Made by a program: the position numbers and the translations under genes | Assembly: GCF_019857185.1 (NCBI RefSeq) | Contig: NZ_JAHWXP010000003.1 | Location: forward strand, 339,501-403,500 | Source: Alteriqipengyuania abyssalis | GTDB lineage: Bacteria > Pseudomonadota > Alphaproteobacteria > Sphingomonadales > Sphingomonadaceae | Length of the DNA: 64,000 nt | Direction of reading: 5' to 3' | Shown: positions 1-64,000 of the stretch, piece after piece | Layout: every line of letters begins with the position of its first letter | How positions within the stretch are numbered: the first letter of the stretch is position 1 | Notes under the pieces: generated by a model | Databases searched by the model: none | What the model was told of the DNA's origin: nothing | What the model saw: the letters and a program-made list of their open reading frames with translations, nothing else

Positions 1-1
1 G

Positions 2-1126
2 CTGCTGCGCTGGACCATGAAACTCTTCCTGCGCGCGCCTTCCCAGGTACCAAAGGGCCTGTTCCTCGCCTGGGGCTTCGGGGTCGGGTTGCTGGTCGCA
101 GCCGCCGTGCTGGCGATTCTTGCGTGGCAGGGCGATTTGATGGCCAGCCTCGGCATTCCGCGCTGGATTGTCATCAGCGCGCCTCTGATTCTCGCAGCAG
201 GCAGCTTCATCCTTCATGCGGTCATCCTGCCACAGGCGGGCGATGCCGCGCGATATCTAAGCCCGGAGCCGAACAATGTCGCCATTCGCCAGCAGATACG
301 CGAGGACGGCGTCTCGCTGATCGAAAAGCTGACCGCAAGTGGTGAGTACGACCGCATCGTCGTCGCCGGGCACAGCCTGGGGTCGGTCATCGCTCACGAC
401 CTTCTGAACTTCGCGTGGAACCGCCTCGACCGATCGAAAATGTCCGCGATCCATGCGGCCGAAAGCGCGGCGATGGAAGCTCTCTCAGCGTTGGAAGCTG
501 CCGCACGCGAACTTGTGGATGCATCGCCAGCCGATCGACCTGCAAGGAGAACCGCCTATCGCAATGCGCAGCGCCTCTATCACAAGACGCTTGCCAGGGG
601 CGAGGTGCCGCTCTGGATCGTGAGCGACCTTGTGACCATCGGCAGTCCGCTGAGCAAGGCCGCCCTGCTGATCGGCCACGATGCCGAGGATCTGCAGGCC
701 CGTATCGCGCGCCGGGAGATACCCTCGTCGCCGCCGGTGCTTGAAGGAAAGAAGGGCAACCGTCGTTTTTCCTATCCACCCGCGAACAAGGTCCGGCGTC
801 CGCACCACGGGGCTGTTTTCGGCCCGACCGTGTGGACCAACCTGTACCATCCACATCGTCTCATCTGGTTTGGCGACATCGTGTCCGGCCCGCTGCGGCA
901 GCTCTTCGGGCCGGCAGTGCTCGATGTCCGGCTTCCGATTGGCAAGCCGCCGGGTTTCCGCCATCTCGATTACTGGAAAAACCCCGACGCCGAGCCCGTG
1001 CACCCGACTATCGTGGCGCTTCGTCGCGCGCTCAATCTGAGGGCGCGGGACACGGACGAGGCATTGTGGGGCGAGGCGGCCGGCAAGGACGAGATCGTCG
1101 CCGACACCGAAATGCAAGGAGACTGA
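2..1126 (+). CDS. Membrane-anchored alpha/beta hydrolase (lipase/esterase-like), 5' partial
   Basis: The reading frame is open to the left edge of the window, so the N-terminus is missing; the first visible Met is at 17. Counting from it, two hydrophobic segments (about residues 14-37 and 50-71) suggest membrane anchoring. A serine-hydrolase nucleophile elbow GHSLGS follows at about 118-123, within a VVAGHSLGS strand-turn-helix context typical of alpha/beta hydrolases. Late His residues, for example in FRHLDYW, could complete a triad. The substrate cannot be read from sequence; a lipid or ester is the usual guess for this architecture. Only five bases separate it from the ATPase gene downstream, so it is very probably co-transcribed with the two nuclease-like genes and part of the same module. 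The fold assignment is fairly secure and the role in the module is inference. Confidence 0.7.
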   Translation: MLRWTMKLFLRAPSQVPKGLFLAWGFGVGLLVAAAVLAILAWQGDLMASLGIPRWIVISAPLILAAGSFILHAVILPQAGDAARYLSPEPNNVAIRQQIREDGVSLIEKLTASGEYDRIVVAGHSLGSVIAHDLLNFAWNRLDRSKMSAIHAAESAAMEALSALEAAARELVDASPADRPARRTAYRNAQRLYHKTLARGEVPLWIVSDLVTIGSPLSKAALLIGHDAEDLQARIARREIPSSPPVLEGKKGNRRFSYPPANKVRRPHHGAVFGPTVWTNLYHPHRLIWFGDIVSGPLRQLFGPAVLDVRLPIGKPPGFRHLDYWKNPDAEPVHPTIVALRRALNLRARDTDEALWGEAAGKDEIVADTEMQGD

Positions 1127-1131
1127 CCGCC

Positions 1132-3426
1132 ATGCGATATGTCGAACGCGACCGGATAGAGCCGCCCGCCGTGTTCGGGAGCGATGATGCGCGGATCAGC
1201 CGCCAACGTGTGCTCGATCTTTTCATGAGCGGCCCGGAAACCCTGCTGCAAACCCGTTCCGACCGTAGCCGATCAATCGCCGATCATCCCGAGGTGCGCC
1301 GCGCGCTCGCAGACCTCTTCAACCATTCCTGCGCCTTTTGCGAGACCCTCATCGATGATCCCAAGGTGTTCCGGTTTCGGCCTGCAGAGGGTGCGCACCC
1401 CGTCACCGACCGCGACTTCGCACACCTCTATTATGCCTGGCTCGCCGATGCCTGGCAGAACCTGTATCCGATTTGCTGGGAGTGCATGCCAGAGGACCCG
1501 TTCCATTTTCCGGTCGAAGGCGGTCGACGAAGCCCGCTCCCCAACCCCGGGCAGCTCCAGCAATATATCGACCGCAGCGATGGTCGCTGGCCCGTCTTTC
1601 CTCTCGACGAGAATGCGATCTTCCTCGACCCGTGCAGCGATCGTAATCTCTGGCGGTATATTCGTTTTGCGAGTGATGGCAGCATCAGCGCTTACCGCAA
1701 TAACCGGCGAGGACGCTCCACAATCCGACATTTTCGACTGGATCGTCGATCGCTGACCAGCGAGCGGGGGGCGTTGTTCGAGCGGTATTTCGCTCAGTTG
1801 TGGGAAGGTCTGGAAACGGAGGACTATGACGATGGCCGCTCTCTGTTTCCCGACAGGGGGCCGTTTAGCGGCGGTTGGCGCATATACCTTCGCGATCTCC
1901 TCGCGCGCGCGCTCAATCGACGCGCGAGCGAGAATGTCGAACGGCAACTGCTCGTTCTGCGCGAACATCGCGATTGGAGGGATCGCCTAGAGCGCGCCCG
2001 TGAAGCCCTCTTCGCACCGCCGGAGCCAGAAGATGCGTGGGACAGCGAGCGGCTCTACCACGAACCTTCTGCTCCCCGAGAGCCTCGGCGGATCGTCATC
2101 CGCAATTTCAAATCGCTGGAGAATATCGAGGTCCGTCTTCCAGCTCCCTCGACCAGCGGCGAACCCAATGCTGCGGCGCTCCTGATCCTGGGGGAGAATG
2201 CGGCGGGCAAAAGCACGATACTCGAAGCCATCGCGATCGCGCTGATGGATACGGAAACACGTCACATGCTGGACCTGAAAGCCGGGCAGCTCGTGCTCAA
2301 TCCCCGGCATCTCGGCGCGCGCGGAGCGCCCAGCCCCGAGCAGGCCGAGGTTGAACTACACTATGCGGAAGGCGAAAAGCAGCATCTGTCGATCGCGCCC
2401 AGCACGTTAGCGAGCAGTGATCATTTCATCGAACAGGACTTTCGCACCCAAGGCGAGCCGAACTCCATCCCGCTGTTCGCCTATGGCGCATTCCGGCAAT
2501 ATCTGGAAGCCCAACGGCGCTACACCAAGCACAAGCATGTCCGCAGCATGTTCCAGACCGATCAGTTGCTCTCCAATCCGGAGCGCTGGCTGCTCGGCCT
2601 GAAGAGAGCCGAGTTCAACATGGCCGTTCGCGCAATGCGGGATGTGTTCAGCATCGATGGCGAGTTCGATGTGCTCGAACGCCGGGACGACCGCGTATTC
2701 GTGGTCCAGAAGCTCGGCGAAGGTGAAGCCGGACCGCTCCAGCACACGCCGCTGACGATCGTTTCTTCGGGATTTCGGGCCGTGCTCGCGATGTTGTGCG
2801 ACATCATGCAGGGGTTGATGGACAAGCGTGTGAACCCGGAGTTCAGCACGCTGGAGACCGCGCGGGGCATCGTCCTGATCGACGAGATCGAGGCGCATCT
2901 GCACCCCCGTTGGAAAATGGCGATCATGACCGGCCTGCGGCGCGCGCTACCGCAGGTCACCTTCATCGCCACATCGCACGATCCCTTGTGCCTGCGCGGC
3001 ATGAAGCCTGGAGAGGTGCTGGTCCTCGAACGGATTCCGGGTGCTCAGGCCGACACCGAGCTTCCGGTGTTCACCCAATCGCTGGTCGATCTTCCCGACA
3101 ATAGTCACTGGACCATCGAACAACTGCTCACCGCCGACTTCTTCCAGCTGCGAAGCACCGAAAACGCCGAAGCCGAACGCCGTCTCGCGCGCATGCAGGA
3201 CAAGCTCGCCCTCGGGGTGACACCGGCTGAAGATCCGGAATTGCAGGCCTACCTCAATGAGATCAGCGGCGCGCTCCCGATCGGCGACAGCGAGGTCCAC
3301 CGGCTGGTGCAGGAAGCCATCGCCACATTCCTCGCCGAGCAGCGCAGCGCGACGCGCGAGCGATTGAAGGGTCTGAAAGAAGAGACCCGCCAAGCCATCG
3401 TCGAAGCGCTGCGGAGCGCCACATGA
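1132..3426 (+). CDS. ABC/OLD-type ATPase with N-terminal degenerate HNH domain (Septu PtuA-like)
   Basis: Protein of 764 residues; the ATG at 1132 is preferred over an in-frame upstream codon that would overlap the hydrolase gene. Residues 64-120 resemble the HNH family found in retron and Septu systems: CAFC at 67-70, WQN at 108-110 and CWEC at 115-118. However, the EHxRPK element of active relatives reads FRFRPA, with Arg81 at the position of the catalytic His, and no CNxxK follows the second Cys pair. It is therefore probably a zinc-binding pseudo-nuclease. The ATPase half has Walker A GENAAGKST (354-362), a signature-like VSSGF (544-548), Walker B IVLIDE (580-585) followed by HLHP, and a SHD switch (615-617), as in RecF/OLD/PtuA ATPases. 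The stop codon overlaps the next ATG (ATGA). In PtuAB the ATPase partners an HNH nuclease; a defence role here is inferred. Confidence 0.8.
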   Translation: MRYVERDRIEPPAVFGSDDARISRQRVLDLFMSGPETLLQTRSDRSRSIADHPEVRRALADLFNHSCAFCETLIDDPKVFRFRPAEGAHPVTDRDFAHLYYAWLADAWQNLYPICWECMPEDPFHFPVEGGRRSPLPNPGQLQQYIDRSDGRWPVFPLDENAIFLDPCSDRNLWRYIRFASDGSISAYRNNRRGRSTIRHFRLDRRSLTSERGALFERYFAQLWEGLETEDYDDGRSLFPDRGPFSGGWRIYLRDLLARALNRRASENVERQLLVLREHRDWRDRLERAREALFAPPEPEDAWDSERLYHEPSAPREPRRIVIRNFKSLENIEVRLPAPSTSGEPNAAALLILGENAAGKSTILEAIAIALMDTETRHMLDLKAGQLVLNPRHLGARGAPSPEQAEVELHYAEGEKQHLSIAPSTLASSDHFIEQDFRTQGEPNSIPLFAYGAFRQYLEAQRRYTKHKHVRSMFQTDQLLSNPERWLLGLKRAEFNMAVRAMRDVFSIDGEFDVLERRDDRVFVVQKLGEGEAGPLQHTPLTIVSSGFRAVLAMLCDIMQGLMDKRVNPEFSTLETARGIVLIDEIEAHLHPRWKMAIMTGLRRALPQVTFIATSHDPLCLRGMKPGEVLVLERIPGAQADTELPVFTQSLVDLPDNSHWTIEQLLTADFFQLRSTENAEAERRLARMQDKLALGVTPAEDPELQAYLNEISGALPIGDSEVHRLVQEAIATFLAEQRSATRERLKGLKEETRQAIVEALRSAT

Positions 3427-4385
3427 GGCAGGTGCCGCGACCCGCCGATGTGCCCGAAATTCTCACGACCAAGGGTGCCGAGGAACGGGAGGAGGCCGTG
3501 CGATACTTCGGGCCGCCGAGGGCGTCCGCGAAGGCCTTCCCGTTTGCGATCTACAAGCACAAGGAAGTAAAAAACGAGCTGGAACGGCTGTTTCGCGGAA
3601 AGTGCGCCTACTGCGAAACCTTCTATGCGAGCGCCCAGTCGATGGACGTCGAGCATTACCGGCCCAAGGGTGCGGTGGAGGGCGACGACGCGCATCCAGG
3701 GTACTGGTGGATCGCGATGGCGTGGGACAATCTCCTGCCAAGCTGCATCGACTGCAATCGCAAGCGCTACCAGATCACACCAAGGGGAGATGTCAGCCAG
3801 GTCCGGCTGCACGAAGCCACGCTCGGTTTCTCCAGGTCCTCGACGGTCGGCACCGGCAAGAAAGACAGCTTCCCGCTCGCTGCAGGCGGGGTTCGCGCGA
3901 CCCGCGCCGATGATCCCCTGTCTGCCGAAAAGCCGCTGCTGCTGAACCCGTGCGAGGAAGAACCGGGGGAGCATCTGGAATACCTGTTCGACCCCGCCAA
4001 CCCTGTCTCCTTCGTGGTCGCGCGCAAGCTGGTGGGGGGCGACCCGGACTTCGCCGGTGACCACTCCCTCAGCCTCAAAGGCACGACTTCGATCCACGTC
4101 TACGGGCTCAACCGTATCGGGCTGGTCCAGGCCCGCACCGAGGTTCTTCGACGGCTCGAGTTTCTCGGCGCCTTGATGATCGACCTGAAGGCGCTGGCGC
4201 AGGACCTCGCGGGTGCGCCGCCCGATGAGACGGTTCGTCGGGCGGAACGGGCGGTCTCCGGATTTGCCGACCGCTTGCTGGTCGAGATGAGAGCGATGGC
4301 CGATCCGGCACGACCCTATTCGGCGATGGTCGCGGCCTGGCTGGACCACTTCGCGTCCAGAGTGGCGGCTCCCGACGGTGTATAG
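3423..4385 (+). CDS. HNH endonuclease (Septu PtuB / retron-associated family)
   Basis: Protein of 320 residues whose ATG overlaps the stop of the ATPase gene by four bases, implying translational coupling and fixed stoichiometry. The HNH core is complete: CAYC at 61-64, the catalytic strand VEHYRPKG with His78, WDNL with Asn103, and CIDCNRKR with Cys108, Cys111 and Asn112. This order matches the HNH proteins that accompany retron and Septu ATPases. Remaining residues are mostly helical by composition with no other recognised domain. It is expected to be the DNA- or RNA-cutting effector, controlled by the ATPase encoded just before it. The pairing of an intact HNH here with a decayed copy inside the ATPase is notable. 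Family assignment is strong; the target and trigger are unknown. Confidence 0.85.
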   Translation: MRQVPRPADVPEILTTKGAEEREEAVRYFGPPRASAKAFPFAIYKHKEVKNELERLFRGKCAYCETFYASAQSMDVEHYRPKGAVEGDDAHPGYWWIAMAWDNLLPSCIDCNRKRYQITPRGDVSQVRLHEATLGFSRSSTVGTGKKDSFPLAAGGVRATRADDPLSAEKPLLLNPCEEEPGEHLEYLFDPANPVSFVVARKLVGGDPDFAGDHSLSLKGTTSIHVYGLNRIGLVQARTEVLRRLEFLGALMIDLKALAQDLAGAPPDETVRRAERAVSGFADRLLVEMRAMADPARPYSAMVAAWLDHFASRVAAPDGV

Positions 4386-4494
4386 AAAGGCTTCCGGAGT
4401 CGGTTAGCTGGCGTTGTATCGACACGCCTGATTTTCGATGCTTATTCGCGCTTTCTGCCACCGCGCAAAGCGGCCCCCTCCGCATGTCCGGCAC

Positions 4495-5790
4495 CTACCC
4501 GACAAGACTCGCGACCTGCTGGACCGCCAGCACGATAAACAGGATCGCCGATCCCGCCAGCGTGATGTTCGAAACCACACCGTTGCGGGCCTCTGCCGGC
4601 AGGCGTTCGGAATTGTTCAGCATCAGCAGCGTGATGGCTAGGAATGGCATGAAGAGCGCCCCGAACGCGCCGTAGATGATTACGAGCAGGAAGGGGCGGT
4701 CCGCGAACAGCAGGAACATCGGCGGAAAGGTCAGCCAGGCAAGGTAGAAACGATAGGCATTGCTCCCCTCGTGCCCGCCCTCCTCGCGGCCCTTCAGCTG
4801 GTACCACCAGTCGGAGAAAAACAGGCTCATCCCCTGCCACACGCCGAGCAGGGATGAGACCGAGGTCGCAGCGAAGCCGATCAGGAACAGGGTCGCAATC
4901 GTCGCGCCAAACCGCTCCTCCAGCACGCCCGAGAGGCCCAGCAGCCCCTGGTCGCTGTCCTGCAGCGCGATACCGGCGGAATGGAGCAGTTCGGCACCCA
5001 CGATCAGCATGGCGATGACGAAAATACCCGTCACGATGTACGCGATGGAATTGTCCACCCGCATCATCGGCAGCCACGGCGTGCCGCGCCATCCCTTGGC
5101 CTGCGTCCAGTAGCCATAGGCGGCGGTGGTGATCGTCCCGCCGACCCCGCCGATTAGGCCCAGCGTGTAGAACAGCGAGCCTTCGGGCAGCGTGAAAGTC
5201 ATACCACCGGCAATATCCGGCAGACTCGGCGCGACGAGGATTGCGAGGCCGACCATGATGACGAACATCGTGCCCACGAGCAGCTTCATCACCGTCTCGA
5301 AGGTCTCGTACTTATTGAACCACACGAAAGCGAAGCCGAACAGGCCCGCGATGATCGCCCAAGCGCGCAGCGAGAGGCCCGGGAACAGCGCGGTCAGCGG
5401 CAGGGCCGTCGCGCTCATCGCGGTGGCGCCGTAGATGAAACCCCAGATGATCACGTAAACGCCAAAATACCAGCTGGTCCATCGGCCCAGCGATCGCCAG
5501 CCCGCAAGGATGGTCGAGCCCGTGGCGAGGTGATAGCGGGCGGAGCCTTCGGACAGCGCGATCTTGACGATGCAGCCGACCACCGCGGCCCACAGCAAGG
5601 CATAGCCGAAGCGCGACCCGGCGATCAGCGTGGCGACCAGATCGCCCGCCCCCACCCCGGTCGCCGCGACCACGATTCCGGGGCCGAGATGGCGCCACAT
5701 CCGGCCGCGCGTCGGTGGAGCATGCCCGGCATCCGGTCCTTCCGGATCGCTCGCATCATGGCGCTGCGCCATTTCGCCCTGGTCGCTCAT
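4495..5790 (-). CDS. Nramp-family transporter with non-canonical metal-site motifs
   Basis: Protein of 431 residues with about eleven hydrophobic segments after a polar 30-residue N-terminus, the usual size and layout of Nramp (SLC11/LeuT-fold) transporters. The first membrane segment carries the family-like LIAGSRFGYALLW stretch. Canonical Nramps have DPGN just before it as a metal ligand motif; here the place is taken by GAGD (about 47-50). The sixth segment, where Mn/Fe transporters have a Met-x-His, reads GGTITTAAYGYWTQ with neither Met nor His. Substrate selectivity is therefore probably not Mn/Fe; Mg-type Nramp relatives also depart from these motifs. It stands alone, convergent with the HNH gene and divergent from the reductase gene. 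Fold confident, substrate uncertain. Confidence 0.75.
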   Translation of the reverse strand: MSDQGEMAQRHDASDPEGPDAGHAPPTRGRMWRHLGPGIVVAATGVGAGDLVATLIAGSRFGYALLWAAVVGCIVKIALSEGSARYHLATGSTILAGWRSLGRWTSWYFGVYVIIWGFIYGATAMSATALPLTALFPGLSLRAWAIIAGLFGFAFVWFNKYETFETVMKLLVGTMFVIMVGLAILVAPSLPDIAGGMTFTLPEGSLFYTLGLIGGVGGTITTAAYGYWTQAKGWRGTPWLPMMRVDNSIAYIVTGIFVIAMLIVGAELLHSAGIALQDSDQGLLGLSGVLEERFGATIATLFLIGFAATSVSSLLGVWQGMSLFFSDWWYQLKGREEGGHEGSNAYRFYLAWLTFPPMFLLFADRPFLLVIIYGAFGALFMPFLAITLLMLNNSERLPAEARNGVVSNITLAGSAILFIVLAVQQVASLVG

Positions 5791-6038
5791 GATTGCGCTC
5801 TCCCTCCTTCGCTCGCTCTATCGGCCCCCCGATGCGAAAGCCCAGGCACGCCGCATATACGCGGGGCGCGTGCCCTGAAACAGCCGCAGTGCATTTGACC
5901 GATGGAATCGGGCGCGGTCAGTGCGGTCTGCTTCGCCAACCAGGTTGTTTGGTGAGGCGAAAATTCCGGCGGTCGTCCTTATAACCACCTTTCACGACCT
6001 TGCATCTCAATCGAAACGGAAGCCCACGGCAGTCTGCA

Positions 6039-7271
6039 ATGGAAACCAGAGACGTCATCATCGTGGGCTCGGGCCATGGGGGAGCGCAGGCAGCTATCGC
6101 GCTGCGGCAGAACGGGTTCGAAGGATCGGTCCTGATGGTCAGTCGGGACAGCGAACTTCCTTACGAGCGCCCCCCCCTGTCCAAGGAATATCTCTCCGGC
6201 GACAAGCCGTTCGAGCGTATCCTGATCCGTCCGGAACAGTTCTGGAGCGACAAGAACATCGAGCTGCGCCTTGGCACCGAGGTCGTCGCGATCGACCCTG
6301 CAATGCACGAGGTGGCGCTGGGGGACGGCGAGAGCATCGGTTACAGCAAACTGATCTGGGCCGCCGGCGGCGCGCCGCGCGCGCTGACCTGCTCGGGCGC
6401 GGACCTGAAGGGCGTTCACGCGGTGCGCACCCGCAGCGATGTCGATGCCCTTATGCGCGAGCTCGCCGATGGCGCGAAGAGGGCGGTGGTGGTCGGTGGC
6501 GGTTATATCGGGCTGGAAGCGGCAGCGGTGCTGCGCAAGCTCGATTGCGAGGTCACGCTGCTCGAAGCCCAGCCGCGCGTTCTTGCACGTGTGGCGGGCG
6601 AGGAACTCAGTGCCTTTTATCAGGCCGAGCATCGCGCCCACGGGGTCGATCTGCGGCTCGAGACGATGGTCGACTGTCTTGAGGGCGAGGATGGCCGGGT
6701 CGCACGCGTACGTCTGCACGATGGCAGCGCGATCGACGCCGACCTGGTCATCGTCGGGATCGGGATCGTGCCTTCGGTCGAGCCGCTGGCGAAGGCAGGC
6801 GCGGTGTGTTCGAACGGCGTCGACGTCGACCGATCATGCCGCACCTCGCTGGAGGACGTCTTTGCAATCGGTGACTGCGCTGCCCATAGCAGCCGGTGGG
6901 CTCAAAATGCGGTGTTGCGGATCGAGTCCGTGCAGAACGCCAACGACATGGCCACCGCCGCGGCGAAGGCGATCTGCGGCGACCCGCAGGATTATGCCGC
7001 GTTCCCGTGGTTCTGGTCCAACCAGTATGACCTGAAGCTTCAGACCGCCGGTCTCTCGACAGGCTACGACGCGGCGGTGCTGCGCGGAGACCCTGCCGCC
7101 CGCTCCTTCTCGGTCGTCTACCTGCGCGATGGACAGGTGATCGCGCTCGACTGCGTCAATGCGATGAAGGATTTCGTCCAAGGCCGGAAGCTGGTCGAGC
7201 AGGGCGTTTCGCCGGACCCCAAGGCGGTCGCCGATACCGGTACCCCGCTGAAGGAACTCGCGACGTCCTGA
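6039..7271 (+). CDS. FAD-dependent ferredoxin reductase (rhodocoxin/putidaredoxin reductase type)
   Basis: Protein of 410 residues. The ATG at 6039 ([10 protein letters not shown]) is preferred over an in-frame TTG at 6000 because the FAD-binding strand begins right after it. It shows the FAD dinucleotide motif GSGHGG (10-15), the NAD-binding [12 protein letters not shown] at about 148-159, a second FAD contact in DVFAIGDCA, and the C-terminal reductase domain with a [10 protein letters not shown] context. It transfers electrons from NAD(P)H to a 2Fe-2S ferredoxin serving P450s or Rieske oxygenases. No ferredoxin or oxygenase gene adjoins it; it may serve the P450 and Rieske enzymes encoded 20-50 kb to the right. 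That functional link is inference. Confidence 0.85.
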
Positions 7272-7330
7272 CTCAGGGACTGCGTCAGCAATTCCTCGCC
7301 ACCTGCCGCGGTATCGCGTAGCCTGATCCG

Positions 7331-8326
7331 ATGCAGGCCGATCGAACATATGGTGGGCGGCCGCGTCGCGTTCTCGTCCTTGGCGGGACCGGCACGATCG
7401 GGCGGGCAACCGTGCGCGCACTGGTCGCGCGCGGGCACGAGGTGGTCTGTCTGGCGAGACGCACATCAGCGCGATCCGCGCCTCCTCACCTCTCCGGGGC
7501 ACAGCTTCGCGCCTGCGATGTGACCGACCCGGCTTCGCTGGCGCGCGACGGCATCCGGGGCGAAAGGTTCGATGCTGTGCTCTCGTGCCTCGCATCGCGT
7601 ACCGGCGCACCGGACGATGCCTGGCGGATCGACCACGACGCCCATCTGGACGCTCTGCGACAGGCACAGGCGGCGGGCATTCCGCACATGATCCTGCTGT
7701 CCGCGATCTGCGTGCAGAAGCCCCAACTGGCTTTCCAGAAAGCCAAGCTGGCATTCGAACACTCGCTGATCGCATCGGGGATCGACTATTCCATCGTGCG
7801 CCCTACAGCTTTCTTCAAATCACTGTCGGGGCAGGTCGAGCGCGTGCGGCAGGGCAAGCCGTTCGTGATGTTCGGGGACGGCACGTTGACCGCCTGCAAG
7901 CCGATCAGCGACGGCGACCTTGCCGCATACCTCGCCGATTGCATCGACAACCCAGAGCGGCGCAACCGCATCCTGCCGATCGGTGGCCCGGGACCGGCGA
8001 TCACGCCGCGCATGCAGGGGGAGGCGCTGTTCGCCATGCTCGGACAGCCGCCGCGCTTCAAACATGTGCCGGTCGCGTTGCTGGATGCTATCGTCCTGAT
8101 GCTCGGCACCATGGGGCGCGTCGTCCCTTCGCTTAGAACCAAGGCCGAACTTGCGCGCATCGGACGCTACTACGCGACCGAGTCCATGCTCGTGTTGAAC
8201 CCCGAAACCGGCTTCTACGATGCCGAGGCGACGCCCTCGACCGGCTCCGAAACGCTGTTCGACTATTACGCGCAGCTGCTCAGCGGAGAGGCGCAGGCCG
8301 AGCGCGGCGAGCATGCCGTCTTCTAG
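7331..8326 (+). CDS. bciA: NAD(P)H-dependent divinyl chlorophyllide 8-vinyl reductase (BciA/DVR type)
   Basis: Protein of 331 residues with an N-terminal Rossmann GGTGTIG motif (atypical NmrA-like SDR). It contains LSAICVQKPQLAFQKAK, SIVRPTAFFKSL, GDGTLTACKPISD and a C-terminal YDAEATPSTGSETL, all of which I recognise as conserved in BciA and plant DVR. The enzyme reduces the C8 vinyl group of divinyl (proto)chlorophyllide in bacteriochlorophyll or chlorophyll synthesis. No other photosynthesis gene lies in the window, so it is either a detached member of the pathway or a relict. Start at 7331 is the first ATG, 59 bases after the reductase gene; a shared transcript is possible. The alternative is an unassigned NAD-dependent epimerase. 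Confidence 0.75.
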   Translation: MQADRTYGGRPRRVLVLGGTGTIGRATVRALVARGHEVVCLARRTSARSAPPHLSGAQLRACDVTDPASLARDGIRGERFDAVLSCLASRTGAPDDAWRIDHDAHLDALRQAQAAGIPHMILLSAICVQKPQLAFQKAKLAFEHSLIASGIDYSIVRPTAFFKSLSGQVERVRQGKPFVMFGDGTLTACKPISDGDLAAYLADCIDNPERRNRILPIGGPGPAITPRMQGEALFAMLGQPPRFKHVPVALLDAIVLMLGTMGRVVPSLRTKAELARIGRYYATESMLVLNPETGFYDAEATPSTGSETLFDYYAQLLSGEAQAERGEHAVF

Positions 8327-8422
8327 AGGCTAGGACAGCCACTCGGAGCGGTTCCCCACGCAAATGCGCTGTTCCGATCCATGAGGCCTGGGCGCCATGA
8401 GACAGGTGAGGATCGGGCAGCT

Positions 8423-9505
8423 CTAGAAGCCGACCACCCACGCCTCGTCCGCCGGGGTCTTGCCCATGGCGACTGCACTCCACGCCTGCTTCACGGCACC
8501 ATCGCCCTGCTCGCGGTGGATCGTCAGCCAATCGCGCGATTTCAGCGCGGTGTCTTTCCAGAAGTCGTGCGCGCGCTTTTCGAACACGCCCGGGCCCCAC
8601 TCCTTGTGGCGCTTCTGGATATGGCCGGGCGCGAAGAACATCTCGCTGCGCTCCCGAATGAAACCGGGCGGCATGGTGTTCGCGTCATAATGGGTGACGC
8701 CCACGTTGGAGGTGTATTTCATGCTGTCGCCCAGATGATCGTGCAGCCGCCCGAGCACGCCGCCATCGCCCGACATGTCGATGATGACGGTCGGAATGCT
8801 CGCGTCGATATCGTCCAGCGAGTCGTAGGTCAGGACCTCGTCGTAGAGGCCCAGCTTTTCGACCGACGCCACGTTGCGGGGCGAGGTGACGCCGACGCTC
8901 CTGGGCGCAGACGCATCGGCGGCGATCGCATAGGCGCACCCGATCGCGGTCTTGGACGACGCGCTCAGCACGACGACCTGACTTGCTCCGTACCAGTCAT
9001 GGTCCTGCATGAAGTCATAGATGCAGAAGGATGTCGCATAGAGCGGGAACAGCACCATGTGCGCATCGTCCAGGTCGCCGTCGTAATCAGGCTCTGCCCC
9101 GACACGGGTGTAGGAATTGTACACCGGCGGCAGACCCGCGCGATGCTGCGCGCCATCGACGAAGCGGCCTTCGCTGACCTTCGCCGGTTGCATGACGAGG
9201 TGGCTCGCCATGGGGAAGAAGCCGTAGATCCGCTCTCCAACCGGCACCTCCGGATGCGCGGATTCAACGATCTCGGCAAAACCCCATACCGGAATCACGC
9301 CCTCCCCCTCGCTTTCGACCGGGAAGAACTTCCAGTATCCGATGCGATCCCCCATCACGCCATAGGTGACGTTGTTCGCGGTCAGCGCGAAGTGGTCGAT
9401 CCGCGCGAGGACCGCTCCATCGCCGAGCGGCGGCACTTCCCGCGTGTCGATACGGCCTTCGCGGATATTGTCCTTCTGGACCAGGAACTGGCTGGTTGTC
9501 GTCAT
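8423..9505 (-). CDS. DUF2855 family protein (MDR-like)
   Basis: Protein of 360 residues belonging to the DUF2855 family, which is distantly related to medium-chain dehydrogenases. Visible are a GroES-like N-terminal half (VWGFAEIVES, VPVGERIYGFFPMASHL) and a Rossmann-like region beginning VVVLSASSKTAIGCAYA, without the usual catalytic zinc cysteines. No reaction is established for the family. It is convergent with bciA, and 90 bases separate its start from the downstream end of the histidine kinase gene; both lie on the minus strand and need not be co-transcribed. The 96-base gap to bciA shows no convincing terminator. Assignment rests on overall sequence character rather than a single motif. 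Confidence 0.7.
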   Translation of the reverse strand: MTTTSQFLVQKDNIREGRIDTREVPPLGDGAVLARIDHFALTANNVTYGVMGDRIGYWKFFPVESEGEGVIPVWGFAEIVESAHPEVPVGERIYGFFPMASHLVMQPAKVSEGRFVDGAQHRAGLPPVYNSYTRVGAEPDYDGDLDDAHMVLFPLYATSFCIYDFMQDHDWYGASQVVVLSASSKTAIGCAYAIAADASAPRSVGVTSPRNVASVEKLGLYDEVLTYDSLDDIDASIPTVIIDMSGDGGVLGRLHDHLGDSMKYTSNVGVTHYDANTMPPGFIRERSEMFFAPGHIQKRHKEWGPGVFEKRAHDFWKDTALKSRDWLTIHREQGDGAVKQAWSAVAMGKTPADEAWVVGF

Positions 9506-9595
9506 ATGCGGGCTCTTTGCCTTGTGTGGATGGGCTGCTGACAGCGCCCTCAGTACTCTTCGCCATCATGAGACCGAAAGCCCCCTTCAGGTCAA

Positions 9596-10747
9596 TCAAT
9601 CGGCGGGATTTCCTGCCGGGAGGCTGATCCTGAACGCGGTCGGGTTCGCCCCCGTCAGCTCCAGCGATCCGCCATGGCCGCGTGCGATCTGGCGGGCGAG
9701 CGACAGCCCGATCCCCGACCCCTTCGGCTTGGTCGTGTGGAAAGGCCGGAAGATCAGCCCCGCGCTTTCCGGGTCCACCCCGACGCCATTATCGGTGACG
9801 GTAATCGCAAGCCGGTTCTCCTCACGATCGATGGAGAGGGTAACGCGCGGTTCACTGGTCGCGCCGGTGGCTTCGGCGGCGTTGTTGAGCAGCGCCCAGA
9901 CCGCCTGGTGCAGCTGATCGCGATCCATCCGCCATTGCTCGACCGCGCCGATATCCAGCATGAGTTTCGTGGCAGGCCACCGCTGCGCGAAAAGCTGCGC
10001 CAGATCGCGCGCGAACTGATCGAGTGACGAGGGTGCAAGGATCGGCTCGGGCAGCCGGGCGAGCGCACGATAATCGGTCGCGAAGCGCTGCAAGCCTTCG
10101 GCGCGGCGTGCAAGCGGGCCGAGAATTTCTGCCAGCAGGGCGGTGTCCACCGGCTCCTGCGCCGCTGCGGTCTGCGCGCTCTCGGCCAGCGACACGATCG
10201 GCGACAGGCCGTTGAGCAGCTCGTGCCCCAGCACTTCGATCAGGTCCGCACTGGCGCGCGCCTCGGCAGCCAGTTCCTCGCTCTCGACATCGATCAGCGC
10301 GGCAACCGTTACGCCCGAAGACGCCTCCACCCGGTCGATCCGCCACAGGCGCCCTTCGTGGCGAAAGGTGGGTGCCGAAGGATCGAGCAGCCCGGGCGGG
10401 GCCGGCACGATCCGGTCGTCGGCGCCGAAGATCGCGCGCGCCGCGCGGTTGAGCACGCGGGCCGTATCGCGATCGAGCGCCAGCAACGGGGTCGGCGCAG
10501 CGTCCAGCAACAGGCGATGCACGGCTGCGTCTGCATCCTCTGCCTCGCCTCCCTCTGCAAGCGGGCGCGGAGGGACGAGCGCAGCGTTCCACCACGCGAG
10601 CGCGAGGGCCCAGATCCCCGCCAGCACCCCGCCGGTCAGCAGCCCCCATCGACCGGTGTACCAGGCGAAGGTCGCCACGATTGCACTCGCGAGCAGCGCC
10701 AGCCCCAGACCCGCCGCACGCCACCCGCGCCCGTGGTACAACCTCAT
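9596..10747 (-). CDS. Sensor histidine kinase
   Basis: Protein of 383 residues. Two hydrophobic segments within the first 55 residues anchor it, with almost no periplasmic loop, so the signal is probably sensed in the membrane or cytoplasm. A PAS-like linker follows, then the phosphoacceptor H box with HELLNGLSPI, an N box LLNNAAEA, the G1 box DNGVGVDP and the G2 box GSGIGLSLARQI. All key residues of an active HPK are present. Its start overlaps the stop of the response-regulator gene by four bases, so both are made from one transcript with the regulator first. The divergent neighbour is an ABC efflux operon, which is the likely target, by analogy with other efflux-linked two-component pairs. 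Confidence 0.88.
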   Translation of the reverse strand: MRLYHGRGWRAAGLGLALLASAIVATFAWYTGRWGLLTGGVLAGIWALALAWWNAALVPPRPLAEGGEAEDADAAVHRLLLDAAPTPLLALDRDTARVLNRAARAIFGADDRIVPAPPGLLDPSAPTFRHEGRLWRIDRVEASSGVTVAALIDVESEELAAEARASADLIEVLGHELLNGLSPIVSLAESAQTAAAQEPVDTALLAEILGPLARRAEGLQRFATDYRALARLPEPILAPSSLDQFARDLAQLFAQRWPATKLMLDIGAVEQWRMDRDQLHQAVWALLNNAAEATGATSEPRVTLSIDREENRLAITVTDNGVGVDPESAGLIFRPFHTTKPKGSGIGLSLARQIARGHGGSLELTGANPTAFRISLPAGNPAD

Positions 10748-12063
10748 AGCCCGTGGCGCTCCATCCGGCGGTACAGCGCCCCCCGGCTGAGCCCGAGTGC
10801 CTTGGCAGCATGGCTGACATTGTGATGATGCTCCGCCAGCGCGGCGGCAATCATCGCCTTTTCCGTGCGGTCGAGATCGAAGCTGGGCGCGTCGTTCTCG
10901 GCAGGAGCGCTGGCCGCAACGGGCGTACCGATCGACAAGGCTGCGGTATCGATCGTTCCGTCATCGCACAGCAGCACCGCACGCTCCATCTCCGCGGCGA
11001 GCCCTCGTACCTCGCCCGGCCAGTCCGCCTCACGCAAGGCCGTCTCGGCAGCTTCGGTAATGCGCGGGATAGCGCGTCCGAAGCGGATCGCTGCATCGGT
11101 CACGAAATGGCGTGCGAGGATGGGGATGTCCGCGCGCCGCTGCGCGAGAGGAGGTATAGCAAGCTCGATCGTCGCGATCCTTCTGCGAAGCGCAGGGGTC
11201 AGCGCATCGGGCCGGTCGACGATCGCGATCGGGCGGATGTTCTCGGAGAGTCTTGCGGCGAGGCGATCCTGCGCCAGTTCGCCGAGCCGGTCCGGATAGC
11301 GCAGGATCACGCTGCCCGACGTGTCCCCGATCGCGTCGAGCGCGCCTTCCTCGCGCAGATCGATCCGCAGCGGCATGTTCTGCGCATCCGCAGAAGCGGC
11401 ATGCACGGCGAGCGCGGTCAGCATCCGCCCTGCCCCCGAAGGTCCGGTGATTGCGACGCCCGCCATCGTCGGCCCAACCCAGCGGATCAGCTGGCGCAAT
11501 TCCTCGATCGGCGCACTTTCGCCAAGGATGCGCGCTGGCGGCATGTTGCGGTCGGCAGGAGTTCCGCCCGCAGCGGGCGCGGTCGGTTCGCGCGCCACGG
11601 CAGCTTCCACCTTTCCGATCAGGTCAGCATTGTTCCACGGCTTGACCGCGAAGTCGCGCGCACCCGCCTGCATCGCGGCGACCGCCATGCGCACCCCGCC
11701 ATGCGCGGTCAGCACCACGACACACGCCGCCGGGTCGTCCGCCATGATCCGGGCGAGACAGGCGAGCCCTTCCTTGCCGTCGCTTTTCCCCGGGGTGAAA
11801 TTGAGGTCGAGCACGATCCCATCGAAGCGAGACCGCGCGAGCTGCGAGAACGCCTCCTCCGGCCCATGCGCCACCGTCAGGCTGTGCCCGGCCATGCGGA
11901 ATGCGATCTCCATCGCGCTGGCGACTTCCGGCCGGTCGTCGATCAGCAGAATCGCCAGCCCCGCTTTTGCGCTTGACGCTTCGCCCTGCTGTCCATTTGC
12001 GGACACAGTGTCCGGCGACGGACGCTCGGATGCAGAGGCGCTGCTGGATTTTCTTGCGATCAT
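10744..12063 (-). CDS. Response regulator with receiver, degenerate AAA+ and Fis-type HTH domains
   Basis: Protein of 439 residues. The receiver domain (about 38-150) has the acidic pocket LLIDD, the phosphoacceptor Asp in GIVLDLNF, and the switch Thr and Lys in VVLTAHGG and AVKPW. The central region aligns with NtrC-type AAA+ domains, but Walker A reads GPSGAGRM with Arg for Lys, the GAFTGA loop that contacts sigma-54 is absent, and the Walker B equivalent SGSVILRYP lacks the DE pair. The C-terminus is a Fis-like helix-turn-helix (AAKALGLSRGALYRRMERHGL region). It therefore probably binds DNA but does not hydrolyse ATP or drive sigma-54 promoters. It is divergent from the efflux operon across only 42 bases, which suggests it controls that promoter. 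Confidence 0.85.
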   Translation of the reverse strand: MIARKSSSASASERPSPDTVSANGQQGEASSAKAGLAILLIDDRPEVASAMEIAFRMAGHSLTVAHGPEEAFSQLARSRFDGIVLDLNFTPGKSDGKEGLACLARIMADDPAACVVVLTAHGGVRMAVAAMQAGARDFAVKPWNNADLIGKVEAAVAREPTAPAAGGTPADRNMPPARILGESAPIEELRQLIRWVGPTMAGVAITGPSGAGRMLTALAVHAASADAQNMPLRIDLREEGALDAIGDTSGSVILRYPDRLGELAQDRLAARLSENIRPIAIVDRPDALTPALRRRIATIELAIPPLAQRRADIPILARHFVTDAAIRFGRAIPRITEAAETALREADWPGEVRGLAAEMERAVLLCDDGTIDTAALSIGTPVAASAPAENDAPSFDLDRTEKAMIAAALAEHHHNVSHAAKALGLSRGALYRRMERHGL

Positions 12064-12105
12064 AGTGACTTAGGTCTTTCAGCCCTGTTCGGCGATACTG
12101 GCGAC

Positions 12106-13401
12106 ATGATGACGCACACAGCCGAACAGTCCAACAATTTGTCTACGCCCGCACCCGGTGCCGCGATGGATCGCAAGGTCGAAAAGAAGAAGGTGCCGTG
12201 GTGGCGCGACAAGCGTTTGCTAATCGCCATCGCGGTAATCGCGATCGCCTTTGTCGGGTGGCGCGCGATCCCCGCGAGCGGTTCGACCAATGTCGATGCG
12301 GACGACATCCAGACAGGCGAAGTAACCCGTGCCGCCTTCGACGATTACCTGCCGGTCCGCGCGAGCGTGGTGCCCGCCACGACCACCCTCGTCGGTGTGA
12401 TGAGCGGGGGTCAGGTGGAAGAGCTGTTCGTGCAGGATGGCGCGCTGGTCACCAAGGGCCAACCGCTCGCCCGGCTAGCCAATCCCGATCTCGAACTCAC
12501 CGTGCTCAGCCAGGAAGCGCAGATCGCCAGCCAGCTGGGCGGTGTCGCGGGCGAAAACCTGGGTATCCAGCGCTCCCGCGTCGATCGCGCGGGGCAAGTC
12601 GCGGCGGCGGAGTACGATCTGGTCCGCGCACGGCGCGAGCTCGATATCCGTCAGCAACTGCACGACAAGGGCTTCGTCTCCGATGCCGGAGTCAAGAGCT
12701 ATCAGGAAGAGGTTGATTACCAGACCCAGCGTCTCGCCCAGCTGCGCCAGGGCCGCGCCACCGAAGCGGGGATTACCGCCACACAGGGCCGCATGCTCGA
12801 CGCCACCCGCGCGCGGCTACAGCGCAATCTCTCCGCCGTGCGCGGCAGCCTCGATGCGCTGACGATCCGCGCGCCGATGGCCGGACGGCTGACCAATTTC
12901 CCACTCCAGCCGGGGCAGACGCTCGCGCCGGGCGATCCTGCCGGACAGGTCGACAGCGAAGGTGACTGGAAGCTGGAGGCGGAGGTCGACGAATATTACC
13001 TCGGCCGGGTCGAGGTTGGTCAGAAAGCGACCACCTCCGATGGTGCAAAGCTGACCGTGTCCAAGGTTCTGCCGACCGTCACCGATGGCCGCTTCCGCGT
13101 CGAGCTGACCTTCGAAACAATGCCGAAACAGGATCTCAATCGCGGGCAGACGCTCGACGTGCGGATCACGCTCGGCGCGGCAAAGCCCGCGCTGATCGCC
13201 CCTACGGGCGGATGGCTGACGGAAGGCGGCTCCGCGGCCTTCGTGATCGATCCCGATGGCAAGCATGCCCGCCGGGTCTCCGTCACCCTGGGCCGCCGGA
13301 ACCCGCGCCAGGTCGAAATCCGGTCGGGCCTCGAACCGGGCCAGCGCATCGTCACCAGCAATCTCGCCCGGGTGAAGGGCGACACCATCAATATCCGCTG
13401 A
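12106..13401 (+). CDS. HlyD/MacA-type periplasmic adaptor of an ABC efflux system
   Basis: Protein of 431 residues with one N-terminal membrane segment (LLIAIAVIAIAFVGW), a first lipoyl half around GGQVEELFVQDGALVTKGQPLARL, a coiled-coil hairpin of about 110 residues rich in Gln, Arg and Leu, the second lipoyl half ALTIRAPMAGRLTNF, and beta-barrel and membrane-proximal domains. Such adaptors join an inner-membrane ABC transporter to a TolC channel. It is the first gene of a four-gene set with ATPase, permease and TolC-family genes. An in-frame ATG at 12166 is an alternative start; the first ATG leaves only 42 bases to the divergent regulator. The substrate is unknown. Confidence 0.85.
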   Translation: MMTHTAEQSNNLSTPAPGAAMDRKVEKKKVPWWRDKRLLIAIAVIAIAFVGWRAIPASGSTNVDADDIQTGEVTRAAFDDYLPVRASVVPATTTLVGVMSGGQVEELFVQDGALVTKGQPLARLANPDLELTVLSQEAQIASQLGGVAGENLGIQRSRVDRAGQVAAAEYDLVRARRELDIRQQLHDKGFVSDAGVKSYQEEVDYQTQRLAQLRQGRATEAGITATQGRMLDATRARLQRNLSAVRGSLDALTIRAPMAGRLTNFPLQPGQTLAPGDPAGQVDSEGDWKLEAEVDEYYLGRVEVGQKATTSDGAKLTVSKVLPTVTDGRFRVELTFETMPKQDLNRGQTLDVRITLGAAKPALIAPTGGWLTEGGSAAFVIDPDGKHARRVSVTLGRRNPRQVEIRSGLEPGQRIVTSNLARVKGDTINIR

Positions 13402-13409
13402 AAAGAGGG

Positions 13410-14099
13410 ATGAATTTCGTGATCAAGCTCGAGAATATCGAACGCCGCTACGCCTCCGACGAAGTCGAAACGACCGCGCTGGTCGATGTGAACCTGGAGG
13501 TGGCGGAGGGCGAATTCCTCGCCATTATGGGACCGTCGGGCTGCGGCAAATCCACCCTGCTCAACACGCTGGGGACGATCGACCGGCCGACCTCGGGCCA
13601 CTACTGGTTCGGCGACCAAGACCTTGCTGCCATGGGCGAGCAGGCGCTGGCGAAGTTCCGCGCTGCGCAGCTGGGCTTCGTTTTCCAAAGCTTCAACCTG
13701 ATCGACGAGCTGACGATCGAGGAGAACATCGCGCTGGGCCTCGCCTATCGCAAGGATGTGTCCGGCAACAAGGCGGAGCGGGTCGCTGCGGCGATGGACA
13801 CGGTCAGCATCGCCCACCGTGCGCGCCATTTCCCCCACCAGCTGTCGGGCGGCCAGCAACAGCGCGCCGCGATCGCCCGCGCGATCGTGGGCCAGCCGAG
13901 GCTGATCCTCGCCGACGAACCGACCGGCAATCTCGACACCGCCAATGGGGAGCAGGTGATGGACATCCTCACCGCACTCAACGCCGGTGGTGCGACCATC
14001 GTGATGGTCACCCACTCCCCCAGCCATGCCGATATGGCGAAACGCCGGATCGACATGCTCGACGGCCGGATCGTCGCCAGCGCCATGCGCGCGATCTGA
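13410..14099 (+). CDS. ABC transporter ATPase (LolD/MacB-type)
   Basis: Protein of 229 residues. The ATG at 13410 follows the adaptor stop by eight bases with an AAGAGGG ribosome site spanning the junction; an upstream in-frame codon would overlap the adaptor and is rejected. Walker A is GPSGCGKST, the Q-loop lies in LGFVFQSFNL, the signature is LSGGQQQRAAIARAI, Walker B is LILADEPTGNLD and the H-loop His is in MVTHSPSH. The sequence class is that of LolD/MacB/FtsE ATPases, which drive extrusion through FtsX-type permeases rather than classical import. It works with the permease encoded 13 bases downstream. Confidence 0.92.
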   Translation: MNFVIKLENIERRYASDEVETTALVDVNLEVAEGEFLAIMGPSGCGKSTLLNTLGTIDRPTSGHYWFGDQDLAAMGEQALAKFRAAQLGFVFQSFNLIDELTIEENIALGLAYRKDVSGNKAERVAAAMDTVSIAHRARHFPHQLSGGQQQRAAIARAIVGQPRLILADEPTGNLDTANGEQVMDILTALNAGGATIVMVTHSPSHADMAKRRIDMLDGRIVASAMRAI

Positions 14100-14112
14100 G
14101 GAGGACGCATTC

Positions 14113-16518
14113 ATGAACCGTTTCGCCCTGCTCTCGCTCTATCGCTCGCTCACTCGGCACAAGCTTTACGCCGCGCTCAATATCGGGGGGCTGGCGATCG
14201 GGATCGCCGTGTTTATCGTTCTGGGCCTCTATGTCCGGTTCGAGACCAGCTACGACCGCTGGATTCCGGATCACGAAAATCTCTACATGGTGCAGAGCGA
14301 CTTCAACCTGCCCGGAAGCCCGTTCGACGGCGTGAGTTATCAAACGCCGTGGGCGCTGCTCGACATGCTCAAGGAGACCGATCCCGAGCTTGTCGGGACG
14401 AATATCATGCCTGCCTATGGCAGTGTGATCCGTGACGGCGCCGGGACAGCAGAGAACATCGCGCCCGCCGATCCGGGCTTCCTCGATTTTTTCCGACTGG
14501 AGCTGGCGGCAGGTTCGCGCGACGCGCTTAAATCACCGCGGAACGCCGTGCTGACCGAAGCTGCGGCCGAGCGGTATTTTCCCTCGGGCGATCCGATCGG
14601 CCAGACCATCACGCTCTCGCACGACGAAGGCCCGACCAACTACACTGTCGGCGCGGTCGTTCGAGATCTGCCGGCAAATACCCAGTTCGATTTCTCGATC
14701 CTGATCCCGATCGTCCAATCCACCTCGCCGACGATCATCGCGGAGGAGCGCAATCTGGGCGCCCTGACTGCGCTTACCTATGTTCGTCTCGAGACGGCCG
14801 CGGATGTGCAGGGCTTCCTGGAAAAGATGCCTGCTTTCATTCGCCAGCACGGCGACGGCATCGGCGAGAACCCCGATGAAATGCTGTCCTACGTGGTCGA
14901 ACCCATTGCGGACTTTCATCTCGGGACAGCGGACAGCCTGCGCCAGACCGTTGCGACGCTCGGCATTGTCGGACTGGTCACGCTGCTGATCGCGCTCACC
15001 AACTACATCAACCTCGCCACCGCACGTGCGGGCCTGAGGGCGCGCGAGGTCGCAATGCGAAAGGTGTTGGGCGCGGATCGCAGCAAGGTGATGCGCCAGT
15101 TCATGGGTGAAGCGATCCTCACGGTCGCGATCGCATCGCTCGGCGGGCTGATCCTTGCAGAGCTCGGGCTGCCCTTCGTGAATGCCACGGGCGGGCTGTC
15201 GCTCGACATTCCCTACGCACTGGTCGTCCCTGCACTGGTCGTGCTGGCTATCGTCGCCGGCGCGCTCGCCGGTTTCTATCCGGCCATGGTCGTCTCGCGC
15301 TTCCAGCCGGCCGCCGTACTTGCCTCGTCGCGCTCACCGGGTGGCGGCAGGGGCGGTGCCCGGGTGCGCGAGGCTCTGGTGGTGTTCCAGTTCGGCCTAT
15401 CGATCGCCTTCATGATCGGCACTGCGGTGATGATGGCGCAGACCAGCTACATCCGGAATGCCGATCTGGGTTTCGAGCGCGAAGGCCTGCTGGTGTTGAG
15501 CACCTTCAACGATCCTGGACTGGACGACGCCGCCAAGGGTACGCTGATGGCGCGCTTCCGTGAGATCCCGCAAGTCACCTCGGTCACCGCGGCGACGATG
15601 GCAGTGGGCGGCAGCGGCAGCAATACCGGCGAAAACATGGAATTGCCCGGCGTGCCCGGCCCCGGGCCCAGTGTCCGCAAGATCGATATCGGGGACAAGT
15701 TCTTCGAAACCTACGGCATCAGGACCGTGGCGGGCCGGGTGTTCAGCTCCGAATTCGGCCGCGACGATGCGACCGAAACGGAGGATGAAGGCAACTTCAA
15801 CATCGTCATCAACCGCAACGCCGTGCCCGTGATGGGCTTCGATTCGCCGGAAGACGCGATCGGCAAGGTCGTCGGCGGAGACCGACCGCGCACCATCGTC
15901 GGCGTGGTCGACAATGTTCGCTACACCTCTGCGCGCGCCGAGATCGGGCCGACATTCTACGTCTACAAGAGCGAACTGCCCGATTTCGCTATCGCCACGC
16001 TGCGGTTCACCGGCGATCCGCGTCCCGTGAAGGAGGCGGTGCGCGCGGCGTGGCAGGAAAGTGCAGGAGCGCTCCCGCTGGGGATGGAAACCACCGACGA
16101 ACGGCTCGAGACCTTTTACGAGGATGATGAACGGACCGCTCGCCTGTTCGCCATCGGTGCAGGACTGGCGGTGCTGATCGGGATGGTCGGGCTGTGGGGC
16201 CTCGCCTCCTTCAACACCGCGCGCCGGGTGAAGGAGATCGGCATCCGCAAGTCGCTGGGCGCTTCGGCAACCGATATCGTCAAGCTGCTGGTCGGCCAGT
16301 TCATGCGTCCCGTGCTGATCGCGAACCTGATCGCATGGCCGCTCGCCTATTTTGCGATGCGCACCTGGCTGGCAGGCTTCGATGACCGGATCACCCTCTC
16401 TCCGCTGTTTTTCATCGGGGCCAGTCTGGTCGCGATCGCGATCGCGGTGCTCACCGTCCTTGGCCAGTCGCTCCGCGCGAGCCGTACCGCTCCGGCATGG
16501 GCGCTGCGCCATGACTAG
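14113..16518 (+). CDS. FtsX/MacB-like ABC transporter permease
   Basis: Protein of 801 residues. The ATG at 14113 is preceded by a GAGGA ribosome site; the longer frame upstream overlaps the ATPase gene. The N-terminus has a hydrophobic helix (about 25-45) followed by a large MacB_PCD-like extracytoplasmic domain, then three membrane helices (about 300-420). A second copy of the same arrangement follows: helix near 445, a periplasmic domain, and three C-terminal helices. FtsX-core markers include REVAMRKVLGADRSKVMRQF and VKEIGIRKSLGASATDIV, two internal repeats of the same coupling-helix signature. Such duplicated permeases typically act as one polypeptide with a LolD-type ATPase. Its stop overlaps the TolC gene start. 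Confidence 0.88.
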   Translation: MNRFALLSLYRSLTRHKLYAALNIGGLAIGIAVFIVLGLYVRFETSYDRWIPDHENLYMVQSDFNLPGSPFDGVSYQTPWALLDMLKETDPELVGTNIMPAYGSVIRDGAGTAENIAPADPGFLDFFRLELAAGSRDALKSPRNAVLTEAAAERYFPSGDPIGQTITLSHDEGPTNYTVGAVVRDLPANTQFDFSILIPIVQSTSPTIIAEERNLGALTALTYVRLETAADVQGFLEKMPAFIRQHGDGIGENPDEMLSYVVEPIADFHLGTADSLRQTVATLGIVGLVTLLIALTNYINLATARAGLRAREVAMRKVLGADRSKVMRQFMGEAILTVAIASLGGLILAELGLPFVNATGGLSLDIPYALVVPALVVLAIVAGALAGFYPAMVVSRFQPAAVLASSRSPGGGRGGARVREALVVFQFGLSIAFMIGTAVMMAQTSYIRNADLGFEREGLLVLSTFNDPGLDDAAKGTLMARFREIPQVTSVTAATMAVGGSGSNTGENMELPGVPGPGPSVRKIDIGDKFFETYGIRTVAGRVFSSEFGRDDATETEDEGNFNIVINRNAVPVMGFDSPEDAIGKVVGGDRPRTIVGVVDNVRYTSARAEIGPTFYVYKSELPDFAIATLRFTGDPRPVKEAVRAAWQESAGALPLGMETTDERLETFYEDDERTARLFAIGAGLAVLIGMVGLWGLASFNTARRVKEIGIRKSLGASATDIVKLLVGQFMRPVLIANLIAWPLAYFAMRTWLAGFDDRITLSPLFFIGASLVAIAIAVLTVLGQSLRASRTAPAWALRHD

Positions 16519-17809
16519 AGGCATCATGACAAGAGCCGTATTGCTCGCAGGGGTCGCGCTGGTGGGCGCGGCACCTGCGCAAGCGGACACGCTGCGCGAT
16601 GCGATTGCGGCGGCCTACGCCACCAACCCCACGCTGGCCGAGGCGCAAGCTCGGCAGGAGGCGCTTGAGGAAGCACCCGAGCAGGCCCGAGCCGAGGGTC
16701 GGCCGACACTCTCTGCCGTTGCAGGAGCTGGTTATGACGATCTCGGCTACGGCAGCGCGGGTAGCGCCGATCTGCAGGCGGCGATGCCGATCTGGACCGG
16801 CGGGCGCGTAGCGTCCTCCGTTCGCGCAACCACGGCGGATGTCGCGGCGGGCGCACAGGTGGTGCGCAACAGAGAGGCGGCGGTGCTCCAGCAGGTGGTA
16901 ACAGCATATGCCGACCTGCTGTTCGCGCAGGAAGCAGTCGAGGTCGCGCGGATCGGGATCGAACGGCTCAACCGGCAGGTGGGCGAGGCCCAGTCGCGCT
17001 TCGATCTGGGGCAAGCGACCAAGACCGACGTCGCGCAATTGCAGGCCCAGAGATCGAGCGTCGTCGCCAATCTCGCCGATGCCGAGGCCGCTCTTGCCAG
17101 CGCACGGGCCGCCTATCGCGCGGTGGTGGGAGAGGAACCGGGCGCGCTGGAGGACGATGTGCCCCCACCCGCAATGCTTCCCGCCGACCTCGCCAATGCG
17201 CGCGCCGATGCCGAGCTTGCCAATCCCCGCCTGCTGGAACGCCTGCGCATCGTCGACGCCTCCGAAGCCCGGATCGACCGCGCCCACGCAGAGGGTGCGC
17301 CGAGTGTCGAGCTTGCGGGGGCCTATGGCCGCGGCGTGCAAGAAATCGGCGGTGACCTGAGGGGCTATGACAATGCTGCAAGCGTCGGCGTGACCTTGCG
17401 CATTCCCTTGCTGACCGGCGGGCTGGTGGCTTCGAGAGTGCGCGAAGCTGAGGCGACTGCTCGTGCCGATCGCTACGCGGTGCGAGCCGAGCTGCGCGAA
17501 ACCATGCGCGCCGTCGAAACGGCCTGGGCGACGCTTCAGGCAGCCGGACAGCGCGAGGAGGCAAGCAGGGACGGGCTGGCGGCTGCACAGATCGCGCTCG
17601 ACGGGGTGCGCGCGGAGTATGAATTCGGCCTGCGCTCGACGATCGACATTCTGCTTGCCGAACAGAGTTATCGCTCTGCTCAGCTCGCCCTCGCCCGCGC
17701 GCGCAGCGACGTGCTGATGGCGCAGGCCGCGCTGCTCAGGGCGACCGGCCATCTCGATCGCGCAGCCTTTCTGGGCCAGCAAGGGGAGATTGGCACAATC
17801 CCCGGCTAG
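16511..17809 (+). CDS. TolC-family outer membrane channel
   Basis: Protein of 432 residues from the ATG at 16511, which overlaps the permease stop by eight bases; an ATG at 16526 is an equally plausible start. A signal peptide ends near PAQADTLRDA. The two tandem OEP repeats are visible as long Ala/Gln/Arg-rich helical stretches: RFDLGQATKTDVAQLQAQR in the first, and EYEFGLRSTIDILLAEQSY in the second, the classical conserved turn of TolC-type proteins. It supplies the outer-membrane exit duct for the adaptor-ATPase-permease trio encoded before it, making the operon a complete tripartite exporter. Confidence 0.9.
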   Translation: MTRGIMTRAVLLAGVALVGAAPAQADTLRDAIAAAYATNPTLAEAQARQEALEEAPEQARAEGRPTLSAVAGAGYDDLGYGSAGSADLQAAMPIWTGGRVASSVRATTADVAAGAQVVRNREAAVLQQVVTAYADLLFAQEAVEVARIGIERLNRQVGEAQSRFDLGQATKTDVAQLQAQRSSVVANLADAEAALASARAAYRAVVGEEPGALEDDVPPPAMLPADLANARADAELANPRLLERLRIVDASEARIDRAHAEGAPSVELAGAYGRGVQEIGGDLRGYDNAASVGVTLRIPLLTGGLVASRVREAEATARADRYAVRAELRETMRAVETAWATLQAAGQREEASRDGLAAAQIALDGVRAEYEFGLRSTIDILLAEQSYRSAQLALARARSDVLMAQAALLRATGHLDRAAFLGQQGEIGTIPG

Positions 17810-17881
17810 CGTCTTCTCCCTCGACGGATTTTGGCGCGACTGGCTGACAAAGCCACGGGCACGTTTTAGTGTGATCGGCCG

Positions 17882-18292
17882 ATGCAGTCCTTGCGCGCCT
17901 CGATTCGGGAATACCGACACCTTGCGCTCGCGCTGCTACTGGCGGCGTTTTTTATCCGGGCGATAATCCCTGCGGGCTTCATGGTGTCCGCTGGCAGCGA
18001 CACCGTTCTTTCGGTGACGATCTGTTCCGATGCCTCCGCCGGTCTCAAGCAGATGCAGCTGGTCATCCCGGGCAAGAAGCCGGCCAGCGGGCATTCGGAT
18101 GGCATGGAGAAGGCCCAGCATTGCGCATTCTCGAGCCTCGCAAAGGCTGCCGACGGTGCGGCCGATGCCGCACTGCTGGCGCTCGCCTTCGCCTTCATCC
18201 TCGTGCTTGGCCTGGCGCCGGTGCGGCGGCTTGCGTTTCAGCGAAACTCCTACCTCCGACCGCCGCTGCGCGGCCCTCCGGCAGCAGCCTGA
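17882..18292 (+). CDS. DUF2946 family membrane protein
   Basis: Protein of 136 residues with an N-terminal hydrophobic segment (LALALLLAAFFIRAIIPAGF) and a second near the C-terminus (AALLALAFAFILVLGLAP). Between them lie TICSD and QHCAFSS, a pair of Cys and a His of the kind seen in DUF2946, a family found next to copper-handling genes. The RAIIPAGFM segment after the first helix is typical of the family. No reaction is known. It is followed after 74 bases by PCuAC and SCO genes, so a role in copper binding or transfer at the membrane is a reasonable inference. Confidence 0.75.
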   Translation: MQSLRASIREYRHLALALLLAAFFIRAIIPAGFMVSAGSDTVLSVTICSDASAGLKQMQLVIPGKKPASGHSDGMEKAQHCAFSSLAKAADGAADAALLALAFAFILVLGLAPVRRLAFQRNSYLRPPLRGPPAAA

Positions 18293-18366
18293 CAATCCTA
18301 GCCTGACCTGTCGGTTCTGCCGTCGCGCGCCCGGAATGCGCAGCGCGGCCTTTCGGAGTATAGAAA

Positions 18367-18912
18367 ATGCAATTCAAGACGACCCAACCGCTGGGGCGGA
18401 CCATCCACGCTGGCTTTGCCGCTGCTGGCGCCGCAGCGCTGATCCTCTCGATCGGAGCGTGCAGCTCGCAATCCCAGCCTGAGGGCGCGGCAAGCGAAAA
18501 CGCCAGCAGCGAGCTCGTCATCACCGCCCCCTGGTCGCGCGAAACCGCGAAGGGCCAGGACGCGGGCGGCGCCTTCATGACCATCGCCAACGAGGGCAGC
18601 GGTGCCGACCGGCTGACCGGCGGATCGACCCCGGTGGCGGGCGATGTGCAGATCCACACGGTCGACATGACCGACGGCGTGATGCGCATGCGTCAGCTGT
18701 CCGATGGACTGGAGATACCTGCAGGCGACACGGTCACGCTGAAGCCGGGCAGCTTCCACATTATGCTGATGGGCCTGAAGCGCCCGCTGGAACGGGGCGA
18801 AACCGTTCCCTTGACGCTCACCTTCGAAAAGGCCGGGCCGGTCGAGGTGGAACTCATCGTCGAGCCGGTCGGCTCTCAGGGGCCTGATGGGGCGGGAGGG
18901 GTCGATGAGTGA
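18367..18912 (+). CDS. PCu(A)C copper chaperone, lipoprotein
   Basis: Protein of 181 residues. A lipobox LSIGAC places the mature N-terminus at Cys32, so it is likely a lipoprotein facing the periplasm. The domain from about residue 50 contains the copper ligands of PCu(A)C: His97, Met108, His131 and Met133, spaced H-x10-M-x22-H-x-M, nearly identical to the published H-x10-M-x21-H-x-M consensus. Members deliver Cu(I) to the CuA or CuB sites of cytochrome oxidase, or buffer periplasmic copper. Its end overlaps the SCO gene by eight bases, the classical pairing for oxidase copper-site assembly. Confidence 0.9.
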   Translation: MQFKTTQPLGRTIHAGFAAAGAAALILSIGACSSQSQPEGAASENASSELVITAPWSRETAKGQDAGGAFMTIANEGSGADRLTGGSTPVAGDVQIHTVDMTDGVMRMRQLSDGLEIPAGDTVTLKPGSFHIMLMGLKRPLERGETVPLTLTFEKAGPVEVELIVEPVGSQGPDGAGGVDE

Positions 18913-19567
18913 TCCGTTTCCTGAGCTCGAAGAAGAGCAGACGCCGGAAGAACGCGCGGCGGGTTTGAGAACCTTCCGGATGATCGTCTGGCTGTTCGTG
19001 GCGCTAGTCGCCGGGATGGGTCTGTTCGCGCTGTTCGGGCCGGCCAGGCAGCCTGCGCCTGATCAACCGGCCGGTTATGCCGACACAGTGGGCGGTGCAT
19101 TCTCACTCACCGCCGCGGATGGTTCGACCGTCACCGACCAGACACTGAAGGGAAAGCCGTTTGCGATCTTCTTCGGTTTCACCCGATGCCCGGACGTGTG
19201 TCCGACCACGCTCGCGAGCCTCGCCAAACTTCGCAAGCAGATGGGTGAGGATGGCGACAAGTTCCGGATCGTGTTCGTCTCGGTCGATCCGGGATATGAC
19301 AGTCCGGAAGATATCGGGCGCTATGTCGACCTGTTCGGCACGCCGATTATCGGCCTGACCGGCTCGGACGAGGAAATCGCCAAGGTCACCAAGGCCTACC
19401 ACGCCTTCTACAAGAAGGTACCGACCGATGGCGACGACTACACCATCGACCACACCGCGTCGGTCTACCTGATGGATGCCGAGGGCAAGCTGCGCTCGAC
19501 CATCGACTATCACGAGGATCCGAAGACCTCGCTCGCCAAGCTGGAGCGGCTGGTCGATCAGACGTAA
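18905..19567 (+). CDS. SCO1/SenC-family copper-binding thioredoxin-fold protein
   Basis: Protein of 220 residues. The ATG at 18905 is chosen over one at 18887 because a GGGAGGGG ribosome site lies just before it. One membrane helix (about 25-45) precedes a thioredoxin fold with the CPDVC motif (Cys95, Cys99) and the ligand His183 in IDHTASVYL, the complete Cu site of SCO proteins. The role is metallation or redox maintenance of the CuA site of cytochrome c oxidase, acting with PCuAC. No oxidase genes lie in the window. It is convergent with the efflux operon on the other strand; a GC-rich hairpin covers the junction. Confidence 0.92.
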   Translation: MSDPFPELEEEQTPEERAAGLRTFRMIVWLFVALVAGMGLFALFGPARQPAPDQPAGYADTVGGAFSLTAADGSTVTDQTLKGKPFAIFFGFTRCPDVCPTTLASLAKLRKQMGEDGDKFRIVFVSVDPGYDSPEDIGRYVDLFGTPIIGLTGSDEEIAKVTKAYHAFYKKVPTDGDDYTIDHTASVYLMDAEGKLRSTIDYHEDPKTSLAKLERLVDQT

Positions 19568-19573
19568 GCAGGT

Positions 19574-19610
19574 TCGGCGGTGTCCCGCGACTAGCGCGGG
19601 GCGCCGCCGA
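19574..19610. terminator. Hairpin between convergent genes
   Basis: A two-part stem, TCGGCGG (19574-19580) with CCGCCGA (19604-19610) and CCCGCG (19584-19589) with CGCGGG (19595-19600), closes on a short loop between the SCO stop and the last codon of the outer-membrane efflux gene. No T-run follows on either strand, so intrinsic termination is uncertain. Confidence 0.4.
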
Positions 19611-20964
19611 CCGCCTGATACAGCCCCACCAGCGTGGTCAGTTCGTCGGCCTTCGCCTGAACCAGCGAGAGTTCGACCCCGAGCAGCGCGCGCTGCGCAT
19701 CGACCTGCTCGATATAGGGCGTGTATCCGGCGCGGTAACGGTTGCGCGCATGGCGCAGCGCATCCGCGACCGCGCTCTGCTGTGCCTCCAGCGCGGTCTG
19801 CTGTTCGCCGAGATTGGCCAGGATTGCCATGCGATCCTCCACCTCGCGGAAGGCCCCGAGCACGGTGGAGCGATAGGCCCACGCAGCCTGATCGCGCTGC
19901 GCAGTCGCTCCGTCGAGCTGGGCTTGCAGCCGCCCGCCCTGGAAGATCGGCGCGAGGATGCTTCCGCCGAGCGACCAGACGCTGATCGGATCGGCAAGCA
20001 GATCGGAGAGGGCCAGCCCCGCGCTCGCCCCCAGATCGATCGACGGCATGAAATCGGCGCGCGCGACGCGCATCTTGGCATCGGCTGCGGCAATCCGGTA
20101 TTCCGCCGCCGCGATATCCGGCCTGCGGCGCAGAAGTTCCGAAGGGAGCGTTGCGGGCGGCGCCGGGGCGACCAGTTCGTCCAGCGTCCCGCCGCGCTCG
20201 ATGCCGCCGGGCAGCTCCCCAGTCAGGACCGAGAGCGCATTCTCCTGCCGCGCAATCTGCGCCTTCAATTGCGGGACCAGCTGCGCGGTCGCCTGATATT
20301 CGGCCTCCGCCTGCCGCAAGGGCAGCTGCGAGGTATAGCCGACCTCGGCACGGTCGCGGGCGAACTTGAGCGCCTCCTGACGCGCCGCCAGCGTATCTTC
20401 CAGCACCGCGAGCCGGGCATCCAGCGCGAGCAGCGTGATATAGCCCGTGGCGGTGGCAGCACTCACTGCGAGGCGAGCGGCTTCCTCAGCCGCAGCGCTC
20501 GCCGCGACGCCCGCCTCTGCCGCATCGACCCGCGCGGCGTTCTTGCCGAACGGGTCGAGTTCGTAGGAGGCGCGAAAGGTCGGCTGGGCCGCAACCGACT
20601 CCTGTGGCCGCCCCAGCGCCGAAACCTCGCGCTGCACGCCGCCTTCGACGCCCACGCCAAGCGATGGCAGCAGGTACCCGCGTGAAGCCTGTTCGGTCGC
20701 GCGTGCCTCATCCACCCGTGCCGCCGCGATGCGGACATCGGGATTGTTGAGCCGCGCCTGCTCGACAAGGCGCGAGAGCTGCGGATCGCCGAAACTCTCC
20801 CACCAGGCCGCTTCGACCGGGGCGCTCGCACCAAGCTGGGTACGCCATTCGATTGGCGGCGTCACAGCGGTGCCAACAGGAGCGTCCTGCAAGGTTGGCG
20901 CGCAGGCTGACAGAGCGAGCGCGGATGTGAACAGAAGGGCAAGAGACTTGCGCATGGCGATCAC
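19591..20964 (-). CDS. NodT-family outer membrane efflux lipoprotein
   Basis: Protein of 457 residues with a signal peptide and lipobox LALSACAP, hence lipid-anchored in the outer membrane. The first conserved block WWESFGDPQLSRLVEQA and the repeats of long amphipathic helices mark the NodT/OprM class. It provides the outer-membrane channel of the EmrAB-type pump encoded upstream on the same transcript: its start overlaps the adaptor gene stop by four bases. Substrates are likely amphipathic toxicants as for other EmrAB systems, but are not defined by sequence. Confidence 0.9.
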   Translation of the reverse strand: MIAMRKSLALLFTSALALSACAPTLQDAPVGTAVTPPIEWRTQLGASAPVEAAWWESFGDPQLSRLVEQARLNNPDVRIAAARVDEARATEQASRGYLLPSLGVGVEGGVQREVSALGRPQESVAAQPTFRASYELDPFGKNAARVDAAEAGVAASAAAEEAARLAVSAATATGYITLLALDARLAVLEDTLAARQEALKFARDRAEVGYTSQLPLRQAEAEYQATAQLVPQLKAQIARQENALSVLTGELPGGIERGGTLDELVAPAPPATLPSELLRRRPDIAAAEYRIAAADAKMRVARADFMPSIDLGASAGLALSDLLADPISVWSLGGSILAPIFQGGRLQAQLDGATAQRDQAAWAYRSTVLGAFREVEDRMAILANLGEQQTALEAQQSAVADALRHARNRYRAGYTPYIEQVDAQRALLGVELSLVQAKADELTTLVGLYQAVGGAPR

Positions 20965-22079
20965 TCCTTAGTGTGAACGGTTGCGACGACCGACATGCCA
21001 GGCCCCAGCCGCTCGGCAGCCTTCTGGCCCTTGTCGAGCACGATGCGCACCGCGATGCGCTGCGGCACCTTCACGAAATTGCCCGCGCCCGTGTCCGGCT
21101 TAACGATGCTGAATTCGCTGCTGGCGGCAGGCGCGATGCTCTGCACCCGGCCGGTCAGTTCCAGCCCGCCGAGCGCATCGACTTCCAGCGTGGCGCGCTG
21201 GCCCACCGCCATGTCGGCGGTCTGGGTTTCCTTGAAGTTCGCGACCACCCACAGCTCGTCCGGCACGATGTACATCAGCTGCGTCCCCGCGCTGACGAGC
21301 TGGCCGACACGGGCGGTAATCTCGCTCAGGCGGCCCGAACGCGGCGCGCGGATTTCGGTGCGGGAAAGCTCGATCTCGGCGAGGTCTTTCGATGCCTCGG
21401 CACCGGCAACCTGCGCTTCCAGCCCACCGCGTCCGACCGTGACCGAGCGCACGTTCTCGGCAGCGATAGCCCGCTGGGCCTCTGCCTGCTGCACACCTGC
21501 CTGCGCCTGCTGCAAGGCGGCGCGCGCCTGATCGCGCTCGCGCAGAGAGACCGATCCTTCGTCGACCAGTTCGGCGATGCGGTTCATGTCCGCCTGCGCC
21601 TTTTGCAGCGCGGCGCGCGCGCTCGTCACCGCAGCGGTCTGCAGCTTGAGCTGCGCCTGGGCGGAGCGCAGGCTCTGCGCGCTATTGGCCAGTGCAGCCT
21701 GCTGCGCGGCGGAATTCGCCGAGCCTTGCAGGACCTTCTGCTGGAAGGGCGCATCGTCGATCCGCGCCAGCAGATCGCCCTTTTCGACCCGCTGGAAATC
21801 GGTGACGGGCACTTCGGTCAGATAACCGGCGACCTGCGGGCTCACCACCGTCGTACGGCCGCGCACATAGGCATTGTTCGTCGTCTCGTCGCCGCCGGCG
21901 AAGGGCGGGAGGCCCCAGGCATAAAGCGCGGCGAGCACGCCTGCCAGAATCAGCAGGACCGCGACGATGATACGTCGGCGCGAAGCATTGGGAGACCAGC
22001 CCTTGTCCGACTCCGCCTCTGCGGGCGCGTCTTCAACAACCTCGGGTTCTGGCTCGGTCTGGGAAGGGGAGTTTGTCAT
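20961..22079 (-). CDS. EmrA-like HlyD-family adaptor of an MFS efflux pump
   Basis: Protein of 372 residues with an acidic cytoplasmic N-terminus, one membrane helix (IIVAVLLILAGVLAALYAWG), lipoyl halves around VSPQVAGYLTEVPV and TEIRAPRSGRLSEI, and a long coiled coil (about residues 115-225). The NNAYVRGRTTVVSPQVAGY block is a hallmark of EmrA/FarA adaptors, which link MFS pumps to an outer-membrane channel. Genes on both sides overlap by four bases (ATGA type), giving the order MFS, adaptor, channel. Confidence 0.9.
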   Translation of the reverse strand: MTNSPSQTEPEPEVVEDAPAEAESDKGWSPNASRRRIIVAVLLILAGVLAALYAWGLPPFAGGDETTNNAYVRGRTTVVSPQVAGYLTEVPVTDFQRVEKGDLLARIDDAPFQQKVLQGSANSAAQQAALANSAQSLRSAQAQLKLQTAAVTSARAALQKAQADMNRIAELVDEGSVSLRERDQARAALQQAQAGVQQAEAQRAIAAENVRSVTVGRGGLEAQVAGAEASKDLAEIELSRTEIRAPRSGRLSEITARVGQLVSAGTQLMYIVPDELWVVANFKETQTADMAVGQRATLEVDALGGLELTGRVQSIAPAASSEFSIVKPDTGAGNFVKVPQRIAVRIVLDKGQKAAERLGPGMSVVATVHTKE

Positions 22080-23761
22080 TGTCTGGTCCTTGCGAGCATG
22101 GCCTCAAGCGAAGCCAGTTCCTTGGCGAGCGGATTGCGCCCGCGTATCTTGTTGATGAGCCACGGCAAGAGCACCACGGCGAAGGTTATCGCGGCGAGCG
22201 TGCCGACGAGGAAGAACACATCGTTGAATGCCAGCACCGCGGCCTCGCGCCCGACCGACTGCGAGACGCTGGCGGAGGCCGCCTGCTGCTGCAGCGCCGG
22301 GTCCGACTGAACCGGCGCGATCCGCCGGGTCGCGTTCGAAAGCGCCTGCGCGAGCTGGATATTGCCCAACGTTAGCGTGCTTCCCGCGTCAATCAGGTGG
22401 GTCTTCAGACGGATCGTGTAGAAGGCGGAGAGCAGCGAGGAGCCTGCAAGTCCGCCGATCGACTGCGACAGCGAAAAGATCGCGATGAAACTGATCACGA
22501 ACCTCGGCCCTGCGACCAGCGCGCGGACCATGCCTTCCATCATGATCGGGCCCATCGCGAACACCGCGGCGAAAGCGATCGCGGCCTGTGTCCAGTACAC
22601 GTCCTGTGGCCGTGTCATGACCCCGGTTCGGGTGTCGGCAAAGGCGGCGATGCAGATCACAAGAATCGCGAACAGCACCGGACGCGTCAGATCCTTGGGA
22701 TCGAGACGAACGACCGAGAGCACCATCCCGGCGGTGGTCGCGCCGGTCAGCACCCAGAAATATCCGATCAGCTGGTCGTTGCTATAGCCCAGTGCGGAGA
22801 ACATCCCGCTCGCACCGAAGCCCTGTTCGGCAACCAGTACGCGCACCGTCGCGCCAATCACAGCGAGACTGAGGACCGCGCGGCTCGACAGCCAGCTCAG
22901 GTCGAGCATCGGGCTCTTGCGATTGGCCTCGATCAGGAAGCAGCCGCCCAGGCCGAGGATCGCGACGACCAGCACATAACCCAGCCACGGCGTATCCCAC
23001 CACTGGATGCGGCCCTGGATCAGGAACGTGCAGAGCGCGCAGACACCGATGATGAAGAGCGCAATGCTCGGAATGTCGAGTGCCTCGAACGTGTCCTTTC
23101 TCTCTCCCGGGGGAAGCCGCAGGAGATAGACCATCCCGAAGCCCAGCAGCGACAGGGCAAACTGGAACTGGAACACGTGGCTCATATCGCTGTCGACCAG
23201 CAGCGTCGGCGACAGCGCCCGGGTCAGCGGGAAAGCGATCTGACTGAGGCCGATCGAAATCACCAGCCCGGCAACCCTCATTGCCGCCGGCAGCCCCTGC
23301 ATGAGGTAGTAGATCGTCAGTGCGGACAGGCCGCTGGCCGTAATCCCTGCCACCGCGCGCGCCGCCAGTTCGGGATAATAGCCCGGGCCGATCATCTGTA
23401 CGAAATTGGCCGCAACCAGCCCTGCCATCGCCCAGCGGACGAAAGGCTGGATGCCGAACTGCTGCCGCACGCGAAACAGCAGCATGCTCATGCACGAATA
23501 GGTCGAATAGAACGCCACGGTAAGCCAGCCCGACTCCACCGGCGTCAGCGCGAACTCGGCCTGAAGCGCGCCCGAGTTGGCCAGCAGGAAACCGTTCTGG
23601 CTGCCCCCGACGAGCCCGATGAACAGACCGATCGCAAGATAGGCCGCGCGGCGACGCGCCGGATGATCGGGATTGGCAGGCGATCCCGGGAGGATCGGCA
23701 TCTCATGCGGCTTGAACCGATAGCTGACCGCGTAGTCGAAAAGGGGCGGGCGATCACTCAC
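22076..23761 (-). CDS. EmrB-like MFS transporter (DHA2, 14-TM)
   Basis: Protein of 561 residues with about fourteen hydrophobic segments, the size of DHA2-family drug:proton antiporters. The first membrane segment begins at about residue 39 after an unusually long polar N-terminus ending in PDHPARRRA. The motif C-like region is atypical and the substrate cannot be inferred. A polar 60-residue stretch near the C-terminus (from LIDAGSTL to AVLAFND) precedes the last helix and matches the extended loop of this family. The start overlaps the TetR gene stop by eight bases, so regulator, pump, adaptor and channel form one operon. Confidence 0.87.
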   Translation of the reverse strand: MSDRPPLFDYAVSYRFKPHEMPILPGSPANPDHPARRRAAYLAIGLFIGLVGGSQNGFLLANSGALQAEFALTPVESGWLTVAFYSTYSCMSMLLFRVRQQFGIQPFVRWAMAGLVAANFVQMIGPGYYPELAARAVAGITASGLSALTIYYLMQGLPAAMRVAGLVISIGLSQIAFPLTRALSPTLLVDSDMSHVFQFQFALSLLGFGMVYLLRLPPGERKDTFEALDIPSIALFIIGVCALCTFLIQGRIQWWDTPWLGYVLVVAILGLGGCFLIEANRKSPMLDLSWLSSRAVLSLAVIGATVRVLVAEQGFGASGMFSALGYSNDQLIGYFWVLTGATTAGMVLSVVRLDPKDLTRPVLFAILVICIAAFADTRTGVMTRPQDVYWTQAAIAFAAVFAMGPIMMEGMVRALVAGPRFVISFIAIFSLSQSIGGLAGSSLLSAFYTIRLKTHLIDAGSTLTLGNIQLAQALSNATRRIAPVQSDPALQQQAASASVSQSVGREAAVLAFNDVFFLVGTLAAITFAVVLLPWLINKIRGRNPLAKELASLEAMLARTRQ

Positions 23762-24386
23762 AGCGCAATGCTCCGTCGATCAGGGTGTCTTCGAGCGCCG
23801 CTTCGAACGCGCGGTCGTCCGCCACATTATCGACCAGCTTGGCGAGCCGCACGCGCCGGGCGACGGTACTCGCCGCTGCATAGATGAAATTGGCCACCCT
23901 GAATTGCAGGTGATGCACATCGCGCTCGCATTCTGCGGCAGCCGCCTGGGCGAGATCGAAGAAATAGCGGTGCAGCGGCAGGGAAAGTTCGTCGAGCAGC
24001 CAGTCGTTGCGCTCGGAATCGATCGTGATGTCGCGCAGCAGCAGCCGCGGCATGTCCGGGTGCGCAAGCTGGTAATCGATGAAGGCCCTCATCGCGTGAC
24101 GCAGACGTTCGCGGGCGGACCTGGCTTGCGTCTCGACAAGCGCCTGATCGAGCGCCGCGTGGAGATCCTTCGCCGATTGCGAGACGATCGACTTCCACAA
24201 GCCGACCTTGCCGCCGAAACGATAGCCGATCAGCGCGACGTCGATATTCGCGTCGGAGGCGATTTCGCGCAGCGAGGTCGCTTCGTACCCTCTTGTGGCG
24301 AAGCGCCGTCGGCCGGCGTCGGCAATCGCCGCGCTCGTATCCGTATCGCTCTTTCTGGGCCGTCCCGGCCCGCGTCGCTTGTTCAC
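23754..24386 (-). CDS. TetR/AcrR-family transcriptional regulator
   Basis: Protein of 210 residues. After a basic N-terminus (KRRGPGRPRKSD) comes the TetR helix-turn-helix: TSLREIASDANIDVALIGYRFGGKVGLW. The C-terminal two thirds is the variable ligand-binding domain, with a CerR-like feel (long helix RHAMRAFIDYQLAHPDMPRLLLRDI). It is the first gene of the efflux operon and sits 33 bases below a large double palindrome that is its obvious operator, implying autorepression relieved by a pump substrate. Confidence 0.9.
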   Translation of the reverse strand: MNKRRGPGRPRKSDTDTSAAIADAGRRRFATRGYEATSLREIASDANIDVALIGYRFGGKVGLWKSIVSQSAKDLHAALDQALVETQARSARERLRHAMRAFIDYQLAHPDMPRLLLRDITIDSERNDWLLDELSLPLHRYFFDLAQAAAAECERDVHHLQFRVANFIYAAASTVARRVRLAKLVDNVADDRAFEAALEDTLIDGALRCE

Positions 24387-24418
24387 TCTACGCTCCTGTC
24401 AGGAGCGCGATTTAGGAG

Positions 24419-24462
24419 GCGCCTCGAATATATTCAATAGGCGTTGAATATATTCGAGGCGC
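24419..24462. promoter_or_regulatory. Double palindromic operator of the TetR-controlled efflux operon
   Basis: A perfect inverted repeat with 19-bp arms, GCGCCTCGAATATATTCAA (24419-24437) and TTGAATATATTCGAGGCGC (24444-24462), is separated by six bases. Each arm also contains the self-palindromic core GAATATATTC, so two TetR-type half-site pairs lie 25 bp apart. It lies 33-76 bases upstream of the regulator start and stands out as AT-rich in a GC-rich region. Two stacked dimers or a dimer of dimers could bind. Confidence 0.75.
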
Positions 24463-24529
24463 TGCTTCCCGACCGGCGGAAAGGGGCGAGAACTCCGCTG
24501 AAAGTCGCCAGCGGCACCGCCCGTGTCGA

Positions 24530-24937
24530 TCAGTCCGACACCTCCGCCGAACGGCACGGTCTGGCACGGCTTCGCCAGTTGAGAATATGGGCCCCGGCAA
24601 CCAGTGCCGCGCCAAGTGTCGTGAGCCCGGTTTCGAGCGCCAGAGTGTGGGCGAACAGACCCGAGATCATCAGCCCCAGCCCGGCAAAGCCGAGGACCAG
24701 CCGGCCCCCCGCACTGCCCGCACCATGCCGCGATTTCAGCAGGACATAGCTGGTCAGCGGCACCGCGATGAGCACCATGACGAGATGAAACCCTTCCGGC
24801 AGCGAGAGCGCAGTGCTCCAGCTCGGCAGGATGGCGATGGCCAGTGGGAAGACGAGGCAATGGATGAGGCAGGCGGTCGACAGCGTCACGCCGGCACCAT
24901 CCATCGCCGCGGCGACACCTCTGCTACGCGGCCTCAC
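24530..24937 (-). CDS. MerC-domain membrane protein
   Basis: Protein of 135 residues starting at a GTG whose GTGA overlaps the stop of the upstream DUF1826 gene; an ATG at 24904 is an alternative. Four hydrophobic segments and the N-terminal STACLIHCLVFPLAI block, with Cys residues around a His, match MerC-domain proteins. Mercury resistance MerC transports Hg(II), but chromosomal homologues without other mer genes are often zinc- or general-metal-related. With DUF1826 upstream and a Zur-like box before that, a zinc connection is more likely here than mercury. Inference only. Confidence 0.75.
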   Translation of the reverse strand: MRPRSRGVAAAMDGAGVTLSTACLIHCLVFPLAIAILPSWSTALSLPEGFHLVMVLIAVPLTSYVLLKSRHGAGSAGGRLVLGFAGLGLMISGLFAHTLALETGLTTLGAALVAGAHILNWRSRARPCRSAEVSD

Positions 24938-25524
24938 GCGCCCGGCTCCGGGTCGATCCGCGGCGTATCGATCGCCAGCAGCAAGCGGCGTTCACCGGTG
25001 CCTGCGATGGGCGGGGAACGGTGCAGACAGGGATCGTGCCCCTCCCCGAACTGCCAGCCTTTGACCAGTGCGATATCGCCCGCATCGATACTCCACACCT
25101 CCCCGTCCGGCACATTTCCGCAGGCGAATTGCGTGCCGCGCCCCGCATAGGTGGTGATAAGCCGCAGGTCGGTGAAATCCGCGTGGAGCTTGCGGCAGGA
25201 ATCATCATCGACCAGCTCGAGCCGCAGGCGGACCTCTTCGCAGAGCATCAACGCCGCGAGGCGGGTGGCTAGCATGGCGATATCCTCCGCCAGCGCACCG
25301 GGCAGATCGCCGAGTGCGGCGGCCGCGCGATCGGGCGCACCGCTCGCGCGCCACGTAAACGGATCGCGCGTCAGCACATGCCCGTCGCACAGCGGCACCG
25401 CTCGGCGCTGCACGACCAGCGGATGTTCCGGTCGCCGTATCGCGCTCCAGTCATCGGTGAAACACGCGTAGTCGGTGGCGTTCGAGGGCGATGGCGGAAG
25501 AGGCAGAGATGCGGCAACTTGCAT
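24934..25524 (-). CDS. DUF1826 domain-containing protein
   Basis: Protein of 196 residues from the ATG at 25524; GTG 25548 is an in-frame alternative, and neither has a strong ribosome site. The conserved centre CRKLHADFTDLRLITTYAGRGTQF and the later GWQFGEGHDPCLHRSPP are recognisable as DUF1826, a family of unknown function that recurs in zinc-limitation regulons. His and Cys residues in these blocks could bind metal. Its stop overlaps the start of the MerC-domain gene, so the two are coupled. A Zur-like palindrome lies about 80 bases upstream. Confidence 0.75.
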   Translation of the reverse strand: MQVAASLPLPPSPSNATDYACFTDDWSAIRRPEHPLVVQRRAVPLCDGHVLTRDPFTWRASGAPDRAAAALGDLPGALAEDIAMLATRLAALMLCEEVRLRLELVDDDSCRKLHADFTDLRLITTYAGRGTQFACGNVPDGEVWSIDAGDIALVKGWQFGEGHDPCLHRSPPIAGTGERRLLLAIDTPRIDPEPGA

Positions 25525-25602
25525 GATCGGGCGATTTTCTTTCAACACTGGTGTTGGCTCGGCATCCGTCGGGATGCGCCGAGATGTGCGAGCTGCTAGA
25601 TG

Positions 25603-25615
25603 TGATATTATATCA
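25603..25615. promoter_or_regulatory. Zur/Fur-like palindrome between divergent genes
   Basis: TGATA-TTA-TATCA (25603-25615) is a perfect 5+5 palindrome, extended by looser symmetry in the flanking GATG and ATCA. It lies between the DUF1826/MerC pair (minus strand) and the PhoX-like gene (plus strand), about 80 bases from each start. Its AT-rich form resembles Zur boxes of alphaproteobacteria, and DUF1826 is often a Zur target. The assignment is by resemblance, not measurement. Confidence 0.45.
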
Positions 25616-25695
25616 TCAATTTCAAGCTGCGATCGTGCTCATTTTCGGTTATGGCGCGTGCCACCGATTCCCCATCCCGCTCACAGGAAGACCCG

Positions 25696-27054
25696 ATGCC
25701 CCCGATCCAGACAGCGCCGATCCAGACCGACCGCCGCAAGTTTCTCGTCGGAACCGGGGCCGCTTTCGGCGCCCTGCTGGCGAGCGGCTGCACCACCAAC
25801 AGGATGGTTACGGCAGCCGGCACCGCAAGCGTTCCCGCCTACGGCCCGCTGCAACCCGACCCTGCCGGAATGCTCGATCTGCCTTCCGGCTTCTCGTACC
25901 GGCTGCTGTCCAGCCTCGGCGAGGCCATGAGTGATGGCGGGACCGTGCCTGACAAGGCCGACGGCATGGGCTGCTTCGACCTCGGCAATGGTGAGATCGC
26001 CCTCGTGCGAAACCACGAACTGGTTCCGGGCGACGGCGCGGGTGGGCCGATCGCCAGGGGCTTCGGCACCCGTAATGGCGAGATCGTACCCGGTGGGACG
26101 ACCAATATCGTGCTCGACGCGAACACACTGGAGGTAAAGCGCCAGTTTCGCACGCTGGGCGGCACGATCCGCAATTGCTCGGGCGGGGTCACGCCGTGGA
26201 ACACCTGGCTGACGTGCGAGGAATCGCCGACCGGCCCCGGCCAGCGCTATGGCGAGGGCTTGGCGCAAAATCACGGCTGGGTGTTCGAAGTGCCCGCCAA
26301 TGCCTCGGGACTGGTCGATCCCGTCGCGCTGACCGCGATGGGACGCTTCAACCACGAGGCTGCCTGCTTCGATCCGGAGACGGGGATGGTCTACATGACC
26401 GAGGACCGCGACGATGGCGTGCTCTATCGTTTCATCCCGAAGGAACGCGGCAATCTGCCCGCGGGCGGACGGCTGCAGGCTATGGTGATCGACGGCCTCG
26501 CCGATACCCGCAACTGGGATGCGCCGGGCATGCAGGTGCAAAAGCTGTACGAAGCGCGCTGGATCGACCTCGACGACGTAGACGCTCCGCTGGACGACCT
26601 GCGCATCCGCGCGGTCGCGAAGGGCGCGGCGCTGGTCGCACGCGGCGAAGGCATCCACATGGGCACCGACGACCTGTTCGTGTGCTCGACCAGCGGTGGG
26701 CAGAAGGGGCTCGGGCAGATCTTCCGCTTCGTCCCCGGTCGCGGACGCGGGCCGGACACGGTGGAGCTGTTCTTCGAGAGCGAAAGCGAGGATCAGTTCA
26801 ATTTCGGCGACAACCTGACCGTTTCGCCCAACGGCCACCTGATCGTGTGCGAGGATCAGTATACCGATGTGGTCGACAATCACCTGCGCGGCATTACGCC
26901 CGATGGCCGCGCCTATGATTTCGGCCGGCTGACCATGCAGACCGAACTGGCCGGGGCCTGCTTCTCACCCGACGGCAAATGGCTCTTCGTAAACGCCTAC
27001 TCGCCCACGCGCACCGTGGCGATCACGGGACCATGGGATCGGTTCATGACCTGA
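25696..27054 (+). CDS. PhoX-like (DUF839) secreted protein with Tat signal
   Basis: Protein of 452 residues. The ATG at 25696 has an AGGAAG ribosome site; an in-frame ATG at 25651 is less likely. A twin-arginine signal DRRKFLVGTG leads into a lipobox-like LLASGC, so it is exported folded and perhaps lipid-anchored. The DUF839/PhoX beta-propeller is visible in NGEIALVRNHEL, TPWNTWLTCEES, GRFNHEAACFDPETGMVYMTED and NLTVSPNGHLIVCEDQ, whose acidic residues are the Ca/Fe ligands in PhoX. True PhoX phosphatases are longer, so phosphatase activity is uncertain. It is monocistronic and convergent with the catabolic operon. Confidence 0.8.
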   Translation: MPPIQTAPIQTDRRKFLVGTGAAFGALLASGCTTNRMVTAAGTASVPAYGPLQPDPAGMLDLPSGFSYRLLSSLGEAMSDGGTVPDKADGMGCFDLGNGEIALVRNHELVPGDGAGGPIARGFGTRNGEIVPGGTTNIVLDANTLEVKRQFRTLGGTIRNCSGGVTPWNTWLTCEESPTGPGQRYGEGLAQNHGWVFEVPANASGLVDPVALTAMGRFNHEAACFDPETGMVYMTEDRDDGVLYRFIPKERGNLPAGGRLQAMVIDGLADTRNWDAPGMQVQKLYEARWIDLDDVDAPLDDLRIRAVAKGAALVARGEGIHMGTDDLFVCSTSGGQKGLGQIFRFVPGRGRGPDTVELFFESESEDQFNFGDNLTVSPNGHLIVCEDQYTDVVDNHLRGITPDGRAYDFGRLTMQTELAGACFSPDGKWLFVNAYSPTRTVAITGPWDRFMT

Positions 27055-27080
27055 GGCGGATCACTCGCCGGGGTGAAGGA

Positions 27081-28151
27081 TCACCCTTGCTCGCAGGCCT
27101 GCATCGCCTCGCGCGCCAGCCGGGCGAGGACCGGGAACTTCGTCGCCCGCTCCGCCGCCTGCGCGCTGGCGGCATTGCCGCGGATCACCCGGCCCTTGAT
27201 CCCGTGGAAGATCGCCGCGAGGCGGAAGAAGTTGAACGCGATGTAGAAATCCCAGTTGGGAATGCTCTCGCGCCCGGTCCGTGCGCAGTAGGCGGCGACA
27301 TACTCCGCCTCGCTCGGGATATTGAGCGCGGCCAGATCGGCACCATGCAGCCCTGCCACGATGTCCGGAGGCATCCGGTACATCATCGCGTTATAGGCGA
27401 AATCGGCGAGCGGGTGGCCCAGCGTCGAGAGTTCCCAGTCGAGCACTGCGAGCACGCGCGGCTCGTCGGGCGCGAAGACCATGTTGTCGCAGCGCAGATC
27501 GCCATGGACGATCGCGGTTTCCTCGCCCGGCGGAATATTCTCGGGCAGCCATTCGACCAGCACGTCCATGTCCGCATTACGGCCCGCCTCTTCGTCGGCC
27601 AGATATTGCTTCGACCAGCGGGCAATCTGGCGCGCGAAATAGTTGCCGGGCCTGCCGTAGTCGCCCAGCCCGACCGCCTCGGGATCGACCCCGTGCAACT
27701 GGGCGAGCACGCCGTTCATCGCCGAAAAGTAGTCCGGCCGCGCATCGCGGGGCACATCGGGGAAGGTCGCGTCCCAGAAGATGCGCCCTTCGACCATCTC
27801 CATCACGAAAAACGGCGTGCCGAGCACGCTCTCGTTCTCGCACAGGCCGTGAATTGCCGGAACGGGAAAGCCGGTCCGGCCCAGCGCCGCCATCACCCGT
27901 GCCTCGCGCTCTACCGCGTGCGCACCCTTGAGTATTTCGCCCGGAGGCTTGCGCCGCAGCACGTAGCTGCGTGTCGGCGTGGTCAGCCGGTAGGTCGGGT
28001 TGGACTGCCCGCCCTTGAACTGGTCCACCTCCAGCGGTCCGGCAAACCCGTCCACATGGCCGCACAGCCATGCCTCCAGCGCCGCACGGTCCAGTTCGTA
28101 GCCCGCGCGGACAGCCGTGGTGCCCGTATTCCCCTCTGCCGCGGCGCTCAT
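27081..28151 (-). CDS. Aminoglycoside phosphotransferase-fold protein (ACAD10-like)
   Basis: Protein of 356 residues. The ATG at 28151 overlaps the stop of the acyl-CoA dehydrogenase gene (ATGA); a longer reading frame into that gene is rejected. The kinase-like fold shows GGQSNPTYRL, the nucleotide Lys region VLRRKPPGEIL, the catalytic IVHGDLRCDNMVF and the metal-binding VLDWELSTLGHPLAD. Family members are fused or neighbour to acyl-CoA dehydrogenases (as in ACAD10/11), where 4-hydroxyacyl-CoA phosphorylation has been shown for the human proteins. It is the last gene of the ten-gene operon. A role in hydroxyacyl-CoA handling is plausible. Confidence 0.85.
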   Translation of the reverse strand: MSAAAEGNTGTTAVRAGYELDRAALEAWLCGHVDGFAGPLEVDQFKGGQSNPTYRLTTPTRSYVLRRKPPGEILKGAHAVEREARVMAALGRTGFPVPAIHGLCENESVLGTPFFVMEMVEGRIFWDATFPDVPRDARPDYFSAMNGVLAQLHGVDPEAVGLGDYGRPGNYFARQIARWSKQYLADEEAGRNADMDVLVEWLPENIPPGEETAIVHGDLRCDNMVFAPDEPRVLAVLDWELSTLGHPLADFAYNAMMYRMPPDIVAGLHGADLAALNIPSEAEYVAAYCARTGRESIPNWDFYIAFNFFRLAAIFHGIKGRVIRGNAASAQAAERATKFPVLARLAREAMQACEQG

Positions 28152-29347
28152 GCCGACGCGGCGGCCTCGCGGTGGGCCTTTTTGATCTTCTTGGCGAGCG
28201 ACCATTTGTGCACCTCGGTCGGGCCGTCGTAGATCCGGAACGCGCGCAGCTCGCGAAACACCTGCTCGACGATGGTCTGGTCGGTCACTCCGGTGCCGCC
28301 CATCACCTGCACGCAATTGTCGGCCACTCGCATCAGCGCTTCGGATACGGCGACCTTCGCCATCGAGCTTTCAGTGGTGCCCAGATCGCCCGTGTCGAGC
28401 ACACTGGCGCACCAATAGATCATCAGTTCGGCCTGTTTGAGGTCGATCTGGTTCTGCGCGAGCATGAAGCCCACGCCTTCGTGATCGATCAGTGGCTTGC
28501 CGAAGGCCTGGCGGCGGCAGGCGTATTCGCTGGCGATCTCCTGACATCGGATCGCCGCGCCCAGCCAGCGCATGCAGTGCGACAGGCGCGCGGGCGACAG
28601 GCGCACCTGCGCGTAGCGGAAACCCTCACCCGCCGCGCCGAGCATCTGGTCGGCAGGCACGCGCAGATTCTCGATCGTGACGTCCGCGTGGCCGCCTGGC
28701 ATCGAATTGTCGATCGTGTTGGGCGCGCCCTCGATCCGGATGGCGGGATCAGGCAGGTCGACCAGGAACATGCAGGCCCCGCCGCCTTCGTCCACCCCTT
28801 CGGCGCGCGCCATCACGATGCCCACGCCTGCGCCGTCCGCCCCGGTGATAAAGCGCTTGCGCCCGTTCACCACCCAGTGATTGCCGTCCAGCTTGCAGGT
28901 GGTCTTCATCATCGAAGGATCGGACCCGGCCCCGCCCCAGTCGGCAGGCTCGGTCATGAAGAACGCGCTTTGCTCGTCGCCCGAAACCAGTCGGGAGAGG
29001 AATTTCTCCTTCAGATGATCGCTGCCGACATGGCCCAGCAGGTACATGTTGCCCTCGTCCGGCGCGTTGGTGTTGAGCGCCAGCGGGCCGAGCGGGGAGA
29101 GACCCGATTTGATCAGCACATAGGCAGTCTCGACCTGCGTCAGGTGGCTGCCGTCCTCCATGATGTGCGGCGTCATCAGCCCCGCTTCGCGGGCGAGCGC
29201 GCGGATTTCGCGGACCAGTTCGCGGGTCGGCGCGCCGTGATGGTCGCGGCGCGGATCGTGCTCGTAAGGCGCGATCTTGCTCCGCACGAAGTCCTCCACC
29301 CGATCGCCGATGTCCCGGGCGCGTTGCGAAACCTCGATCATTCTCAA
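28148..29347 (-). CDS. Acyl-CoA dehydrogenase family protein
   Basis: Protein of 399 residues with the full acyl-CoA dehydrogenase fold: FFMTEPADWGGAGSDPSMMKTTCKLDG around the FAD and substrate site, RKRFITGADGAGVGIVMA, and the C-terminal QVMGGTGVTDQTIVEQVFRELRAFRIYDGPTEVH. The latter matches the ACAD10/11-like subgroup, often paired with the phosphotransferase encoded immediately downstream, as here. It introduces a 2,3-double bond into an acyl-CoA using FAD, passing electrons to ETF. The substrate is not evident. It is the ninth gene in the minus-strand operon. Confidence 0.9.
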   Translation of the reverse strand: MRMIEVSQRARDIGDRVEDFVRSKIAPYEHDPRRDHHGAPTRELVREIRALAREAGLMTPHIMEDGSHLTQVETAYVLIKSGLSPLGPLALNTNAPDEGNMYLLGHVGSDHLKEKFLSRLVSGDEQSAFFMTEPADWGGAGSDPSMMKTTCKLDGNHWVVNGRKRFITGADGAGVGIVMARAEGVDEGGGACMFLVDLPDPAIRIEGAPNTIDNSMPGGHADVTIENLRVPADQMLGAAGEGFRYAQVRLSPARLSHCMRWLGAAIRCQEIASEYACRRQAFGKPLIDHEGVGFMLAQNQIDLKQAELMIYWCASVLDTGDLGTTESSMAKVAVSEALMRVADNCVQVMGGTGVTDQTIVEQVFRELRAFRIYDGPTEVHKWSLAKKIKKAHREAAASA

Positions 29348-29381
29348 TCCTTCAGATTATCTCAGTGATGGGCGGGCCCTG

Positions 29382-30584
29382 CTATTCGGCCCAGCGCAGC
29401 TCCAGCTGCAGCAGCGAGCCGACATTGCCGCCACGAAACGTCGGCTGCACATCTTCGGCCAGCGAGAAATGCGGCACACGGGCGAGCCATTCTTCGAGCA
29501 GAACGATCGCTTCCAGCCGGGCGAGCCCCGCGCCCACACAGCGGTGCGGGCCGACCCCCATGGTGGTATGGCGCACCGGCGAGAGGCCGCGATCGAAATC
29601 CACCTTCTCCGGGTCATCGAAACAGGCCGGGTCGAGATTGTGCAGCACGCTGGGCAGATAGATCAGATCGCCCTCGCGCACTTCCACCCCGTCGACCTCG
29701 GTCGTCTCGACGCAGTTGCGGGTGACCGAAACCGTCGGATAGCGGCGCATCAGTTCGTCGACTGCGGCGGGAATGCGCGAGGCATCCTCCCGCAGGTACT
29801 CCTGATCGTCGGGATGGCGCGCGAGGTGCATGATCATGTTGCCCATCATCGCGACCACCGTATCGAGCCCGCCGAACAGCAGATTGCGGCACATCCGCTG
29901 TGCCTCGTCGAAGGTCCAGGCGCGCCCCTCGATCGGGACCGAGAGGATCCGGCTGAACAGGTCGCTGCCCGGATTGGCCAGCCGTTCGCGGATATAGGGC
30001 TCCAGATAGGCATCGGCGGCGTCACGCAATTCAACCACCGTCATCGATCCGTCGGGCCGGGTCAGTTGCTGGCCCAGCGGGCGCAGCTTCGCGCGGTCTT
30101 CGGGCGGAACGCCGATCAGCGTCAGGAAGATATGGATCGGCAGGATTTCGGCGAATTGCGACATGAACTCGCACCCGCCCTTGCCCATCAGCCCTTCGAT
30201 GAGCAGGCGCGCCTGTTCGCGGACCAGCGGCTCCATCGCGACGACGTGATTATTCGCGAAGCCCTTCATCACCGCCATGCGGAACGGCTTGTGCTCGGGC
30301 GGGTCCTGCTGGAGCGGGATGAACTCCATCACCTCGCCAAGACCCGGCGTCACCGCGAGCGCTTCGTTGGAAAAGCGCTCCGCATCGCCCCACAGGCTGC
30401 GCACCACTTCTCCGCAGGCGCCGATCCAGTGCCCGCCGTTTTCGGTCGTCCAGACGAGGCCGGGGCCGCCGAGCAGGGATTTCCACGCGGCGAAGAAATC
30501 CTGCTCCCCACCGGGCGGCGCGAACACGTTGAAATCGACCACCCGGTCTGTCGGGACGTGATCCGGTATTGGCTGCGCGCTCAT
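29382..30584 (-). CDS. Cytochrome P450, P450cam (CYP101)-like
   Basis: Protein of 400 residues. The start ATG at 30584 follows a GGGAGAGGGG ribosome site; an upstream in-frame codon lies in the VOC gene. Core motifs are LLFGGLDTVVAMMG in helix I, IPAAVDELMRRY with the ExxR pair, and the heme loop HTTMGVGPHRCVGAGLAR with the Cys ligand. Several of these (GGLDTVV, IPAAxxELxRR, HTTxGxGxHxCxGxxLARxE) are those of P450cam and its CYP101 relatives, which hydroxylate monocyclic and bicyclic terpenoids and related alicyclics. No putidaredoxin-like ferredoxin gene is nearby; a reductase of the right class lies at 6039. Family secure, substrate inferred only in class. Confidence 0.88.
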   Translation of the reverse strand: MSAQPIPDHVPTDRVVDFNVFAPPGGEQDFFAAWKSLLGGPGLVWTTENGGHWIGACGEVVRSLWGDAERFSNEALAVTPGLGEVMEFIPLQQDPPEHKPFRMAVMKGFANNHVVAMEPLVREQARLLIEGLMGKGGCEFMSQFAEILPIHIFLTLIGVPPEDRAKLRPLGQQLTRPDGSMTVVELRDAADAYLEPYIRERLANPGSDLFSRILSVPIEGRAWTFDEAQRMCRNLLFGGLDTVVAMMGNMIMHLARHPDDQEYLREDASRIPAAVDELMRRYPTVSVTRNCVETTEVDGVEVREGDLIYLPSVLHNLDPACFDDPEKVDFDRGLSPVRHTTMGVGPHRCVGAGLARLEAIVLLEEWLARVPHFSLAEDVQPTFRGGNVGSLLQLELRWAE

Positions 30585-30609
30585 CGCCCCTCTCCCCCGG
30601 CCCGTGGGC

Positions 30610-31143
30610 CTATCCCAGTGTCCGCAGCGGCTCGCTGCCGTCCCAGTCGCGCGCGGCATCGCGCATCATCGTGAAAAGCTGTTCGCCCTGATCGGACTTT
30701 TCGAGGATCTCCAGCAGCCCGCCCGGCCCCGCGCCGGGATCGACATAATAGACCCGCGCGCCGCCAAAGGTGCCTTCGACGATGATCTCGGCCCCCGCCT
30801 CGCCGACCGCTTTCTTCGCCGCCTCGAAATCCTCGACGATCACCAGCGTGTGGTGCAGCCGGTCTTTCACCCCGTATTCGCCGTTATAATGGGCAGGCGC
30901 GTCGTTCTCGGGCCGGAAAAGCTCGATCTGGATGTCGTTCCAATAGGCCATCGCGACAGAGAAACGCGCATCGGTCTGCTCGCCGCGATAACGCATGTTC
31001 TCCAGCGTGATGTTCTCGAACAGGAAGAAGGGGCCGACCCCCATCGTCTCGGTCCAGTATTTCAGCGCCGCGTCGAAGTCGCTCGGCACGTAGGCGAGCT
31101 GCTCGCACGGCCCCAGAGCGGCGAGACTTCCAGGCTTGGGCAT
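30610..31143 (-). CDS. VOC (glyoxalase/epimerase-like) superfamily protein
   Basis: Protein of 177 residues with two beta-alpha-beta-beta-beta modules. Candidate metal ligands sit at family positions: Gln in EQLAYV, Glu in IQIELFRP, His in LHHTLVIV and Glu in GLLEILEK. The tail ends with AARDWDGSEPLRTL, nearly the same as the tail of the VOC protein at 58821-59348, so the two are paralogues. Members of this superfamily isomerise, epimerise or cleave; this size fits an epimerase or isomerase rather than an extradiol dioxygenase. It lies between the 2-oxoacid dehydrogenase genes and the P450 in one operon. Confidence 0.78.
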   Translation of the reverse strand: MPKPGSLAALGPCEQLAYVPSDFDAALKYWTETMGVGPFFLFENITLENMRYRGEQTDARFSVAMAYWNDIQIELFRPENDAPAHYNGEYGVKDRLHHTLVIVEDFEAAKKAVGEAGAEIIVEGTFGGARVYYVDPGAGPGGLLEILEKSDQGEQLFTMMRDAARDWDGSEPLRTLG

Positions 31144-31182
31144 TGGTTCTTCTCCAGCAGATCACGCCCCGATGGACTTTGC

Positions 31183-32622
31183 TCAGGCGAACAATTCCTC
31201 GGGGTTCTCGAAAAGGGTCTTGAAGGTGGCGAGGAACTTCGCCCCCGCTGCGCCATCGATCGCACGGTGATCGACCGACAGGGTCAGCGAGATACGCGTC
31301 TCGAACCCGATTGCCCCGTCTTCACCCTCGACCGGCACGCGCGAGGCGGCTCCGACCGCGAGGATCGCGGCCTGCGGCGGATTGATGATCGCATCGAAAT
31401 TCTCGATCCCGAACATGCCGAGGTTGGACACGGTGAAAGTCCCGCCGTCGAGATCGTCGTAGCCCAGCCGGCCCGCCTCCGCCTTGTCGATCAGCGCACG
31501 GGTCGCCTTTGCGATCTGCCCGATGCCGAGCCGGTCGGCCTGACGCACGATCGGCGTCATCAGCCCATTGGGCGAGGCGACCGCAACCGACACATCGGCG
31601 TGGGGGAAACGATGGATTTCCTCGCCATGCAGCTGCACGTTGACCTCTGGATGACGCCGCAGCGCACGCGCCGCCGCCATCACCACGAAATCGTTGAGCG
31701 AGGCCTTGCTCCCCAGCACCAGATTGGCGTGCCGCCGCAACGCGATAACCGGATCGGCGCAGACCGACGTCCGCAGATAGAAATGCGGGATGTCCTGCTT
31801 GGCCGCAGTGAGCCGCTTGGCGACCACCTTGCGCACGCGATCGAAGGCTTCGATCTCCGGCCTGTTGTCGACCGGCACGAAGGGCGCGTCGCTGGCGGTA
31901 CTCTGCCCTTCCAGCAGTTTGAGCACATCGGCCTTGCGGATCCGTCCGCGCGGGCCGGTCCCTACAACCGGGCCCAGATCGACCCCGTTCTGCGAAGCGA
32001 TCCGCCGGGCGAGCGGCGAGGCGAACACCTCAAGGTTCTCCTCCGGATGATCGACCGGACCGCGCAGCTGAGGCGCACGCGCCGGGCGCGCCGCCTGCTG
32101 CACGTCCTGCAACGTAATCCGGCCCTCGCGACCCGAACCCTCGATGCCCGAAATATCCACGCCCTCGGCCTCGGCGAACTTGAGCGCTTCGGGGCTGATG
32201 GGGCGATTGGTGTCGATCCTGACCGGCTTCTTTTCGCCGCCACTCGCATCCTTGGGCGGCACCGGCTGATCGTCCGCCACCTTCTGCGCGGCGGGTTTCT
32301 TCTTGCGGACGCTGCCAAGTGCAGAAGTCGGCTTGAACCCGGCGACGAAGCTGTCGATCGCTTCCGCATCGGCGCTGCCATCGCCGAACACGGCGAGCAG
32401 GCTGCCGACGGCTTCGGCATCGCCGCCCGCCTTCACCACGATCCGTTCAACGACGCCGTCCTTCTCGGCCTCGACTTCGTTGGTGATCTTGTCGGTTTCG
32501 ATCAGGCACAGCAGATCGCCTTTCTTGAAGGCGTCGCCTTCGCCCACCATCCATTCGGCGAGCGTTCCCTCGGTCATCTCGATGCCCCATTTGGGCATGC
32601 AAAAGGCGCGCAGATCGGTCAT
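31183..32622 (-). CDS. 2-oxoacid dehydrogenase E2 (dihydrolipoyl acyltransferase) with two E3-binding domains
   Basis: Protein of 479 residues; the ATG at 32622 follows a GAGGAGG ribosome site. Domain order: one lipoyl domain with lipoylated Lys45 in ETDKITNE, a linker, a peripheral subunit-binding domain at about 141-177 (SPEALKFAEAEGVDISGIEG), a second one at about 201-238 (SPLARRIASQNGVDLGPVVG), and the acyltransferase core ending with the catalytic DHRAIDG (His452). Most E2 proteins have a single binding domain. With E1alpha and E1beta encoded upstream it forms a branched-chain- or acetoin-type dehydrogenase complex; no E3 gene is present. The substrate may be a 2-oxoacid released from the degraded compound. 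Confidence 0.88.
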   Translation of the reverse strand: MTDLRAFCMPKWGIEMTEGTLAEWMVGEGDAFKKGDLLCLIETDKITNEVEAEKDGVVERIVVKAGGDAEAVGSLLAVFGDGSADAEAIDSFVAGFKPTSALGSVRKKKPAAQKVADDQPVPPKDASGGEKKPVRIDTNRPISPEALKFAEAEGVDISGIEGSGREGRITLQDVQQAARPARAPQLRGPVDHPEENLEVFASPLARRIASQNGVDLGPVVGTGPRGRIRKADVLKLLEGQSTASDAPFVPVDNRPEIEAFDRVRKVVAKRLTAAKQDIPHFYLRTSVCADPVIALRRHANLVLGSKASLNDFVVMAAARALRRHPEVNVQLHGEEIHRFPHADVSVAVASPNGLMTPIVRQADRLGIGQIAKATRALIDKAEAGRLGYDDLDGGTFTVSNLGMFGIENFDAIINPPQAAILAVGAASRVPVEGEDGAIGFETRISLTLSVDHRAIDGAAGAKFLATFKTLFENPEELFA

Positions 32623-32635
32623 TCCATCCGCCTCC

Positions 32636-33646
32636 TCAGCGATAATCGAGTGTTTTGCGAACCGCGGCTTCGACCTGGTCGTCGGACGGCAGGTAGGCCT
32701 GCTCCAGCTCAAGCGCGAAGGGCACGGGCGAGTGCGGCGCAGTGACCATCTCGACCGGGGCACGCAGGCTGGAAAACGCCTTGCGCGCGACCAGCGCGGC
32801 AATGTCGGTCGCCAGATTGCAGCGCGGCGGGGCCTCGTCGACGATCACCAGACGCCCGGTCACCTCGACCGAATCGAGGATCGCTTCCTCGTCCATCGGG
32901 CTGGTCGTGCGCAGGTCCAGCAGGTCGACACCGATGCCGTCTTCGGCCATCCGCTCCGCCGCGGCCTCGGCCACGCCGACCATCATGCCGGTGGCGACCA
33001 CCGTCACATCCTCGCCCGCGGTTACCTGACGCGCATGGCCGAAGGGGATCGTGTAATCGCCCTCCGGCACTTCGCCCGAGACGCCGTAGAGCGCCTTGTG
33101 CTCAAGGAACATCACCGGATCGTCGCCGCGAATTGCGGTGCGCAGCAGGCCGCGCACGTCTTCGGGCGTGGATGGCATGACCACCTTGAGGCCCGGCATT
33201 CCGGTCAGGATCTGGTGGACGCACTGGCTGTGCTGCGCCGCGGCGTTGTACCCGCCGCCATAGGCCATGCGGATCACCGCCGGGCAGCGCGTCTTGCCGC
33301 CGAACATGTAGCGGAACTTGCCGATCTGGTTCCACAACTGGTCGAGGCTGACCCCGATGAAGTCGGCGAACATCAACTCGGCCACCGGACGCTTACCGCT
33401 GAGCGCGAGGCCGCCGGCAGTGCCGACGATCGCGCTTTCGGAGATCGGCGTGTCGATCACGCGGGATGCGCCGAACTGTTCGAACAGCCCGGTGGAGGTC
33501 GACCAGATACCGCCGATCGCCTCCGGCCCGCCAGCGGTCCCCATGCCGCCGACCACGTCTTCGCCAAGCACCACGACGCTTTCGTCGCGGGCCATTTCTT
33601 CGCGGATCGTTTCGCGAACCGCGTCGCGATACATCATTTCAGCCAT
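32636..33646 (-). CDS. 2-oxoacid (or acetoin) dehydrogenase E1 beta subunit
   Basis: Protein of 336 residues beginning MMYRDAVRETIREEMARDE with the typical VVVLGEDVVGGMGTAGG. It includes DTPISESAIVGTAGGLALSGKRPVAELMFADF and the transketolase C-terminal domain with DLRTTSPMDEEAILDSV. It forms the alpha2beta2 thiamine-diphosphate decarboxylase with the product of the next gene upstream. Gaps to both neighbours are 13 bases, so it is translated from the same message. The sequence class covers acetoin, pyruvate and branched-chain dehydrogenases; they cannot be told apart here. Confidence 0.9.
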   Translation of the reverse strand: MAEMMYRDAVRETIREEMARDESVVVLGEDVVGGMGTAGGPEAIGGIWSTSTGLFEQFGASRVIDTPISESAIVGTAGGLALSGKRPVAELMFADFIGVSLDQLWNQIGKFRYMFGGKTRCPAVIRMAYGGGYNAAAQHSQCVHQILTGMPGLKVVMPSTPEDVRGLLRTAIRGDDPVMFLEHKALYGVSGEVPEGDYTIPFGHARQVTAGEDVTVVATGMMVGVAEAAAERMAEDGIGVDLLDLRTTSPMDEEAILDSVEVTGRLVIVDEAPPRCNLATDIAALVARKAFSSLRAPVEMVTAPHSPVPFALELEQAYLPSDDQVEAAVRKTLDYR

Positions 33647-33659
33647 AACTCAGCGCTCT

Positions 33660-34631
33660 TCAATAAGTGACATAGACATCGGTGAGGACATCCTCGGCGG
33701 TCGGCCGGGGGGCGGCGCGTGCCGCCTCCACCGCCGCCTCGACATCGGCGTGCGCCGCCTTGTCGAGCTCGTCGAGCGCATCGGTTTCCAGCAGTCCGGC
33801 TTCGGAAACTCGCTGGCGGAATATCTGCAGGCAGTCGCGTTCCTTGCGGATCCGGTCGAGTTCGCCATCGCCGCGATAGTTCTGCGGGTCGCCTTCGAAG
33901 TGGCCGTAGAAACGCTCGGTATCGAACTCGACCGCCGCCGGGCCGTTGCCGGCACGGACATATTCGAGCAGTTCGCGCATGGTCTCGTAGACAGCGAAGA
34001 AATCGCAGCCGTCCGCACGCCACACGCGCATGCCGAAGGCTTCCGCGCGGCTGGCAATGTCGTTGGCGGTGCCGACCGCGTAGTCATCGCCGGTATGTTC
34101 GGAATAGTGGTTGTTCTCGAACACGAAGATGCACGGCGCGTTGGTGACGACCGCCATGTTCATCGCTTCGAAAGTGGTGCCCTGGTTGCACGCCCCGTCG
34201 CCCGAGAAGGCGATCGCGACGCGCCCTTCCCCGTCGAGCTTGTTGGACAGCGCCGCGCCCACCGCGATCGGCGCGCCTGCGCCGACGATACCGTTCGCAC
34301 CCAGCATGCCCTTGTCGACATCGGCGATATGCATGGAGCCGCCCTTGCCCTTGCACAGGCCTTCGGTGCTGCCCCAGATTTCCTTCATCATCCCCTGCAC
34401 ATCGCAGCCCTTGGCGAGGCAGTGCCCGTGGCCGCGGTGGGTGGAGACGATCTTGTCTTCGGTATCGAGATGTTCGCACACGCCCACCGCGACCGCTTCC
34501 TGGCCGCAATAAAGGTGGGTGAACCCGGCGACCTCACCAGTGGCGATCACATCGTGCAGGCGTTCCTCAAACGCCCGGATCGTGGCCATCCTTCGATAGG
34601 CCTGTAGCAGCTGCTCACGGCTCAATTGCAT
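33660..34631 (-). CDS. 2-oxoacid (or acetoin) dehydrogenase E1 alpha subunit
   Basis: Protein of 323 residues. The thiamine-diphosphate motif GDGACNQGTTFEAMNMAVVTNAPCIFVFENN is complete, and RGHGHCLAKGCDVQGMMKEIWG matches the conserved phosphorylation-loop region of the E1alpha family. It binds ThDP and decarboxylates a 2-oxoacid or cleaves acetoin, passing the acyl unit to the E2 lipoyl arm. It lies 19 bases after the acyl-CoA dehydrogenase gene in the operon. The acetoin-type length (about 320-330) fits well, but an acetoin gene cluster would normally carry an E3 and regulator that are missing. Confidence 0.9.
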   Translation of the reverse strand: MQLSREQLLQAYRRMATIRAFEERLHDVIATGEVAGFTHLYCGQEAVAVGVCEHLDTEDKIVSTHRGHGHCLAKGCDVQGMMKEIWGSTEGLCKGKGGSMHIADVDKGMLGANGIVGAGAPIAVGAALSNKLDGEGRVAIAFSGDGACNQGTTFEAMNMAVVTNAPCIFVFENNHYSEHTGDDYAVGTANDIASRAEAFGMRVWRADGCDFFAVYETMRELLEYVRAGNGPAAVEFDTERFYGHFEGDPQNYRGDGELDRIRKERDCLQIFRQRVSEAGLLETDALDELDKAAHADVEAAVEAARAAPRPTAEDVLTDVYVTY

Positions 34632-34650
34632 GGTTCTCTCTCCCTCGCGC

Positions 34651-35859
34651 TCACATGCCGAGCACGGTTTTTGCTATAATTGTCGACTGCACTTCGTTGG
34701 TGCCGCCGAAGATGCTCCAGGCACGGCTGTTGAGATAGCGTGCCATCGCAACCTGCGCGTCCTCCGATCCGATCGGCTCGGGCACATCCTCGCCGTATAG
34801 CGGCCTCTCGACCGGCAATTGCAAGGCGCGCGGGCCGTAAAGGTCGACCGCCAGCAGATCGATGTCCTGATTGAGGCTGGATGCGATGAGCTTGGTGAGC
34901 GAGGTCTGCGGACCGGGATCGCGCCCCTTGGCAACATTGGCGAGGATCTTGAGTTCGATCATTTCGAGCGCTTCCTGCCGCAACCGCAGCCGCGCGACCC
35001 GCCGCCGCCAGGCGAGATCATCGGCCAGCATGCCGCCAGCGCTATCGGGCATATCGGCTGCCGCCCGTTCGATCACGTCGAGCGCATGGCCGAGCTTGGG
35101 TGCATGGCACGATCCGCCGCGCTCGTTCTCCAGCAGGAACTTGGCGATGGCCCAGCCCGCGCCCTCTTCCCCGACGAGGTTCTCGAGCGGCACCTCGACA
35201 TTCTCGAGGAACACCTGGTTCACATCGTGATCGCCGGCGATGTTGTGGATCGGGCGTACGCTGATCCCCGGCGTGTCGAGATCGATCAGCAGGAAGCTGA
35301 TCCCGGCCTGCTTCTTGCCGCTGTTATCGGTGCGGACCAGCGCGAACATGCGGTTGGAAAACTGCGCATGGGTGGTCCAGATCTTCGATCCGTCGACCAC
35401 GTACTTGTCGCCGTCGCGCCGCGCGCGGCACGAGAGGCTGGCGAGGTCCGAACCCGAGCCGGGTTCGGAAAAGCCCTGGCACCAGTAGTCCTCGCCCGAG
35501 AGAATGCGGGGAAGGTAATAGTCCTTCTGCGCATCGCTGCCGAAGGTCCACAGCACCGGCGCGACCAGCTTGGTCCCCATGACCGCAGAGTTGGGCGCGC
35601 CTGCGAGCGCGAGTTCCTTTTCGAAGATGTACTTCTTGGTCGCGGACCAGCCGGTCCCGCCATGCGCCTCGGGCCACTGGTAGGCCAGCCAGCCTTCTTC
35701 GTTGAGCTTCGCCATGAACGGAACGGCCACGTCGGGCTCTGCGAAGACGCCGGGCGAAAGCCTCGCCCCACGCCTGAGCTCGGGTGTGAGGTTGGCCTTC
35801 AGCCACTGCTGAAGCTCGCTGCGGAAGCGCTCTTCTTCTTCGGTCAGCGCAATATCCAT
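34651..35859 (-). CDS. Acyl-CoA dehydrogenase
   Basis: Protein of 402 residues, normal length for the family. The FAD/substrate block is YWCQGFSEPGSGSDLASLSCRARRDGDKYVVDGSKIWTTHAQ, and the C-terminal dimer-interface block is SRAWSIFGGTNEVQSTIIAKTVLG. The sequence class is close to the acyl-CoA dehydrogenases of steroid and terpenoid degradation islands. It follows the thiolase gene without any gap: its ATG abuts the thiolase stop. It probably desaturates the CoA thioester cleaved later by the thiolase-like enzyme. Heteromeric pairing with the shorter dehydrogenase at 40052 is possible, as known for steroid side-chain dehydrogenases, but unproven here. Confidence 0.9.
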   Translation of the reverse strand: MDIALTEEEERFRSELQQWLKANLTPELRRGARLSPGVFAEPDVAVPFMAKLNEEGWLAYQWPEAHGGTGWSATKKYIFEKELALAGAPNSAVMGTKLVAPVLWTFGSDAQKDYYLPRILSGEDYWCQGFSEPGSGSDLASLSCRARRDGDKYVVDGSKIWTTHAQFSNRMFALVRTDNSGKKQAGISFLLIDLDTPGISVRPIHNIAGDHDVNQVFLENVEVPLENLVGEEGAGWAIAKFLLENERGGSCHAPKLGHALDVIERAAADMPDSAGGMLADDLAWRRRVARLRLRQEALEMIELKILANVAKGRDPGPQTSLTKLIASSLNQDIDLLAVDLYGPRALQLPVERPLYGEDVPEPIGSEDAQVAMARYLNSRAWSIFGGTNEVQSTIIAKTVLGM

Positions 35860-37005
35860 CTATCGCTCCAGGATCGTCACTGCGGAAACGCCGGGTGCGC
35901 CATAGACATGGCTGTAGGCGGTCTTGGGATCGCCCGGCACCTGTCGCGCCCCGGCATCGCCGCGCAGCTGAATGACATTTTCGTAGACCTGCCGCAGGCC
36001 GCTCGCCCCGATGGGTTCGCCGCAGGCAATGCAGCCGCCATCGGTGTTGACCGGAAGCCGCCCGTCGATCGCGGTCGCCCCCTCGGCCAGCCAGGCCTCC
36101 TGCTCGCCGTCGGCACAAAAGCCGTTCTCGGCCATGTGCATGATTTCTGCGCCCGCCTCGGTGTCCTGCAATTGCGCGATGTCGATCTCGTCCGGACCGA
36201 TCCCCGCCGCCTCGAACGCCGCCGCACTGGCCAGCGCGGTGGCGGTTCCGCCACGTTCGATATCGATCGACGGGGCGAAGACCTCGAAACTGCCCGGCGG
36301 GCGGGTCCGCATCGTCGCCGCCTTCAGCCGGATCGGCTTGCAGCCAAGTTCACGCGCCTTGCGCTCGCTCGCCAGGATCAGCGCGACCCCGCCCTCGGCG
36401 GGCGAGCAGAACATGTACTTGCTGTACGGATCGCTGATCATCGGTGCCTGGAGGATCGTCTCCAGATCGATCGGCTCGCGCCGCCACGCGTGGGGCGCGT
36501 GTGCACCATTGCGGAACGCCTTTTCGGCCACGCGGCCCAGGCTGTCGCGCGAGATGCCGTGCAGTTCCATGTAGCGCATGATCTTCATCGCGAAGAACTG
36601 CGTGGTGACCATGTAGCCGGCTTCGCCATACCAGTCAGGCAGACCGTATTCGGCGGGCTTCGCATCAAAAGCGCCGCGCGGATGCTTGTCGAAGCCGACC
36701 GCGATGCCGAGGTCGAAATCGCCCGACTTGATCGCCATCTGCGCGCTGAACAGCGCCGAGCCGCCCGCCGCGCAGCCATTGCGCACATTGATGAACTGAA
36801 CCCCGGTAAGGCCCAGCCGCTCCACCATCGTATCGGGATTGCCCGCCGCATCCGAACTGCCATAGGCGAACTGGATGTCGGGCCACTCGACCCCGGCATC
36901 CCTAAGCGCTTCGCGTACCGCGAACACACCCTGGTCGATCCCTTCGACCCCGTCGGTTCGCCCGAACGGATGAATCCCCACGCCGATAATGCACACATCG
37001 CTCAT
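35860..37005 (-). CDS. SCP-x/lipid-transfer-type thiolase
   Basis: Protein of 381 residues of the thiolase fold, in the SCP-x/Ltp branch. The nucleophile region is INVRNGCAAGGSALFSAQ, so a Cys is present, and later blocks include NTDGGCIACGEPIGASGLRQVYE and SHVYGAPGVSAVTILER. The start overlaps the stop of the DUF35 gene by four bases. Thiolase-DUF35 pairs form two-subunit enzymes; in steroid degradation such a pair (Ltp2 with a DUF35 partner) acts as a retro-aldolase on a side-chain CoA thioester. Thiolysis or retro-aldol cleavage are both possible here; the retained Cys is compatible with thiolysis. Confidence 0.85.
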   Translation of the reverse strand: MSDVCIIGVGIHPFGRTDGVEGIDQGVFAVREALRDAGVEWPDIQFAYGSSDAAGNPDTMVERLGLTGVQFINVRNGCAAGGSALFSAQMAIKSGDFDLGIAVGFDKHPRGAFDAKPAEYGLPDWYGEAGYMVTTQFFAMKIMRYMELHGISRDSLGRVAEKAFRNGAHAPHAWRREPIDLETILQAPMISDPYSKYMFCSPAEGGVALILASERKARELGCKPIRLKAATMRTRPPGSFEVFAPSIDIERGGTATALASAAAFEAAGIGPDEIDIAQLQDTEAGAEIMHMAENGFCADGEQEAWLAEGATAIDGRLPVNTDGGCIACGEPIGASGLRQVYENVIQLRGDAGARQVPGDPKTAYSHVYGAPGVSAVTILER

Positions 37006-37397
37006 GCTGCGGTCTCCACGGGTTCGAACGCAGGGATCGCGCGCGGCTGCTCCGCCTGGTCGTCCAGCGCCGCGAGCGTGAAGCGCAGCGGCATGCCGAT
37101 CGCCAGATCCTCGAACGCGACATTGACCAGCCGCGCCTCGACGATCGTCTCCCCCGGCAATGCGACATAGCCAAGCGCCCAGGGGCTGAAGTTCTCCGGC
37201 CCTTCATAGGGCGGCGACTTGGGGCGGAAACGCTGGATCGTATAGGACCACAAGCTGCCCTCGCTCGAAAGCGGATGCGGCTCGAAATCTCCGTTTTCCG
37301 GACAGGGAAACACGATCCGGCCGGTATGGCGATTGCGCCCGCCGATCAGCCTCGGCGGCACGTCCTGTGTAAACAGCCCTTCGGCTATCGCGCGCAT
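37002..37397 (-). CDS. DUF35 OB-fold/zinc-ribbon-like partner of the thiolase
   Basis: Protein of 131 residues. The ATG at 37397 has an AAGAGGT ribosome site; longer in-frame starts lack one. The OB-fold DUF35 region is clear: GSLWSYTIQRFRPKSPPY, GYVALPGETIVEARLVN and IGMPLRFTL. The N-terminal rubredoxin-like zinc ribbon of the family normally has four Cys, but only one remains (FPCPENG), so it probably does not bind zinc. It opens the ten-gene operon and overlaps the thiolase gene, its likely structural partner in channelling acyl-CoA. Confidence 0.83.
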   Translation of the reverse strand: MRAIAEGLFTQDVPPRLIGGRNRHTGRIVFPCPENGDFEPHPLSSEGSLWSYTIQRFRPKSPPYEGPENFSPWALGYVALPGETIVEARLVNVAFEDLAIGMPLRFTLAALDDQAEQPRAIPAFEPVETAA

Positions 37398-37460
37398 CGA
37401 CACCTCTTTCCCTCTCATCTTGGAGGCAACGATAGTCGTGTCTTCGCAGCCTATCCCATT

Positions 37461-37474
37461 CCCCAAAGTGCTAG
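37461..37474 (-). promoter_or_regulatory. CTARCMNTTT motif upstream of the ten-gene operon
   Basis: On the minus strand CTAGCACTTTGGGG runs from 37474 to 37461; its CTARCMNTTT core ends 67 bases before the DUF35 start codon. Near-identical sequence stands at 39980 (CTAGCCTTTTGGGG) and a related one at 59386, at similar distances from other operon starts. It may be an activator site or extended promoter element. Function is inferred from recurrence only. Confidence 0.4.
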
Positions 37475-37524
37475 GTCACACCAGGCCGCCATGCGTGGGA
37501 TGACACCACAAAAGGGAGAGCGGC

Positions 37525-39135
37525 ATGGCTGGTGAGTGGGATTACATCGTGGTCGGCGCAGGTTCGAGCGGCTGCGTCATGGCCGAAAGGCTGAGCGCGA
37601 GCGGCCGCCACCGGGTCTTGGTGCTGGAGGCTGGCGGCGAGAGCGGGTTCTGGAACCGCGTGCCCAAGGGCGTCGCCAAGCTGGTCACCAACCCCGACAA
37701 GATCTGGGCCTACAAGGTTACCCAGCCACGCATTCCGGAAGGCGAGGCCAGCGAATTCTGGATTCGCGGCAAGGGCGTGGGCGGATCGAGCTCGGTCAAC
37801 GGCATGATCTGGAGCCGGGGCGAGGACGAGGATTACGACGCGTGGGAACGCGATCACGGCGCAACCGGATGGAACGCGGCCGCAATGCTGGGTGCCTTCA
37901 AGCGGCTGGAAGATCACGCCGACGGCCCAACCGACCGCTTGGGATCGGGCGGGCGGGTCCATGTCGAGCCCGAGATCTTCACCTATCCGCTGGCCGAAGA
38001 CATGATTGCGGCGGGCGAGAGCCTGCAATTGTCGCGCGTGCGTGAACTCAACGCCCGCCCCGGCGCGCGGGTCGGATATTACAGCCACAACATCCGCAAG
38101 GGCAAAAGGGAAAGCGCGGCGCAGACCTTCCTGCGGCCTGCCCGCAAGCGCGACAACGTGACCGTGGTCACCGGCGCGCGCGCGCAGCGCATTACTTTCG
38201 ACGGACGCCGCGCAACCGGGATCGAAGTGGCTGTCGACGGAGAGCGCCAGCATTTCGCGTGCGCGGGCGAGGTGATCGTGTGTGCAGGCGCGATCGAAAG
38301 CCCGTTGCTGCTGCAGCGTTCGGGGATCGGCGATGCCACCTTGTTGCAGGAACGAGGCGTCGCGCCGCTGGTCGACAATTCCCATGTCGGGCATCACCTC
38401 AACGAACACCTCTCGCTCTCGATGCCCTACCGACTGGATCGCGGAAAAGGCACCAACCGGCATTTCTACGGGACTGGCGCGGCGCTCGCGATGGCGCGCT
38501 ACCTGTTGACCGGCGGCGGGATCATGGCGACCGGCCCGTTCGAGGTCGGCGCGTTCCTCAACGTCTACCACCCCGACGGGCGGACCGACGCGCAGTTCTA
38601 CCTCGGGGGCTACACCTTCGAAGTCGGGGACGAGAACAATCCCGTCCCGCTCGACAAGATCGACCGGCGCCCAGGGCTGACCATCTATGGCTCGCTGCTG
38701 CGCCTGACCAGTGAGGGGAATATTGCGATCGGTGGGCCGGACCTCGACGATGCGCCCGAAATCACGCCCAACTTCCTCTCGACCGAGCACGACCGCGCGA
38801 GCGCCGTCGCAATGGTCCGCAAGATGCGCGCTTTCGTTGATGCGCCACCGCTGGGCGACAAGGTGGGCGAGGAGATGCTGCCCGGCCGCGAAGTCGATAG
38901 CGACGAGGACATCCTGGCCTTCTTCCGCCGCTATTCGAGCTGCGGACTTCACGGGATCGGCACCTGCCGGATGGGCTCGGGCGACGAAACGGTGGTCGAC
39001 CCGGACCTGCGCGTTCGCGGGGTCGAGGGCGTGCGCGTGGTCGACTGCTCGGTCATTCCCGGCCATGTGACCGGCAACACCAATGCCCCGGCGATGGCGC
39101 TCGGCCTGCTGGCAGCGGAGCGGATGGGAGCCTGA
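37525..39135 (+). CDS. GMC-family FAD-dependent oxidoreductase (choline dehydrogenase-like)
   Basis: Protein of 536 residues. The FAD motif VVGAGSSGCVMAERLS and the following LVLEAGGE are at the N-terminus. The GMC signature KGVGGSSSVNGMIWSRG and the second signature GAIESPLLLQRSGIG are present, and the catalytic His lies in SSCGLHGIGTCRMG with a second polar residue in GHVTGNTNAPAMALG. Family members oxidise primary or secondary alcohols to aldehydes or ketones. An AAAGGGAG ribosome site precedes the ATG. It is divergent from the ten-gene operon and convergent with the LuxR-type regulator gene. Confidence 0.92.
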   Translation: MAGEWDYIVVGAGSSGCVMAERLSASGRHRVLVLEAGGESGFWNRVPKGVAKLVTNPDKIWAYKVTQPRIPEGEASEFWIRGKGVGGSSSVNGMIWSRGEDEDYDAWERDHGATGWNAAAMLGAFKRLEDHADGPTDRLGSGGRVHVEPEIFTYPLAEDMIAAGESLQLSRVRELNARPGARVGYYSHNIRKGKRESAAQTFLRPARKRDNVTVVTGARAQRITFDGRRATGIEVAVDGERQHFACAGEVIVCAGAIESPLLLQRSGIGDATLLQERGVAPLVDNSHVGHHLNEHLSLSMPYRLDRGKGTNRHFYGTGAALAMARYLLTGGGIMATGPFEVGAFLNVYHPDGRTDAQFYLGGYTFEVGDENNPVPLDKIDRRPGLTIYGSLLRLTSEGNIAIGGPDLDDAPEITPNFLSTEHDRASAVAMVRKMRAFVDAPPLGDKVGEEMLPGREVDSDEDILAFFRRYSSCGLHGIGTCRMGSGDETVVDPDLRVRGVEGVRVVDCSVIPGHVTGNTNAPAMALGLLAAERMGA

Positions 39136-39150
39136 TCCGGCTGGCGGGCC

Positions 39151-39924
39151 TCAGTTGTTCTGGGAAATATAACCGAGCTGCGCGGCCTTGAAGACCGTCT
39201 GGCTGCGATTGACCGCGTTCAGCTTGATCGAAGCATTGTGCATATGGAATCGCACGGTCGCACGGCTGCGCGACATGATCATACTGATTTCCAGATCGGT
39301 CTTGCCGATCGCCGCCCAGCGCAGACATTCGACCTCTCGCTTCGACAGGCGCGAGCCCGCCGGAAGCGGCTCGGGCGAGGTCATCACCACGGTATAGCTG
39401 GAAATGAACGCACGTGAGAGGATCGCGAACAGATCGGCATAGTCCTCGTAATCCGCGGCAAGATCGGTCTGGTCCTCGTCCAGCGGATTGAAGCTGACCG
39501 CGCCGATCCGCCCGAACGCCATGTGCACCGGCACCACGATCGCCGCACGCGTCATCGCGCGCTTGGCGAAATTGGTCATGTCGATCTTTTCGAGATAGGC
39601 GTTGGGAAGGCGGGTCCGGAAACCGTCCTCGTTCACCCAGTACGGTTCGTTCTCGAAGCGGCAGGCGGTGGTGATCGGGCTGTCGAGCGCGATCCGCGAA
39701 TTGCGCCACCAGGCGGTTTCATCGCCCGGCCAACCGAACACCTCCAGAGCTAGAACATTGCCATCCTTGTCCACCGGCGTGCGCTTGTCGGCAATGTCGT
39801 GCGCCGGGGCAACGCGATAGCCACGCTCCAATGCAACTGCGTGCAGAGCCTCCGCCGCTGGGCGGATGTCGTCCTGGTCGGTGATCCTGACCGAGGTCAG
39901 ATCCTTCAATTGAAATTCAGACAT
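39151..39924 (-). CDS. LuxR-family transcriptional regulator
   Basis: Protein of 257 residues; ATG 39924 has a GGAGA ribosome site and beats a longer frame. The C-terminal LuxR helix-turn-helix is plain: LSKREVECLRWAAIGKTDLEISMIMSRSRATVRFHMHNASIKLNAVNRSQTV, in which the RSRATVRFHM recognition helix is typical. The N-terminal 180 residues have the length and aromatic content (AWWRNSRIALDSPITTACRFENEPYW) of an autoinducer-binding-like domain. No luxI is present, so it is a solo regulator that may sense a pathway metabolite. It is divergent from the acyl-CoA dehydrogenase gene and central in the island, hence a candidate for its control. Confidence 0.87.
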   Translation of the reverse strand: MSEFQLKDLTSVRITDQDDIRPAAEALHAVALERGYRVAPAHDIADKRTPVDKDGNVLALEVFGWPGDETAWWRNSRIALDSPITTACRFENEPYWVNEDGFRTRLPNAYLEKIDMTNFAKRAMTRAAIVVPVHMAFGRIGAVSFNPLDEDQTDLAADYEDYADLFAILSRAFISSYTVVMTSPEPLPAGSRLSKREVECLRWAAIGKTDLEISMIMSRSRATVRFHMHNASIKLNAVNRSQTVFKAAQLGYISQNN

Positions 39925-39979
39925 GTTCTCTCCGTCACCCCCAATACGGCCTGCGGCCCTGCCCAGCAACCTCGCACAG

Positions 39980-39993
39980 CTAGCCTTTTGGGG
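39980..39993 (+). promoter_or_regulatory. CTARCMNTTT motif upstream of the acyl-CoA dehydrogenase gene
   Basis: CTAGCCTTTTGGGG lies between the divergent LuxR-type regulator and acyl-CoA dehydrogenase genes; its CTARCMNTTT core (39980-39989) ends 62 bases before the dehydrogenase GTG. It matches the minus-strand site at 37474-37461 in 12 of 14 positions. Possibly the binding site of the adjacent regulator. Confidence 0.4.
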
Positions 39994-40051
39994 AGAGGCA
40001 GCGCGGTTCCCGCTCCGCTATTTTCAGCAGCTGACGGGAGAAGGAGAAACC

Positions 40052-41149
40052 GTGAATTTCGACCTGACGGAAGACGAGCAGATGCTGAAGGCCGTCGCCG
40101 AACGCTTTTTGGACAACCAGTATGCGGGGGAGGAACGACGCGAGTATCAATCACAACCGTGCGGCTTCGCACCCCGAAACTGGGCGTTGCTGGGGGAACT
40201 GGGGATTCTCGCCGCCAGCTATCCCGAAGAAGCCGGCGGGCTGGACCTCGGCGCAACGTCGATCTCGCTGATCCATCACGCCATGGGGCGCGGTCTCGCG
40301 GTTGAGCCGCTGATCGACTGCGCGCTGCTGGCAGGCGGCATTCTCGTACGTGCGCAGGACGAGATTGCCGGGCAATGGGCGGACGATCTCGCGAGCGGGG
40401 CAAAACGTGCTGCCCTCGCCCACAACGAATTCGATGCCCCGGGCGGCTGGAGCGGGCTGCGCACACAGGCGCGCAAGACGGGCGACACCGTGCAGATCAC
40501 GGGCACCAAGCCGTTCACGATGGGCGGCTGCGGCGCCGATCTCTATCTGGTCAGCGCGCTCGATGACGATGTCGCCGACGGCGGCGCGATCTATCTCGTC
40601 GCTGCCGACGCCGATGGCCTCGATGTCGAAACCTGGCGTGTGGCCGATGGCTCGATGGCGGCCATGCTGCGGCTGACCGACGTGCGCCCGATCGCGCGGA
40701 TCGAGAACGGCGCGCGCCTGCTCGCGCAGGTGGAGCAGACCGCCTCACTCGCCCGCTCGTCCGAGATGGTCGGGATCATGGAGCGCTTGTTCGAACACAC
40801 GCTCGACTACCTGCGTCAGCGCGAGCAGTTCGACCAGCCGCTCAGCCGTTTCCAGGCGATCCAGCACCGCATGGCCGCGCTCTATGCCAAGCTCGAACAG
40901 GCCAAGTCGCTGCTCGACTTCGCGATCGTGAGCGAGGGCACGCCGGACTATGCGAAGCGCCTGGACGGTGCGCGCGCCTTCATCGCGGAAACGGGGATCG
41001 AGCTGGGCCACGAGGCGATCCAGCTGCACGGCGCGATGGGAATCACGCAGGAACTGTCGATCGGCCAGGGGCACAAGCGGCTGATGGTGCTGTCGCGCTG
41101 GCCCGAAGCGCCCGACGCCGCGCTCGACCGGTTCGCCCTTGCCAGCTAG
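40052..41149 (+). CDS. Acyl-CoA dehydrogenase, short form
   Basis: Protein of 365 residues from the GTG at 40052, preceded by GGGAGAAGGAG; the in-frame codons further upstream lie within the promoter of the divergent regulator. It begins NFDLTEDEQMLKAVAERFL. The usual FAD block is replaced by weaker ALAHNEFDAPGG and TGTKPFTMGGCGADLYLV, and the C-terminal block is ETGIELGHEAIQLHGAMGITQELSIGQGHKRLMVL. It resembles the small acyl-CoA dehydrogenases that act as one half of heteromeric enzymes in steroid-type pathways. Partnership with the 402-residue dehydrogenase is a hypothesis. Confidence 0.87.
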   Translation: MNFDLTEDEQMLKAVAERFLDNQYAGEERREYQSQPCGFAPRNWALLGELGILAASYPEEAGGLDLGATSISLIHHAMGRGLAVEPLIDCALLAGGILVRAQDEIAGQWADDLASGAKRAALAHNEFDAPGGWSGLRTQARKTGDTVQITGTKPFTMGGCGADLYLVSALDDDVADGGAIYLVAADADGLDVETWRVADGSMAAMLRLTDVRPIARIENGARLLAQVEQTASLARSSEMVGIMERLFEHTLDYLRQREQFDQPLSRFQAIQHRMAALYAKLEQAKSLLDFAIVSEGTPDYAKRLDGARAFIAETGIELGHEAIQLHGAMGITQELSIGQGHKRLMVLSRWPEAPDAALDRFALAS

Positions 41150-41150
41150 G

Positions 41151-41173
41151 CCGGGGCTCCCCGGGAGCCTTGG
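41151..41173. terminator. Hairpin between convergent genes
   Basis: A stem of ten pairs (two G-T wobbles) with a three-base loop, built on GGCTCC (41155-41160) and GGAGCC (41164-41169), lies just after the acyl-CoA dehydrogenase stop and before the end of the ThuA-like gene. There is no T-run, so termination is only possible. Confidence 0.35.
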
Positions 41174-41176
41174 AGG

Positions 41177-41977
41177 TCAGGCTGGCTCGCGATCCTTGAG
41201 CCAGCCGATACCCCGCCGCAGCAGGTCGTAGAACACCGGCAGATCCCACGCACAGCGATCGAGAGTGGGCCACCACGGCGCCAGCGGCTGAAGGTCGTAA
41301 TGCCCCCGGCAATGGCCCAGCGTGTTGTAGAGCACGCCGCCTTTCCCGCGCGGCTTCAGATAGAAAACCGGATGTTTGCCCGGCGCATCGGCCGCCTCGC
41401 GAAAACCGGTGCCTTCCTCCGCAGTCTCGGTCTCCAGCAGCACATGCAGGTCGCCGTGCGTTTCCAGATGATAGAGCTCGTCGGTGGTCTCGAACGGCTC
41501 GACCCCTTCGACCAGCGGGTGCGTGGGATCGGCGACCGTCACCGTATAGGGCGCAATCGGCGGATGACTGACGAACTGGCTGCCCAGCAGGTCCATCATC
41601 AGCGGGGCCCAGCGCGGGGCCTCCCACACGCCGTCGTCCATCAGGCGCAGGATCGAATTGGTCCCGTGCAGCGCATACCAGCGCCCGCCCGCATCCAGCC
41701 AGTCGCGCAAGACCTCCTGCGCGGCGAGCGAGGGGACCACGTCGCAGGTATACGAGATGATCATGTCCGCTTCGCGCAGGGCGTCGAGATTCTCATAATC
41801 CTCGAACACACGGGTACGGACCTCGGGATGCTCGGCCAGCAGCTTGAGCAGTTCCAGCCGGGCGAAGTCGATATCGTGATAGAGCCCGCCGGCCACCAGC
41901 ACGCAGTCGATGCGCTGGGGATGGTCGTCCTCGGTCGCGTGGGCCAGCGGATCGGGGCCGTGATCGGTATCGCTCAT
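41177..41977 (-). CDS. ThuA-like domain protein
   Basis: Protein of 266 residues whose ATG overlaps the Rieske gene stop (ATGA); an apparent longer frame extends into that gene and is rejected. It has the ThuA class-I glutamine-amidotransferase-like fold: VLVAGGLYHDI, DMIISYTCDVVPSLAAQEVLRDWLDAGGRWYALHG, and GGVLYNTLGHCRGHYDL. ThuA-type proteins occur in sugar-degradation operons, and the reaction is not firmly known; a related group acts in 3-keto-glycoside chemistry. Here it is tied to a Rieske oxygenase, an unusual partner. Function unknown. Confidence 0.78.
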   Translation of the reverse strand: MSDTDHGPDPLAHATEDDHPQRIDCVLVAGGLYHDIDFARLELLKLLAEHPEVRTRVFEDYENLDALREADMIISYTCDVVPSLAAQEVLRDWLDAGGRWYALHGTNSILRLMDDGVWEAPRWAPLMMDLLGSQFVSHPPIAPYTVTVADPTHPLVEGVEPFETTDELYHLETHGDLHVLLETETAEEGTGFREAADAPGKHPVFYLKPRGKGGVLYNTLGHCRGHYDLQPLAPWWPTLDRCAWDLPVFYDLLRRGIGWLKDREPA

Positions 41978-43407
41978 GCGTTCTTGCCCGGCGCAGCGCC
42001 GCCCAGTTCGCCGTCGATATATTTCATCATGGTATCCTGGAACTGGCGCAGGCGGATCTCCTGATAATTGCCCAGCTGGACCTCGCCCGTCTTGTGCACC
42101 TTCAGGCCTTCCTGAACGTAGGGCAGATTGTCCATGTCCTGCTCGAACACTTCGCCCAGCCCGCCCAGCTCGGGCGCCTCGGTCCATTTCTGGTCGATCG
42201 TGAGATACTTGAGCGGCGCGCCCGCAGGCTTGGGCTCGCCCTTCTTCACGCGGGCCAGCACGCGCACTTCCATCACGCAGGTATCGGGCGTTTTTCCGGG
42301 ATACCAGCGGTAGACGATGTTGGGCATGTAGCCGCCCCACGGCGCGAAGTTGGGGAACACGTTGTAGACCAGCGCATCGAGCACTTCGGCGTCCGTCGCG
42401 TGCGAGTGGTCGTAACCGGTCTGTTCGGTATAGACCTCGCGCATCCGGTCGCCCAGCGCCTCGCGCGCGGTCTTCCCCTCGGGCACCTCGATCGCCATCG
42501 GATCGGCATCGGGGTCGTAGTTGTCGGAACTGCGTCCGTTATACTTGATGAACTCGTCGACGATCCACTGTTCGCCCTGCCCCTCGGCAACGTGGGGGCT
42601 CATCACCCCGAACGGCACCAGGTTGACGTTCACGTGATCGCCATAGGTCCAGTAGGCACCATTGCAGTCGCCGGTGAAGGGCAGCAGCTGCGGGTGCGTG
42701 ACGACCGTGTGCCAGGCCTCCATGAAGGCCTCGGCCGTCACCTTCCAGTTGGCCGGAACCTCCTTCGCCACGCGCATCACGGTGACGCATTCGTCGTGCC
42801 GCCAGCGCTTGAAGTGATCGGGTAGCGGCGCGAGGTATTCCTCCAGGCTCGGGCCGCCCTTCTCCTCGCGGATGAAGATATAGCCCTGCCAATGGCCGAC
42901 TTCGGCATCGGGCAGGTCGAGGTTCTTGTCCTTGAGATGCGGGAAATCCCACTGGCACGGCGCCTTGTTGAAGCTGCCGTCCTTGTTCCACGAGAACGCG
43001 TGGAACGGGCAGGTAAAGCCATCGGGCGCGCTGCCGTCCTCGGTTCTAAGCTTGCGTCCGCGATGCAGGCAGACATTGTGCATCGCGCGGACCGATCCGT
43101 CTTCCTGACGCACGACCAGCCAGGATCGACCGGCAATCTCGTGAACGATGTAATCGCCGGGTTCGGGCAGGTCTTCCTCGCGTGCGGCGAATTGCCACAC
43201 GTAAGGCCACATCCGCTCTCGCTCCAGCCGGGCGAATTCCTCGCTGGTGTAACGCTCCGCCGGGATCGGTTCGGAGCCACGATATTCGTAGCTTTCCTCA
43301 ATCAGGAAATCGGGCACCTCGCGCGAATCGCGCTTCATGAAATCGACCCAGGTATCGCCTTCGCTGCGATCCTGGCCGGGTGCTACCTGCGGATCTTGTT
43401 CGGCCAT
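41974..43407 (-). CDS. Rieske oxygenase alpha subunit (I)
   Basis: Protein of 477 residues; ATG 43407 has a GAGAGGAC ribosome site. The Rieske cluster ligands are in NVCLHRGRKL and GFTCPFHAFSW (C-x-H, then C-x2-H). The mononuclear iron region is NWKVTAEAFMEAWHTVVTHPQ, with His residues from EAWH and THP and a Glu where most family members have the bridging Asp. It hydroxylates or demethylates an organic substrate using O2 and electrons from a ferredoxin. No beta subunit gene is adjacent, suggesting an alpha-only oligomer. Divergent from the SDR operon. Confidence 0.9.
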   Translation of the reverse strand: MAEQDPQVAPGQDRSEGDTWVDFMKRDSREVPDFLIEESYEYRGSEPIPAERYTSEEFARLERERMWPYVWQFAAREEDLPEPGDYIVHEIAGRSWLVVRQEDGSVRAMHNVCLHRGRKLRTEDGSAPDGFTCPFHAFSWNKDGSFNKAPCQWDFPHLKDKNLDLPDAEVGHWQGYIFIREEKGGPSLEEYLAPLPDHFKRWRHDECVTVMRVAKEVPANWKVTAEAFMEAWHTVVTHPQLLPFTGDCNGAYWTYGDHVNVNLVPFGVMSPHVAEGQGEQWIVDEFIKYNGRSSDNYDPDADPMAIEVPEGKTAREALGDRMREVYTEQTGYDHSHATDAEVLDALVYNVFPNFAPWGGYMPNIVYRWYPGKTPDTCVMEVRVLARVKKGEPKPAGAPLKYLTIDQKWTEAPELGGLGEVFEQDMDNLPYVQEGLKVHKTGEVQLGNYQEIRLRQFQDTMMKYIDGELGGAAPGKNA

Positions 43408-43558
43408 GTCAGTGTCCTCTCGTGCCGTCTGCGTGCGGCTTCTCGTTTGCATCCGTAATGCCGACCGTGGCCCATGTCGTCACCTTGCCGAAATCATAGG
43501 TTACAGAGCATGGCGTGCGCGGCAGGATCGTCTGAATAAGAAAATGGGAGAGTAGGAT

Positions 43559-44341
43559 TTGACTGAACGGCTGGCAGGCAAGGTCGCGCTGGTTACCGGC
43601 GGGACGAGCGGCATCGGCGCAGGCACGGTTGCGCGCCTTCGCAACGATGGGGCGCAGGTATTTTTCACCGGCCGCAACGAAGACGCCGGCAGAGAGATCG
43701 CAGGGCAGACCGGCGCAACATTCATCCGCCACGAGGTGTCCGACGTGGACGGCTGGGCCGATGTGATCGCGCAGATTCGCGACGCGCTTGGCCGGCTGGA
43801 CATCGCCTTTGCCAATGCCGGCATGGAACGCGGCGACGGCAGTGTTGAGGATATTTCACTCGACGGGTGGAACGGCATCCTCGCGGTCAACCAGACAGGC
43901 GTGATGCTGACCGTGCAGCACGCGATCCGCGCGATGCGCGACAATCCCGATGGGCCGACCGGCTCGATCATCATCAATTCCTCGATGAACGCGAACCGCG
44001 CGATGGGCAATTTCGTCGCCTATTCGGTGACCAAGGCGGCGGTGGTGGCGCTGGCGAAGTCTGCCGCGATCCATTGCGGCAACCAGGGCTACAAGATCCG
44101 CGTCAATGCGATCCTGCCCGGCGTGGTGGAGACTGCGCTGATTTCCAACCTGATCGCCAGCAACGAAAACCCCGACGCAATGCGTGCCGGTTACGCCGGC
44201 ATGTCCCCGCTCAAGCGCATGGGCGAGGTCGAGGAAATCGCGGCCCTGGTGTCGTTCCTCGGATCGGACGAGGCAGCGTTTATTTCCGGCGCAGACCTGA
44301 CCATCGACGGTGCCAGCACCGCCGGGATGATGGGGCTGTGA
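43559..44341 (+). CDS. Short-chain dehydrogenase/reductase (TTG start)
   Basis: Protein of 260 residues. The start is a TTG at 43559 immediately after GGGAGAGTAGGA; no ATG fits the beginning of the Rossmann domain (LAGKVALVTGGTSGIGAGT). The NAG strand end is FANAGMERGD, and the catalytic triad is SS in INSSMNANRA with YSVTK. It oxidises or reduces a hydroxyl/keto group with NAD(P). It is the first of three SDR genes joined by four-base overlaps, which likely act on successive intermediates made by the divergent Rieske oxygenase. Confidence 0.9.
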   Translation: MTERLAGKVALVTGGTSGIGAGTVARLRNDGAQVFFTGRNEDAGREIAGQTGATFIRHEVSDVDGWADVIAQIRDALGRLDIAFANAGMERGDGSVEDISLDGWNGILAVNQTGVMLTVQHAIRAMRDNPDGPTGSIIINSSMNANRAMGNFVAYSVTKAAVVALAKSAAIHCGNQGYKIRVNAILPGVVETALISNLIASNENPDAMRAGYAGMSPLKRMGEVEEIAALVSFLGSDEAAFISGADLTIDGASTAGMMGL

Positions 44342-45141
44342 GCGCGGGCAGGCTCGCGGGCCGCGTTGCTTTCGTCACCGGGGGCCTGCGCGGAATCGGC
44401 CATGCGGCTGCCGCGCGGATGCTTGATGAAGGCGCAACCGTGATCGTCAGCGATCTCGATTCCGAAAGCGACGCGCACGACCTGCTTGGCGATCTGGCCG
44501 ACAGGGTCGGCTACGTGCAGGCCAACGTGACCGATGAAGGCGACTGGGCGCGCGCGCTCGACCATGTGCAGCAGGCGCACGGTGCGTGCCACATCCTGGT
44601 CAACAATGCCGGGATCGACCTGACCGGCACGGTCGAGACGCTCGAGCTGGAAGACTGGCGGCGGATCATGGCGATCAATGTCGACGGCGTGTTCATGGGC
44701 ACCAAGCGCTTCGTCCCGCTGATGGCCGAAAGCGGCAGCGAGGTCGAAGGCGGGGCAAGCATCGTCAACGTCAGCTCGATCATGGGGCTGGTCGGCTATG
44801 CCGAAGTCTCCGCCTACAACGCCAGCAAGGGCGCGGTGCGGCTGTTCACCAAGGGCATCGCGATCGAGTTCGCGACCAAGGGCATGCCGATCCGCGCCAA
44901 TTCGGTGCATCCCGGCTTCGTCGAGACGCCGCTGCTCAAGGCAGGTTTCCAGCGCTGGGTCGACAAGGGCGTGGCCGAAAAGCCGCAGGATCTGGTCGAC
45001 GCGATGAATGCCGCGACCCCGATGGGCAGGCTCGCCCAGCCGCGCGAGATTGCGGCGGGCATCGCGTTTCTGGCGGGGCCGGACGCCAGCTACATGACCG
45101 GATCGGAAATGGTGATCGACGGGGGATGGACCGCACAATGA
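44338..45141 (+). CDS. Short-chain dehydrogenase/reductase
   Basis: Protein of 267 residues from a GTG at 44338 that overlaps the previous stop (GTGA). Nucleotide motif VTGGLRGIGHA, NNAGIDLTG, catalytic SS in VNVSSIMGLVGY and YNASK. The ending MTGSEMVIDGGWTAQ is the classic family C-terminus. It resembles 3-alpha/20-beta-hydroxysteroid- and cyclohexanol-type SDRs only in general terms; substrate unknown. Translation is coupled to both neighbours, so the three SDRs should be made in similar amounts. Confidence 0.9.
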   Translation: MSAGRLAGRVAFVTGGLRGIGHAAAARMLDEGATVIVSDLDSESDAHDLLGDLADRVGYVQANVTDEGDWARALDHVQQAHGACHILVNNAGIDLTGTVETLELEDWRRIMAINVDGVFMGTKRFVPLMAESGSEVEGGASIVNVSSIMGLVGYAEVSAYNASKGAVRLFTKGIAIEFATKGMPIRANSVHPGFVETPLLKAGFQRWVDKGVAEKPQDLVDAMNAATPMGRLAQPREIAAGIAFLAGPDASYMTGSEMVIDGGWTAQ

Positions 45142-45914
45142 CAATCGCACTCGAAGGAATCCTCGCGCTGGTGACCGGCGCGAACGGCGGCATCGGCCGC
45201 GAAGTCGTCAAGGCAATGAAGGCGGCAGGCGCCACCGTGATCGCCAGCGATCTGGCCGAGACCGACGAAAGCGGCGCAGACCACTACTTCCGCCACGATG
45301 TCTCCAAGCCGGACGACTGGCAGCAGATCGCGGCTTTCGTGAAGACGGAGTTCGGCCACCTCGATGCGCTGGTGAACAATGCCGGCATCTCGACCGTCGC
45401 CTCGTTCGAGGAGACGCCGCTGAGCGAGTTTCACCGGATCAATTCGGTCAATCTCGACAGTATCGTGATTGGCACGCAGGCCTTGATGGAGATGCTCAAG
45501 GCAGGCGGGAAGCGGCGCGAGAGCGGCGCAGCGGTGGTCAACTTCTCCAGCGTCGGCGGGCAGCGCGGCGCGCCATTCAACGCGGCCTATTGCACCAGCA
45601 AGGCCGCGGTCGCGATGCTCAGCAAGTGCACCGGCGCGGAGTTCGCCGCGCTGGGATACAACATCCGCGTCAACAGCGTGCATCCCGGCGGGATCGATAC
45701 CGGCATGATGCGCTCGATCGCGGCCCGCTATGTCGAGCTGGGCGCTGCCCCCGACGTCGACACCGCGCTGGCCAACGTTGCCACACGCCACCCGATCGGG
45801 CGGATGGGCCGACCCGACGAACTGGCCGGCGGGGTCGTCTTCCTGTGCTCCGACGCAGCGAGCTTCATGACCTGCGAGGAACTGAACATCGACGGCGGCT
45901 ACGTCTTCACCTGA
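45138..45914 (+). CDS. Short-chain dehydrogenase/reductase
   Basis: Protein of 258 residues; ATG 45138 overlaps the previous stop (ATGA). VTGANGGIGREVV binds the cofactor; a shortened beta-alpha segment with ASDLAETDESGADHYFRHDVS follows; NNAGISTVASF, VNFSSVGGQRGAPF and YCTSK complete the active site. The C-terminus MTCEELNIDGGYVFT is normal. Last gene of the SDR operon, with a strong GC hairpin just after its stop. Confidence 0.9.
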   Translation: MTIALEGILALVTGANGGIGREVVKAMKAAGATVIASDLAETDESGADHYFRHDVSKPDDWQQIAAFVKTEFGHLDALVNNAGISTVASFEETPLSEFHRINSVNLDSIVIGTQALMEMLKAGGKRRESGAAVVNFSSVGGQRGAPFNAAYCTSKAAVAMLSKCTGAEFAALGYNIRVNSVHPGGIDTGMMRSIAARYVELGAAPDVDTALANVATRHPIGRMGRPDELAGGVVFLCSDAASFMTCEELNIDGGYVFT

Positions 45915-45920
45915 TCGGCT

Positions 45921-45944
45921 ACCGGGCCGCGCGAGCGGCCCGGT
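45921..45944. terminator. Perfect GC hairpin between convergent operons
   Basis: ACCGGGCCGC (45921-45930) pairs perfectly with GCGGCCCGGT (45935-45944) around a GCGA tetraloop of the stable GNRA type. It sits seven bases after the SDR stop and four before the last codon of the convergent NTF2-like gene. There is no T-run, but the position fits a bidirectional terminator or RNA end-protecting hairpin. Confidence 0.5.
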
Positions 45945-45947
45945 CCC

Positions 45948-46355
45948 TCAGCCGAAAGGGGTGAAGGTCAGTCGTGCGATCCGCCAGGCTCCGTCAACCT
46001 TGCTCGCATCCACCACATAGGCTCCGCGCATCGAGAAGGCATCGCCCCCGTTCGGCTGGCCATGCGCAACAACATAGGCGCTCAGCTGCGCGGTCTCCGC
46101 ATCGCCGGTCTCGACGAGGACGTTGGAGAGGTAGTGCTCCAAGGATGCCATGCTCGTGAACATGCCGTCGATCATCGCGCGTACCGCCGCGCGACCTTCG
46201 GCAACCGGCGCGCCAACCGCCGAGTTGTCGAGCACGCCATCCTCGACGTAGTAGGCAGCCGCATCGTCCGCGCTCGCCCGGCGGTCGATCGCGCGGCAAT
46301 AGCCGACCAGCATATCCTGCAGGGCGAGACGGTCCTCGATCCCGGTCCCGCTCAT
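45948..46355 (-). CDS. NTF2-like/SnoaL-like protein
   Basis: Protein of 135 residues with the NTF2-like cone fold: EDRLALQDMLVGYCRAIDRRASADDAAAYYVEDGVLDN at the start and GAYVVDASKVDGAWRIARLTFTPFG at the end. Members include small isomerases, hydratases, dehydratases and the beta subunits of ring-hydroxylating oxygenases. Its ATG overlaps the stop of the Rieske alpha gene (ATGA), so it may act as the missing small subunit of that oxygenase or on its product. The 135-residue length is shorter than typical beta subunits (about 160-180). Confidence 0.8.
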   Translation of the reverse strand: MSGTGIEDRLALQDMLVGYCRAIDRRASADDAAAYYVEDGVLDNSAVGAPVAEGRAAVRAMIDGMFTSMASLEHYLSNVLVETGDAETAQLSAYVVAHGQPNGGDAFSMRGAYVVDASKVDGAWRIARLTFTPFG

Positions 46356-47710
46356 TTCGCCTTGTCCATGCCGCCGAAATGCTGTTGCGGCTCGGTCGGC
46401 CCGCCCAGGACGATATCGTTGAGCAGTTCATGGAAGCGCTGGATGCGCTTTTCCTGGTGGGTCAGGATGCAGCCCTTGAACCCGCGCGAATTGAGGCCCT
46501 GCTGCTGCGTGGTCCCGATCGAGAGATCCTGATCGGCGACGAAGCCCAGCGACTGGCCATCGCCATAGACCGAATGACGCGCCTCGGCATCATGGCGCAG
46601 CGGCAGCTCGCCGACCGGGGTCACCACGGTTTCCATCCCTTCGACCGGCGGATAGAGGCACCAGTGCTGGAACACGCACTTGGCCGGGTCTGTCGGATGC
46701 GGTTCGGTGCGCAGGATCTGGCACTGCTCGGGCGACATGGTCAGCGTCAGGTTGGGGAACATCGTGCAGTGGAAATAGTCGACCAGCTGCTGGTCCGACA
46801 TCTGGTGGTAATTGGTGAAGCCACGCCCCGGCCCGAGCCGCCGCTTGGCCTCGATGATCGCCTCGCGGATCTCCGCCGGCCGGCCCTCGTATTCGTCCGG
46901 ATCGACATCCCACTGCCTGGCAATCTCGTCCAGCGGGGTCGGCACCGCTTCGAAGTGCTGGCGGGTGGTCGCCTGATGCCCCTTCATCCACATCGCATTG
47001 TGACCGCTATCGTACATCTCGAACACGGTGTCGGGCAGGCCGTCATTGATGAAGGTCGCCAGTTCGGGATGGATCGTGGGCAGGTGATAGCTCTCGTTGA
47101 AATTGTCGCGGATGATCTTCCAGTTGAACTCCGCGTCGGCGGAGATGTTGAGCACCCGGACCCAGTTTTCGAGGCCATAACCCTCCAGCCGCTCAGGATA
47201 GGGGGACAGCCATTCGAGCAGCGGCGGCACGTCGTCGTCCATGCACCAGAACACGAACGGGCCCCACGTCTCGCAGCGCAGTTCGGTCAGGTGGACCTTG
47301 CCACACGGATTGCCGCCGGGAAAATCGTCCGCATCCTGCACTTCGACCAGCGTACCCGCCGGATCGAACTGCCAGCCGTGATAGGAACACACGATCCGAT
47401 CGACCGCAGCGACATCGCCCAGTACCAGCCGGTTCCCGCGGTGCGGGCAGGCATTGTAGAAGGCGCGGATCGAACCATCCGCCTGCTTGACCATGATCAC
47501 CGATTCATTGGCGAAGTTGTGGCGCACGATGTCGCCTTCTTCCTCCAGTTCGGCGGTCACCGCGCCCAGGTGCCAGACCTTGGGCCACAGGTTGGCGAAT
47601 TCCTTCTCCAGCCACTCCTTTGAGGTGTACCGATCCGCGGTGATCGTGTCGCCGCGCACCTCCTGGTCGAAGCCTTCGGAATAGCGCGAGATGCCCTTCT
47701 CGATGTTCAT
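46352..47710 (-). CDS. Rieske oxygenase alpha subunit (II)
   Basis: Protein of 452 residues; ATG 47710 has a GAGGAC ribosome site. Rieske ligands are in NACPHRGNRL and RIVCSYHGWQF. The catalytic iron site is NWKIIRDNFNESYHLPTIHPEL with two His, and a Glu (NESYH) in the place of the usual bridging Asp, as in CntA/YeaW-type oxygenases. It is followed by the coupled NTF2-like gene. An imperfect palindrome lies about 100 bases upstream of the start. Substrate unknown. Confidence 0.9.
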   Translation of the reverse strand: MNIEKGISRYSEGFDQEVRGDTITADRYTSKEWLEKEFANLWPKVWHLGAVTAELEEEGDIVRHNFANESVIMVKQADGSIRAFYNACPHRGNRLVLGDVAAVDRIVCSYHGWQFDPAGTLVEVQDADDFPGGNPCGKVHLTELRCETWGPFVFWCMDDDVPPLLEWLSPYPERLEGYGLENWVRVLNISADAEFNWKIIRDNFNESYHLPTIHPELATFINDGLPDTVFEMYDSGHNAMWMKGHQATTRQHFEAVPTPLDEIARQWDVDPDEYEGRPAEIREAIIEAKRRLGPGRGFTNYHQMSDQQLVDYFHCTMFPNLTLTMSPEQCQILRTEPHPTDPAKCVFQHWCLYPPVEGMETVVTPVGELPLRHDAEARHSVYGDGQSLGFVADQDLSIGTTQQQGLNSRGFKGCILTHQEKRIQRFHELLNDIVLGGPTEPQQHFGGMDKAK

Positions 47711-47802
47711 AGCGTCCTCTTCGTGTCCTGACTCGTAGCGGTCCGGCTTGTCGGGGTTTGCCCCGTTTTCGCTTTGATGCGCCGTTTGGGCGGGCGGGGC
47801 CA

Positions 47803-47832
47803 CTAACCGTTTATCCAGCTAGCGCCGGATAA
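47803..47832. promoter_or_regulatory. Imperfect palindrome and CTAACCGTTT in the Rieske II leader
   Basis: TTATCC (47811-47816) and GGATAA (47827-47832) frame an imperfect 22-bp palindrome with matching inner GC pairs; a CTAACCGTTT on the plus strand (47803-47812) overlaps it. The 161-base region 47711-47871 between the two minus-strand Rieske genes holds no gene. This is a candidate operator for the Rieske II/NTF2-like unit. Confidence 0.35.
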
Positions 47833-47871
47833 TGCGGACGCGAGCAGCGCCCGACCGCCCGGTCCGTGCCC

Positions 47872-49059
47872 CTAAAGTTCGGGCTTGGGCGCGTCCGGAT
47901 CATTGGCGAGATACCAGTTGACCCACTCGTGGAAGTACTGGTTGCCGCGCTCGTTCTTGCCAAAGACCAGGTCTTCGTGCGCGCCGCTCGCCAGGCCCTT
48001 CTGGATTTCCATCCCGATCAGATAGTCTTCCTCGTAGGTTACGTTGCGGAAGAAGTTCATCGCCCCTTCCACCGCCTCGCGATCCGCATCGTCCTTGATC
48101 GGCTCGCGGCGCAGATAGTTGAGCACGGTGCGGTTCTTGTCGGGCGTCGGCCCGGGGAACAGCTGCGCGATCTGGGTGATCTCGGGCGCGATGAAGGCGG
48201 AGACATTGGGAAACAGGATGCGCACGAAGTCGAACCCGTTGTTTTCCTGTTCGCCCCACTTGTCGCGCGGATGCTCACGCAGCTTCTCTGCAATCGCGTG
48301 GTGGGGGAAGCCGATCCGCAGGTTCGGGCCGAATGCCTCGTAATGCATGCGGTTGGATGGCGTGCGCGGGAAAATGGTCTCGGGGTGCAAAGACCCGAAG
48401 TGATAGCCTTCCAGATACCCGTCGAAGGCGATCTTCCAGTTCGCGCCTTCGATCTCGCGGCTGCCCATATAGGCCCAGCTGCCAAGGTCGAGATCGGCGA
48501 AGTCGTGCAGGTAACCCTGAAAATACTCGTCGAGATCGATCGTCGCCTCGGGATCGAGGCTGACGAAGATCATCCCTGCCCGCTCTTCGCACGGCAGTTC
48601 GCGCAGCGAGCGGTCCTGCTTGTCGACATCGCCGAACAGCGACTTTTCCGCCACGCCCAGCAGTTTGCCGTCCTGGCCGTAGGTCCACGCATGATACTTG
48701 CAGGTGAAGCGCGAACAATTGCCGCGCCCGGCCTCTGCAACGGGCGCACCGCGGTGGGCGCACACGTTCAGGAACGCGCGCACGGTGCCCTTCTTGTCGC
48801 GCGCGATCAGCACCGGCATGCCGACCGCATCCATCGCCTTGTAGTCGCCCGGCTCGGGCATTTCCGCAGTGAAGGCCAGCATCAGCGGGACCTTCTTGAA
48901 GATCAGGTCGATCTCGCGCTGGTACTGATCGGGATCTACATAGGCCGCCGCCGGGACCCGCATCACCTCGGAGGTCTGGTGGGTCTTCTTGTTCTCGACA
49001 TAGTCGAGCATGATTTCGGCGACATCGCCTACCTTCGCGATGCGATCGATCTTGCCCAT
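47872..49059 (-). CDS. Rieske oxygenase alpha subunit (III)
   Basis: Protein of 395 residues; the ATG at 49059 (MGKIDRIAKVG) has a CCGGAGAG ribosome site, and the longer frame upstream is promoter DNA. Rieske ligands are in NVCAHRGAPV and RFTCKYHAWTY. The iron site is NWKIAFDGYLEGYHFGSLHPE, again with Glu instead of the bridging Asp. The shorter C-terminal domain separates it from the other two. Divergent from the CoA-ligase gene. As with the others there is no classical beta subunit. Confidence 0.9.
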   Translation of the reverse strand: MGKIDRIAKVGDVAEIMLDYVENKKTHQTSEVMRVPAAAYVDPDQYQREIDLIFKKVPLMLAFTAEMPEPGDYKAMDAVGMPVLIARDKKGTVRAFLNVCAHRGAPVAEAGRGNCSRFTCKYHAWTYGQDGKLLGVAEKSLFGDVDKQDRSLRELPCEERAGMIFVSLDPEATIDLDEYFQGYLHDFADLDLGSWAYMGSREIEGANWKIAFDGYLEGYHFGSLHPETIFPRTPSNRMHYEAFGPNLRIGFPHHAIAEKLREHPRDKWGEQENNGFDFVRILFPNVSAFIAPEITQIAQLFPGPTPDKNRTVLNYLRREPIKDDADREAVEGAMNFFRNVTYEEDYLIGMEIQKGLASGAHEDLVFGKNERGNQYFHEWVNWYLANDPDAPKPEL

Positions 49060-49203
49060 GGCTCTCTCCGGTCTTCTATGACTTTGCGTGCCAGAGTGCC
49101 GCCCCGCGCGCGCACGGGCAAGCTGGGAGAGGTAACAGGTGCCGGGGCGCGCGTTGGTGCTAGATTTGCGCCCAAAGCATAAGATCGAAAGAGAGAGGGC
49201 TTC

Positions 49204-50823
49204 ATGGCCAATCCGAGCAGGGCCTGGAACTGGCTTTCCATCCCGCCATCGCACCACGAAGGCAGCGAGTGGCGCAGCATGACCATTGCCGACCATGCAC
49301 GCAGTCTGACCAAGGCTGAGCCGGACTTCATCGCGATCAGCGACGAGCGGCGCGACCTGACCCGGTGCGAGTGGCTGGACGAAGCACAGGCGCTCGCGGC
49401 GGCTTTGCAAAAGCGCGGATACGGGGCGGGCGACGTCATCGCCTTTCAGCTACCCAACTGGCACGAGGCTGCGGTGATCGATCTCGCCGCGGCGCTGGCA
49501 GGGCTGGTGATCGTGCCGATCGTGCCGATCTACCGTGATGCCGAGGTCCGCCTGATGCTGGCGGATTCCGGAGCCCGCGCGCTGTTCACCTGCGCCGAGT
49601 TCCGCAATTACGACTTCGCCGCAATGGCCGCGCGCGTGCAGCAGGAGCTGCCCCAGCTGGAGGATATCTTCGTCGTGCGCGGGGACGATACCCTCGGCGA
49701 AGACTACGCCTCGCTGGTACAGCAAGGTACACAGCTCGACCTCAAAGAGGTCGAGGTCGACCCGAAGGGGGCCAAGATGGTACTCTACACCTCGGGCACC
49801 ACGGGCCGGCCCAAGGGCGTGCTCCATTCGCACACCACGCTCGATCACGTGCTCGATCATAGCGCAGCGCACTGGGGGGTGAGCGAGGGCGACACGCTGA
49901 TCATGCCCTCCCCCGTCACGCATATTTCGGGCTTCGCCAACGGGCTGGAAATGCCGCTGGTGCGGGGCACGCGAACCATTCTGATGGAGCGCTGGGATGC
50001 GGCCGAGGCGGTCGCGCTGATCGACCGGCATCGGGTCAGCGGCACGGTTGCGGCAACGCCCTTCCTGGTCGAACTCGCCGATACCGCGCGCAAGGCGGGC
50101 ACCCGCCTTCCTTCGCTGCGCTGGTTCGCCTGCGGCGGCGCGGCGGTGCCGCCCGAACTGATCCCGAGCGCACGCAAAGCGTTCGACAATCTCGTCGCGT
50201 TTCGCGTGTTCGGCGCCTCGGAAGTGCCGCTGGTGACCTATGGCTGGCCCGACAATCCCGAACTCGCCGCGACCACGGATGGCGAGGTCGTCGATTATCA
50301 GGTCCGCATCGTCGACGACGAGGGCCGCGATCTGCCGCCGGGCGAAGAGGGTGAGATCCTCGCCCATGGCCCTGCCATGATGCTCGGCTATTCGGACGAG
50401 GAGCAGACCCGCGCCGCAATCGACGAGCGCGGCTTTTTCCGCACCGGCGATCTGGGCCGGCTGACCGCCGACGGCGCGCTCACCGTGACCGGGCGCAAGA
50501 AGGATCTGATCATCCGCGGCGGCGAGAACATCAGCGCGGTCGAGATCGAGGATGTGCTGCGCGCCCACCCCGGCCTGCAGGAAGTGAGCGTGGTGGCGAT
50601 GCCGCACGATCGCCTTGGCGAAGGGGTGTGCGCCTATTGCATCGCCGGGGACGAACCGCCCGCAATCGGCGATCTGGTCGATCACGTGATCAATTCGGGC
50701 CTCGCCAAACAGAAGATCCCCGAGCGGTTCGAGTTCGTGACCGACTTCCCGCGCACGGCGAGCGGCAAGGTGCGCAAGGATCAGCTGCGCAAGGATATCG
50801 CCCGCAAGCTCGCCGACGCCTAG
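49204..50823 (+). CDS. AMP-dependent acyl-CoA synthetase/ligase
   Basis: Protein of 539 residues. Motif A3 is VLYTSGTTGRPKGVLHSH, A5 is the FRVFGASEVPL region, A7-A8 are FFRTGDLGRLTADG and VTGRKKDLIIRGGENISAVEIEDVL, and the C-terminal catalytic Lys is in PRTASGKVRKDQ. It activates a carboxylic acid as acyl-AMP and then acyl-CoA. It closely follows class-level features of medium-chain and cyclohexanecarboxylate-type ligases. It probably primes the pathway acid for the acyl-CoA dehydrogenases and thiolase of the island. A GAGAGAGGG ribosome site precedes the ATG. Confidence 0.92.
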   Translation: MANPSRAWNWLSIPPSHHEGSEWRSMTIADHARSLTKAEPDFIAISDERRDLTRCEWLDEAQALAAALQKRGYGAGDVIAFQLPNWHEAAVIDLAAALAGLVIVPIVPIYRDAEVRLMLADSGARALFTCAEFRNYDFAAMAARVQQELPQLEDIFVVRGDDTLGEDYASLVQQGTQLDLKEVEVDPKGAKMVLYTSGTTGRPKGVLHSHTTLDHVLDHSAAHWGVSEGDTLIMPSPVTHISGFANGLEMPLVRGTRTILMERWDAAEAVALIDRHRVSGTVAATPFLVELADTARKAGTRLPSLRWFACGGAAVPPELIPSARKAFDNLVAFRVFGASEVPLVTYGWPDNPELAATTDGEVVDYQVRIVDDEGRDLPPGEEGEILAHGPAMMLGYSDEEQTRAAIDERGFFRTGDLGRLTADGALTVTGRKKDLIIRGGENISAVEIEDVLRAHPGLQEVSVVAMPHDRLGEGVCAYCIAGDEPPAIGDLVDHVINSGLAKQKIPERFEFVTDFPRTASGKVRKDQLRKDIARKLADA

Positions 50824-50845
50824 ACGAGCCTGCGGGCGGCGCGTC

Positions 50846-51649
50846 TCAGCCCGCGGAGGCCGCCTCGATCGAGGCCTGCATTTCTTCCTGCGTCGGATTG
50901 CGGCGCAGGCACAGCCCGCCGTTCACCTGCAGGTTTTCGCCGGTCATGAAACAGGCATCGCTGGCGAGGAAAACCGCCGCTTCGGCAACGTCTTCCGAGG
51001 TTCCCCACCGGCCCAGCGGATAGCCCTTGCGAAAGCTTTCGAACAGGCCGGGCACCTTGGCGGCCTCCGCGTTCATCGGTGTGTCGGTGAGACCGGGAGA
51101 GATCGAATTGGCACGCACGCCTTCGCTGCCGAATTCGTTTGCGACACACCGCACGACATGATCGGTCCCCGCCTTGGTCCCCATGTAGGCGGCGTGGTTT
51201 TCGAGCATGATGACCGCCGTCACGGAACTGATCTGGATGATCGAGCCACCCTGCCCGCCATGACTGCGGGCCATCTTGCGCAGCATCGCCTGGAAGAACT
51301 GGTAGGGCCCGATGAATTGCAGCGCCGTCATCTGGTCGAGCGTTTCGCGGGTCGTGTCGAGGAACGGCTCCAGCAGACCCCAGCCGGTGGAATTGACCGC
51401 AATGTCGATCCCTCCCATCTGCTCCATCGCCGCATCGGCGAGCTCGGCAAGGCTGCTTTCCTGGGTGATGTCGCACGCGTGCCATACAGCGCCGGTTTCC
51501 TTCGCGAAGTCTTCCAGCACATCGACCTTGCGGCCCGAGACCATTACCTGCGCGCCTTCATCGATGAACCTGCGTGCCATCACCTGGCCAATGTTATCGG
51601 GGCTGCTCGCCCCCAGAATGATCGCCCGCTTGCCTTCCAGCCGTTTCAT
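50846..51649 (-). CDS. Short-chain dehydrogenase/reductase
   Basis: Protein of 267 residues. The cofactor motif is altered to LGASSPDNIGQVMARRF, with an insertion before the last Gly reminiscent of the FabI-like or 'Ser-rich' SDR variants. NSTGWGLLEPF replaces the NNAG tetrad (Asn-Ser-Thr-Gly). The active site has QISSVTAVIMLENH and YMGTK. The unusual Gly motif suggests a divergent SDR group. Divergent from the SDR at 51794 and convergent with the CoA-ligase gene. Confidence 0.87.
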   Translation of the reverse strand: MKRLEGKRAIILGASSPDNIGQVMARRFIDEGAQVMVSGRKVDVLEDFAKETGAVWHACDITQESSLAELADAAMEQMGGIDIAVNSTGWGLLEPFLDTTRETLDQMTALQFIGPYQFFQAMLRKMARSHGGQGGSIIQISSVTAVIMLENHAAYMGTKAGTDHVVRCVANEFGSEGVRANSISPGLTDTPMNAEAAKVPGLFESFRKGYPLGRWGTSEDVAEAAVFLASDACFMTGENLQVNGGLCLRRNPTQEEMQASIEAASAG

Positions 51650-51793
51650 ATCCGCTCTCCTGCTTTAGTTATCGGCTCGAGCGTATCAGAGCCCCGGAAG
51701 CGCCGGGCCTGTCACAAAACGCAGTGGTGTGCACCGGCCCGCTCGAACACGGTGGGCTGGAGATAATCTCAGGCAATTTTCCGGGAGACGACA

Positions 51794-52555
51794 ATGGACC
51801 TGCAACTCAAGGGCAAGAAGGCGATTCTGGTCGGTGCGAATGGCGGCATCGGGCGGCAAGTCGCGCATGTGCTCGCCGAAGAAGGCTGCGACGTCGCGAT
51901 CTGCGGACGCAGCGCGGACAAGGTTTCCGCCACCGCCAAGGAATGTGAAGGCAAGGGCGCGAAGGTCTATTCCGAAGCACTCGACGTGACCGATGCGAGC
52001 GCGGTGCCCGCTTTCGTCGCCAACGCAGCCGACGCGCTGGGCGGGTGCGACATCTTCGTCAGCTTCACCTCCGCCAATCCGGGTGAGGACACCGACGAGG
52101 CATGGCAGACCATCCTCGCAACCGACGTGCTGCCGATGCGGCGCGGGATCGAGGCGGCTCTGCCGCATCTGGAAAAATCCGGAGCGGGCAGCGTGCTGTG
52201 CATCAGTTCGACCGGCGCGGTCGAGGAATTCATGGGCGTGCAGCCCTACAACGCGCTGAAAGCGGCAGTGATGGCCTATTCCTCCGCCCAGTCGCAGGCG
52301 CTCGCGCCCAAGAACATCCGGGTCAATTGCATCACCCCGGGCCCGGTGTGGACCGAGGACGGCCCGTGGCCCCAGATCAAGGAAGGCATGCCCGACTTCT
52401 TCGACCAGATCATGGGTCAGATGCCGCTGGGCAGGATGACCGACGGCACCGAACTGGCCAAGGCGATCGCCTTCGTCGCCTCACCGGTATGCTCGACCAT
52501 GACCGGCGCGAACATCGTGGTCGACAGCGGGATCACCAAGCGCAACCAGTTCTGA
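51794..52555 (+). CDS. Short-chain dehydrogenase/reductase
   Basis: Protein of 253 residues starting after GGGAGACGACA. The cofactor loop is VGANGGIGRQVA. The NNAG strand is replaced by VSFTSANPG, so that family tetrad is missing. Catalytic residues remain in CISSTGAVEEFMGVQPYNALK. The C-terminus MTGANIVVDSGITKRNQF is standard. It is divergent from the preceding SDR gene across 144 bases and convergent with the CurA-type gene. Confidence 0.87.
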   Translation: MDLQLKGKKAILVGANGGIGRQVAHVLAEEGCDVAICGRSADKVSATAKECEGKGAKVYSEALDVTDASAVPAFVANAADALGGCDIFVSFTSANPGEDTDEAWQTILATDVLPMRRGIEAALPHLEKSGAGSVLCISSTGAVEEFMGVQPYNALKAAVMAYSSAQSQALAPKNIRVNCITPGPVWTEDGPWPQIKEGMPDFFDQIMGQMPLGRMTDGTELAKAIAFVASPVCSTMTGANIVVDSGITKRNQF

Positions 52556-52583
52556 TTGCGCGCACCGCCGGGCGAGCCGATCC

Positions 52584-53597
52584 TCAGTCGAGTGCGAGGA
52601 TCAGCTTGCCCGTGTTGGCGCCTGAAAACAGCCGCATGAATGCGGGATAGGCATTGTCGATGCCGTGCTGGATGTCTTCGTCCATCACTACCTCGCCGCT
52701 GGCGATCCACTTCGCCATCTGCGCCCCGCCCTCGGCAAAGCGATCGACATAGGCAGAGATCAGGTATCCGTGCAGCGTCGCCTCCTGCGCGAGCACCTGC
52801 CACAGGTTGCGCGCACCGTGCTTGGTCTCGCTGTTATACTCGCTGATCAGACCGCACAGCACGATCCGGGCATGCTTGGCGAGGTTCATCAGTTCGGCAT
52901 CGAACACGGTTCCGCCGACATTCTCGAACACGATATTCGCTCCATCGGGCGTGACCTCGCGGATCGCGTCGGCCAGCTGCTCCGCGGACTTGCCGCGATA
53001 ATCGACCGCCGCGTCGTAGCCATAGCGCTCGACCAGCCTTGCGCATTTGTCAGGTCCGCCAGCGATGCCGACCGTGCGGCAGCCGTGGATCTTGGCAATC
53101 TGCCCGACCACCGATCCGACCGCGCCAGCCGCGCCGGAGACGAGCACGGTCTCGCCCGGCTGGGGCTTCGCGACTTCGAGCAGCCCGAAATAAGCGGTCA
53201 ACCCGACCGCGCCGAAAGCAGAAAGGAACCGGGAGGGGCTGTCGACTGCCGAGACATCGACCTTGGCAGTAAAACCGTCGGGCACCACGACAGAATATTC
53301 CTCGATCGCGTTCAATCCCATCACCCAGTCGCCGGGCGCATAATCGGGATGATCGCTCGCGTGCACCTGACCCACGGTCGTCGCCCGGACGGGATCGTCC
53401 AGCGCGATCGGCGGCATGTAGCTGGGCGCGTCGTCCATCCACCCGCGCTGTGCGGGGTCGAGCGAGGCGAAATGGTTGTGGAGCACGAAACCACCCGCCG
53501 GCGGGGCAGGAATCGCGTCGCTTACCAGTTCGAAATCGGTTTCCACGGGCGCGCCCTCGGGGCGGCGGCGAAGAAGAAAACGCTTGTTATCGGTCAT
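52584..53597 (-). CDS. CurA-type NADP-dependent oxidoreductase (MDR)
   Basis: Protein of 337 residues; ATG 53597 has a GGGAGA ribosome site. This zinc-free medium-chain reductase of the leukotriene B4 12-hydroxydehydrogenase/CurA group has FVLHNHFASLDPAQRGWMDD near the start, VLVSGAAGAVGSVVGQIAKIHGCRTVGIAGG for NADP binding, and IVFENVGGTVFDAELMNLAKHARIVLCGLISEYN. It reduces an activated C=C bond. A paralogue lies at 56936-57946. It is divergent from the TonB receptor gene. Confidence 0.9.
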   Translation of the reverse strand: MTDNKRFLLRRRPEGAPVETDFELVSDAIPAPPAGGFVLHNHFASLDPAQRGWMDDAPSYMPPIALDDPVRATTVGQVHASDHPDYAPGDWVMGLNAIEEYSVVVPDGFTAKVDVSAVDSPSRFLSAFGAVGLTAYFGLLEVAKPQPGETVLVSGAAGAVGSVVGQIAKIHGCRTVGIAGGPDKCARLVERYGYDAAVDYRGKSAEQLADAIREVTPDGANIVFENVGGTVFDAELMNLAKHARIVLCGLISEYNSETKHGARNLWQVLAQEATLHGYLISAYVDRFAEGGAQMAKWIASGEVVMDEDIQHGIDNAYPAFMRLFSGANTGKLILALD

Positions 53598-53738
53598 AGT
53601 ATCTCCCGCTCCCATTCCTCACAAATAGACCTGTGACCGACACCTCTACCAATTGTCAGTTCAAGTAAGGCGGCAGGTTAGGGAAAACACTGAGGTTGAA
53701 GCCATCGGTGAATGGCGAACTCACGAGGGGATTAGAGG

Positions 53739-56027
53739 ATGACTGTTTCGACCTATCGTACGGTCCTGGCAACCGCGCTGGGCACCTCCGCCTTGATGTG
53801 GGCGATGCCCGCGCAGGCACAGGCGCAGACGCCGCAGGACGATTCGCCCGATGGCTATGTCGGCAACCAGGCCGATGACAGCGACATGGATGGCGAGATC
53901 ATCGTCACCGCGCGCCGCCGCGACGAAGCGCTGCAGGATACGCCGGTGGCGATCACCGCGATCAACACCCAGACGCTGGACAATCGCGGTACGACGACCA
54001 TCGGCGATATTCAGGGCCTGTCGCCCAACCTGCTGATCACCAACCAGAACAGCGGCGCGGCTGCGGCCAACCTGTCGATCCGCGGCCTTACCTATGCCGA
54101 CGTCGAGAAATCCGCCGAGCCGACCGTGGGTGTCGTGATCGATGGCGTATTCATCGGCACCAGCACCGGCCAGTTCCTCGACTTCTTCGATATCGAACAG
54201 GTCGAAGTGCTGCGCGGTCCGCAGGGCACGCTGTTCGGCCGCAACACGATCGGTGGCGTCATCAATATCCGCCGCACCCGTCCGACCGGCCAGTTCGGCG
54301 TCAAGGCCGAGGCGACCTATGGCGAATATGGCACCTTCGCCACCCGCGCGGTCATCAACACGCCGATGCTTGGCGACACGGTGTCGGGCAAGTTCTTCTA
54401 CTTCCACACCGAATCCGATGGTTATTACACGGATTACTTCACCGGCGATCGTCGCGGCGGGAGCAACAACGAAAACTACGGCCTGTCGATCAAGGTCGGT
54501 GATGGTGGTCCCTTCGAAGGGCTGCTGACGCTCGAGCAGCAGGAACAGTCCTTCGACGTGGTCAACGCGCCGATTACGCAGACTGGGGAAGTCTTCTGCG
54601 GCTTCATGCCTGCGATCGAATGCAATCGTAATACGACGAGCGACCTGTACACGGTGTTCACCGAGCCGTTCAAATCGAGCTACAAGGCACCAGCAGGCAC
54701 GCTTGAGATGAACCTCGATCTGGGGAGCCTCGCGCTCACCTCGATCACCAGCTATCGCGAATCACACGAAAACCAGGGCCAGGATTTCGACGGTTCCAGC
54801 GTGGATCTGTACAAGGTCCGCCGCCTTCAGAACTACGACCAGTTCAGCCAGGAGCTGCGCGCCGCAGGCAACTTCACCGATAATTTCGATTTCGTGATCG
54901 GTGGGTACTATTTCAACTCGAACTACGACCTGATCCAGTACACCTCGGTCTTCGGGTTCCAGCCGGGGGTCGATGCGAGCACCACGGACAATAATCCGCA
55001 ATCGGTCGTCGGTTCGGTGGAAAGCTTCGCCTTGTTCGGCGACTTCAACCTGAGCCTGTCGGATACGGTCCGCGTGTCGTTCGGCGGTCGGTACACGACC
55101 GACACCAAGGAACTCAGCAACGGGTTCGCCCAGACCGGGCTCGTCGGCCAGGGCGAAGCCACGTTCAAGAAGTTCACCCCCAAGCTGGGTGTCGACTGGC
55201 GGCCCAACGAAGATCTGATGGTCTATGCCAGCTATTCGCAAGGCTTCCGCTCGGGCGGGTTCTCCCCGCGTGCAGCGACGGCCGCGACCGCCAGCCGCCC
55301 CTACGAGCCCGAGGTCGTCGACAGCTTCGAACTGGGCACCAAGCTGAGCTTCGGACGCACCCAGTTCAACTTTGCCGGGTTCTATTCGAAGTATAATGAC
55401 CTGCAGGCGAACACGACCATCCCCGGCGGTCCGACAGGCAACCAGACGATCACCGACAACGTCGCCTCGGCAACCATCTGGGGTCTGGAAGCAGACTTCA
55501 CGTCGCGTCTGACCAGCGAGCTGACCATCAATGGTGCCCTGGGCTATCTCAACAACGAGGTCGACGGGTTCATCGTGGGCAACGTCTCGCCGGTGAACGG
55601 CAACATCATCCCGTTCGACTATTCGAACAACAACCTGATCTACAACCCGAAGATCACCGGATCGATCGGCGCGACCTACGACCAGCCAACCAGTTTCGGC
55701 AGCATGGTCGGCAACGTCACCTTCCGGTACATCGATCCCTACGATCAGCAGATTTCGCTCGGGCCGCTCAGCGGCGACCTGGCCAACGGGCCGGTGATCG
55801 TGAACGGAAACGACCCGCGGGTTCGCTCCGATGCGCAGACCCTGCTCGACGCCAGCATTCGGGCGAATTTCGAAATCGGTGGCGCACGCGCCTATGCCTC
55901 GGTCTTCGTGCGTAACCTGCTCGACGATCGCGGACCGAACGCCGCGTTCACGGTGGCCGGGCTGTTCTCTTTCTCGTCGGCCCGCGAACCGCGCATCTTC
56001 GGCGCATCTCTCGGCTTCGACTTCTAA
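53739..56027 (+). CDS. TonB-dependent outer membrane receptor
   Basis: Protein of 762 residues. A signal peptide ends at AQAQAQ, followed by a TonB-box-like GEIIVTARRRDEALQDTPVAIT, a plug domain with VEVLRGPQGTLFGRNTIGGVINI, and a beta-barrel ending in the aromatic SLGFDF typical of outer-membrane proteins. The sequence type (QDTPVAITAI, GRNTIGG) is that of the receptors multiplied in sphingomonads for uptake of hydrophobic compounds rather than of classic siderophore receptors. Its position inside the catabolic island suggests it imports the pathway substrate. Followed by a clear terminator. Confidence 0.92.
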   Translation: MTVSTYRTVLATALGTSALMWAMPAQAQAQTPQDDSPDGYVGNQADDSDMDGEIIVTARRRDEALQDTPVAITAINTQTLDNRGTTTIGDIQGLSPNLLITNQNSGAAAANLSIRGLTYADVEKSAEPTVGVVIDGVFIGTSTGQFLDFFDIEQVEVLRGPQGTLFGRNTIGGVINIRRTRPTGQFGVKAEATYGEYGTFATRAVINTPMLGDTVSGKFFYFHTESDGYYTDYFTGDRRGGSNNENYGLSIKVGDGGPFEGLLTLEQQEQSFDVVNAPITQTGEVFCGFMPAIECNRNTTSDLYTVFTEPFKSSYKAPAGTLEMNLDLGSLALTSITSYRESHENQGQDFDGSSVDLYKVRRLQNYDQFSQELRAAGNFTDNFDFVIGGYYFNSNYDLIQYTSVFGFQPGVDASTTDNNPQSVVGSVESFALFGDFNLSLSDTVRVSFGGRYTTDTKELSNGFAQTGLVGQGEATFKKFTPKLGVDWRPNEDLMVYASYSQGFRSGGFSPRAATAATASRPYEPEVVDSFELGTKLSFGRTQFNFAGFYSKYNDLQANTTIPGGPTGNQTITDNVASATIWGLEADFTSRLTSELTINGALGYLNNEVDGFIVGNVSPVNGNIIPFDYSNNNLIYNPKITGSIGATYDQPTSFGSMVGNVTFRYIDPYDQQISLGPLSGDLANGPVIVNGNDPRVRSDAQTLLDASIRANFEIGGARAYASVFVRNLLDDRGPNAAFTVAGLFSFSSAREPRIFGASLGFDF

Positions 56028-56044
56028 CCCAGACCCATCCCAGC

Positions 56045-56076
56045 GAGGCCGGGCATCGCGCCCGGCCTCTTTTTTT
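56045..56076 (+). terminator. Rho-independent terminator after the TonB receptor gene
   Basis: GAGGCCGGGC (56045-56054) pairs perfectly with GCCCGGCCTC (56060-56069) around ATCGC, followed by seven T. It sits 18 bases after the receptor stop and before the strong AGGAGG ribosome site of the next gene. The SDR downstream therefore depends on read-through or on a promoter not visible in so short a space. Confidence 0.85.
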
Positions 56077-56095
56077 ATTCCGCTAGGAGGAAACC

Positions 56096-56863
56096 ATGAC
56101 CAAACGCCTCGATGGCAAGATCGCACTCATCACCGGCGGCGCATCGGTCCCCGGCCTTGGCAGCGCAACCGCGCAGCGCCTCGCCGAAGAGGGTGCGAAA
56201 GTCTGCGTGACAGACATCGATCTCGACGGCGCGGAAGCGGTCGCCAAGGCCATCCGCGATGCGGGCGGCACTGCGATGGCGCTGAAGCAGGACGTCGCCG
56301 AAGAGGCCGACTGGGACAGCGTGCTCGACCGGATCGCTCAGGAATGGGGTTCGCTCGACATCCTCGTCAACAATGCCGGGATCGCCGTACTGCGCCCGAT
56401 CGAGAACCTTACCAGCGCGGACTGGAACAAGCAGCTGACCGTCAATCTGGACAGCGTGTTCTTCGGCACGCGGCGGGCGGTGGAGATCATGCGCAAGGCC
56501 GGGAAAGGCGGATCGATCGTCAACCTGTCGTCGGTCGCCGGGCTCGTCGGCGTGCCCGCCTGTTCCGCCTATGCTGCGGCCAAGGCCGGGGTGCGGATGT
56601 TCGGCAAGACCATCGCGATCGAATGCGCGCGCGACAACATCCGGGTCAACTCGATCCACCCAGGAATGATCGACACCAACATGCAGAACGTCGCGCGGTC
56701 CGATAATGCGGAATTCTTCGACCAAGTGGTCGATTCGATCCCGATGGGCCGGATGGGCGATCCGGTCGATATCGCCAATGCGGTGCTGTTCCTGAGCTGC
56801 GACGAAGGTCGCTATGTCACCGGGACCGAACTGGTGGTCGATGGCGGGATGACCGCGCAGTAA
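56096..56863 (+). CDS. Short-chain dehydrogenase/reductase
   Basis: Protein of 255 residues with an ideal AGGAGG ribosome site at 56085-56090. The cofactor loop is TGGASVPGLGSATA, with a two-residue insertion. NNAGIAVLRPI, VNLSSVAGLVGVPA and YAAAK complete the active site; the ending VTGTELVVDGGMTAQ is typical. It is the sixth SDR of the island. A bidirectional terminator lies beyond its stop. Confidence 0.9.
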   Translation: MTKRLDGKIALITGGASVPGLGSATAQRLAEEGAKVCVTDIDLDGAEAVAKAIRDAGGTAMALKQDVAEEADWDSVLDRIAQEWGSLDILVNNAGIAVLRPIENLTSADWNKQLTVNLDSVFFGTRRAVEIMRKAGKGGSIVNLSSVAGLVGVPACSAYAAAKAGVRMFGKTIAIECARDNIRVNSIHPGMIDTNMQNVARSDNAEFFDQVVDSIPMGRMGDPVDIANAVLFLSCDEGRYVTGTELVVDGGMTAQ

Positions 56864-56880
56864 GCTAGCTCATGACGCAC

Positions 56881-56922
56881 AAAAAAGGGGGCGCGCCGGT
56901 ATCGGCTGCGCCCCCTTTTTCC
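56881..56922. terminator. Bidirectional rho-independent terminator
   Basis: AAAAAGGGGGCGC (56882-56894) pairs with GCGCCCCCTTTTT (56908-56920); inner GCC/GGC pairs extend the stem. A-run on one side and T-run on the other allow termination of both the SDR (plus) and the CurA-type gene (minus) that converge here. Confidence 0.88.
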
Positions 56923-56935
56923 TGTTCGCACAGGA

Positions 56936-57946
56936 TCAGTCGATCGCGACGATGACCTTGCCCGACTTGTCGCCGGTCAGCATGCGCCGGAACGCCTGCA
57001 GCGTGTTTTCGATGCCGCGCGTCTCGTCGATATCGCCGACCAGCTTGCCCTCGTCGTACCACTTGCGCAGCTGCGGGTAATAGTCGTAGCCTTGGGCGAG
57101 GTAGTCGGGCAGGAAGATACCCTTCACGGTCAGGCGCTTCATCAGGATCTGGTCGAACCGCACCGGGCCAGCCTCGCCGCTTTCGCTGGTATAGCCCGAA
57201 AGCAGCCCGCAAATGCCGATCCTGCCGCCCAGCACCATGTTGGGCAGCGCCGCGTCGAGGATCGGGCCGCCGACATTTTCAAAATAGACGTCGATCCCGC
57301 CATCGATCTTTGCGATCTCTTCGGCGACATTCTGGCGCTTGTAGTCGATCGCACCGTCGAGCCCGAGCGTGCCGGTCAGCCACTCGCACTTCTCGGGCGA
57401 CCCTGCGATGCCGTAGACCTTGCAGCCCATGTTGCGCGCGATCTGGCAGGCGGCCCCGCCGGTCGCCCCGGCGGCTGCGGAGACGAGCACGGTCTGCCCT
57501 TCCTCTAGACCGCCGATCACATCGGTCAGCCCGCACAGCGCGGTCATGCCATTGAGGCCGAGCACGCCGAAATGCTGGCGGACATCGTCGATATCCGCGT
57601 CCAGCTTCGTCAGGCCGGCCAGCGCCGGGTCGACCGTGCTGTGGGTCGCCCAGTCGCCGAAGCCGCGAACCAGATCGCCCTCTGCGAAGGCATCGCTGCG
57701 CGAGGCTTCGACGCGGCCGATAAACTGACCCTGCATCGTGGCGCCGAGCGGGATCGGCGGTGAATAGCCATCCTCGCGCGCGCTCATCCACACGCGCACG
57801 CCCGCATCCATGGAGAGGTATTGCGCGGCAACCCGCACCTGCCCTTCGGCCAGTTCGGGCAGGGTTTCTTCCTGCAGAGACAGTGCTGCTTCGTAATCGT
57901 GCCCTTCGGGCCGCGCATCGAGACGCCAGTGGCGACGGGTGCTCAT
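56936..57946 (-). CDS. CurA-type NADP-dependent oxidoreductase (MDR)
   Basis: Protein of 336 residues, paralogous to the one at 52584-53597. It has RVAAQYLSMDAGVRVWMSA, LVSAAAGATGGAACQIARNMGCKVYGIAGS for NADP binding, and DVYFENVGGPILDAALPNMVLGGRIGICGLLSGY. It is a zinc-free medium-chain double-bond reductase. The start lies four bases from the end of the NTF2-like gene upstream, so it is the distal gene of a short operon that also includes the NTF2-like protein, the Rieske ferredoxin and the VOC protein. Confidence 0.9.
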   Translation of the reverse strand: MSTRRHWRLDARPEGHDYEAALSLQEETLPELAEGQVRVAAQYLSMDAGVRVWMSAREDGYSPPIPLGATMQGQFIGRVEASRSDAFAEGDLVRGFGDWATHSTVDPALAGLTKLDADIDDVRQHFGVLGLNGMTALCGLTDVIGGLEEGQTVLVSAAAGATGGAACQIARNMGCKVYGIAGSPEKCEWLTGTLGLDGAIDYKRQNVAEEIAKIDGGIDVYFENVGGPILDAALPNMVLGGRIGICGLLSGYTSESGEAGPVRFDQILMKRLTVKGIFLPDYLAQGYDYYPQLRKWYDEGKLVGDIDETRGIENTLQAFRRMLTGDKSGKVIVAID

Positions 57947-57950
57947 CGCC

Positions 57951-58379
57951 TCAGCACCCCTTCGGCTGGATTTGCTTGTGAATATTGCGGAAGCTGCGGC
58001 GCGAGAACACCCAGCGTCCGTTTACCTTCACGCATTCGTCGTCATAGGCTCCGCGATCGCGGACGGTGTTGTCGCCCTGGTCGTAGACTTCTGCGGTCCA
58101 GCTGCGGACCTTCGCATGGTTGCCGTCGATCTCGATCGCGCCGGGCCAGGCCTGGAACATGATGCCCGGATATTGCTCCATCGCCGATTTCCACAGGGCA
58201 ACGATATTGTCGCGGCCTTCCTGCGGCGGAAATTCGGGGTAATCGGGCATTTCCCACCGGGCGTCTTGCGACCAGCAAGCCCCCCAATCATCCGCATCGC
58301 GCCGCGTCACCGCGTCCGCATAGGCTTCGATCAGCTCGCGAATAGCGAGCCGGTCCTCGACCGGGCCGGTATAGCTCAT
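57951..58379 (-). CDS. NTF2-like/SnoaL-like protein
   Basis: Protein of 142 residues with the NTF2-like fold: EDRLAIRELIEAYADAVTRRDADDWGACWSQDARWEMPDYPEF and a C-terminal RGAYDDECVKVNGRWVFSRRSFRNIH. The acidic and aromatic residues lining the expected pocket fit a dehydratase or isomerase. Located between the CurA-type reductase and the Rieske ferredoxin genes in a minus-strand operon. No specific reaction can be given. Confidence 0.8.
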   Translation of the reverse strand: MSYTGPVEDRLAIRELIEAYADAVTRRDADDWGACWSQDARWEMPDYPEFPPQEGRDNIVALWKSAMEQYPGIMFQAWPGAIEIDGNHAKVRSWTAEVYDQGDNTVRDRGAYDDECVKVNGRWVFSRRSFRNIHKQIQPKGC

Positions 58380-58466
58380 GAAATGTCCTCTCCATTATTG
58401 TCCGGCAGACCCTACAGGCTGCGAGGCCGCGGGCCAGCTGTGCAATATTGGAGGGGGTAGCAGGCC

Positions 58467-58817
58467 TCAGCCTAGCTTTGGCCGCTCGCCAATCGCGGGT
58501 GGCTGATCCGGTACGGCGACCTCCAGCATGCCCTCGCTCTCGCGCGTTTCGAACATGCGCAGGGCAGGATAGGCCCCGCCGATGCATTTGCCGGTGCGCG
58601 CCTCGAACCGCGCGCCGTGGAGCGGACACATGATCGTGCCGCGACGGACACGCCCCGTCGAAAGAGCGGAGGCCTGGTGCGTGCAGCAATCGTTGAACGC
58701 GGTGAACGCACCATCCTCGCGCACGATCAGGACGTTCCATTCACCCAGCTTCGTTGCGAGCTTCCCGTCTTCGGGAAATGCGTCGATCGCAACAGCCTCA
58801 AACCACGTGGCACTCAT
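58467..58817 (-). CDS. Rieske-type [2Fe-2S] ferredoxin
   Basis: Protein of 116 residues, the length of soluble Rieske ferredoxins. Cluster ligands are in NDCCTHQASAL (C-x-H) and MCPLHGARFEARTGKC (C-x2-H). It would carry electrons from a reductase, such as the one encoded at 6039, to Rieske oxygenases. It is the only ferredoxin gene in the window and the three Rieske alpha subunits lie 9-17 kb away, so it is the natural electron donor for them. Three bases separate it from the VOC gene upstream. Confidence 0.9.
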   Translation of the reverse strand: MSATWFEAVAIDAFPEDGKLATKLGEWNVLIVREDGAFTAFNDCCTHQASALSTGRVRRGTIMCPLHGARFEARTGKCIGGAYPALRMFETRESEGMLEVAVPDQPPAIGERPKLG

Positions 58818-58820
58818 TCA

Positions 58821-59348
58821 TCACCCTTCCAGAACACGAACGGGCTCGCTGCCGTCCCACCCGGCCGCCGCGTCCGCAACCATGTCGTAAAAACCGACCA
58901 GCGCGGACACAGGCCGGTAAAGTTCGACCATGTGCCCAAGGCTGGCGACGGTGTCGATGAAAACGAACTGGAAGCCGTCCTCCATCGTCCCGCGAAACGC
59001 CTCCGCCTGGCCCCGGCCGGCAAATCGCGCGACCGCGCCTTCCAGATCGTCCTCGAACAGCGCGATGTGGTGCAGCCCGGTCTCGCCCTTGGCAAACATC
59101 TCGCGGAACGGAGACGCGCCAGCGCTATCCTGCTGGACGAACTCGACCATCACCGGCCCCCACTGGCCATAGGCCGAGCTGTGGACCAGATCGCTGTCGG
59201 CCCCGCGATAGGTCGCATGGGCAAGCGTAATCCGGTCGAGCACGAAGAACGGGCCGGATCCGAACAGCCGATGGTGATCCATCGCCGCTGCGCGGACATC
59301 CTCGCAAAAATACGCGATTTGCCTGACCGGACTTGCGACGTCTCCCAT
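58821..59348 (-). CDS. VOC superfamily protein, paralogue of the one at 30610
   Basis: Protein of 175 residues from the ATG at 59348; an in-frame ATG at 59393 and earlier codons are less likely because they run into the divergent promoter. It has QIAYF, GSGPFFVLDRITLAHATYRG, VMVEFV, GLHHIALF and HMVELYRP, placing Gln, Glu, His and Glu as probable metal ligands. The tail AAAGWDGSEPVRVLEG matches that of the first VOC protein. An isomerase, epimerase or lyase acting on a pathway intermediate is likely. Confidence 0.8.
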   Translation of the reverse strand: MGDVASPVRQIAYFCEDVRAAAMDHHRLFGSGPFFVLDRITLAHATYRGADSDLVHSSAYGQWGPVMVEFVQQDSAGASPFREMFAKGETGLHHIALFEDDLEGAVARFAGRGQAEAFRGTMEDGFQFVFIDTVASLGHMVELYRPVSALVGFYDMVADAAAGWDGSEPVRVLEG

Positions 59349-59385
59349 GTCCACCGGCCTAGCAGCCACGCTTGAGCGGCACAGG

Positions 59386-59400
59386 CTAACCATTTCGGCA
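59386..59400 (+). promoter_or_regulatory. CTARCMNTTT-type motif between divergent VOC and NTF2-like genes
   Basis: CTAACCATTTCGGCA stands 64 bases (from the end of the TTT) before the ATG of the plus-strand NTF2-like gene. It follows the CTARCMNTTT pattern of the sites at 37474 and 39980. An ATTTCGGCA copy also occurs on the minus strand at 43494-43486 upstream of Rieske I. Confidence 0.35.
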
Positions 59401-59459
59401 GGTGCCCGCGCGCGGCCCGATCGAAAGAATGCTACCCGATAAGAAACCGGGAGAGAGTG

Positions 59460-59867
59460 ATGACGCACGATGAAAAGCTCAAGCTGATCGACGACCTTTA
59501 CGCCGCCACCGGGGCGGGCGACTGGGAACGCGCGGAGTCCATGCTGACCGAAGACTTCTTCGCCAGCGAGGCCGATCACCTGCCGATGAAGGGCCGCTTC
59601 ACAGGTCGTGGCGGGCTGAAAGAGCTCTACACGCTGGTCTTCACCATGGTCGATGCCAGCGGGATCAAGCGGATCGAGACCACCACCGGCGGCGACTACG
59701 CGGTGGTGATCCTCGAAATCCAGTTCGCGCAGGAAGGATTGGCCCCGGCAGAGACCTGCGAGATGTTCCGCTTCCGCGACGGAAAGGTGTGCGAGATCAA
59801 GCCCTATTACTACAACCCCGCCGCATTCGATGCTGCCGTGGCGGCCAAGAAGGCGGGCAACGCCTGA
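59460..59867 (+). CDS. NTF2-like/SnoaL-like protein
   Basis: Protein of 135 residues; ATG 59460 after GGGAGAGAG is preferred to the GTG at 59457. The fold is visible in KLKLIDDLYAATGAGDWERAESMLTEDFFASEADHLPMKGRFTG and EMFRFRDGKVCEIKPYYYNP. This subtype (ketosteroid-isomerase-like, with a DHLP and PYYYNP end) is common in sphingomonads but has no assigned reaction. It is the last gene of the catabolic island; the following ABC operon looks unrelated. Confidence 0.8.
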   Translation: MTHDEKLKLIDDLYAATGAGDWERAESMLTEDFFASEADHLPMKGRFTGRGGLKELYTLVFTMVDASGIKRIETTTGGDYAVVILEIQFAQEGLAPAETCEMFRFRDGKVCEIKPYYYNPAAFDAAVAAKKAGNA

Positions 59868-59984
59868 TCCCGCGGGCGGTCAGCCGCCTCATCGACCAGC
59901 GACATCAGCGCTTCGATTGGCGTCAGGGCACGCTGACCCATCTCATGCTAGGCCTTGGCCAGATTGAGGGGAGTCAGCTTACCA

Positions 59985-60878
59985 ATGCTCGAACTGCAAA
60001 ACGTCACGCACACCTATCCCAATGGAGTGCGCGCGCTCGACGATGTGACGCTGTCGATCCCGAAGGGGATGTTCGGCCTGCTGGGCCCCAACGGCGCGGG
60101 CAAGTCGACCCTGATGCGCACGGTTGCGACGCTGCAGACGCCCAGTTCGGGTAGCATCCGCTTCGGCGAGATCGACATTCTCGAAAATCCCGAGGAACTG
60201 CGCAAGCAGCTCGGCTACCTGCCACAGGATTTCGGCGTCTATCCGCGCGTTTCCGCCTACGACATGCTCGATCACATGGCGGTGCTGAAGGGCATTTCTT
60301 CCGCTTCGGATCGCAAGGCGACGGTCGAGACGCTGCTCAATCAGGTGAACCTGTGGGGCGTTCGCAAGAAGGCGATTGCGGGCTTTTCCGGCGGGATGCG
60401 CCAGCGTTTCGGCATTGCGCAGGCGCTGATCGGCAACCCCAACCTCATCATCGTCGACGAACCGACCGCCGGGCTCGACCCCGAAGAGCGCAACCGCTTC
60501 CTCAACCTGCTGGCCGAGATCGGCGAGAACGTGGTGGTGATCCTCTCGACCCACATCGTGGAGGATGTCGCCGACCTGTGCCCGCGCATGGCGGTGCTGA
60601 TCGACGGCAAGATCAGCCTGCAGGGCGCACCGAAGGAACTGATCGACAAGGCACGCGGCACCGTGTGGGCCAAGACCATCGAGCGTTCCGAACTCGACGA
60701 GATGCGCGAGAAATACGAGGTGATCTCGACCCGCCTGTTCGCGGGACAGACGATCATCCACGTCCTGTCCGACGGTGCGCCGGGGCCGGGTTTCCAGGCG
60801 GTCGAAGGCGGGCTTGAGGATGTCTACTTCTCCGCCCTCGCCAGCTCGCGCCGCGCGCCTGCCGACATCGCCGCCTGA
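59985..60878 (+). CDS. ABC-2-type transporter ATPase
   Basis: Protein of 297 residues; ATG 59985 (MLELQNVTHTYPNG) is chosen over an in-frame upstream codon. Walker A GPNGAGKST, Q-loop LGYLPQDFGVYP, signature FSGGMRQRFGIAQAL, Walker B LIIVDEPTAGLDPEE and switch His in LSTHIVEDV are all present, as in NatA/CcmA-type ATPases. It energises the giant permease-peptidase encoded 14 bases downstream. The 117-base leader shows no regulatory element I recognise. Confidence 0.92.
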   Translation: MLELQNVTHTYPNGVRALDDVTLSIPKGMFGLLGPNGAGKSTLMRTVATLQTPSSGSIRFGEIDILENPEELRKQLGYLPQDFGVYPRVSAYDMLDHMAVLKGISSASDRKATVETLLNQVNLWGVRKKAIAGFSGGMRQRFGIAQALIGNPNLIIVDEPTAGLDPEERNRFLNLLAEIGENVVVILSTHIVEDVADLCPRMAVLIDGKISLQGAPKELIDKARGTVWAKTIERSELDEMREKYEVISTRLFAGQTIIHVLSDGAPGPGFQAVEGGLEDVYFSALASSRRAPADIAA

Positions 60879-60892
60879 GCGGGAGCAGCACC

Positions 60893-63800
60893 ATGTTTGC
60901 AAAAATCGCGCTGTTCGAACTGCGCTACCAGCTGCGCAACCCGGTCTTCTGGGTCGCCACGGTCATCTTCTTCCTGCTGACCTATGGCGCGATGGCGAGT
61001 GACGACATCACCATCGGCGGGGGTGGCAATGTCAACGCCAACAGCCCCGTCGCGATCGTCACGACCCACATGATCCTGACGCTGTTCTTCATGTTCGTGA
61101 CCACCGCCTTCGTCGCCAACGTGATCGTACGCGACGAGGAAAGCGGGTTCGGTCCGCTCATCAGGTCCACTCAGGTCAGCAAGTTCAGCTACCTGTTCGG
61201 GCGCTTCACCGGCGCTTTCGTCGCCGCCGCATGCGCGTTCCTGGTGGTGCCGCTGGGCATCTGGATCGGCTCGCTGATGCCGTGGCTCGACCCCGAAACG
61301 ATCGGGCCCAACCGCTTCTCCTACTACGCCGTCGCCTATTTCGTGTTCGCCCTGCCGAGCATCTTCATGGTCAGCGCGCTGTTCTTCGCAGTGGCGACCA
61401 TCACCCGCTCGATGATGTACACCTATGTCGCCGTGGTGCTGTTTCTGGTGCTCTACATCGTCCTCAACTCGGTGATGTCGAGCCAGCCCGAATACCGCGA
61501 CCTGGCGAGCTATATCGAGCCTTTCGGACTGGCCGCCTTCGGCAATGCGACCCGTTACTGGACGGCTGCGGAATCGAACACGCTGATCCCGCCCGTCGAC
61601 GGCGTGCTGCTGGCCAACCGGGCGATCTGGCTGTGCTTTTCCGCCCTCATGCTGGCACTCGCCTACTGGCGGTTCAGCTTCGCGAGCAAGTCGATCTCGG
61701 CACGCAGAGCGCGCAAGGCCGACAGGAAGCTGGCGAAACTGGCGGCGAAGGAGCCGCGGCTGGTCGACACCCTGCCCCAGCCGACGCCCGAGCGTGCCGG
61801 CTGGGCCCGGCTGGTCGCGCGCACCCGGTTCGAGATGGGTCAGGTGCTGCGCAGCCCCGCCTTCTTCGTGCTGCTGCTGATCGGCCTGTTCAACGCCTTC
61901 GCCGGGCTGTTCTTCGGCAACGAGATTTACGGCACGCCCGCACGCCCCCTCACCTTCGCGCTGATCGAGCCGCTGATGGGCACCTTCGCGCTGATCCCAA
62001 TCATCATCGCGATCTACTACGGCGGCGAGCTGGTCTGGCGCGACCGGGAGCGCAAGTTCAACGAGATCATCGATTCCACCTCGGTCCCCGGGTGGTCTTA
62101 CATGGTGCCCAAGACGATTGCGGTCGCCTTCGTGCTGATCGCGACCCTGCTGATCTCCGTGGTCGCGGCAATGCTGATCCAGGCCTTTCGCGGCTATACC
62201 GATTTCGAGATCGGCAAATATCTCGCCTGGTATGTGCTGCCGATGTCGGTCGACATGGTGCTGCTCGCGATCCTGTCGATCTTCATCCAGGCGCTCAGCC
62301 CGAACAAGTTCGTCGGCTGGGGGATCATGGTGATCTACCTGATCGGCACCATCGTGCTCTCCAGCCTCGGCTTCGAGCATCCGCTCTACCTCTACGGCAG
62401 CACTGGCACGATGCGCGTGTCCGATATCAATGGCGCGAATGTCGGCTGGTCGACCGGCTGGTGGCTGCGGCTGTACTGGGGCGCGATCGCGCTGGTGCTG
62501 GCGGTGCTTGCCCACTTGCTGTGGCGGCGCGGAGCCGATGGCGCGCTGCTGCCCCGCCTGCGGCAATTGCCGCGCAGGCTCGCCTCGCCGTCGGGTGCCA
62601 TCCTTGCCTGTGCGCTGGCCGTGGCCGCGCTGTCGGGCGGATGGATCTTCTACCAGATGAACGTGGTCGACGAGTACCGCACGCAGGACGACGTCGAGGC
62701 CCAGCTGGCGGCGTACGAGAAGAAATATCTCAAATACGAAAACCTGCCCCAGCCGACCGCGACCGACATGAAGCTCGCCGTCGACCTCTATCCGGAGGAA
62801 ACCCGGATGGAGGCGCGCGGGACGATCGCTTTCGTCAACAACACCGGCAGGCCGCTGGAGCAGCTGCATCTGCGGATCGCCGATTCCGACGCGGAAATCC
62901 GCTCGATAGAAGTCGAGGGCGCGACTCTCGACGTGGATGACGAAGAGAACAAGTACCGCATCTACCGCTTCGATCAGCCGCTGGCCCCGGGTGCGACAGG
63001 TGCGTTCACCTTCGCCACGCGGCGCTGGCAGCAAGGCATGCGTGCCAGCGGCGACGACACCCGGCTCGTGCGCAACGGCACGTTCCTGAGCAACAGCGAG
63101 TTCGTGCCGCAGATCGGCATGAGCCGCTCCGGCCTGCTGAGCGACCGGGCAACCCGGCGCAAATACGACCTGCCCGCCGAACTGCGGCAGGCCAAGCTGG
63201 AAGACGAGAGCGCGCGCAACCGCAATTACGTGGGCAATTCGCCGTGGGTCACTTCGGACATCACGGTCTCGACCGTCGCCGGCCAGACCCCGGTCGCCCC
63301 CGGCGATCGCGTGTCCGACGAGGTCCGCGGCGACCGGCGCGTGGCGCGTTTCGTGTCCAAGCAGCCGATCCTGGCGTTCTTCTCGATCCAGTCGGCCGAT
63401 TACGAGGTGACCCGGCGGGTGCACAACGGCACCACGCTGGAAATCTACCACCACCCCAACCACGACTTCAACGTGGAGCGGATGCTGGACGCGATGGAGA
63501 TCAGCCTCGACTATTACGAGGCCAATTTCGGCCCCTACCAGTTCGACTATGCGCGGATCATCGAATTCCCGGGCTACGCCTCCTTCGCGCAGGCCTTTGC
63601 CGGGACGATCCCCTATTCCGAAGACATGGGCTTCATCGCCGATAATGGCGATGCGGAGAGCATCGACTACGTCACCTATGTCACCGCGCACGAACTGGGC
63701 CACCAGTACTGGGCGCACCAGCTGATCAGTTCCGATCAGCAGGGCGGCACCATGCTGGTCGAAACGATGGCCCAGTATTCCGCGCTGATGGTGATGAAGC

Positions 63801-64000
63801 ACCTGTACGGCGAAGATAACATCCGCCGCTTCCTGAAATACGAACTGGACAACTACCTCGCCGCGCGCGGCAGCGAGGCGATCGAGGAACTCCCGCTCGA
63901 ACGGGTCGAGGACCAGGGCTACATCCACTACCGCAAGGGCGCGGTGGTCACCTACCTGCTGCAGGACCGGCTGGGCGAGGATCGGGTCAATACGATGCTC
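60893..64000 (+). CDS. ABC-2-type permease fused to M1-family metallopeptidase, 3' partial
   Basis: The reading frame is open from the ATG at 60893 to the right edge (1036 codons, no stop), so the C-terminus is missing. Residues 1-270 and about 310-560 are two sets of hydrophobic helices of ABC-2/NatB type (first starts MFAKIALFELRYQLRNP). After another helix (ASPSGAILACALAVAALSGGWIFYQ) comes an M1-type aminopeptidase region with the zinc motif HELGH (933-937) and a downstream Glu957 in LVETMAQY. The spacing H-x19-E is one longer than the usual x18. The peptidase part is probably periplasmic. It forms a complex with the ATPase; transport and proteolysis may be coupled. Similar fusions exist in Alphaproteobacteria but their substrate is unknown. 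Confidence 0.88.
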   Translation, partial: MFAKIALFELRYQLRNPVFWVATVIFFLLTYGAMASDDITIGGGGNVNANSPVAIVTTHMILTLFFMFVTTAFVANVIVRDEESGFGPLIRSTQVSKFSYLFGRFTGAFVAAACAFLVVPLGIWIGSLMPWLDPETIGPNRFSYYAVAYFVFALPSIFMVSALFFAVATITRSMMYTYVAVVLFLVLYIVLNSVMSSQPEYRDLASYIEPFGLAAFGNATRYWTAAESNTLIPPVDGVLLANRAIWLCFSALMLALAYWRFSFASKSISARRARKADRKLAKLAAKEPRLVDTLPQPTPERAGWARLVARTRFEMGQVLRSPAFFVLLLIGLFNAFAGLFFGNEIYGTPARPLTFALIEPLMGTFALIPIIIAIYYGGELVWRDRERKFNEIIDSTSVPGWSYMVPKTIAVAFVLIATLLISVVAAMLIQAFRGYTDFEIGKYLAWYVLPMSVDMVLLAILSIFIQALSPNKFVGWGIMVIYLIGTIVLSSLGFEHPLYLYGSTGTMRVSDINGANVGWSTGWWLRLYWGAIALVLAVLAHLLWRRGADGALLPRLRQLPRRLASPSGAILACALAVAALSGGWIFYQMNVVDEYRTQDDVEAQLAAYEKKYLKYENLPQPTATDMKLAVDLYPEETRMEARGTIAFVNNTGRPLEQLHLRIADSDAEIRSIEVEGATLDVDDEENKYRIYRFDQPLAPGATGAFTFATRRWQQGMRASGDDTRLVRNGTFLSNSEFVPQIGMSRSGLLSDRATRRKYDLPAELRQAKLEDESARNRNYVGNSPWVTSDITVSTVAGQTPVAPGDRVSDEVRGDRRVARFVSKQPILAFFSIQSADYEVTRRVHNGTTLEIYHHPNHDFNVERMLDAMEISLDYYEANFGPYQFDYARIIEFPGYASFAQAFAGTIPYSEDMGFIADNGDAESIDYVTYVTAHELGHQYWAHQLISSDQQGGTMLVETMAQYSALMVMKHLYGEDNIRRFLKYELDNYLAARGSEAIEELPLERVEDQGYIHYRKGAVVTYLLQDRLGEDRVNTML

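Follow-up and report, generated by a model that had tools for sequence, protein, structure and literature searches.

The window, a stretch of 64,000 nucleotides from Alteriqipengyuania abyssalis, carries two genes on the same strand that overlap by 4 nt (ATGA), at the coordinates reported in a preliminary description of this DNA. Judged by strand and overlap, they would form one operon. The first, ptuA, encodes an ATPase with an additional N-terminal domain resembling the nuclease PtuB, and the second, ptuB, encodes an HNH nuclease. A third gene (gene A) has its full start 275 nt upstream of the window and its stop 5 nt before the ATG of ptuA.

1–1126, + strand: 3′ part of gene A, alpha/beta-hydrolase-like, 466 residues in full (P0006)
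1132–3426, + strand: ptuA-type ATPase gene with an N-terminal PtuB-like domain, 764 residues (P0001)
1132–1791, + strand: PtuB-like, predicted pseudo-nuclease domain, ATPase residues 1 to ~220 (hhalign E 3.6e-42)
1330–1488, + strand: HNH core of the pseudo-domain (sequence, alignment)
1792–2085, + strand: linker, ATPase residues 221–318, with several helices in the model (secondary structure)
2086–3423, + strand: PtuA ABC-type ATPase domain, residues 319–764 (Pfam AAA_21 / AAA_15, motifs)
3423–4385, + strand: ptuB, HNH nuclease gene with an intact catalytic set, 320 residues (P0002)

A promoter and terminator scan returned 1 and 3 sites versus 0.8 and 4.2 in shuffled sequences, which is no excess, and nothing in positions 1–9000 of the window reached the gathering score in Rfam.

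The ATPase domain contains Walker A (GENAAGKS) and Walker B (VLIDEIE) motifs, and the protein matches the PADLOC PtuA1 model PDLC00291 over residues 1–762 (E 2.5e-275); the NCBIfam PtuA model NF041760, an equivalog of retron Ec78 PtuA, scores 83.9 bits, below its 500-bit cutoff. The nuclease matches the PADLOC PtuB1 model PDLC00329 (E 6.3e-130) and, under the 52.15-bit cutoff, TIGR02646 (E 8.5e-10, 38.9 bits). With a PtuA-family ATPase adjoining an intact PtuB, the pair can be assigned to Septu (PtuAB), in which an ABC-type PtuA is likewise followed by an HNH PtuB, as in E. coli PtuAB (8ee4, 8ee7, 8eea, 8sux). The ATPase domain resembles solved Septu PtuAs by sequence and by fold: the 50 Foldseek matches listed for an AlphaFold model of the ATPase (mean pLDDT 79) all belong to solved PtuA entries of Septu systems or retrons, with a TM-score by target length of up to 0.61 among them. 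The N-terminal domain is modelled at a pLDDT of 85–94 in most ten-residue blocks, and a pTM of 0.62 leaves its placing on the ATPase uncertain. For the PtuB model, no solved structure matched at E < 0.001 (best 0.019).

Type I-A retrons (Ec78/Eco7, Ec83), which combine a reverse transcriptase with PtuA and PtuB, share the same two protein families; our profile A1 matches their PtuB chains, and solved retron PtuAs were matched in the ATPase part. In these systems, also termed Septu type II, the reverse transcriptase gene precedes ptuA (PMC8565338). Unlike them, the genome studied here has no match to the reverse transcriptase family PF00078 anywhere, while 3 of 14 control genomes do; Pfam annotation of seven neighbouring genes likewise found none, the gene upstream of ptuA being hydrolase-like. 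The lack of a reverse transcriptase in its own genome rules out a retron I-A identity for the window pair. Two related loci lie near such a gene, which we took as a separate neighbour in both: at the Priestia locus (L027) it is convergent and best matches PADLOC RT_III-A, and in L143 it is weakly matched.

The N-terminal domain is homologous to PtuB by several comparisons. Profile–profile alignment of the fused domain with PtuB gave a probability of 100 (E 3.6e-42), joining ATPase residues 1–219 to PtuB residues 1–245. In a single BLASTP comparison, ATPase residues 1–318 were 41% identical to the window PtuB over 74 residues (E 9e-12), and a search of the entire genome aligned ATPase residues 48–119 with the same protein (44%, E 9.3e-8). 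The PADLOC PtuB model PDLC00316 matches ATPase residues 51–224 (2.7e-20), and profile A1 (positions 36–211) matches the solved PtuB chain 22bv_F (E 1.9e-10). These alignments place the similarity within the window far above chance and argue for homology with most of PtuB, beyond the HNH core. They bear out the earlier proposal that both genes hold an HNH-type domain and exclude the alternative that the N-terminal region is unrelated to HNH proteins, which homologues likewise failed to support; the extent first given, residues 50–130, was too short, as the homologous region spans residues 1 to ~220. The PtuB profile continues into the linker only in some relatives (L022, L143, L144).

The catalytic motifs were exactly as the preliminary description had them: VEHYRPK and CNRKR in the stand-alone protein, and in the fused copy both Cys pairs and the Asn, with the His replaced (FRFRPA) and the last motif lost. 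The PtuB stretch V-E77-H78-Y-R80-P81-K82 aligns with V79-F80-R81-F82-R83-P84-A85 of the ATPase, so that the "His78" singled out earlier is a real residue in PtuB numbering but corresponds to R81 in the ATPase. Within the fused domain C67xxC70, N110 and C115xxC118 are retained, while the CN that follows the last Cys pair in PtuB is C118-M119; the acid, His, Lys and third-motif Asn are all absent. The intact PtuB has E77, H78, K82, N103 and N112. In HNH nucleases the [DE]-H pair supplies the general base, and the third-motif Asn or His binds metal. With F80-R81 and C118-M119 at these sites, the fused domain is not predicted to be an active HNH nuclease, although its two CxxC pairs and middle Asn are those of a putative zinc-binding HNH fold. 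Nor did a functional His appear elsewhere in the fold. Apart from H78, one His position, H184 of PtuB, is conserved in at least 80% of the family (81%), and the window has a different residue there.

Across relatives the two copies behave very differently. In 31 distinct PtuBs the E-H-K-N catalytic set, the Cys residues, R80, P81 and the middle Asn never vary. Of 32 distinct fused domains (PtuB numbering throughout), all have the four Cys and N103 and 31 each have R80 and P81, and 27 further positions are at least 80% conserved, whereas H78 survives in 9, the acid at 77 in 14, K82 in 6 and N112 in 10. The full [DE]-H...N set remains in two (L031 and L057, D-H...K...N...N). Excluded from these counts are duplicates, the two congeners (L150 and L151), L056, and L025, in which the front of the domain is missing and a transposase lies alongside; the domain table does not include L142. 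The term "dead", as first applied to the fused HNH domain, thus holds in the window but not as a rule of the family. Taken together, the pattern points to an old PtuB copy that was repeatedly inactivated and kept as a fold.

Our searches turned up 33 distinct loci with the fused domain, spread over three proteobacterial classes, a Bacillota plasmid and viral contigs. The expected co-occurrence with the nuclease holds in other genomes: 31 of the 33 have PtuB immediately downstream, the two exceptions being broken loci, and among the fused loci identified none with a whole ATPase lacks PtuB. Spacing between the genes runs from −14 to +8 nt in the measured loci; L143 has +38 nt by the chosen start and a 4-nt overlap by annotation, and L145, outside this measurement, has a 14-nt overlap by annotation. 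The broken loci are L025, L028, L145 and L155. Because the arrangement is repeated in many unrelated bacteria, a built-in pseudo-nuclease is probably useful.

Fused ptuA is uncommon when cut-offs are strict. Full-length matches numbered 3 in 148 relatives including the genome itself, and matches covering the N-terminal part at least 5 in 398 genomes of the phylum (again including it; one truncated). At E 1e-80 we found at least 2 in 248 and at least 1 in 295 genomes of two further groups, and a scan with PDLC00291 (1e-30) hit at least 2 of 385 genomes of the class, the fused form occurring only in our genome among the matches listed. Plasmid records matching P0001 numbered 94, of which 60 were listed and 23 fetched; 20 of these loci have the fused domain, whole or in part (L012–L028, L143–L145), and three are non-fused (L146–L148). 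A scan of genome contigs gave at least 25 loci, with 4 fused among the matches listed, and 80 of 90 viral loci were kept, 4 of them fused and two of these near-copies. A search for the flanking-gene pair in 10 genomes of the genus found no clean empty site; among genomes without fused ptuA, only one (G005) has both flanking genes at the thresholds used, ~570 kb apart.

A tree placed the partner PtuBs on one side of a branch and every fused domain on the other (support 97/89), and the branch recurred in 100% of 200 bootstrap trees; the non-fused comparison set consisted of 17 PtuBs of our choosing, 5 of which were left out of the tree. This supported split implies an ancient divergence of two copies that move as a pair. 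Between the window and two congeners, dN/dS was 0.32 for ATPase residues 1–230, 0.16 for the ATPase and 0.17–0.18 for PtuB, indicating purifying selection on the fused domain that is looser than on either. Distances among fused domains correlate with those among PtuBs (0.75), but the partial correlation falls to 0.21 once ATPase distance is removed. We therefore rejected co-evolution as evidence of contact, the correlation being mostly shared ancestry, and see in it no independent sign that the fused domain touches PtuB.

At the sequence level, we thus demonstrate homology to PtuB, catalytic loss, scaffold retention, tight pairing with PtuB and purifying selection. With moderate confidence, we read the locus as a distinct anti-phage sub-lineage of Septu (PtuAB), in which PtuA incorporates a non-catalytic, PtuB-like subunit that would act in assembly or regulation. 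The mechanism is drawn from kinship with studied systems, where PtuA Walker and PtuB H/N mutants abolish Septu defence (PMC13096335) and where a PtuA6:PtuB2 complex and PtuAB held by msDNA are described (PMC12948488). In the window system, PtuA oligomers may restrain or position the live PtuB, and the pseudo-PtuB may serve as an assembly subunit that docks or pairs with live PtuB or fills PtuB sites on PtuA, the ATPase thereby setting nuclease dosage and activation. Infection would change the state of the ATPase, live PtuB would cut nucleic acid, and phage growth would stop; by kinship with studied Septu and retron PtuAB, the target would be DNA or tRNA.

A substrate-recognition module, no longer catalytic but able to bind DNA or tRNA and deliver it to live PtuB, is a possible but unlikely alternative. 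The zinc fold and the Arg-Pro pair are kept, 11 of 32 fused domains carry a net positive charge, and inactive RNase II relatives act as RNA-binding proteins (PMC8097288). However, 19 of the 32 are negative (two are zero), the mean is slightly acidic (−1.6 versus +2.2 for the matching PtuB part, with two congeners included and the end of that part set by a simple pattern), the window domain stands at −6 versus 0, and the losses affect active-site residues. The DNA-recognition role suggested at the outset is thus unsupported, slight average acidity being weak evidence, and docking or assembly would fit these features better. Somewhat less likely again is inhibition in cis, where the fused domain, as a mimic of PtuB or of its substrate, would keep PtuB inactive until something triggers the ATPase; the acidity of the window domain and the constant presence of PtuB beside whole fused ATPases are consistent with this, but sequence cannot separate it from docking. 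A decaying fusion relic without a present role is highly improbable: the higher dN/dS, the varied replacement of catalytic residues and the broken loci would suit it, but dN/dS is well below 1, and the four Cys, the middle Asn and the 27 further positions are conserved. Nuclease activity of the fused domain itself, by the old site or another set of residues in a two-nuclease system, is just as improbable in the window, where the acid, His, Lys, third-motif Asn and the H184 equivalent are all missing, although the domains of L031 and L057, which retain a full set, suggest that it may still cut in some systems.

The way in which PtuA retains PtuB and then lets it go is under active discussion for Septu and retron effectors, and here a PtuB copy welded to PtuA and then inactivated offers a natural experiment, with 2 full-set domains against 30 without; the fused domain is also a covalent handle for mapping the sites of PtuB-like folds on PtuA. 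A parallel exists in the Ssd1-like pseudo-nucleases of the RNase II family, inactive relatives beside an active nuclease that arose repeatedly; these are fungal, belong to another nuclease family, and have no ATPase fusion in the opening of the abstract (PMC8097288).

Older surveys of ABC ATPases may mention the fused domain. The earlier claim that described PtuAs have no such domain holds for the solved chains we found, which are 456–552 residues long, match best in the ATPase part and, among the matches listed, never cover the N-terminal domain. It does not hold for the PADLOC-DB PtuA1 models PDLC00291, PDLC00288 and PDLC00292 (726–773 positions), whose matches to the window ATPase start at residue 1 or 4 and end at 761–762, and which are labelled just "AAA ATPase domain"; fused-type proteins are already catalogued there as PtuA, N-terminal region included. 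A description of the fused domain was not found in the literature searched, which covered titles and abstract openings together with passages of PMC13096335, PMC8565338, PMC11980606, PMC12948488 and PMC11555353; this coverage leaves absence from print unproven.

Of the 30 loci holding all parts, at least 13 have a lipase-like gene nearby, the candidates being the gene A hydrolase, a patatin or a Tle1-like protein; this is a lower bound, from fetched flanks of mostly 4–5 kb and queries from these loci only. Nine plasmid records have a gene A homologue, and at least 8 of them carry fused ptuA within about 3 kb, the 8 representing at least four distinct loci (three are from S. meliloti and three from Phaeobacter); the same holds for at least 10 of 16 with a homologue of the patatin, some of them near-copies. 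From this linkage we infer that gene A would be a member of the system. Since lipase-like genes are linked to fused ptuA, we tentatively consider a three-part Septu branch, an unlikely arrangement in which the pseudo-PtuB-bearing PtuA would couple the PtuB nuclease to a membrane-acting lipase-class enzyme, with the pseudo-nuclease as a regulatory hub. The linked genes may thus point to a second effector in some Septu systems.

The window holds a PtuA-type ATPase gene and, overlapping it by 4 nt, the gene of an HNH nuclease:

1132-3426, + strand, PtuA-type ATPase (P0001), 764 aa
3423-4385, + strand, HNH nuclease PtuB (P0002), 320 aa

The ABC-type ATPase domain of P0001 starts at about residue 319 (Walker A GENAAGKS, Walker B VLIDEIE). 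Sequence comparison identifies the front of the protein, residues 1 to about 220, as a copy of PtuB, because a profile of 14 such fused domains (residues 1-219) aligned with a profile of 17 PtuBs (1-245) at E 3.6e-42, PADLOC PtuB models match residues 51-224 of P0001 (2.7e-20), and a profile of fused ATPases picked up PtuB chains of known structure (best E 1.9e-10). P0002 itself aligns with the N-terminal region of P0001 at 41% over 74 aa (E 9e-12) and, when the entire own genome is searched, at 44% (E 9.3e-8); the DPxxHL and LNR stretch that follows the HNH core is also present there. At three loci (L022, L143, L144) the PtuB profile match stops about 50 residues short of where the ATPase match begins, a sign that most of PtuB may have been included in the fusion. 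PADLOC-DB (2023) already names such proteins PtuA. A retron identity for the window system in this genome was ruled out, as reverse transcriptase (PF00078) had no match in the whole own assembly.

P0002 contains VEHYRPKG, WDNLLPSCIDCNRKR and both Cys pairs. In the fused domain of P0001, E-H is replaced by F80-R81, Lys by A85 and the Asn behind the last Cys by M119, while C67, C70, C115, C118 and N110 are retained, exactly as the preliminary description had read the motifs of the two copies. Across 31 distinct PtuBs, C61, C64, E77, H78, R80, P81, K82, N103, C108, C111 and N112 (PtuB numbering) are invariant. The four Cys and N103 are likewise invariant in 32 distinct fused domains, and R80 and P81 are each kept in 31; H78 is found in 9/32, an acid at position 77 in 14/32, K82 in 6/32, N112 in 10/32, and the full [DE]-H...N set in two. 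Y94, W96, F150, P176, L229, R231 and R238 are conserved in both copies; F41 and Y44 never change among PtuBs but do so among fused domains. With the role of each position assumed from general knowledge of HNH enzymes, this pattern indicates a domain that has lost its active site and retained its fold. The two domains with the full set (L031, L057) retain D-H, K, N and the third-motif Asn, and their systems possibly contain two active nucleases.

The AlphaFold model of P0001 (21 rows) has a mean pLDDT of 79, with most ten-residue blocks of the N-terminal domain at 85-94; given a pTM of 0.62, we do not trust the predicted position of this domain on the ATPase. Foldseek returned 205 chains at E <= 0.001 for this model, and the 50 listed all belong to PtuA-containing Septu or retron entries (TM 0.28-0.37 by query length, 0.44-0.61 by target length). 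The PtuB model (pLDDT 77) gave one weak match, to retron Ec83 entry 9e8z (0.019).

Loci were drawn from plasmids, genomes and viral contigs, with 23 of 94 matching plasmid records examined; plasmid searches with other queries gave no further fused record among those examined. The fused domain occurs in at least 33 loci once duplicates and congeners are removed (20 plasmid records, 4 genome contigs, 3 viral contigs, 5 further genomes and the window), a lower bound from strict searches that measures diversity, not frequency. Its hosts include Rhizobium, Sinorhizobium, Mesorhizobium, Roseovarius, Phaeobacter, Paracoccus, Sphingomonas, Gluconobacter, Janthinobacterium, Klebsiella, Pseudomonas and Priestia. 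A ptuB gene lies directly downstream in 31 of the 33, at a spacing of -14 to +8 nt where measured (L143: +38 by the chosen start, but a 4-nt overlap by annotation). Of the two exceptions, L028 has a fragment of the domain with an unrelated gene behind it, and the ATPase ORF of L155 ends early. The front of the fused domain is missing in L025, and in L145 the PtuB-like domain and the ATPase occupy two overlapping ORFs (3977-4894 and 4765-6270), followed by ptuB.

In a tree of 75 domains (31 partner PtuBs, 32 fused domains, 12 non-fused PtuBs), a branch with support 97/89, present in 100% of 200 bootstrap trees, separates the partner PtuBs from all fused domains and the non-fused PtuBs. Many pairings are mirrored between the fused-domain and PtuB sets, and nearest neighbours by plain distances agree for 18/30. 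This branch and the mirrored pairings argue for an ancient split of the two copies, inherited as an operon. The fused domains may stem from one fusion or from several: seven of the 32 (L022, L026, L027, L054, L055, L143, L144) lie nearer non-fused PtuBs in the midpoint drawing, on weak branches. The fewest changes on the tree are four for the His and two for the third-motif Asn; inactivation therefore probably took more than one route. Comparison of the window with two congeners (G003, G009) puts dN/dS at 0.32 in residues 1-230, at 0.16 in the ATPase and at 0.17-0.18 in PtuB. Across 30 loci, the mean distance between pairs is 0.69 in the fused domain and 0.66 in both ATPase and PtuB. Synonymous divergence from these congeners is 0.20 in residues 1-230, roughly threefold the ATPase value of 0.06, a difference that recombination of part of ptuA would produce.

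The window pair is a real and old variant of Septu rather than a system of a new kind. In the literature searched, which did not extend to the central papers on Septu structure and discovery, no account of the fused domain was seen. According to PMC13096335, mutations of the PtuA Walker motifs or of PtuB H-N-H abolish Septu defence, and tRNA-Tyr is the cleavage target of the Septu system studied; PMC12948488 gives a 6:2 PtuA-PtuB complex for Septu and, for retron Ec83, has msDNA keep PtuAB inactive. The window system would share this core and carry the pseudo-PtuB as a non-catalytic subunit built into the ATPase. By sequence, a docking subunit looks the same as an inhibitory or a substrate-binding one. 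Mean charge is -1.6 for the fused domain and +2.2 for the matching part of PtuB (window: -6 and 0), with 19 of 32 fused domains negative and 11 positive, which speaks mildly against nucleic-acid binding.

Among 30 loci with domain, ATPase and PtuB (split in L145), 13 have a lipase-like neighbour in union: a homologue of the hydrolase-like gene A in 8 (broken in L017), a patatin gene behind ptuB in 5 and a Tle1-like gene in 1, with two such neighbours in L030.

Phospholipase genes near ptuA
L013:7117-8823, patatin-like, directly behind ptuB, one branch of fused loci
L014:7141-8838, patatin-like, same position and branch
L016:7266-9077, patatin-like, same position and branch
L030:8105-9820, patatin-like, same position and branch
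L156:1129-3012, patatin-like, same position and branch
L012:7276-8406, Tle1-like (DUF2235), near fused ptuAB
L148:2756-3862, Tle1-like (DUF2235), near non-fused ptuA
L142:1-906, Tle1-like (DUF2235), near non-fused ptuA
L033:524-1621, Tle1-like (DUF2235), near non-fused ptuA

Tle1-like genes also occur near non-fused ptuA, so their linkage does not set the fused systems apart. Ten of 16 patatin plasmid records have a fused ptuA among the matches listed, some being near-copies. Reverse-transcriptase genes lie near fused ptuAB in Priestia (L027:6955-7968, best match PADLOC retron RT_III-A) and Rhizobium (L143:7920-8819, only weak matches to any model).

Gene A precedes ptuA, its stop lying 5 nt before it:

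window 1-1126 (L003:13226-14626, a sequence reaching upstream), gene A, alpha/beta-hydrolase-like, 466 aa, start upstream of the window

It encodes VLIHGIGEQ, GHSLG and hydrophobic stretches, matches Pfam weakly and has no match in PADLOC or NCBIfam at 0.001. Divergent from it, on the minus strand, is a patatin-family gene (PF01734, L003:11872-13107), which homology searches of the loci did not link to the patatins behind ptuB. Eight of nine plasmid records with a gene A homologue have a fused ptuA within about 3 kb among the ptuA matches listed, representing at least four distinct loci (three records are from S. meliloti and three from Phaeobacter, the latter with gene A broken); in the ninth, from Roseobacter (L161), the genes of the examined 13 kb include no ptuA. 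Within the family, gene A occurs in 3 of 119 genomes: G1369, whose examined 12 kb gave no match to ptuA or ptuB, and the own genome and G003, where it adjoins fused ptuA. Both congeners retain gene A beside the ptuA-ptuB pair.
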